A stretch of DNA of 64,000 nt from Enoplosus armatus. Its lineage: Eukaryota; Chordata; Actinopteri; Centrarchiformes; Enoplosidae. Where the stretch lies: positions 11,098,956 through 11,162,955 of the forward strand of contig NC_092182.1 of assembly GCF_043641665.1 (NCBI RefSeq). The letters are read 5' to 3'. Numbering within the stretch: the first letter of the stretch is position 1; the number at the start of each line of letters is the position of its first letter. Position numbers and translations under genes: made by a program. Shown in pieces: positions 1 to 64,000 of the stretch. A model generated the notes under the pieces. The model saw nothing but the letters and a program-made list of their open reading frames with translations, was not told where the DNA came from and ran no database searches.

Positions 1-207
1 ACATAACCTAACAAGTTGTTGTCCCACTAACCTCAAAATAAAGAAAGAATGAACTTACAGCGGGTCATTCCTTGTGTTTCTAGTCTCTTTACCCAGTTTT
101 CATTAGTTTTATTTTGTTAAGTTTCCTTTGTTTGTGCATCAGTTCCACATTTCCCTCCATCTCTTTGTTTCTCTTTCAATCACCCAAAACTTTCCCTTTC
201 TCCTCAG

Positions 208-260
208 CTCCACAGCAGGCTTGGGATCAGTTTGAAAAGGACAGCACACGCGACCACTGA
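208..260 (+). CDS. Possible last coding exon of an upstream gene (partial)
   Basis: A pyrimidine-rich tract ending in CAG (about 190-207) looks like a 3' splice site. It is followed by a short open frame, entered in phase 2, that reads PQQAWDQFEKDSTRDH and ends in TGA at 258-260. A canonical AATAAA lies at 629-634 on the same strand, so 208 to about 655 could be a terminal exon with a 395-nt 3'UTR. I do not recognise the peptide, and the upstream exons would lie outside the window. A chance match is quite possible because the frame is only 17 codons long. Confidence 0.3.
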
Positions 261-1341
261 GGACCCATGTTGTTCTGGCTCTGTTCATAGATGAAAGGGA
301 GATTCCAGTGGCGGTCACATGCTCCCTGCGGGGCTGTAGAGGAGGCCACCCATTTCATGGATGACGAGCCCATACATGGTTTCCTTTGTGTGGATGCATG
401 TGCAGATTTCTATGGCATTGTGCAGTTCTTCTGTTAAAGGTGACCTGTGCACGGCGCGTGCCTTTTCATGTCTGGTTTCACATGTGCAGGTATTTGCGTG
501 CGCGAAATGAATGTTTTGTTCTTGCTCAAGTCCTTTAAGTGGAATGCACTAGCAGGCAAAATGTTCCATGAGGATAATGTGAATGAACCACTGTTAAAGT
601 TATACTTAAATATATATGAGATATATTAATAAATTATATTCAATCGACTCCTGCAGCACACCCACGCATACACACACACCACAATCATTTCCTGCAGGCC
701 GTGGTACACTTCTACCTCCAGAGGCCTGTGCTGCAGAGCCGGGATTGGAAGTGACTTTGCACACTGTATCACTCCATCACAAGACTGGATTGCCTTGGAG
801 CTGATAACGTCCATGACTCATCAGAGGGATTTTTATGACCTTGTGTGTGTGTGTGTGCGTGAAAATGAGAAAGAGAGGGAGAGTGTGAAAAAGAGATGGG
901 AGGATAGAGGAAGAGGGAGCTTAGTCAGCCGCTGCCCTTAAAAGCTGTAGTCTCCGAGGAACTGTACATCCGTTTCCAACGCAACCAGAACGGGGAAACC
1001 ACCTCTCCTGTTCTCAGAGGGTTTTGTCATGCCTCACTGAGGTGAACCAGGCCAGGAGCAAATCACGACGCAAATAGAGCGACAAGTAAACAGGCTGACA
1101 GACGGACTTACTGATAGACAAAGTTTCTAGTTTCTGCAGAGTCTCTTTTAAGGCGAAGTTAAGACAGGCCGTGCGTAAACAAACGCATCGCAGTGGTTGA
1201 AGGATGCAGGCAAAGCGGGGTTAAGATGAGATCATATGTAAATGTGGGTTCTTGGTGCTCTACATAGCAATTAGAGAGAGATGGACAGACAAAGAGAAAA
1301 GAGCAAGAGTGAGTGAGAGATCATACAAGGGGATCACAAGG

Positions 1342-1396
<55 letters not shown>
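1342..1396. repeat. (GT)n microsatellite
   Basis: An almost uninterrupted run of GT dinucleotides, about 27 units. Confidence 0.95.
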
Positions 1397-1398
<2 letters not shown>

Positions 1399-2183
1399 TG
1401 AGTGCATCAGAGGGGTGAGCAGGTTCAACAGGTCCCATGTTGGGCGGGAGGCTTGCGAGTGTTCAGGTGCTAGAATCCTATATCAGAGCCAGTGCTGACC
1501 ATGGGTCTATATCAAGAGCCGGCTAGGGTTTCAGCCCCAGGCGGCGATGGAGGATTATTCTGACAAAGACGAGTTCTGGCCAGCCTGAAATAACTGATCC
1601 AAACTTGTTCCAACTTTCGCGCACTAATGAAGAACAGCGGGGAGGGGAGGGTGGGACTAGGGGAGGGGGGAGATGCACCTCTTGCCCCTGAGATTTCCTT
1701 CCTGTCAGGAAGTTAAAAGAAGTGCTGTGAAACTGGAGAGAGTGTCGAGGGAGCATTCTGGGAAGGAGCGGAGAAAAGGAAAATGTCAGCATACCAGATT
1801 CTACAGCTCTGTGCACAGGGCCACAGGTTCCTGATCCTTGTACACCGGGGCAAACTTTTGGGACACTGGCGCATAACCCCAACAGAAATATTCCATGTAC
1901 AGCTGGATGTGAGCTTTCTGGTCTCTCTGATAATGCATGAAAAGGAAAATATTTGGAGCCATAACACTTTTCCCAGGGAGAACACTGTAATGAACAGGTC
2001 GTCCTGAGTGTCTGGGGAGCAGCTATAAGTGAGCCTGGAGCTACGCAAAGTAACAGTAACTCTGTACCTTGTGTTAATTCATCAGCACAAAGCTGTCAAA
2101 GCTCAGGCAACAGTTTCCAATTTCAGACCCCTCTCTCACACAGTCCTGTCTGTGTGTGTGTGTCTAGGTGCGTACTATGTGTT

Positions 2184-2186
<3 letters not shown>

Positions 2187-2220
<34 letters not shown>
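2187..2220. repeat. (GT)n microsatellite
   Basis: A run of about 17 GT units, preceded by shorter interrupted GT tracts from 2149. Confidence 0.9.
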
Positions 2221-2224
<4 letters not shown>

Positions 2225-5200
2225 GTGCATAGGTGTTTTAAAAGGTGTGTGTATGTATGTTATCCATGAGGACATGTGATGTTCTTCTCTTACATAACTG
2301 AGGATAATAATAATAGTGAAATGTATCAAAGTGGAAACTAAGCTTAAGGTACATGTCACTCCTCCATGCTCTGCCAGCCAAACTCTCTATAGGTTGGGAT
2401 ATTATATAATATCCTTATGGTACATTATTTTATCCGATTTACACTGTAAATCAAGGAATTGATTTCAGTAAGTTATCAGATCATGTCAAGTTATGTGTAT
2501 AAAAAGGAAAAAGAAGCAAGCCCTGTGTGTTATGGACAGGTATTATCAGAGAGATCTTTGTACAAACCAGATTATATGTTTTTCAAGGTGTATTTTACAA
2601 ACACTGAATATATATGGGGCAATTCAGCAGGTTGTTGCTGCTCTTGACAGTCCTCTCAGCAATCATAGATAACACTTTAGAGGTAAAATGTTATGAAAGG
2701 AGCATTCCACTGATTTTACACATCCTGATCAGTTTACTCATCATGGGAAACACTATTCTTCTGGTGATAAGAGTTGTATAATGTCTTCTGCTGCTCCGGA
2801 GGAGCCTCAGAAAGTCTGATAAAATAACTTGAGTTGCATTATGGGAATTTTAGGATCCAGAGCTCGACAAATACTTGAGACTAAAAGTCGGAATATCTCT
2901 GCCTTTGTTGCATTGATTCTTACAGTTTATTGGATAATTATTGCATACTGCTATCCAATCTAAAAACCTAAACTATATCACTAGAATGGAACAGAGAGTC
3001 CCTACATTTTTTAACTTAAGCTTTCTAACAATGTGGCACAATTTTAGATGAAACAAAGTCCCATATTAACCATTTTAAAACTTTTCTAGATTAAATTGAA
3101 CAAGATCTAGCAGTCAAGAAGTAGTACTGGCAGTAGAGTGAAGTCTGCTGCCATAGGTTGAAGTGGAATTGAGGAGTTGGCCCCTCCTCCCTATTTATAC
3201 ATTGCATTCACTAGTGTGTACTGTGGAAGTACAGGATGGCCTGGGACAATGTAATGACACATCTTTATTGTTTGTTCAGTGAATTCTGTAAACATCTCCT
3301 TGTTCTCTTAATGGTGCCATTTTTATTGGTGCATTGTGTAGCTGATCTGAAGCCCTCTGGGAAATCAAATACAACCGTGTACAAGTAAACTTAGCTGAGT
3401 GCATCGCCTAGCCGACAACAAAACCAAACCAAGGCATATGCATTCTTGGGAAATGGTTTCAGACATTTACCACATTTTTTCAGATTCAGCAAGCAAGGGC
3501 TTGACGCACACAACTGTGTCATTACCCTACATACTGAGGTATTTCAACAACAAATTCCTTAAACCATCAGGGCCCTCAAGTTTGTGTCACTTGGGGCTGA
3601 GAGTATTTTCAAACCAGCGTCACCATTTTGATTGGGATTGAGGTGTTTGGAGTGTCGTCCAGGAGGACAATTCAATTTTAGTTCAGTGTCAGACAAATGG
3701 TCAATGATAATACATTTTAAACAAAAACTTAGACTGGTCTGCCATCTAGTGGTTACAAGAAGTGCTGCATTTCAGTTCCAGAATGGCCTGCAGCCAATCA
3801 GTCCAAGAAATACACTGTTATTGAAATCAGAGTAAATGACACAGAATATGAGATGTGTGGGCATATTAATGTCAGAGAAAAATCTGATTAAAGAGGAGAA
3901 GTAAAACAGTTCTGTGATTACTGCAACCCTGGATGATTTTGTGGATAAAAGGATAGCCTACACTGTATGATATACCTGTGATAGCCCTCCTACAATCGTG
4001 TATTTAAACATGAACATTTAGAGAATAAGGTACTATGATGTTCTTGGAGTCTGGGTATTTATTCAATGTCAATTCAAAGTAAATTTTTTATTTCTATGTT
4101 TAATAACTCAATCGGTAGATTTTAGGTGCATCTTGACTTTACAAGACGCAGTATTCAGATTCACGAAATGTGACTAAACATATGAATCAAGCTGAATGTT
4201 GTTTAAACCTGTGACAAAGTGAACTGCTAAGGGAAAATATGTTTAATTCATCTGATGTTGACATTTCAATCAGGAGTAATTTTTAGCTTTTCCAATGTCT
4301 TTAGAATCAAAATATATTCAAGCATGGATCATAGACTCTATTATAGTCACATAACAAAGCACTATTAATTAATTTTTGTTTTTCTACATATTTTATTTAT
4401 TAATATTTGCCAACAGACATTTGATAGTAAGTTTAAAGGCTGAATGACTGTACTTGCTTGACTGTAATGCTTTGTAAATGCTGTAGCCATTCAGACTTTC
4501 TATCAGAGGCAACATTTTGCATAAACGTGCCATGGTTGAAATAATACATTTACTGTTGGAGACTAGTAAAGGCACTGATTTCATGTCTCTGTTATTTCCT
4601 GGTTATTTGGGTGTTTGAAACAACCTAGGGGAAGTTTCCATTCTATTTTAAATGTAGTTTTTAGGCCAACAAATAAACATTCAGTGTTTCACCACAGAAT
4701 TGTATTTGAGGCAGTGTAAAAAGGGCTTTGATACAATTTAATACAATTAACAGAAAATATAACCAACGAAATACAAATAATTCAAGAAAAATTAAACAGG
4801 GAGACTCTTTTTGGTGTCTGAGTTGTGGGGAACGGTGTTCCTAAAATCCTGGCTATGGGGCTGAGGGTGCAGATTGTATAGTGGGTTAACAATATTATAG
4901 CTTTTACCATGTTTTGAGGCAGATATTTGTGTTTCACTTGACTTGGAGAGTCTTACCTTCTGGACTGTCAGCAGTAAAGCCACAAAACTGAAGAATAAAA
5001 CCAATCACAACTAGGTATAAATGGGCGAGTTCAGTTTCAATTATGAAAAGCAGGCTGAAAAACCCCATTGCCCTCTAACCGTGAGGTAACCTTTAAGGTC
5101 AGATTCCAGGGTCAGGTCTATTTTTGTCCCTATCAAAACATTGCAAGCGTTTCTTCTCTTCAGGACAGCAGAGGGTTAACCTGCTAACTTCGGTGGGGAA

Positions 5201-5398
5201 TTGAATGTCCCTTTCTTACGGCCTGTAGCTGTAAGCCAACCTACAGTTTGAAGGAATAAAACTTCCAAGATATTAAAAAAAATGAAAATGTGCTGATTAC
5301 TCCTAACTGCATTATAAGGACCACACCATTTGTCATGTACGTCTGTGTTGTGTCCCCTCAGCCTGTGCTTCACGGCCCAGCCTGTTTGTTATGTAAAG

Positions 5399-27548
<22,150 letters not shown>

Positions 27549-29300
27549 AAGATGCACGTATGCATGCACATACAAACACAGGTTGTAAAAAGGAAGCAAT
27601 AATTTGTCGACACGTGAGTCGCATTGCATGGATTTTCTCAGTGTTTTATTTTTCATGGCAAATTCTAATGTTTTGTAGGAGTGTTTGTTTTTATTACTCC
27701 ACCATTTTAACAAACCTGACGCTCTGCTCTGGCAGAGGGGATGTTTATCTGTGTTTTTACACCAGTGAAGAGATTATGAATTATAGAAAAGGAGAGGAGG
27801 GGGGAATCGGTGAGATCTCCCTCCTCTCCTTTCACAAATATCAGGTTGTGTATTCAGAGGGGCTTGAATGTTGGAATAGGACATGAAGCCTTAGCATTAG
27901 CAGTAGTTTTCTTTCACCCCACAGCCCTGTTCTAGCTCTTGCCCCAAACCTGTGAATGTTAAATCAAATGGCTAAATCCCAAAAATAAAAGCAAGGGAAG
28001 GTTTCTTTTACGTACGTGCAAAGTAAGCAGATGTATTTTGAACTGACAAGTGGAATGTAAGGACTCTGTCCCTGACTGGTGGAATTAGCTGGAAATAGTC
28101 ACTCATTTCTGAGCTTGAACTGAGAGTGTTTGTCAGGTTCAGTTTGTCTTTGTGAATGTCGAACAGAGGCCTATGCAGTCACACAAGGGCCGTGTGCCAT
28201 TCTGACAGAGCACCTCACTCTTGGCCCCTCTCTCCTACCTTTTAATCTACGCTTGTTGTTCAGGTATGTAGTTTTAGGGCAGAGAAGGACGCCACGTTTA
28301 AGAACAGAAACTGGTTCGACCTTTCTCCTGCATGTAGCTCATAGGAGAGTAGGAGCCAACGGATACTGTATTTTTTCATGGATTTTATGAACATATTAGC
28401 ATAGGCCTTACTGAGTGTTGCTAAAGCAGCAGATGACTTTTAACCCCTACCTACCATTTGGTTCAGGCTTTTACCAATGTTATGCTTCAGAATTTATAAC
28501 ATTGCCGGATTGTATTTCAGGTTAATGCTATGCAGATGTGTTTGTCAGCTTGAAGCACTGCTAGGACCTTTTTGTTAGTGTTGATTTCTGTTTGCAAATG
28601 TGTCGGAGAGATGTCGAGCAACAATAGGGAGCGTTTGTGTGTGTTTTTATGTAAGCAGTAGCACCCTCTAAGGGAATACATGGTTCAGACTGACAAGTCG
28701 AGCTCCGGAGGTCTCTCTGAAACGATCACTTAGCGTTACTGTTGTTTGCACCAGCTCAACTGTCAGGAGGCTCAGTGGGACTCACCTGGTGCAGTGCCAG
28801 TGTTCTCCAACACTTCTCCTCCACACTTCCTGGAGGATTGATAGGAAGTAGAAAGTACTTAAGAGCTGCCCCTCGTCCTGGAGCAGAATCTGACATACCA
28901 CCAGCAAGCTGTCCTCACATTCAGACTGGGTGTGATGGTTTGTTTCTCTTCAATGTTCTGTTAACGCAACAGGACGCTTCCATGTCACTTGGGATCATGG
29001 GAAATGACTGTATTGATTTAGTCAGTTTGGTCCACTTCACTTTGTAAAATCACATCCACATTATCTGTCACATCGCACCTACAAATCTCTCACTGTAAAA
29101 ATGTTCATTGAATGTTTGTGACATGTTCCTTCTGTTTTTGTTGTTTTTTTTCTTTTCATCCCTCAACACCTTTTTTTTGTAGTGGAAGCACAGATGTGTC
29201 TGTCTGTCTTTTTTTTTTTTTTTTTTTTTCTTGTCATTGGTCTGTTAAGCTCCACCTGCCGTACTTTTGTCTGCTTCAGCTTTGGATTAAAAAACACATA
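27549..29300 (+). other. mapkapk2: mapkapk2 3'UTR (inferred)
   Basis: Downstream of the TGA at 27546-27548 there is no further gene for several kb. Candidate polyadenylation signals are AATAAA at 27984-27989 and ATTAAA at 29286-29291, so a short (~0.45 kb) and a long (~1.75 kb) 3'UTR are both possible. Open frames inside (for example 27560-27886) have no recognisable content. A poly(T) tract lies at 29208-29230. Confidence 0.5.
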
Positions 29301-30900
29301 AAACAAAAAAACCTCTGCTCTCTTATCTCCTTTTGTGATTATGAAATAACTTTGGCAGTAAAAAAAAAAAAGTACACATCTAGAGAGAACGCTCTTCACT
29401 GAATTCAATTTAAAAAGGAAATAATTACAGGCCTTCATTAGTGCATGGTACTGTATAGCATATAAAAGATTTGATGGATGGCAACCGTAATGTCTTTTTC
29501 TATAAAATAGTCTCAACTCGTATTGTAGAAATGATTTGGCTGTTTTTGGATCTATGCTGCCAGATAAAGTATACCTACTATTAAAATTTGAAAAGATTTA
29601 TATAAAACTATAAATCATTAATTAATGTTCATTAATTGAATATTTTGATAAAATCCCAAAGGAAACAACTATGAAATTTGAATTCTGCATGTCTGACCCC
29701 TGCCTCTACATTTAGGGAATTTTCTTCTCAATCACGTCTCCAGCTATGACTCAGGTTATACGGGCCGGCTTGGGATTTGTGGCTTTGACACGGGGTGCAC
29801 AGACTCAACTCGTGACAAACATACTGGCTAGCATGAGTGACTCCTGGAATATACGCATTTGCGTAGCAAAACGGTGCGGTGGCACTGAGTCAACACGGAC
29901 ATTTGCCAACACTGGGGTGTTTAGGGTTTCTTGCCAATGCACGAGGTTATTTCTCTTCAGGTGTGAGGCATTCGTAGACGAGTGTGACGAAACCTACAGT
30001 CATCTCTCACCGACATGTCAGACAGGTAATTGAGAAAGGGGTTAAATGGGGCTTCAGGGGAGTCCCTTATAATAGTAGTCCTGTGGAGGTTCTACCCCCG
30101 TAACCCGCCTACGACAAACCTCAGGACACCAACCCAGCATCCTCTCCACAGAAGGAGGAAGAGCCTGGCACCCTTCAGCATTTTATTGCCTGAGAGGTGG
30201 GAATTGGACTACGTTGTATATAAAAGGTCAGAGGTTCATACTTTACATAGCTTCAGAAGTAATAACTAAGTCATCTTAATAGTTTAGCATCATCAGACGA
30301 TTCCCATCATCAAAGGAAAATCTGATAAGACAGTTATTAATACATAAAAAACAAGTGATGAATTCATTTTTCTAGGTTGGAAACTGAATGCTTCAGTGTA
30401 AAGGTGCCAGTATTCAGTAGTCATCACTGTGTAGACAGACCCTTTTAAATGTGTGGGGGTAACAAGAAGGATGGAGACTGAGGTGGTGACACAGCTTGGA
30501 GTTCTTTGAAGTGGCATGCCATCCTAATTCACACACACACACATCCTCTCAGACAAGACGAGCTGGTTAACCTGCCCCAGACAAGGTAGCAATAGTGAGA
30601 GGCCACACATTACCTCAGCAAGAAACCCACAGCTCAGAGTGAACCATTTTCAGACATGATCAAATGGAAAGCCTTTCGTGTACAACAACAGTTGCTAGTC
30701 TTTCACATGTGCTTGAAAATTGATGATCGTTACTGCCAGGTTTGTTTCTTTGCTGATTATTTTAAAAACATGCTGGTGTAGTGACACATTCTTCATTGTC
30801 TTCTCAGAAAGGTTGTACGTGTGTATGTATATGCACACATACAGTAAAAAGTGTGCTACAATGTTTGACACGGAGTACCTCTGATAGAGTGAATGGGGTC
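29301..30900. other. Intergenic DNA, no gene seen
   Basis: AT-rich sequence between the mapkapk2 3' end and the L2-like LINE. It holds a short (CA)n tract at 30532-30543 and small open frames (for example 29746-30033) without recognisable domains. Confidence 0.5.
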
Positions 30901-30904
30901 TACG

Positions 30905-32150
30905 CTCCTCATGTAAGATTCAGTTCAATTCAATTTTATTTATATAGCGTCAAATCACAACAAAAGTCATCTCATGACACTTTACAAATAGAGCAGGTCT
31001 AGACCGACTCTTTATAATGTTATTACAGAGACCCAACAGTTCCCACCCTGAGCAAGGAAAAACTTCCATTTAAGCGGCAGAAACCTCGAGCAGAGCCAGG
31101 ACCACGATCCACAGGAACCTGCGAGACCAGAAAGCACAAGGAAACTCCGGGGAAGATATAAAGTTAGTAACATGCATTGGTGGGACATGAATGTGTAAAG
31201 ACAGAGAGGGAGAGGAGGAAAGCTCAGTGCATCAAGGGAAGTCCCCCAGCAGTCTAGGCCTATAGCAGCATAACTAGGGCCAGGCAGGCCTGAGCCAGCC
31301 CTAACTATAAGCGTTATCAAAAAGCAAAGTTTTAAGTCTACTCTTAAAAGTAGAGAGTGTGTCTGATTGGCGACTGCTTTCTCTAGGATCTTAGAGAGAA
31401 AGGGAGGGTTAGATATAGGTCTGGCAAAAACCTCTTCATCAAGAGAGGGCTTTTTGAGAAGGTAGGAATACATGGCTCAATAGAGCTGACTCAGCCTGGC
31501 TACAGTGCTGAAGAGAAACCTGAGGTTGTTCTTGTTCTCCTCTTTTAATGATGAGTAATAGGCTGCTCTGGCTTTACAGAGGGCCTTCCTATAAGTCTTG
31601 AGACTATCTTGCCAAACTAAGCGTGATTCTTCCAGTTTGGTGGAGCGCCATTTCCTTTCAAGTTTCTGCGACGTTTGCTTTAATTTGCGGGTTATACCAT
31701 GGAGCTGACTTTCTTTGTTTTATTATCTTCCTGTTTAGAGGGGCAATAAAGTCTAATGTCAGTTGCATTGAACTTGTGGAACTATCAACAAGATGATCAA
31801 TTTGGGAGGGACTAAAGTTAGCATAGGAGTCCTCAGTTACATTGAGACATGGCATTGAATTAAATGCAGATGGAATCACTTCCTTAAAGCTAGCTACGGC
31901 ACTATGGATATCTAGTGTAGGCATTTTTGTAGTCCAGTAATAGGAAAATTTCAACTCCATATGTCAGAACCAGGTCGAGGCTGAGATTAAAACAGTGAGT
32001 GTACACCCTGAAAGAAGCCGATTGAATCCAATAGTGAGATAAACATAGTACCAACGCTATCATTATGTACGACCACAGGAATATTGAAATCACCTGCAAT
32101 AATTACTTTGTCTGATAAAAACTCTGAGAAGTCAGATAATGAGATTCATG
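30905..32150 (-). mobile_element. Decayed L2/Maui-like non-LTR retrotransposon
   Basis: Read on the minus strand, 31960-32130 encodes an endonuclease-like stretch with VIIAGDFNIPVVV. This is followed by pieces with APLNRKIIKQRKSAPWYN and KALCKARAAYYSSLKEENK, and then by RPISNPPFLSKILEKAV, typical of L2-clade ORF2 before the reverse-transcriptase core. The element ends at 30905-31120 in the 3' tail also found at 15500-15715. The frames are broken by shifts and stops and most of the reverse-transcriptase core is missing, so it cannot move. Confidence 0.8.
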
Positions 32151-34464
32151 TTGTGTTGACATGTTGTTTTTCAGGTCCTTTGATACTCACATACAGGTAC
32201 ATAAACATCCATGATATCTGCCAATAAGAAATAACTTAAATTGGAGTACGCATTATGCAAATTGGTGCCAAACATTAGTGACAATCAGAGAGAATTTGAA
32301 AAATGTAACCTAACATTGTCATCTCCATGTTCAGGAAGTACCCAGAGTGCCACAATGTTATAGTTGACTTATTCTGGAGTGGTGTCTTCTGTTATATATC
32401 ATATTTTATAGCTCACATGTGTCCTTTTCCAGTAAAAAGACAGGAAAGACGTGAGGAGGAGCAAAAATTTAACTGGAATTGCACTGAAACTGCCACATAC
32501 CTGACATGCATAGTGCAAAGTGGACTTTTACTTATCATGGCACACCATGAGGCTGGACTGATGATACAATACTGCTGTTTTTCCAAGTTTCACAAATGAT
32601 ACTATTGACATACATTTTACACTAAATGACTCAGTTCATCAGTGTGTCACTTGGCACTAGATCAGCATCAACATATGTGGATATTTATAGGATCTCTATC
32701 TTGGAACCATCTAACCTTGTTCTTGACTCATCAGCTGTCCGTGCAAAAATCTTCTCAAACATCATGAATCTTAACGTTTTTTGATAACTTTTGCGATGTT
32801 CTTCGTCCTTATCTTCTCTCAGGTGATTTTAATGTCTCACATGTTTCTTGACTATTTAAAAAGAAAAAGGTTTTCGAACCCTATTCACCCTATTTCACAG
32901 GTCATCACGTCACCAATGCAAATAAAAAGAGATTAATCTATTCATGCTCACACCTTTAAAGAAATTTAAAAGCATACATCATCATAATAAGGGACTGTAT
33001 GAAAGTTATTGGGGTCAGAGTATTATGCCGTCATTGGCCAGCTGCTCGGAGGTGAGAAAGGAACCAGGGTTTGAACTTGCCTCTCTAGCTCTCTTTTCTT
33101 CATTCTTGACACTATTTCTGTCCCTTTTCACGTGAACGACACCATGGATGCCTTCAAGGAGAGACTGTATGAAAATGTGCTGCGTTGGTTATCCCCATAT
33201 TTAAAAAAATATTGCATCTCCCCTCTCCCCATGACGGCCGGCTTTCCACCCTGCCTTTGAGTGTGGCCGTTCGACTATACTAACAACTATAAACATTTTG
33301 GATTTCCGACAAAGGGGGTTTCTTAACTGTCGAGGTGAAAGTGGTGTGCCATGGTAGATCCATATTTTAGATATTAAATAACCATTTTCATCATCAGTCA
33401 TGATCATTCAAAATAGTGATTCGACATTTTGCATCAAAGTCCCAACAGGGCTTTTTAGATGGTTTATTAGTGATGATTAGTGCACGATTATACTGATGAA
33501 AATGATTTTGATTCTTTTTTCTCACCTCGACTTGAAACCATGCTCTCTGAACAGAAGCATCCAGTCATTACAAAACAACCAGCAGCGGCACGTTAACAGA
33601 CAGGCCATTTAAAACATAACCTGATTTTAAGGAGACTGAATTGACATTTATTGAAGAGCTTTTAAAGGAGCGAGCACAACACTGATTAACACGATTCATC
33701 CCTAAAGAAACTGCTATGAACATCTGCCAAAATAAAACAGTCATGCTCTATCAGACAAATGTTATGAATGATATTTTTGCATACGGTACTGTCATTGCTG
33801 GAATGATACTATTCAGATCATCCCACGGTGACTTAGCAAGTGGCTGATGAAATGTGTTAGAGTAGTTTCGGTGCAGAGGACTGAGTCAAGTCAGGAACCC
33901 AGCAGATGCTTGTGTAACTTCGCTGTCAGAGTAATGCATGTACGTACATTCAAATTTTATTACAGGATGCAGAGTTTTGTGCCCTTTTTGTTTAAGAAAA
34001 CTCTAGTTGCTCAGGTATCAATTTGTGGTACAGCTGATTAATTTAACCCCCGAAAAAAACCCTCTGACTCTGTCACTATGAAGAAGGTGACATATCAGCT
34101 CATAAAAAAGTACAATTTTGACATTTTTGTAATGCAGGGCTGCTCTATTTTACCCTGCGTGTTAGTTCTGTTTTATATCTGTATGTGTGTCTGCATGTGA
34201 CTAAGTGAGATTGTTTGTGCATGCACATGTGTGACAGCTTGTGCAAACGTGCATATGCCATGAGGGTGAGGGTGGCTACTTACAGTTACCGTAAGGTAAG
34301 ATATAGCAAGGCTGCTGCTGGTAAGTGATGTATATGGGTCACGTTTGAGGTTAGTGCATCAGCCACATAGACTGCAGTACTGCAGGATGTGATGTTTTCA
34401 GTGCTCTACCAGTCACCCATTCCTAATAAATGGCAACTTGAACTAAAGTCAAAAGAGTCCTTCA
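32151..34464. other. Intergenic DNA between the LINE relic and the il10 3' end
   Basis: No gene or structured element could be supported. The region is AT-rich, and the open frames at 32327-32599, 32944-33135 and 33847-34041 lack recognisable domains or splice context. Confidence 0.5.
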
Positions 34465-34801
34465 TTATCAACAATGATCATTTATTCATCTTTAACAATA
34501 CAAATCTAGTCATAATAAATACAAAAATACATATTATATATGATAAAAAAATAAATATCACAGCTTCTTAAGTGACAGTTTTGGTTGTAACTTCATATGT
34601 GTAGGACTCAATATGGTCCTAAAACAGAAACTTGTCCTCAGGACAAAACAGTAAACTGAAGTCTCAGAACAACAAAGATTAAGTTCAACAAGCTCATAAA
34701 AGAAAATCAACATCCAGCAACACTCATACCACTGAAAATAATGGATTAAATGCAAAAGAGTGCAAGCTTCAATGACGATTTCGATTAGGGTCAGCAGGTC
34801 T
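34465..34801 (-). promoter_or_regulatory. il10: il10 3'UTR with AU-rich elements and poly(A) signal
   Basis: Downstream of the il10 stop codon, the minus strand carries ATTTA pentamers at 34747-34751, 34552-34556 and 34516-34520, the last two within TATTTATT contexts. AATAAA follows at 34481-34486. Such AU-rich elements are the usual targets of TTP-family proteins, which control cytokine mRNA decay. Confidence 0.75.
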
Positions 34802-36516
34802 TCAAACAGAGGCCACTCTGTGCCGTTTAGAGGCCAGATATGTCTCAATGTAGTTAAACAGCAGATCCAGCTCGCCCATGGCCTTATATAGACCTTTACT
34901 CTCCATCTGTAGATAAACACATGGTTCACTTTATTAAAATCATCTGACGAAACACAAGCATGCACTTGTGTACACACTGTACATATTTTACATATTTTCA
35001 CAATTACAGATGAAATCTTGGCACTCACCTGAGTGTAAGTAGAGTTTAGGGCTCCTATGTCAAACTGTTTCTTGCAGGAGAAGTAATTTCTCTGTAAGAG
35101 GAACAATAGAAAGATGATGTTACCTCAGGGGTTACCAACTTCCATTAGACTGTCATGCCCTGAACCCCACCCAAGGATTTGTGTGCAGCAAATCAGAGGC
35201 AGAGCTCAGGACTGGAAACTCAGTGAGCAGCTGCATGCCCTCCCTTCTCTTCCCCTTTTGCAAGAACTGGATGATGCACAGTTATGCACGCTTCTGCAGT
35301 TTAGGAATCACTGACTAATGCAAAATTATGACCTGTCCTATGAGCCACCAGCAAACTCTTCCCTCTCCGTGGTGGTCAGCCATTTGCCTCATGTCAAAAA
35401 AAGTGTGGGGAATAGTTTGACAGTTTCTGGATGGTTTGTCTGTGGCAGACATGTTTCAAATTAGTGACAGCTAATCACATGTCTTCCTGAAAGGCATGAC
35501 CATGTGGTTGGCAATGCATGAAAACAGAAGCATATACATGTGTTTTATGAGCAACAATTCACCCTAATAGTCCACGTGTCCAAATTTAACAGGACAATGA
35601 CGCCAACGTTGGGACTTCATACTTTAATGTCCATTTTAATTCTGTTCCCCACTACATATTATCATATTATTATTATAATATAACAATATCCTATAACAGG
35701 ACAGGACAACAATATCATCTTAAACTACACTGAATGCTATAAAACTATATCGGAGGCTTAGGCGCAGTCGTGATGTGCCTGTTTACATCTTCATTGCGCT
35801 GCAGGAGTAACGTGGTGTGTCAGCTACTCACACATTCAGTGACATCACTCTTGAGCTCGTCGAAAATCTGCTGGATGGACTCCATGTGAGGCTTTAAGTC
35901 CTTGGTGTCCTCCGTCACCTCGGCCATGGCTGTCGGCAGAACCGTGCCCAGATAAAACTCCAGTAAGCTGTTCATGGCTTGGCAGGCAAACGGGCTCTGG
36001 AGGAGGGGGAAAGCACCAGCAGGTTACAAGATGCCGTTTAACTTTTTTACTGGTGTGCACGGGAGAGTTGAACAGGAAACTTACTTTAAATGAGTTCTCG
36101 ACGCTCTGGTCTAGCAGTGCTGTATCCAAGTCATTATTTGCTTCCTGCAAACAGGGGGGGAAAGCGTGAGCTCAGTGTGTCAGCAGACGCAGAGGCAGAC
36201 AGACAGGCAGACAGGTGTGAGAAAGTGCAGCATCACCTGGAGACTGGCAGGACATAGCCACATGACCACATGGGCGGTGGGAATCTACACAAATGATGCT
36301 GCACTAACTGTCGAGGTGCGTGCAGAGTGAAACGCTGGTGTTTGTACTCACATAGAAGTCCCTGATCTGTGAGTAGTCCTCTCTGAGCTTCTTTAGCCTG
36401 ACAGGGAAGCCCTCCACGAAACGGCAGCACCGGTTGTTGCACATGGGACTGCACCAGGCGGTGCTGAAGAAAGACAAGAGGACCAGGACGGACAGGACGA
36501 GAGACCGAGGAGTCAT
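34802..36516 (-). CDS. il10: Interleukin-10, 5 exons
   Basis: Exons on the minus strand are 36352-36516, 36085-36144, 35832-35996, 35029-35091 and 34802-34906. All introns are phase 0 and GT-AG, as in class II cytokine genes, giving 558 nt (185 aa). The start is ATG at 36514-36516; an in-frame TTG lies just upstream and is not used. Residues 1-22 form a signal peptide (VLSVLVLLSFFSTAWC). The mature chain has FVEGFPVRLKKLRE (helix A), SPFACQAMNSLLEFYLGTVL (helix C region) and the C-terminal family signature KGLYKAMGELDLLFNYIETY. Cysteines lie at 26, 30, 31, 80, 130 and 136. Those near 30, 80, 130 and 136 correspond to the two conserved disulfides, and the extra N-terminal ones are typical of fish IL-10. 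IL-10 is a secreted homodimer that signals through IL10RA/IL10RB and STAT3 to restrain inflammation. The gene lies tail-to-tail with mapkapk2, about 5 kb from its 3' end. Confidence 0.96.
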
Positions 36517-36642
36517 GCTGGTGGACAAGCTGCTGAAGACTGCTGGAGGTTGAGGAGAGAAGAGCGGTAGCCTCTGACTTCTGACAGGAGAAATCTTGGT
36601 AGGATGTTGCTGAAGTGCACATATTTGGGCTCATATCTTGTC

Positions 36643-36652
36643 TTAATATATA
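36643..36652 (-). promoter_or_regulatory. il10: il10 TATA box
   Basis: Minus-strand TATATATTAA lies about 127 bp upstream of the il10 ATG. This implies a transcription start near 36620 and a ~100-nt unspliced 5'UTR. The sequence similarity shared with the fusion locus stops at 36633, just before this box. Confidence 0.6.
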
Positions 36653-37419
36653 CCCAAACTAGGGACAGATAGAAGGAGGAGACTGACTGGAAGCGAAACG
36701 GTTAAACATGCTTCATACATGCGGGGGAATTTCTTTTTTAGAATCATGCATTACATATGAGCTGCTCCTCCCATGAGATAGGCTGGTACTATTGATAGAT
36801 CTCAAGATAATGAACTGTCAAGGAAAAACATCTGACATAGCACATATGGAATTTTGATATGACATAATTTCCTGTTATCATTGTTTAAGTTTTTAATATT
36901 ATTTTATAGTGTATATATACTATGAAATTCTGTAAAGTATATATATATATATATACTTTAACGTATTATTATTATTGTTATTATTATATTTTCTTTTTAC
37001 TACTTATTATCAGTGTTTGTACTAGTAGTAGTATCAATGACTACACATATCAGTCCCATACACAGTACAGTACAATAACATTGCCTTTAGCCTCTAAACT
37101 AGATATGGAACTTATAATAGATACTGCAAACGTGTTTGAAATTGCATTAAATGCTGTAAAACACATAATATTATTCCACAATTGGATTCACAATAACAGA
37201 GGAAATAGTGCCACCCAGAAGTTGGGTGGAAGAAGACCCAGAAATTGTGGTCTGAATTTAATGACGCTGTGGATTCTCTCTGTATGTCAGACATGCGTAA
37301 TAAGACTGACAAGAGTGACGGCAGGTGACACCGACTCATCCTTGCTTTTCTGTCTAAGTAGGTGATTGGAATCATGGTATTCTTTGTCTTTGCACATGCA
37401 TGAGCAAAACATATACATA

Positions 37420-37426
<7 letters not shown>

Positions 37427-37450
<24 letters not shown>
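37427..37450. repeat. Poly(A) tract
   Basis: About 24 consecutive adenines. This could be the tail of an old retroposon, but no body is recognisable beside it. Confidence 0.8.
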
Positions 37451-37451
<1 letters not shown>

Positions 37452-38798
37452 GAGAAGAAGTTGTTCGTGACTCGTAGAGGTGGCAGCGTAAGGGGTGTTT
37501 TCCGTTCAGTACTTTTTTGTTTCATGGAATGTCCACTTGTCCACAACTAATGTGTATCCGTCTGTTCAGGTTAAACGTTGTTTTAGCCCATTTTTGTTGG
37601 GCAACACTGGTATTTTGAAATTCCCAGTCATTATCTCTACATGATGAAGACTTCACAATCTGTGCCAATAAACTTCCAGATGGTTCAAGTTAAAGTTCAT
37701 TTACAGGATGATGCTTGTGTCATACTGAAGATGACACAGTGCACTTTTCACAAATTTAGGAATATAAAAACAAAGGTATGATACAGTGAGTACAACCGAG
37801 GCAACAAAGACAAATGTGGAAAAACAGTGCACCAATGCTAGAATAAAAGGTTCAACAAAAAGGTTTTGAGTCCATAAAAAGACCCTACAGTATGGAAGAT
37901 TTAAAATGCCTAAATTAAAACAAATCAAACAAAGAATAAAGTGAAATGCAGTATATATTGTAATTTGTATTCCCTTTTATGTATGCATTTACTGTGTAAA
38001 ACGACAATTGTTTTGCTTTTTGTCTGTAGTAATGGAATTAATTGTTTTTCATTGTGACATTCATTTTCCATGTAACATTAAAATCACGACACAGAAAACA
38101 ATGTGCAGAGGTGCATTGGTGTCCATTGGGTGACTATTTCAGTCGACATTCTCCTCCCCTTCCGCCATCTGCGTGTTCGCTGCATCCAGGACTTAGCGGC
38201 GCCCAAGGTGATGTGATTGGTTTAAAGAAAAACAAACAAGGCAGAGCTTTTTTTTCCTCTATACCAGAATGATGATGGATTCAGCCAACCTTTCTCCAGC
38301 ACTGGCACAGCACTAAAAGATGGCTATGGCTATATGAGATTATTGCAGATGCAATAATGAAATGGAAACACATTATTAATGCCAAAATGAAAAACAATCA
38401 ACTGTCCAATCAACTCTTGGGGTAATGGCCATTGTTAAAACAGTAAATACAAACAACAGAAACAAACAGTTCAACATGGCATACAAACTGAAGACAAAGG
38501 GAGACGGTGATGGTTTGGGATTGAGAGAAGAAAAAAACAGCAATGGTATCCAATTATTTTCCAGAGAATTCTGTAAATTGCGAAATCCAAAAAACACAAG
38601 ACAACACGAACTGCAACAATATGCATAAAATGAGGTGATTGTGCTTGTCCATACAAATTACAGGAATTATTCTGTAAATTGCTCAAAATGTAAATATATG
38701 TACATATATATACACATTAAAAGTATGTATGTATGTATATGTGAAGTTAAGATGAGACAGCAGTAACCAGTTTATGGGAAACCTCTCTAACACTGACT

Positions 38799-38829
<31 letters not shown>

Positions 38830-39199
38830 CATGCATGTCTGCTCTCTGCATTTAGCTGTGTGATTTCATGATTTTGTGTGGTCACAGTTGCATTTTAGAT
38901 GCTTCTGCCCCGTCTGCTAGGATTTCAGTTGTGGTTCTGTTTATGTGCCTCTGAGAGAGATTTTGAGTCTGCTATTATGTCATTTAGAGATTTTCATAAA
39001 GAAACTCATCTTTAGTCAGAACACATCTGCCTCACACACAAGAATGAATCAAAACCGGCGTACCAGAAGTGACCAGAGAAACTGCTGAGTGATATACCAA
39101 CATCACAAGTTAACAGGAGCAATGTGTGCAGTAGGGTAAGGGTTAGTTTAATTTAGCTACGTTTCTCAAACTCTATTTGCATCTCTTTCTCTTTTATAA

Positions 39200-40685
39200 T
39201 TTCTTTTTAAGAATACATTTATTTATTTATTTATTTATTACATTTTTATATACAACAGAGATCAAAACAGCTCAGACATGACATGACAAAAAAAATAAGT
39301 AAGTCAGTACAAGAAATAAAAATAAAAATAGTCGGCAATATATTCATCCCCAACCCTCTGCATCTCCTACAACATAGAAAGGCAACATCAAATAAATAAA
39401 TATGTAAACAAATAGCAAGGTTATTGGAAAACTGGCTTTGCAGTGGAAAAGGTTGAAAGACAGGCTACACCAATTTAGGAAACCCTTGAAGATGACAGCG
39501 TAGGTCCAATATGTTCTGAGTAAGGGGCCCAAACTTTATAGAAAGCATCCACTGAGAAGTGAAGCATTCATGAGATGTATTCATTGGGAATACACTCCAT
39601 AATAAGATTGTGCCAGACTTTTTTGTTGGAGCTTTGTTGAAAATATTCCGGCAGCAAAAGTCAATAGATTGAATAGCCTCTTGTGTTTTATATTTACAAT
39701 ATGACCATCTGGAAGACCAAGAAGGAGGCACATAGGGTCTAACTCTATTGGAACACCACAAATACAATTTAAAGTTACACTTACAGTGTAGATCTCCTAG
39801 CTTTGTTAACCCCTGGTTTTACCGTTCTTTAAAGCCCCAGTCTTGACAGCCTGGCAGAAAGTCCCCATCCAGAAAAGGAGTAAGAGGGGATGAACTGAGC
39901 ACAGGGCGCTATAGTACGGGTGGACCCCCAGGCTCTGACAGCGCTTAAAGTGATAGGGTTAGTAGTCATTAACAAACAACAGTTCTACAAAGGGCATTTG
40001 GACTGAGAGGATTCAATGTTGAGCCACATTGAGGCTGGGTCATATTTGAGCCAATCTGCTATCACCCGGAGCGGTGTCGCCAACTGATAGAGTCTCACAC
40101 TTGGTACATCTAAGCCCCCATCAGAGCCAGCCATTTGGAGTTTTGCCATCTTCAGTCGGGGCTTCCTTGTGCCCCAGATAAAGGAACTTAGACAATCTTT
40201 GAGCACCTTGATAACCAATGAAAAGGAAAGGGCTCTGACAGGCTTGGGACTGACGTTAGACAGACGTTGCTGAATTAATTTTGTACCCTGGAAAAGTGCC
40301 AAATGGCTCGGGTCAGGCAGGGAATAGAGATTTGTGGTCTTAAAAAATATCAACATGTCATCTGCGTGAAGAGTGACTTTGTACTCCCTCTCTCCAACAA
40401 GAATACCAGACATTGGAGCATTCTTCCTTATTGCCTGGGCCAGTGGCTCAGTAGCAACAATGAAGAGCAACAGGCTAACGTGTATATTTCCACAGTAAAG
40501 GGGAAAGTTACTAGATCTCAGCCCATTAGTCAGAAGTGCTGCTGTTGGATTATTGTATGTACTCTTGTTGTAAGAACCCTGACCCAATTGACAAAGTTAT
40601 GGCCAGCAAGGGGTCTAAGAGAATATTGTTAAACTCTTTATAAAACTCTCACCCAAACCCATCTGCCCCTGGAGGTGTATGCTTT
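39200..40685 (-). mobile_element. L1-like (Tx1/Swimmer-type) LINE, 5'-truncated and broken
   Basis: On the minus strand, 40690-40640 begins near PPGADGFG (the RT PGPDG-like motif). The 39985-40587 frame then carries LLFIVATEPLAQAIRKNAP and KVTLHADDMLIFF, the ADD catalytic motif. It continues with FIWGTRKPRLKMAKLQM, GGLDVPSVRLYQLATPLR and VIADWLKYDP, the conserved C-terminal part of L1 ORF2. Further remnants lie at 39465-39767. A TTTA-rich tail at 39211-39240 marks the 3' end. Frame breaks make it inactive. Duplication unit 2 is continuous across the matching position (about 45800-45910), so the insertion is younger than the duplication. Confidence 0.85.
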
Positions 40686-42739
40686 TTTGATGTGACATTA
40701 TTACTGAAACTAGTTTGATTACATTTTTAGTTCATAATCATGTGAGTTAGACGATCTGTTGATCTAGAGGAGGCTTCATATCAGCAAGTTAATGCTCGTT
40801 GTGCACTCAAACCAGTGATTAAGAAGTCAATGATATTTCTCACACTGCTTATTCTGATCAAAGTGTTTCCCTCAGTCAGCTCTACCAGGAACCAGTGCCC
40901 CCTCTCAATGTCCCGCTCACGTGCGCCTCCACAAAATGGGGCCAAAGCTGAATCAGTCAAATCTTATCTTTCATGTATCATTTTGCTGATCGCTGAGCAA
41001 CAGTCAGCACAAACGTCATCTTCTCTGGAGATGATCAGGTGCTAATGTGGTGAGATTGTCTCTTTGTTCTCTCTGGTTTTGCTCCCTCACCACCTAAACT
41101 CAGTTTCTGACGTTGTCACTAACCAGTGTTGCGATTCTGCAGTCAGCGATACTGCAGCACAACATGAAACCTGACTGTTGATATCATATCCAGGAACATG
41201 AATCACAACAGACAACCAGACTACATTGAACTGAAATAATAAATTGACAAAATGACAAAACCAGATGAGCTGCACAATGTACTGTAGTTTACATTTCCTC
41301 CATACTTATGCATGACATTGTGCTACTGAATAATGTACTTGCTGCCGTCTCTTTTAGAGGAAATCAATCTGTCTTTACAATAGATTCACCACATTCATCT
41401 TTCACTTTCACACAGGTCGTCTGTTTTACTGTGTGTGTGTGTGTGCGTGTGTGTGTGTAGCATTGAATCCTCCAGAGATCTGTTTCTGTTTTTTGTTCAT
41501 GTCGAGGGGTTATTGTTATGTGAACATAAATAATAGTAGTAAAGTGTGCGTGCCAGGTTTTTTAGTGTGCTCAATAAGGATACAAAGAAAAGAGGAAACT
41601 ATGAGAAATGTATATGAGCTGTCTCAGGGTCATTACAACAGGGTGACAGCAAACTGCCCGAGCACTCCCAAAGAATGCATGATGCATGAATGGGTGTTGT
41701 GACAAGTTGTATGACAGCTGATATCTGGGTGGGTGGATGCCCGTTTTGAGGTTTGTACAGAATGGAAAAGATTCTTGGAGTTTCATCGTTTCTTGTGAAT
41801 GACCTACAGAGACCCCTCTGAATTCCAGATAAAGTAATTTAGACTTCCTCCCACCATGGCAAATGTGACCTGTAATCTGGTTGGCATAACGCCCCTGTGG
41901 ATTGGAACAATTGTAAATCTGTGGTAGATTTTTCAACATAACTGTGATGGAAATTGGTAAAATATTAAAATATAGCATGCAAATATGAACTTAAATACCT
42001 TCTAAACAGATAACCAGACTTCCTCATGATCCTTATCATTTCTACAGAATTGAGTAAGCAAAATTAGATGAGTGTACTGCTGTAACCTGAAACTAGAATA
42101 GCCTCCTGTCCTTCTGCGGAGCAAGCATCTTTTCAGGAGGAGGTGAAACTTCAAAATTCCCTCTGAACACAGCGTTTGACCTGGACATTATCAGTGACGT
42201 AAGATTAAATTAGTTTAAGCTTTCCAATTCAATGAGTGATTGATATACTCCAGTGTGATGCTTCCAAAAGTATGACTCTTTATTCTCCGTACTGTTTTTA
42301 TCTGTTTGGGTGCAAGTGCGTAAGCACATGCGTGCATATGGCCATTCGCATATGTGCCACTGATGGTGTTAACCACATTTATGTAAGCAGAGCTCATTGT
42401 GACAGCTCATATTTTCCCATGATGTTCAAACATCTGAGTGCTGAATTAGTGAAAGTTAAAAATAACAGTTTCTTAGTGCAATTTAAATGATGAATCACAG
42501 TTTCATTGTTTTTTTATTCATGTTAATTTGGTTCTTAGTCTGCTGATGCTCAGATGTGAAGCCATGTAGAACCTGGTGTGTGTGAAGAAATGAAATGAGG
42601 AGATATAACCCTCATGGCCAATCATCATCATGCTGCTGCTGCTGATAATAATGTTGGCTGTGTTACGCCCACCTGTATTGGATAAAACAGTGTTTTCATT
42701 GATCACCACTAGAGGTTAATAATGCAGAGCAGTCATCCC

Positions 42740-43290
42740 TTCTGCTGCACTCTTTGTAGATCTGTCCAAGGCTTTTGATACTGTTGATTATAATATTTTA
42801 TTAAATAAGCTGTTTTTCATTGATGATTCTCCTTACATCTGGTTCAAAGTTATATCTCTCTGGAAGCTGATGGTTGATCAAATTCCCAGATGGTTGTTAA
42901 AGGCATCCCACAAGGATCAATAATGGGCCCCTTGGTATTTACTATATACATAACTTTTTATGCTGACGATAACATCTTGTATGCCAGATACTAAACGATC
43001 TACTCCGGGTTAGGCTCCTTTTGCTGCCATTATCACAATCATGATAGTGAGTTTTAAGAAAAGGCTGGATGGTCGCACTGCATAGCATCAGCATACCTGT
43101 GTTTTCATGTATGAGGCCTTGCTATCTAAGTTGCCAAGATATTTAACATCCTTAGTTGAGTTCAGAGTGAACAACCATGACACCCTATCACAGAATAACT
43201 ATAAAAGTCCCTCAGACCAACTCTGGACTGGGAAAGACTGGTTTCCAGTCATTTGCACCTCACTACAGAAATAACTAACTAACTAACAGT
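42740..43290 (+). mobile_element. LINE reverse-transcriptase relic
   Basis: In-frame pieces read LFVDLSKAFDTVDYNIL, then KGIPQGSIMGPLVFTIYI, then the catalytic FYADDNILYA (around 42955-42980). These correspond to RT blocks of an L2/CR1-type element, with internal deletions between them. The relic ends in a short (TAAC)n tail at 43276-43288. It lies where the similarity between duplication units 1 and 2 stops (42735). Confidence 0.8.
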
Positions 43291-44034
43291 ACGTAGTTGA
43301 AGATGGTATGAAAGAAAAAAAGAAAAGAAAAAATTTTTTTTTTTGGAAATTAAACAATTTGTTTAATGTGTATGACATTAAGTATGATATTACAGACATG
43401 TTGCAATGGTACAATAATAACAGTAAAACTCCTCAACAGCTTGCTATGTGCAATAAATATGAATACATTTAAGTTGTGTAAATAAATGAATAAAAATAAC
43501 ATTAATAAAATAAAGCCACTTTGCCATTTTCCTGTCTGATTTTGTGTGTTTCTGATATATACAGTAATGTAGTATTTGAGCCAGCATTAAAATTATTTTA
43601 GACTGTTATATATATAATCTATGATAAGTTTAATAAATTGTAGGACACTCTGAACCCTAAATAACATCCTAATAGATGTGGTTGCTGTGTTTGTGCAGGT
43701 GACATCTTTTTCTTTTGAGATACTATTAAGTAATCCCTGATATAATTGACAAAATGAAATATTCCCAACAAAAATGTTGTGTGTCTGTGATTTAGTTATC
43801 AAATATCCATAACTGCTTAAAACGAATGAGATTATCATTACAAAAAAGAAATAAATGACTCCGTAGCACCCTCTGGCTGTCAGTTGTTATTCAATATACT
43901 ACAGTACAAACTTAGCCTGCAGGTGTGTCCTCTCCACACAGCTGAGCACATTTATTAATTCAATATAATGTCTGTCTTTTATTAAAACACATTCTATTAT
44001 TAAGCAGCTATTTTACATATTACTGCATTTCATT
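43291..44034. other. Sequence 3' of the fusion ORF
   Basis: AT-rich DNA in which I looked for il20l exons 4 and 5 and found neither. Minus-strand AATAAA motifs at 43978-43983 and 43951-43956 could terminate a fusion transcript. Confidence 0.5.
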
Positions 44035-44040
44035 GCTGGA

Positions 44041-44750
44041 TTAACCTGTTAGTGGGCTCAGGGCAAATATTTGGTGATGTGCCACCTTTGACCCCCCACC
44101 TACCGCACTCAATGCAATGACCCTGGGGAATTTTTGGGACCCTGAAGGTTTGGGCCTCTGGGGCATTTGCCCATTTTGCCCTGATCCAGCCTTGATGTAT
44201 ATCTCTACTGATGCTGACAAAACCTTGGGCCGAGTGCTGATGAACACTCTCTCTATGTAGAAACGCAGCACGAGTCGCAGGAAACAGCGTGTCTGACCCT
44301 CCTGATGGAGACACATAAAGGTCAGATTACAGCAGCTCTCACACATTCATGTTACATACTCATATACTGTTTATAGAGCCTTTAGCAGTCTGTGACTTAG
44401 GTCAGAGAAATATTCAAAATTTTAAACAAAAAATCTGGATAGAAATTACATAACCAGCACTGCATGGTAAAAACAAGAGGAGGACTGACCTGAACATCCT
44501 TCATCAATGATTTGTCCAGAAATTTCACTCCAATCTCAGTGTCTCCTGCTATCTCAATCAATGGGGTCATGGGTAAATTATTTACATTGTAGTCTGTGAT
44601 CTGGGAAGAGTCCTCTCTGAGCTTCTTTAGCCTGACAGGGAAGCCCTCCACGAAACGGCAGCGCCGGTTGTTGCACATGGGACTGCACCAGGCGGTGCTG
44701 AAGAAAGACAAGAGGACCCGGACGGACAGGACGAGAGACCGAGGAGTCAT
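44041..44750 (-). CDS. Chimeric il10/il20l fusion ORF at a tandem-duplication junction (new gene or pseudogene)
   Basis: Two minus-strand exons, 44490-44750 and 44041-44301, are separated by a 188-bp intron with GTCAGT donor and CATCAG acceptor. They join to 522 nt (173 aa). Residues 1-55 copy il10 exon 1, including the signal peptide and helix A. Residues 56-66 are an in-frame linker from the breakpoint. Residues 67-87 copy il20l exon 2 (IAGDTEIGVKFLDKS), and residues 88-107 copy the start of il20l exon 3 (EGQTRCFLRLVLRFY). A 34-bp deletion then shifts the frame. The last ~65 residues are non-cytokine sequence ending at TAA 44041-44043. Compared with its sources it has L11R in the signal peptide, C30R, and Cys to Arg in the exon 3 CC pair. 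il20l exons 4-5 are missing. The gene order is that expected from unequal exchange between il10 and il20l introns. The open frame favours recent origin or expression; the structural losses favour a pseudogene. Confidence 0.7.
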
Positions 44751-44867
44751 GCTGGTGGACAAGCTGCTGAAGACTGCTGGAGGTTGAGGAGAGAAGAGCG
44801 GTAGCCTCTGACTTCTGACAGGAGAAATCTTGGTAGGATGTTGCTGAAGTGCACATATTTGGGCTCA
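44609..44867 (-). repeat. Near-identical copy of il10 exon 1 and 5' leader
   Basis: These 259 bp differ from 36375-36633 at only two positions by my count; both change amino acids. Neighbouring duplicated blocks are visibly more diverged. The upstream edge is abrupt: il10 continues to its TATA box, whereas this copy joins DNA matching 37860-38010. Confidence 0.85.
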
Positions 44868-46246
44868 GGCTTTGAGTTTGTTCTTAAAATGAACCTACAG
44901 TATGGGAGATTTAAAATGCCTAAATTAAAACAAATCAAACAAAGAAATTAAGTGAAATGCAGTATACATTATCATGTCTATTCCATTTTATGAATGGAAG
45001 TACTGTGTCAAGAGGGAATACAGGTGACATCTACTAGTCTTTGGTGATTGGAGTCATGGTATTCTTTCTCTTTGATGGGGTTTGCATATGAATCTTTTTC
45101 ATACATTACACATGGGCTACTCCTCCCATGAGACTGGCACAACTGACATAGATCTCAAAAAATCCCACAGGCCGCACGATGGGGAAGCCCTCAGGTCAAC
45201 AGGGAGGCTGTTACATTTGTTAGGAGTCAAATGGTTGAAGGCTGGTTGTCTGTATATTTGTGGTCTGGGATTAATCAAGATGACAATTAATAAATATCTA
45301 CTGTACGTGGACGCCACAGAGGTTTGTTCTATGTAAACTAATGTTTAATATGTGCATTTGTGTTAGTCTCTATGAATGTCATCTCCTTTGCATTTAGCTG
45401 TGTGATTTCATGAATTTGTGTGGTTTAGTTGTATTTTAGATACTTCTGTCTGCTGATATTTCACTTGTGGGTTTGTTTATGTGTGTATGTGGTCTTCATT
45501 GAGGTCTTCAGACAGCAGACACAGAGCTGGGGTGTCATGAAAGTATGAATATTTTATCAAATCAAGTGTTATGATTTGTTACAGTGTGTTTAGTACAATG
45601 AAAATAACTAAGTACATTTACTCATTTACACATTGTTGCATCAGTATCAACAATATAATGATATATCAGCCACAGTGGGCATTCTCCTGCAGAACGAATA
45701 CCTGTTTGTCAAGATGCAGTTTCAGGTTCAGCACTGTGAAAACACATGTGACCACATGTCATCTTTCAAAGAAGATAGTTTAATTTAGCTAGAACTCTCT
45801 AGTTAAGTTTAATTTCTTTGTCATTTTATGTTTAACAGCAAAGTGAAAAAAAGAGACAGAAATGTCCTGTTGTTCTGCTAAATAGCAGACAGAGAGGTTG
45901 AGGTTCCTGTTTTGTTTGATGACATTACAGAAACTAACATGATTTGATTTGTAGGTCACTGAGTTTTGAGTTAGAGGACGGGATGATCCAGTGAAGGTTT
46001 CAGGCTTCATATCAGCAAGTTAATGTTCATGGTGCATTGTGCCAGACTTAATTTAACTTCAACTTAGTTTAGAAGGTCATAACCAATCATGCTGCTGCTG
46101 CTGCTGCTGCTGCGAATGAGGATGATGATGTTGGGCGGTGTTGTCTTCAAACACTGTGTTTATATTTATCACCACTAGATGGTAGTAATGCAGAGCAGGA
46201 AACACTCGAAGTTAGTAGGTAAGAGTATTTTTTATTTTTTTATTTT

Positions 46247-46627
46247 TTTATTGATGATGAAAATAAACCATTGGTAAACCATTTCTTTAGTCTGCATAAT
46301 AAACTACAGTAGGAGCACACATACAATACCTTAACAACTTTCTATTTTTGATCCATATAAATACTTAAACAGTTATGTCCATTATAAATATCTTATCAAA
46401 ATGTCTTATTATAAATATCATATAAAAAATAATTTTGTCCACATGTCAGTGAATAACACACACACATACACACATTAAGTTAATTCAAGTAAAAAATAGA
46501 GAAATGCTAAATGGCACAGAAGTGAAGTGAACACATTTCTAACCTTCACTCTGCTTACAAGTAATGTCAGGTCAAGAGTTACATCTTTTGGTGTGAGCTT
46601 GGGGACTCATCATCAGCGTCTGTCTGA
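46247..46627 (-). promoter_or_regulatory. il20l: il20l 3'UTR with AU-rich elements and poly(A) signal
   Basis: Minus-strand ATTTA pentamers occur at 46507-46511, 46412-46416, about 46384-46388 and 46358-46362. An AATAAA lies at 46247-46252. The spacing fits a ~0.37-kb 3'UTR of an unstable cytokine mRNA. Confidence 0.65.
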
Positions 46628-48074
46628 TCACGCTGTTTTCTGGCCGAGTCCCTCCAGCCACTCCAGCACTGTGTCCAGTTCTCCCACGGCCTTCTGTGCC
46701 GCCTGGTTTGCTTCGAGCTGCTCAGAGTGACGGAGTAAGAAAACAGAGAGAGCAGTGGATTTAATGATGAGCACAACTGTAGAGAGGCAGTTTTCTGTTG
46801 CTTTGTCTTGTTAGAGTGAGTCAGCTACTGCTGAAGTGTTTGTGTAGAGTCACATCTTGCAAGCCCATTTAGTCCGCCACATAATATGTTCCATTAACCC
46901 TGCTAAATGATTCTGCCCTCAACACCTTGGCAAAAGTTAATTATATCATTTTATTTCCCCACCTATCTGGATATTCAGCCAAAACATTTAAGATAATAAA
47001 AGATTCCACATAGAATATTTGTGAATTGGACATCAAACGTAGCTCAAAGCATCATTCATTTGTACAAGTGCTCTCCTCCAGCACCGTCTGCAGTCCACTG
47101 TGAGAATGTGGGACATGGAGAGATGTTTATGTTCAGAGAATATTTGTTCTGCAAACTACATACCTTGTTAAACTCAGCATGCAGGGAGTCAACTGTTCTC
47201 TGTGTTTCCTCTGCACAGTGGCAGTGCTGAACACAACGAAGCACAATTATTAATACAACTTACTCATGTTTTTAATGGAAACACACAATGTTCATCATTG
47301 GACAGCTAACTTACACATTTGTGTATATCTCTCCTGATGCTGACAAAAGCGTTGGCCAGAGCGCTGGAGGAGCGTTGCTGCTGAGAGGAGGCATAGTTGC
47401 TAAACACTCTCTCAACGTAGAAACGCAGCACGAGACGCAGGAAACAGCACGTCTGCCCCTCCTGATGGAGACACATAAAGGTCACATTGCAGCAGCTCTC
47501 ACACACTCATATTATACACTCATACACTGTTTATAGAGCCTTTAGCAGTCCGTGGCTTAGGGCAGAGAAACATTCAGAATTTGAAACAGAAAATTAGGGT
47601 AGAAAGAGCATAACCAGCACTACATGGTAAAAAAAAAAAAAGAGGAGGACTCACCTGAACACCCTTCATCAATGATTTGTCCAGAAATTTCACTCCAATA
47701 TCAGCGTCTCCTGCTATCTGTAATGCAAATACCACAGAGACAGTAAGCATCTCTCTTAAATTTCTGCAAGTTTCCATCCACTCAAAGGTGTCATAAACAG
47801 TGTTTGCTGTGAACAGTTTCTGATACTGATAAAGTGATTGCCTGTGTCTGCATGTCATGTCTTATTAGGATTCATTTTGAGTTAGTGGTTCTGTGTGCGT
47901 CTGTATTAAACTCACCGCATTTGATCGTATGGCAGAGTAATATTTGCGCAGTTCGTGCGTGTGAACGTTGACAGAGCAGCTGTCCAGATGCAGAGTTCGG
48001 CTCTCCACAAGTTCACTCAGACTCAGGAGGAGCAGGAGGAGGGAGCAGCCGAGCAGCATCTTCATCATCATCAT
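46628..48074 (-). CDS. il20l: Interleukin-19/20-like cytokine, 5 coding exons
   Basis: Coding exons on the minus strand are 47916-48074, 47655-47717, 47315-47461, 47164-47226 and 46628-46717. All introns are phase 0 and GT-AG, giving 522 nt (173 aa). The chain starts MMMMKMLLG with four possible in-frame ATGs; a hydrophobic signal peptide (LLLLLLSLSELVES) precedes RTLHLDSC. IL-20-subfamily features follow: QTCCFLRLVLRFYVERVF with the CC pair, KCHCHCAEE, and the C-terminal KAVGELDTVLEWLE signature. The CC and CHC cysteines favour IL-19/IL-20 rather than IL-24. Related cytokines signal through IL-20R-type receptors to STAT3 in epithelia. The gene follows il10 in the same orientation, as expected for the teleost il10-il20l pair (named il19l in some species). 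Confidence 0.92.
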
Positions 48075-48697
48075 CGTAGTTATCTGGTGGGAAAGCTGAC
48101 AGAAACATTTTGTTTGTTAAGATCTCTTCGGATGAATTAGTGAGAATCAATTATTACATGTAGGTAAGCGTTCAACCAAGGATTAGTTATTATTATTGAT
48201 TATTCTGTTTAACATGTTTTTAATCAATAGAGGAATTGTCTCTCTAAGTCTATAAAATGTCATAATATAGTGAAAAATGTCCCCAGAGCCCAAGGTGATG
48301 TCTTCATAATTGTTGTTTTGTCCAAACAACAATTCCAAAACCATAGATGCTAAATTTAGAGTGATTTACAAAATAGAGAAAAGCAAATCCACAAATTTCA
48401 GAAGCTGGAGCCAGCAAATGTTTGGCATTTTGCTTAATAATTACATAAATCAATTAATAAAACTGTGTTTTTCTGTCAATAAATTAATATTATAGAAAAA
48501 CGTTCATGTAACCATTCAGTATGCATTTAGAGCATATGAAATAGGTGGAATGATGTTTGAATATATTCTCCCATCCTACTTGACTTTCTTTTCCGGTTTC
48601 AAAATCTAGTCCATCTAGCAAACGGCCATTGTGATTTTCAGGTACCACCACCATGTATCACCCACCACCAGCACCACCTGAGTGGGTGTGGACTCAC

Positions 48698-48771
48698 CTG
48701 TGTGTCGCTTACTCAGAGGAAGAGTCCTGGTGAAGATGTGCCTTTCTGTCTCCATGCTGTCTCCTCTTATA
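48698..48771 (-). promoter_or_regulatory. il20l: il20l TATA box and non-coding first exon (inferred)
   Basis: Minus-strand TATAAGA lies at 48765-48771. A start about 30 nt downstream would give a short 5'UTR exon ending at a strong CAG/GTGAGT donor at 48698. A pyrimidine-rich acceptor (TTTCTGTCAG) ends near 48097, just before the il20l ATG, so a ~600-bp 5'UTR intron is likely. The ATG at 48753-48755 would lie upstream of the predicted start site. Confidence 0.55.
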
Positions 48772-48805
48772 GTGGAGTGAGGGGGATTTTTACCAGGTGT
48801 TGCAC

Positions 48806-48825
48806 AGCTCACACAGCTCACACAG

Positions 48826-48880
<55 letters not shown>

Positions 48881-48895
48881 ACACACACGTACATG
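48806..48895. repeat. CACACAGCT repeats and (CA)n beside the il20l promoter
   Basis: Three CACACAGCT-like units lead into a (CA)n run of about 22 units with a few interruptions. The array begins about 35 bp upstream of the predicted il20l TATA box. Confidence 0.9.
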
Positions 48896-50820
48896 CACAC
48901 AAATTGGTTTACAGGAGGAGGAAGTATGTTGCAATTAAAGGAACTGCCAGCTGATGTCTCAATACCTGATTGGAAGAAAAGGGAAAAGAAATAATTGAAT
49001 ATTTCCTCCTCACTGGTGTGTGGTCATTGTAGAGTGTAATTATTAGTGAGTCATTCATTAGAGTGTCGTCATTACTCTGCAGTGTTAATTTATTCAGCTG
49101 CTTGTTCCTCGTTGAAAAGCACTTTGCATCATTTGGCTGATGATCTTTTAAAATGTGATCTATTGTTTTATGAAAAATGTGTTTTGCACCAATAACAATT
49201 TGTTTTTGTGTTCTCACAGACCTCTGACACATCACCATGTCTTGTCTCAAATGTATACTGGAAATAAAACCTCCTTCAGCACAAACATACCCCTACTCCC
49301 TTTTTTCCTCGAGGAGCCCTCTCCCTGCCAGTGACTTCACTCCTGTCAGACAAGTCCTGATCGGAAACACCTACCGGACCTGCTTACCTGCTTGCCTGGC
49401 CTGGTTTACTTTTGATGACTGCAGAAAATTCACATGGAAATTCACAGTGGAAAGAATCACGAACAGGGAAGTCTGAAGGAAACAGGAATAACCTGTGTTC
49501 ATGGAGGTCAATCAATAGCGTCTATATAACTATAAATAGGGAAGTGCCTGCAGTGAAATTAGCTGACAACGCTTCCCAGCCGAGGAATGCTTAATGCTCG
49601 TTTCCAACCACTAGAGGTCGTCACAAAGCTTTTGAAGAAGGAAAAACTTCTAATGATCCAAGTCACAAGTCTCTGACTCTGTGGCTTCAGCAGCTGGTGA
49701 ATGTATCACCTACTGGTCTAAGATATCTCTGTTCATACAATACTCTTTAATAAAAAGTGCATGTTAAATTTTTCTATGATATAATAGAAACACCTTACAG
49801 TAGAGTACAGTACAACAATCCTGCAAGTTATTAGTTACCTTTGGGGGTTCTGAAGCTACATGTAATAATGTTTTCTTGATATTGTCATTGGTATTACTTC
49901 AATAGATTTCTCAAGCTGTATAGCAAATTATCTACTTACTCTTTGCAACTGTAATACAGTTCTTTCCCCCCTGAGACTTTTCCTTTGGTACATGTCATAA
50001 TTGTGTCTTTGTATATCTCAGCTTTATTAGAGGTTTGATGACCCCAATTTTTAAATGAAGGAGAAATGATCGAGAACTCAGGGCAACAGGAAGCAACAAT
50101 TAGAGGTTAAGTCAGATAATGACTGCCTAAATTGTAATCAGTATCAATTGAAACAAAATAGGAAAATAATTAGTTCACTGAAAGGTTTTTACTGAAAGGT
50201 GAATTGAGATAAATTTGATAGTTTATCTGACATTTCCTCACTGTCACTGCAAACGAGCTGTTATCCTTAATATATTGTAAATGTAAATTAGATACAAGAC
50301 ATCAGCTGCCAAAGGACATAGCTTTTATATTCTGCATGTTGATCTTATTATTAATTCAATCATGTGTATAAATACATTAATTTCACACAAATTAAAGGTC
50401 AAATTTGTTTTAAAACAAATGGACTTGTTGTCTTGTGAACAAACAAAAGTTTCTCACCAAACACATTGTGTGTATACTTGAATGCATGAACTTCCTCATA
50501 AAACATTTGTAGAGCAACAGGAATATGCATCTCATCCTGTGAGCACATGTGCGTCTTGATGTGGGTTCACGCTACAAACAAAACGGGGACCCACCAGTGA
50601 AAACATTGCTCCATAGCGCTACTAATGGTCAAAAACTCTGCAGGGTACCTTTAAGGAAAATCTGACTTTCCTCAGTTTTGCATAACTAATTTCCCTCCAA
50701 ATGAGAAATAAGTTGTGTTGGTGTCTGATGCAGAGTTACCAGTCTATATACTAGAAGGGAGGGTGGTGAGAAAATCTCAAATCAAATTTGTAATTTCAAT
50801 TCAACATCAGACACGATCAA
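48896..50820. other. Intergenic DNA between il20l promoter and prelp 3' end
   Basis: No gene recognised. The open frames at 48909-49250 (minus) and 49237-49594 (plus) lack domains, signal peptides or splice context. Part of the region may hold il20l upstream regulatory sites. Confidence 0.5.
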
Positions 50821-50837
50821 ATGATCAAAGAAAAAGT

Positions 50838-50843
50838 TTTATT
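50838..50843 (-). terminator. prelp: prelp polyadenylation signal
   Basis: AATAAA on the minus strand, about 660 bp beyond the prelp stop codon, implies a 3'UTR of roughly 0.68 kb. Confidence 0.55.
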
Positions 50844-51424
50844 TTCCATTATTTGTACAAAGCTTCTTTATACAGAAGAATAATATACAGAGGACTAAGA
50901 ATACAATGACATTTTTACATGGAGTACCTTGAAAATCACAGGCACATTTGGGACAGTTTCAACTACATGGTAGTTATGTTTTAAATTGGTTCTTCTGACA
51001 TCCACTGCAGGTCTCTTTGTTGTCCTTGGTGGCAGCTCTACTCTGGTCACATCTGCTAGTGAACTTAACTACCCTCCATATCTGTAGCATGTCTGTCAAT
51101 GTACCTGTATTTTCAGGCTTTACTCATTTTTTTGCATTGTAATTTAATAAACAAAAAACAACTGATAAACTGTAACTCCTAAAAAAACCTAACCCTAAAT
51201 GTTGGTATTTCCACACTTTCTAGGTTCGCAGTTCAATGTTCTGATTCTCTTGAATCTGGCAACAATGAAACTTAACCTTAAAAAGCACAAACTATCAAGG
51301 CTTTATAGTTTTTAGTCCCTCTTTAACTAACACAGTTCTGCAGTGTGCACCGTTGGATATACCTTGTACTTCACTGAGCAAATTTACCTTTAAATTCAGT
51401 TTGTACACAGTGACTCTGTGTATA

Positions 51425-51427
<3 letters not shown>

Positions 51428-51478
<51 letters not shown>
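51428..51478. repeat. (GT)n microsatellite in prelp 3'UTR
   Basis: About 25 GT units beginning 27 bp downstream of the prelp stop codon. It would be transcribed as (CA)n in the prelp mRNA. Confidence 0.95.
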
Positions 51479-51479
<1 letters not shown>

Positions 51480-51504
51480 CCCCAGGCCTTTAAGCACAGT
51501 TCTC

Positions 51505-54208
51505 CTAAAGGACAATAGAGTGGAGATGTCTGAAGCACATGATGACATCCAGAGGGATGGGGGGGCCTATGTGATTTCCGTCCAAGCGCAGATACCTGGC
51601 GTAACAGAACAGGTTCTTAATTTAATGTCATCACAATGACTTACATAATTATTTTGTTCCTATGTACTTCCTGTCAAAGGGTGCCACTGTGCAAATTTGT
51701 ATTGTTGAGTGCCAAGATGTGACGTACCTTAGTCTGGGTATCAGACTGTCATCGCTCAGTTCGGCCTGCAGGCTGGATGGGCAGATCAGGGTGCCATTGA
51801 TGCCTGGAGGGAAAACACACAGTGAATGTCTGGTGCTCAGTGTTGTTTTCCTTCAAACAAGCCAGAATAAAAAAAATCTGCCAAGTGAATAGGATTATTT
51901 TGTCTTGTTTATAATACTAATCTTTTAATCTTGGTGACTTAAAACAAGGACGGGATAAAAAAAAATGGCAAAGAAATGGGGTCACGCAGTATAGCAAGAA
52001 TAAAACAAGCCAGGTTGAATAAATTACAGACAAGACAACGAGGAGAAATTAATAAAAGGCAATTATCATGGAAACGCATCACATTAGGATTCATTAGCAT
52101 GTTGTTGACTGCGAGCCTGAGACAAAGCTTTGCAGCCCTGTCAGCAAAAACTTGTTCAGTTCCTCGACACAGTAATACTCTTAACAGAGCATGAAAAGCA
52201 GTCTGCTGGCTCAGACAGGAAAGTAAACATGAACCAGTAACAGAATCATAGATATTTTTATGAAGTAAGATTATCTTGGTGTTGGTGTCCATCGTACTTC
52301 AACATTATATGATTAGTTCCCAAAACATCTGAGACAAATGTGGTAGATTTTGTGGTATTACATGTATTTCAGTTGTCTTCATTTAGACCAAACCAATGTG
52401 TTGAAACAGTGTACAACAGTTCATGATTGTCTTAAATTCATCATGTTTCAACAGACTATGCTGTAAAGTGCTAACCCCAATCCAGGTGGGGTTAGGTCTA
52501 AATTAATATTTAAAAAAAAGGCAAATATAGAAGGTTAAAGCTGCATTAATCATTTCTTGGCCACTGGGGGGCAGAAGAACTCATGGTGGAATTATGAGAG
52601 CAGTCAGTGTAAATCAAAACAGTAAAAGTGTGGATGTAACATCAAAACAATGAGCTGAAAAACGCTAAAACGCTCAACAGAACTCAGTTGAACTGCTGAG
52701 TCGGAGGAGGTTCTCTGTGGCTTCGTCATTGCACGTCAGTAGTCACTTAATCCATTGTTAAAATATTGATTAGGGCAGCTTTTAGTACACTATTTACAAT
52801 GTCTTGTAAAGATGAGTGTTGTTTCCATGTATTATGTAATTGACATATTTCTGCCACCTCTCACAAAATCCTTAAGATGGTGCTGATAACTTACTCTCGA
52901 TGCTGTTGTGGTTGAGGTGCAATTGCTCCAAGTGACCGTTGAAGAAAGGAATAGAGGAGAGCTGGTTGTGGGACAGTTGCAGGTCCAGCAGGGTTGGTAT
53001 TTTGAACACATTCTTGGGAACTCCTTTATCACTCAGCTGGTTGTAGTTCAGCCTCACAAATGCCAGGTGAGTGAAATCTTTGAAGTAGTCTCTGCATAAG
53101 AAGAAGAAGAACAATAACTGTAAAATTTTACATTCAACCAGTGTTTGATGATGCATGCAGTGTGCGTATATATACATGTGTGGTCATCAGCTATGTGCCA
53201 AGGTGTGCCACTGTATACTTGCTTTGGGATGTCGTCTATACTGTTCCTGTCCAGGAAAAGCTGTATGATGCCATTTGGTACGCCACCAGGCATCTTTTTC
53301 AGGGCGTTGTGAGCCACATTGAGCTGCATCAGGCTCTTCAGGTCCTTAAATGTGTTCTTTCCCAGGTCACTGTCACTCAGCTGAAAGAGATCAGACACTC
53401 ATGTTTGCTCCAGAAAGGCATATAGGTGGTTGACACTGCTCATACCTAAACAGCACAATGTAGTAAGATGCTCACAAAGGCACTTTTCAACAAAGGTTTA
53501 CCTGGTTGTGGTACAGGTCAAGCAGAGTCAGGTTCCCCATCTTGCTGAAGGCACCAGCTGGGATCTTGGAAATACGGTTCCTACCGAGGCGGAGCTGTTC
53601 TAGGCTTGCTGGGAGACCAGAAGGGACCTCTTTCAGCTGGTTACGCTGTGCATAGAGGTACAGCAGTCCTGGGATCTTCTCAAACACCTGCACAAGAGAG
53701 ACATACAGAAAACACAGTTTTAAATGGCTTCATGGTATTTTCAAATCATGGATATTAATCAGGGAAGCTTTCTGACCTGTTTGTTTATTTGATGAATGCG
53801 GTTATTAGCCAAGTTGATCCAGCGGACCTCAGTGGCGTTGACAAACGGCTCTGCATTCACCTCTGAGATGTAGTTGTTCTGCAGGTACAAGTAGTGGGTT
53901 CTCGATGGGATGACAGGGACCACACGGATGTTCCGGTTCTCACAGTTGAGAGAGTTCGGATAGTTCGGGGAGCATAAACACTCCCGCGGGCAGTCAGAGA
54001 ACATGGAGGGTGGGCCCAGGATGGGTGGGGGGAAGTCTGTAGGCTCCTGGGGCTCTGGCTGTGCCGGTACAGCAGGCCGGGGGACAGAAGGCTTCCTGGT
54101 GGTGGCAGGTCGCCTGGTGGGCTTCTTTGGCCGAGTTCTCTGGGTGAAAACTGCCCCCATCAGGAGGAACAGAGCCAATGCAGAGAAGAGTCCCACGCCG
54201 GCCTTCAT
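51505..54208 (-). CDS. prelp: Prolargin (PRELP), class II small leucine-rich proteoglycan, 6 coding exons
   Basis: Minus-strand coding exons are 53777-54208, 53502-53687, 53223-53380, 52895-53091, 51728-51803 and 51505-51595, totalling 1140 nt (379 aa), close to the mammalian ~382. The start ATG (54206-54208) follows a CATAG acceptor by 4 nt, so an upstream non-coding exon exists. A signal peptide (1-22) precedes an Arg/Lys/Pro-rich heparin-binding N-terminus (24-44). The Cys cluster at 73-89 fits CX3CXCX9C, the class II signature. Leucine-rich repeats follow (LYLQNNYIS, LEQLRLGRNRIS, LLDLYHNQ, LAFVRLNYNQLS, LLDLQLSHNQLS), then the C-terminal Cys pair (LICPSS, IMCFRHL). PRELP links heparan-sulfate matrix to collagen. 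Intron 3 uses a GC donor (GCAAGT); GT alternatives break frame and conserved spacing. An in-frame open stretch upstream of the ATG is intronic. Confidence 0.94.
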
Positions 54209-57200
54209 GGTCCTATGACGGAGCAGGAAACAGAGGTAGTTGATTCGTTTAATAAAAAGTTTAATAACAGGAATACATGTACATTGGTCCTTTTTGTGCT
54301 TCTTGTTCTGTGTGGAAGCTCTGGGGCCGTGCTGAGTCTCAAGTGTGTTCAAACCCTGTTTCCTTGATTAGCAGGCATTTAGAGGCTCAGTGCAGACCAA
54401 GACACTGAAAACGTCACTAACCAACTACGTGTATTCGCCTTTCGATTGTTGTGAAAACACGGAGAGTGTAAAACTGTAAACCAATATGTTCAGCAGTCTG
54501 CTGCCTGCACTTTTATTTCAACTTGAAATATTGCTTCCTGATGCTGCTCTTACATAAGTGGAACCTTTGTTATTCATGACATCTGTGTCCTGTTGAGATG
54601 AAAATAATTAAGATATGTACACTAAGACAGTCTGTCCTTCATAGCTTCTATAACTGTGAGAGCAAGAAAAGTATGTTAATGAATGCTGTGAATCGAGCAG
54701 TTACTGTCATGATGTCAATGTGACAGAAATTGATGTTATTCCAAATGAAAGATGGGGCTTTGTGGCTTGGTAATATAAGTGAAAGAGAGTGAGCAAGAAA
54801 GTCAGCAGTGATTTGTTCAATTTGATTAAATTCAAGAGGAGGAGGGGCAGATACTGATACAGGAAATTAGTACTTATGAGAGAGAGGGAAGGAAAGGTTT
54901 TGGGATAAAGGCTCTATTGTCAGCACTGGCCCAGAGGGAGAGCTGTGGAGGGGAAAACTGCAGGTCTGGAAGGTTAAGGCTCTTTGACCCAGGAGAGGCC
55001 CAAAGGAAACTGGGCTAAATCCCAATGAGACTCTGATGGAGGCAATATGCATCTTTTAAACCATGGTAAATACAAAAAGTTTCTGCTTTGCATATTTTAG
55101 CATGTTGATGGTATAAGGACTCAGCCAAGAGATACCCAAGAGTTTGAACTGAGCAGAGGGGAGGTAAGGTGTGTTCTGTAATTGATGACTTTTTAAAAAT
55201 ATGTTCAAAAACAGATGTGTGCAACTTAAATCGGTTGAGCTCCTTTGTGTGTACAATGTAATGACGCCATCAGACTGAGAGGCTGAAAGATACACACACA
55301 GATGCAGATGTTTGACTTAGCATCACAAGCATTTACCCTTCAGTGGAGATAAATTCACTTCTTGTATTTTGATCCTAAAGTTTTAGATTTTATTCAGAAT
55401 GCCTGTTTGTGTGCATTTGCTTCTTTGCACTGTGCATTGGACCTCATCAGCATGAGCCTGCTGTAAATAATCCCCACACAGCTGTCAAAATACATAATGC
55501 TCCACCACAAATGCACCATTAGTTTCCAATCACTTTGCTCCAGTTAGGCAAGCCTCAGGCCAATTTGATAAACATCACATATGAATCACGGGGCAGGAAC
55601 GGGGCCCAGAGCCAGAATCTGTCCTGCTTGGAAAAACAAATCTGAACTTTTCTCTGACAGCGTTCCCTGGCACTGCCCTTCCTTTTCCCTCTCAGCCACC
55701 CAGAGCCTCCCAGCCCCTCGTTCTCCTTCCCCTCGTGCTGCAGTTGCCCTGACCAGCAGTCTGGCAAACAACTAAAGACTGAAAGTCAGAGATGGCTGAC
55801 TCATTGGTTTGTTATTTGTGACCTCGATAAGCAAATCTGATCAGCATGAGAACCACACTCATTGCAATGGGTCAGAGATCCCTGTACAGTAGTACATCAC
55901 CTCATCAGACACTGATCACATTCACACTACAGATGACTGTAATTCAATTAGCCCAGCCATTATTCACTAGTTATCATTTTTATTATTATTTATTATTTTT
56001 CTTTTTACAATTTGACTTTAAAACCAAAAATGATAGTGCCATTTAATTGGGTCCTCCTCAAGGGCCATTTAGTAGGTGTCCTGGAGCTTTCAATCATATT
56101 ATTGCTGGATAGCAGATTCCACAGATTCCATTGTCATGGAAATGCAGGATTACAATTTTACAATTCCTTTTGTGCAATACAGCTGTCATGGACAAGAATC
56201 ACAATTCAATGACATATTGACAAACTACATCTGCTGATGAAGCTCATGTGATATGTGTGATATGATTGAAAGCCCCAGAACAGTTACTAAATGGACATAT
56301 TGGTTTTTATAAAGCTCATTGTTACCACAAACTCCTTGATGATGAGCTCTCTCCAATTCACTTATTTTCTTCTTTTGGCAGACCTGGCACTGTCATTCCT
56401 TTAACCGAAAATGATCACCACTGTTTAGAAAGACCACTAAAAAAGCCTTGAATAAGAGCCACGTCATGCACAGCACAATTCAGAAATCTAACTCGGTGAC
56501 TAATCAACACAATTACAAAAAACCTCCAAATAACATTGATGATGATAGATGTGATGTCATACAAATAGCAAATCTTCTTATGACTCATCTCTGTGTATCT
56601 AAAACACAGTAATGGGCAGATATACTTCATGTGAAAACTGTGTGGGATACATGCACTGGAAATAGAGAAGTGTCTGCCCTACTTTTGAAACCCTCATCAC
56701 CAGCAGATATTCTGCATTAGTATTACAAGATTGCCAAAACATTTCCTCATGCGGGTGGGGCTGTCCTGCAGTGGCTGTGCAAAGACTGGATCTACATTTA
56801 TGGTACGTCAATCTGGATGTGAGGTGAAGGAGTCAAAAACAACTTATAAATGGTTTAATAAATTAAATAAATATAACTCAATATAAGAACTGAGAGTATA
56901 AAAACAGAACTCTGTTCTCCTGTCATCACTGCGTCTTTGTCCTGATCATCATCCTGCTCAACCTCGATCTATTGTTTTCCTTTTACATTCTTTACAGACT
57001 TCACAGAGGGATTTTAAAAGTTCAACCCTCTTACAAAACAGTGATTCATCATAGCCTGTGATTTTTTTTTCCTCACATTTCCAGATCCATTTTCAGTCTT
57101 ATTTTGGCCTTTGGTCAACACCAATCCAGCAATATGATCCATCAGAATTGATTTGTAATGACAAAATGGTTTCAATTACAGCTTCACTGCAGAGTAAGCA

Positions 57201-57521
57201 CAATTAATTTAAGCAAAGATTCCTGTTTGTGCCTTGAAAAATAACTTGAAGATCCATCTTCTAAAGATTTTTCTCCACCAGCCAAAGTGAGCAGCAGGGA
57301 GTTTTCATAAGCGTGACTAAAGCTTCACTCTCCATATTTGAACTGTACTGCAGCAGCTGCTCTGCACTGCTGGAAAAAGCTGAGATCAAGGTGAGTGCGC
57401 AGGAGTGGAGAAAAGCAGCAGAGTCGAAGTTCGCTGGATGATAGAGTACCACTTTGTATGGCACAGCGTTTCTATAGAAACACACCAGCATGGCTCAGCT
57501 GTGCCAGGATCCCCCCTTAGT

Positions 57522-57523
<2 letters not shown>

Positions 57524-57560
<37 letters not shown>
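57524..57560. repeat. (CA)n microsatellite
   Basis: About 18 CA units. They open spurious His/Thr-repeat frames. Confidence 0.95.
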
Positions 57561-57561
<1 letters not shown>

Positions 57562-57758
57562 TGCTCTTTCTGTCTGTCTTTCACACACAAACACACTACT
57601 GTTTGCGTTATTATCTTATTGATAATCTCCTATCTCATACAGCCCACCTGGAAACAACAAATAAAGTTTCTTACCTGCCTCTGGTACCTGCCCTCTTTTG
57701 TCAAGTCACAAGTTTTGTGTCTTTTCTTCTGTCTGATTCTCTCTCACTCTTTTTCTTC

Positions 57759-57766
<8 letters not shown>

Positions 57767-57801
<35 letters not shown>
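57767..57801. repeat. (CT)n microsatellite
   Basis: A CT run within a larger pyrimidine-rich stretch, 57720-57860. Confidence 0.95.
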
Positions 57802-57803
<2 letters not shown>

Positions 57804-58468
57804 TCTGTTTCTCTCCTTCCCTAACCCTCCCCTCCCTCTCTCTTCCCTCTCTCTCTCCTTTGGTGGACAAGCCTGCCTGTTGGGTTGGTTCCCTGGCTTT
57901 CTTCCCTCTGAAGGTCACAGTGGTTCTTTCTCCCCCTCTGCTCGGCTCAGGGCCAGTGAGGTTTAATCCTAATTCCCTCTGGAAGACCGCGGGGCTCTTT
58001 CATGTGTCTGAACTGTGTCACAGTTTGTTATTATTTTGTTCTGTTGCGGCATAGCATGAATATGATCGTCTCAAATAGAGAGAAAAGAAATGAGGGTGCA
58101 TGTTTGCATGTTTGTGTGTATGCACAAGCATGTGTTTCTATATCAGTCTTTGAAAAATGCTGTGAACACTGCAGCTCTGTTAGGGAAAGCCCAGCTGTAA
58201 TTGCATCTCTCCTCTGTCTCCCACCCACCCCGCTATTGTTTAGATGACTGCACTTACATCCAGTCATGTGCTTTTCATTAGCAGCATCTCTCTGCTGACT
58301 CCATGGCATCTTTTCTGTGCCAGTTAAATGTCCAGGAGGAGTTTTCCACCCCCCTCCAGGATCAGTAAACTCACACAGTCCGATTACTGAGGTCCAGCTG
58401 AGGTACGGGGAGTTGTGGAGGGTTTTTCAGAAAGTGGCACTGTGATTAAAAAGGCTACAGCCTCTACG

Positions 58469-58491
58469 TGTGTGTGTGTGTGTGTGTGTGT
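58469..58491. repeat. (GT)n microsatellite
   Basis: About 11 GT units. Confidence 0.9.
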
Positions 58492-61400
58492 TTATATGTC
58501 ACTGGGGGTTAGGAGGTGGACATGTGCTTGCTGCCCTGCATTCCTGTAGAGTGAGCTGCAGCCGAAGGATAACGAGGCGAACATATGTGGGGAACAGTTT
58601 CTGACACACATGTGCCTCCATCTCCCTCTTTCCCTCACTTTATCTTTCTTTATCAGAATCAGAAATACTCTGATTATTCATTATGTCTCCCCACTGTACC
58701 CCTGTCTCCTCTTCACTCAGTCACCTTGTTTGGGATACTGAGCTCAGCTGGGCCAAACATCTGGTCCAGACTGGTCCCAATAAGGACAGGAAGGATACTT
58801 CCAACAAATAGGACACAGAGAGAAATTGGTATATTTAACAAGTACGTCACTTTTTTTGGTGGTTGCTTTTTTTTCTCTCTCTCTCATCTTCCCTGCTACC
58901 ATTTAAGAGAGGGTCCAAGACTGCTATTTAATGACTCCACTGATCAACTACGGTGACCTAATTTCTCACTAAACCTTTATTTGGTGCCGCCTGCAGGGAT
59001 GACATCATTGGAAATAGTTGCTCATTAACAGTGATGGCTCATGATTTGGTTAAATGTTTCATATCACGTCTGTTTAATGAATTCAGAGCAGTAAAGTTTG
59101 AATTGAATAAACTGTAGATTAAAGCAAAGGTGATTCTCTGAATGAGGTGGTCTGCCACAAATAGTTGGTATCCGGCTGCTGTTTGGCAACATGCTGTCTC
59201 TAAATGTGACAGGCTGTGGCTGCAGTGCGCTTTCTACAGGGATGACAAATAAAGGGGACAAACCAGGAGAGGTCTCTCAGACAAAACAGTGTGTGCCTGT
59301 GTCGGATGGGAGACAGAGAAACACCAAGAATTACCACTTCCACTCTTTTAATCACTACATATTTGGACATAATAATAACGATTCATTTTTGCAGTTATTA
59401 TCCAGTCCAACAGATGGTGGGCGCATTATAAGAAAAGAAAGAAACTGCAAGTTAGGTTATAAACTCAGAAGAGTCACTCATGCTAATTTATTTTAAATTA
59501 AGAGTTTAAAACCTGTTAAAGCTTCAGCTCTTGCACCTCCACGAAGCTGCTTGGAGAGAGAAGAGACAGCCGTGAAGTAAGTAGCCGAGCTGAAGTGTTG
59601 AAGAACTCAAGTTTTCGGGGTTTTTTCAGTTGTAAATTATTGTCATGCAACAGACAAGCATTTCTGTATAATCTGAGTTATCAGTTTTTTAAATACAGTC
59701 TAATCCAATACAACAGCCATTCATGACACAGTTCAACAAATCAGCTACCAGATTTTTCGACAACATAGACACTAGCATGTGAAATACAATAGTATAAGAA
59801 ATCGATTTGAGACCATAGTCATGTTTTAATCATTGACCTGCAATATTCTTTTGTATCAGTCAATAAAATATGCTGTAGAGATGAGAAGGATTACAAATTG
59901 TCAGACAAAATATAAATCAATGTACAGCAGGTTTACTATTGTTGAGTCAATGGATGGATTACTGAACACGTCTACTACCGGGCACAGAACTATATGTGTG
60001 TAGTCACTGTGCCTAACATTGTCTACGCAGAGTGGAAGGAATAAAAGTTCATATGACACACCAGAAGGATTAATTCAATTTACAATCATCTATATATACA
60101 CTTTCGAGTTGCCGCAGGAAACAAGCCACCATGACAACTTTACAGAGACTGTTTGTTGCCTCAGGTTTTCATAATCTGTCCATGATTCTGTCCGTACTGT
60201 ACGTGTGTCCATGCATTTTGATGTATTGTTTTTTTCATATTGTGTTTATTAGAGCTTAAGTAGCTAACCCTTGAGGATACAACTGTGTGGTTTGATTTTG
60301 CATGTGAAAACGGAGTCACATGGCCTGTGGAATGTGTTTGGCCTGCACACTCAGATACACAGACAGTCGGATTATTAGTGCTCTGGTTTTCAGGGCTGAA
60401 TCCAACCTGTTGATTCAAGAGGAGAGATATTTAAAGGGCAGAGGACCTTTGCTTTGACTGCAAGAAAGCTTTAAGCAGCAGTCCTCATAGCTATTACATA
60501 CTGCAGCAGCTGTTTTCGAGGCAAATGCAGAGAGCGAGGCAGGCTCAGGCTCCAGCTCCAAATGACTTGATTTGTATAATAATCTGAGAACTTTCCAAGA
60601 ACGGCCTGTTCTGTCATCTACAGAGTGATTTGGATGATTACACTGTTTGATTTAAAGGAGACGCGCATGAGCTACAGCCAGAAATGTTACCAGGGGAAAC
60701 GCATGCCAGAGGAATACTCTTCTCCCCAACATTTACAGACAACTTTCTGATGTGTTGCACCTCTGCAACAAGATGATACAGTATCTTCTACACACTGTGT
60801 ATATATACCTAAGTTCTGCAGGCCGCACCAAGTTTTTCCTTTCCAAAGTAATGTCAAGATCCACAGCTTATCCCGCCCACCATGGCAGATGTTAGCGGTC
60901 ATATAACATGTTTGCCCTTGAAAAGTTTCATACAAATACACATTTATTGTCTCATGAATCATTTTATGATTTCACAAATGACATTATTATTGCATCAATC
61001 ATGAATCAACTTTGTTATTCACTTGAAACAATGCAGGGTGTTTATGGGGATTAAGACGGAGGGATTTGGAGCAGCGCACTAATAGGCTCCCTTCACTGCT
61101 TATTTTATCTACCAGAGATAAAGTGCACAGAGTTTGTGTTTTGTTTTCTTGCTGTTAGCTACACTACCCAGAACCTACCTTAGAGTAGGACACAGAGCAT
61201 ACCACCACAACACCTGTTCATCAGAGGAGTTGGGTAGCTGAAAGGCCCTCTGTTTATCTATGGAGTCAAATGGAAAATATTTCTGTCATTATGACATAGG
61301 TAATAATTAGTTTCTGTCAATCAAATAAATACCAGTGAATTATAAAATTATATTTAAACCATGTGTCTTTTGTGCCAGGTTGTCATATCAATGAAATGAA

Positions 61401-62914
61401 AATGTGACAACACACACTGAACACCATCAGTAACTGTGGATCCCAGACTGAGAAGCATTACATCATGCATGAGATCATACTACACATGCTATTGACTGAA
61501 AAGTACTCTCTCAAGTAAGCGTAGTGTTAAGGCAAGTCACTCGAATGGAAGCCACCTGGATAGTGAACGTTTCCAAATCAAAGCTCATCCATCGTGCAGT
61601 AAGTCAAACATTCTCCCGTCCAGACAGGCTTCAGCTCACACATACTGTTTACACACAATCTGATGAGCTTCACTTACAACTGGTCAGCTCAGTGTGTGAG
61701 AGAACAATGACTTGGAATACCTTATTTACTTATTATTTTTTCAGGATTCGGCTTTTCAGGATAAGACAAATTCAACTCTATTTTGTCTTTGATATGCATT
61801 TAAATCATAGGTTGGTTATAACTGGCTGTGTTCATCCCATCCTACATTGGCATTCTTTGCACGGTCACGTCAGAAACCTCGATGAAGCCAGCTTGTCTGG
61901 TGAAATGTTGTTTAAACTGCATGAAATATATGGGTTGGCCATGCCTTTCAATAAAAACTCCCAACACTTGTCAGTGCTGGTTTTCATGTGGTTCAGGCAT
62001 CTTGTACAGTTTGTTTTTCTTATTGCTTCCTCCCCGCAACATTTTGAATGTTATATCTGAAATGAATTAGTGCTTTGTAATTAATCACAGCAGTCTTTGC
62101 CAGGCAATGAATTCCAGGCAACTGCAGTACAGTATATAATGCTCTACTTTAAATCACTCAAAATACTTGAGTACAGCTTGTTTTGCAAGATTATGTATTA
62201 GATACAGATTGAATTGATTCCATGGTGCTTGGAATTTACCATTTGCCCCCTTTGTTGTCACTACTAACCAAGCTTTCTGTTTTTGCACGACACATATGCA
62301 GTTTACAGTGATAAAGGTGGCAGATTTACCACCAGATTTTGGTTTATTGATTTCAGACAGAGGCAGACAGAGGCAGGATTCTCATTTCTGACTGACAACT
62401 ATATTTTTTGCAGGCTGAAAAAATTGCAGATTTTATCGGCTGTAGCTGGCAAGCTAATTAAGATAACATTGATATAATAGCATCCAGGACTGGCTTTCAC
62501 ACTCGCTTTAGGTCACTTACGTTAAACTCTTTAGATGTAGAGTAACCACAGCGCCATGCACAGTGCCTCAACTTGTTGAGAAATCCAAAGCTTGACAGAA
62601 CTGCCATGCCTTGAAGTTGCTAAACTTGGACAATCACTGTCCGGGGGAGGGGTTTAGCTAATAGTCAATTGATTTAATAAAAAAAAAATCAATGAAGCAG
62701 AAGGGCCTTTACCTGGACTTAGGTTATACTTCTACCGAGGGAGAGACATGAATATGTTGCATTTACAATTCATTATTTTTCACTGCATGCTAATTTAGAG
62801 ACAGGAAAGAGTGAAGATGTTAACACAGATGAATTATTTTAGATAAAAAGGAAGCATAAGCTTACCATGCCCACATGCTTCATGGTATGATAAATGTTAG
62901 TGGTGCGGTACAGT

Positions 62915-62938
62915 AGTGTGTGTGTGTGTGTGTGTGTG
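62915..62938. repeat. (GT)n microsatellite
   Basis: About 12 GT units. Confidence 0.9.
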
Positions 62939-63848
62939 TCCATATTGTGTTGGGTAAGATGCATGTGTTTCACATATGAGGCTCTCCATCGGCGCTCTGT
63001 TAAATATGGAATGTGTGATACAGCCTGCATAAGTAGTCGAACTCTCCTCTCACACGCAATGCACATACTTCACACATACTTTGTTCAGTCTGGACCCTGA
63101 ACCCCACATCTCCCACCTTTAACCACTCTGACCACCTGCACCCTTACCCCACCCCAAGGAGAATAGGAAAACCACAACTACTAGCTCTGCTGCTCTGAGT
63201 TACATTGCATTATCAGCTGCCTAAACATGGTCCTGAGGAAATCATCCAGTGGTGCACAGTGTAAGGACTGTGGCAAAACCTCAGGAAATGGTGTCGTAAA
63301 CAGTCCTTGTTAACATATTACAAACTTTGCAGACTTACGCTTATTGTAAAAAACTAAAGTAAAAGCTAGATTTGGCATTTGTACCAAAAACATGTGTATC
63401 ACTCATTTCCTGGGATAAAGCTCAAGAACAGAACAGGGAGTGAAGATTATGTGTTTTCTGTTGCTGAGGCTCGTAACTGTAAGCTTGTGGCCATCACTAT
63501 TTCTGAAAATGTGTTCAAAAATAAATTGCTGCCATAAGTTAAGAAACGTGAGCCTTCTCTCTTTTTCAATGGCTTAGTGAAATAGAAGTAACCCTCTTCA
63601 GACAATAAAGGAACTACAAGACAGCAGAATCAGCATCTGTGTGTGTGTTTATGTGTGTGTGTGTCTAATGAGAGGGCTGGAGGTCTTAGTCTTGCTTGTA
63701 AACAGGCCTGTAAATGAAACGGCTTCCTCAGTCATCTAACCAAAACCACAAGTACTATAGGCTACAAGTCTGCATTGGATTTAGAGATGATTTCTCCGCC
63801 CAGCAACAAACCGACTCTTCACACAGCTGGGAGGTCCGAACCTCTCTG

Positions 63849-63856
63849 TATAAATA
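63849..63856 (+). promoter_or_regulatory. Candidate TATA promoter of a plus-strand gene at the window edge
   Basis: TATAAATA is followed about 30 bp later by the TCAGTCGG/CCATTAGC region, a plausible start site. The ATG at 63926 opens only a 15-codon frame, so any first exon would be largely non-coding. In mammals FMOD and PRELP lie near each other and are divergently transcribed, so fmod is the natural candidate for a plus-strand gene here. No fmod coding sequence lies inside the window. Confidence 0.3.
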
Positions 63857-64000
63857 ATTCCCCTTTTGGAGTCAGTCGGTCCATTAGCCTGTCCAATAGT
63901 TTAGTTTGAGGCTTATTTATTGAACATGGACTATAAGAAAACAGATTTTACAGAACAGTCAGGGCATTGATGCATCTTGCATTGGACTCCTCAAAGCTAT

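Follow-up and report, generated by a model that had tools for sequence, protein, structure and literature searches.

A 173-codon open frame on the minus strand of Enoplosus armatus contig NC_092182.1 begins as il10 and continues as il20l, which raises the question of whether the locus encodes a working chimeric cytokine or is the remnant of a duplication. Within the window, i.e. the whole stretch of 64,000 nucleotides that was analysed and whose positions are used throughout, the frame is a fusion lying between a whole il10 and a whole il20l; its il20l part is disrupted, and its two halves have diverged from their parents to very different extents. We consider it most probably a non-functional chimeric (unprocessed) pseudogene, the start of which was probably converted later by il10.

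Both parent genes are intact. il10 (34802..36516, minus strand) has five coding exons specifying 185 aa and matches Pfam IL10 (E 1.4e-27); its best PDB match is IL-10 (E 1.3e-25). il20l (46628..48071, minus strand) also has five coding exons, and its 172 aa match IL-20 (entry 4doh) best in the PDB (E 2.8e-28) and Pfam IL22 (E 4.4e-08). Exon 1 ends in phase 0 in both genes, with a length of 165 in il10 and 156 in il20l. According to the excerpted text of PMC4929537, the IL-19, IL-20 and IL-24 genes cluster with IL-10, and the teleost homologue is termed IL-20L in trout. When both parents were compared with the whole window by tblastn (E up to 5), the single hit beyond the two genes and the chimera was an il20l match at 643-699 (E 0.2).

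Other features were also noted in the window. A frame at 24803-25276 (plus strand) contains a piece of mapkapk2, a usual neighbour of il10 (PDB MAPKAPK2 match, E 3.2e-08), and two leucine-rich-repeat frames lie upstream of il20l at 53057-54367 on the minus strand (PF13855, E 3.7e-06 and 1.8e-05; one of the LRR_8 matches is at and the other below the curated cut-off). Of the 82 stop-to-stop frames with a length of at least 95 aa, 20 were compared with Pfam, and three of the 20 match, namely: the two LRR_8 frames and one kinase piece, which is below cut-off. In addition, sequences of about 200 bp at 15510-15712 and 30918-31099 form an inverted pair with 85% identity, perhaps a dispersed repeat, and sequences of about 78 bp at 22279-22356 and 23770-23845 form a direct pair with 97% identity.

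The fusion frame runs on the minus strand from the ATG at 44750 to the TAA at 44043-44041, and its translation yields the 173 open codons given in the preliminary description. In exon A (44490..44750, minus strand), translation and alignment assign codons 1-55 to il10 exon 1, codons 56-66 to a stop-free 11-codon linker (VNNLPMTPLIE) that joins it to il20l exon 2, and codons 67-87 to the 21 codons of that exon. The predicted intron, with its donor GTCAGT after 44490 and its acceptor CATCAG before 44301, is likewise present as first described and is a copy of il20l intron 2 (44302..44489, minus strand; 12.2% mismatches to the parent). It retains GT and AG, and the donor, which is GTGAGT in il20l, has changed to C at +3, a weakening by splice-site rules of thumb. 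If the splice at 44490 is not made, a stop codon at 44399-44397 ends the frame after 117 codons. Exon B (44041..44301, minus strand) had been taken to be in frame with il20l exon 3; this holds for its first 20 codons (88-107), after which come a net 34-bp loss, a frameshift and a tail of 66 codons (108-173) that are unrelated in frame and end at the TAA. The il10 homology extends over 284 bp (36350-36633 against 44584-44867, 96.8%, E 1.9e-134) and the il20l homology over 317 columns (47403-47719 against 44243-44554, 88.3%, E 2.3e-114); judged by these alignments, both are far beyond chance.

The fusion had been ascribed to a tandem-duplication breakpoint, an origin that is borne out by the intact parents, by intron-1 remnants of both genes in the linker and by blocks shared between the spacers. 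The linker (44553..44585, minus strand, 33 nt) is composed, according to its sequence and the splice-site table, of a residual il10 intron-1 start (GTAAAT) and a residual il20l intron-1 end (TTGAG). A comparison of the spacer 5′ of the chimera (44868-47400, the end of il20l included) with the one 5′ of il10 (36634-44040) shows eight shared same-strand blocks at E 0.01 or better, of which six are collinear (the chance of at least six collinear among eight is 0.022), and a reversed control of the same comparison gave zero blocks. The other two (45043-45158 against 36744-36805 and 37361-37392) are out of order, one of them near the il10 start; the latter block (45099..45158, minus strand) is 80% similar to the proximal upstream sequence of il10 at 36744-36805 and its distance to the 5′ tract exceeds that in il10. 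The shared blocks span just 615 of the 2533 bp of the shorter spacer, and from this sparse coverage we infer that the duplication is old. The locus has the features of a chimeric duplicate, i.e. two genic donors, intact parents and a duplicated spacer, the last with two of its eight blocks out of order.

The similarity of the spacers supports the placement of both duplication breakpoints in phase-0 first introns. An old tandem duplication would thus have begun in il20l intron 1 and ended in il10 intron 1, leaving both parents whole and placing the 5′ end of the il10 copy ahead of exons 2 onward of the il20l copy. An alternative in which a piece of il10 exon 1 was recently inserted into a fragment of il20l was also considered; it was rejected because the divergence of the last nine codons, the remnant of the intron and the similarity of the spacers speak for an old duplication.

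The il20l part shows extensive damage. Its exon 3 copy carries the net 34-bp loss and the frameshift relative to il20l, and of the 66 among 173 codons that are not in-frame homologous, about 49 lie in an insert absent from il20l. The insert (44035..44190, minus strand; about 156 bp, limits approximate) has GCTGGAT...ATCCAGC ends and an inner inverted match of 12/13, and is probably a transposon-like element; no further copies of it were found in the window. Beyond it, a weak local alignment with il20l resumes and takes in the exon-3 end, intron 3 and exon 4 (43525..44028, minus strand). This match scores 132.5 against 112 for the best of 300 shuffles (0/300 as good), a result that applies to the whole stretch and not separately to exon 4, the match to which has gaps. 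In a search of 36634-44240 with il20l exons 4 and 5, the best E was 0.17, and the best for exon 5 was 0.26. With exon 3 truncated and out of frame, exon 4 a remnant at best and exon 5 undetected, the chimera does not specify the complete five-exon helical bundle, and it combines frame-disrupting changes with lost exons relative to its parent, as pseudogenes do. After the duplication, the il20l part would have decayed through the frameshifting loss, the insert, the erosion of exon 4 and the disappearance of exon 5 beyond detection.

The il10 half, in contrast, has diverged from its parent far less than the il20l half has from its own, a difference that had gone unremarked and that points to later gene conversion. 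Compared position by position, a 258-bp tract (44610..44867, minus strand) has two mismatches to the 5′ non-coding sequence and exon 1 of il10 (36376-36633). The 117 bp before the ATG and the approximately 33 silent sites of codons 1-46 are all unchanged, and both differences are non-silent and radical; past the tract, the last 27 bp of exon 1 carry seven mismatches. The tract differs sharply from il20l intron 2 (2/258 vs. 23/188, P 1.2e-7), and, at the intron-2 rate, the probability that some 150 sites, silent or non-coding, all stay unchanged is 3e-9, or 8e-5 if the chimera lineage alone changes. It should be noted that the limits of the tract were set after the mismatches had been seen; a permutation of the longest clean run, which is free of this choice, gives P 0.011. 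Silent divergence in the tract is far below that of its flanks, the pattern expected of gene conversion, with limits drawn post hoc and the permutation P of 0.011. Purifying selection on the protein was rejected as the cause of the 258-bp identity, given the presence of two radical changes and no silent ones.

We read these data as a recent gene conversion of the fusion start from il10, the direction being probably from il10 to the chimera because both differences are damaging in the chimera. Such a later conversion would have replaced the start of the fusion with about 258 bp from the 5′ sequence and exon 1 of il10, which would explain why this start still looks fresh. The exon-3 end and intron 3 (22/90 mismatches plus gaps) are more diverged than intron 2 (P 0.014), and the il20l part (44243-44554 vs. 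47403-47719), being less diverged than the intron 3 that follows, may be a second, earlier conversion tract. Pseudogenes that exchange sequence with a functional neighbour by gene conversion are known from CYP21A1P/CYP21A2 and GBAP1/GBA1. As in those pairs, a tract shared by a dead and a live neighbour is far more alike than its surroundings; the fusion differs in having a single clear short tract, the direction of which is read from damage rather than from an outgroup.

The near-identity could also reflect selection at the DNA or RNA level in place of conversion, with a non-coding RNA or leader fragment transcribed from the il10 start region. The 117 unchanged bp before the ATG would suit such a transcript, as would the il10-like proximal upstream block at 80%, but the near-identity extends over 46 codons with two radical and no silent changes and ends inside exon 1, which is expected of a conversion tract, and the upstream order is rearranged. 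We regard this alternative as very unlikely.

The preliminary description had proposed that the fusion, if transcribed, could yield a secreted decoy or a dominant-negative fragment, and this proposal found no support in the analysis. A transcribed chimeric gene yielding such a secreted truncated protein would have in its favour the 173-codon frame, a start codon and 5′ sequence in common with il10, and the retained GT-AG intron. The damage described above counts against it, namely: the frame that is gone after 20 exon-3 codons, the insert, the eroded or undetected later exons and the altered +3 donor base. Moreover, an L11R change in the core of the il10-derived signal peptide lowers the 9-residue hydropathy peak from 3.42 to 2.50. 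C30R removes a cysteine whose il10 counterpart aligns with Cys12 of human IL-10. In the CC pair common to IL-19 and IL-20, the first Cys is replaced by Arg in the fusion (CC to RC); human IL-24 carries Ser at this position. C26, C31 and the second Cys of the pair are kept. Compared with teleost il10 and il20l, from which its exon 1 and its exons 2-3 derive, the chimera thus lacks two cysteines and most of the il20l part past early exon 3. At the level of sequence only, the TATA-like box of il10 (TATATATTAA at 36652-36643) is not retained at the corresponding place.

The chimera finds no Pfam family at E 1, whereas both parents match the IL10 or IL22 models, and it has no PDB match at E 1, whereas the parents match solved IL-10-type structures. 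These misses are partly due to the shortness of the parental pieces; in pairwise alignment, 66 residues of the chimera still align with il10 and 41 with il20l.

The openness of the frame argues only weakly for selection. In neutral simulations, the 42 il20l codons stay open in 76% of cases at 6% change and in 60% at 12%, and the linker is open in 45% of mononucleotide shuffles. The tail is open in 4% of such shuffles (P 0.04), a post hoc figure for a segment with about 49 of its 66 codons in the insert. Mismatches to il20l are found at 11/126 sites in exon 2 together with the first 63 bp of exon 3, compared to 23/188 in intron 2 (P 0.36), and the coding sequence thus shows no clear sign of constraint; the test is a weak one, and its final one or two codons border on the loss.

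Tandem-duplication chimeras in Drosophila yakuba often change expression, which also speaks for a transcribed chimeric gene: in the excerpted text of PMC5460883, 24 of 76 are upregulated (tissue aggregate) compared to 5 of 66 whole-gene copies. The fusion resembles the chimeras described there in having its breakpoints in neighbouring same-strand genes, with the parents preserved and the 5′ part of one gene followed by a downstream portion of the other; it differs in that its copy looks old and decayed and is known from its sequence alone. Among the titles and abstract openings found, a coverage that leaves out most subscription journals, none describes an il10-il20l fusion.

On balance, a transcribed chimeric gene encoding a decoy or dominant-negative fragment is very unlikely. 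A working regulator, in which the converted il10 start region drives a transcript and its short product or the RNA itself disturbs signalling by il10 or il20l in this fish lineage, is just as improbable. An assembly artefact, i.e. a misjoin or short-read polishing that pulled the chimera start toward il10, is suggested by two near-identical stretches 8.2 kb apart, but it is the least probable explanation, since a simple misjoin should leave the copies near-identical throughout and the il20l half, the spacer blocks and the post-insert match are diverged copies in consistent places.

Counted against the pseudogene reading were the 173 open codons, the tail P of 0.04, the retained GT and AG, the remaining cysteines, the Ser of IL-24, the short pieces behind the Pfam and PDB misses, the permutation P of 0.011 and the two of eight blocks out of order. 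With these weighed, the fusion still appears to lack function.

Taken as a chimeric pseudogene, the fusion is in our reading a small, clear example of a chimera formed at a tandem-duplication breakpoint and then partly rewritten by the live gene next to it. A practical consequence is that any il10 primer, probe or guide RNA designed on the 5′UTR or exon 1 would also match the fusion in Enoplosus armatus. For il10 itself, conversion in the reverse direction could bring the damaging changes of the fusion into the functional gene.
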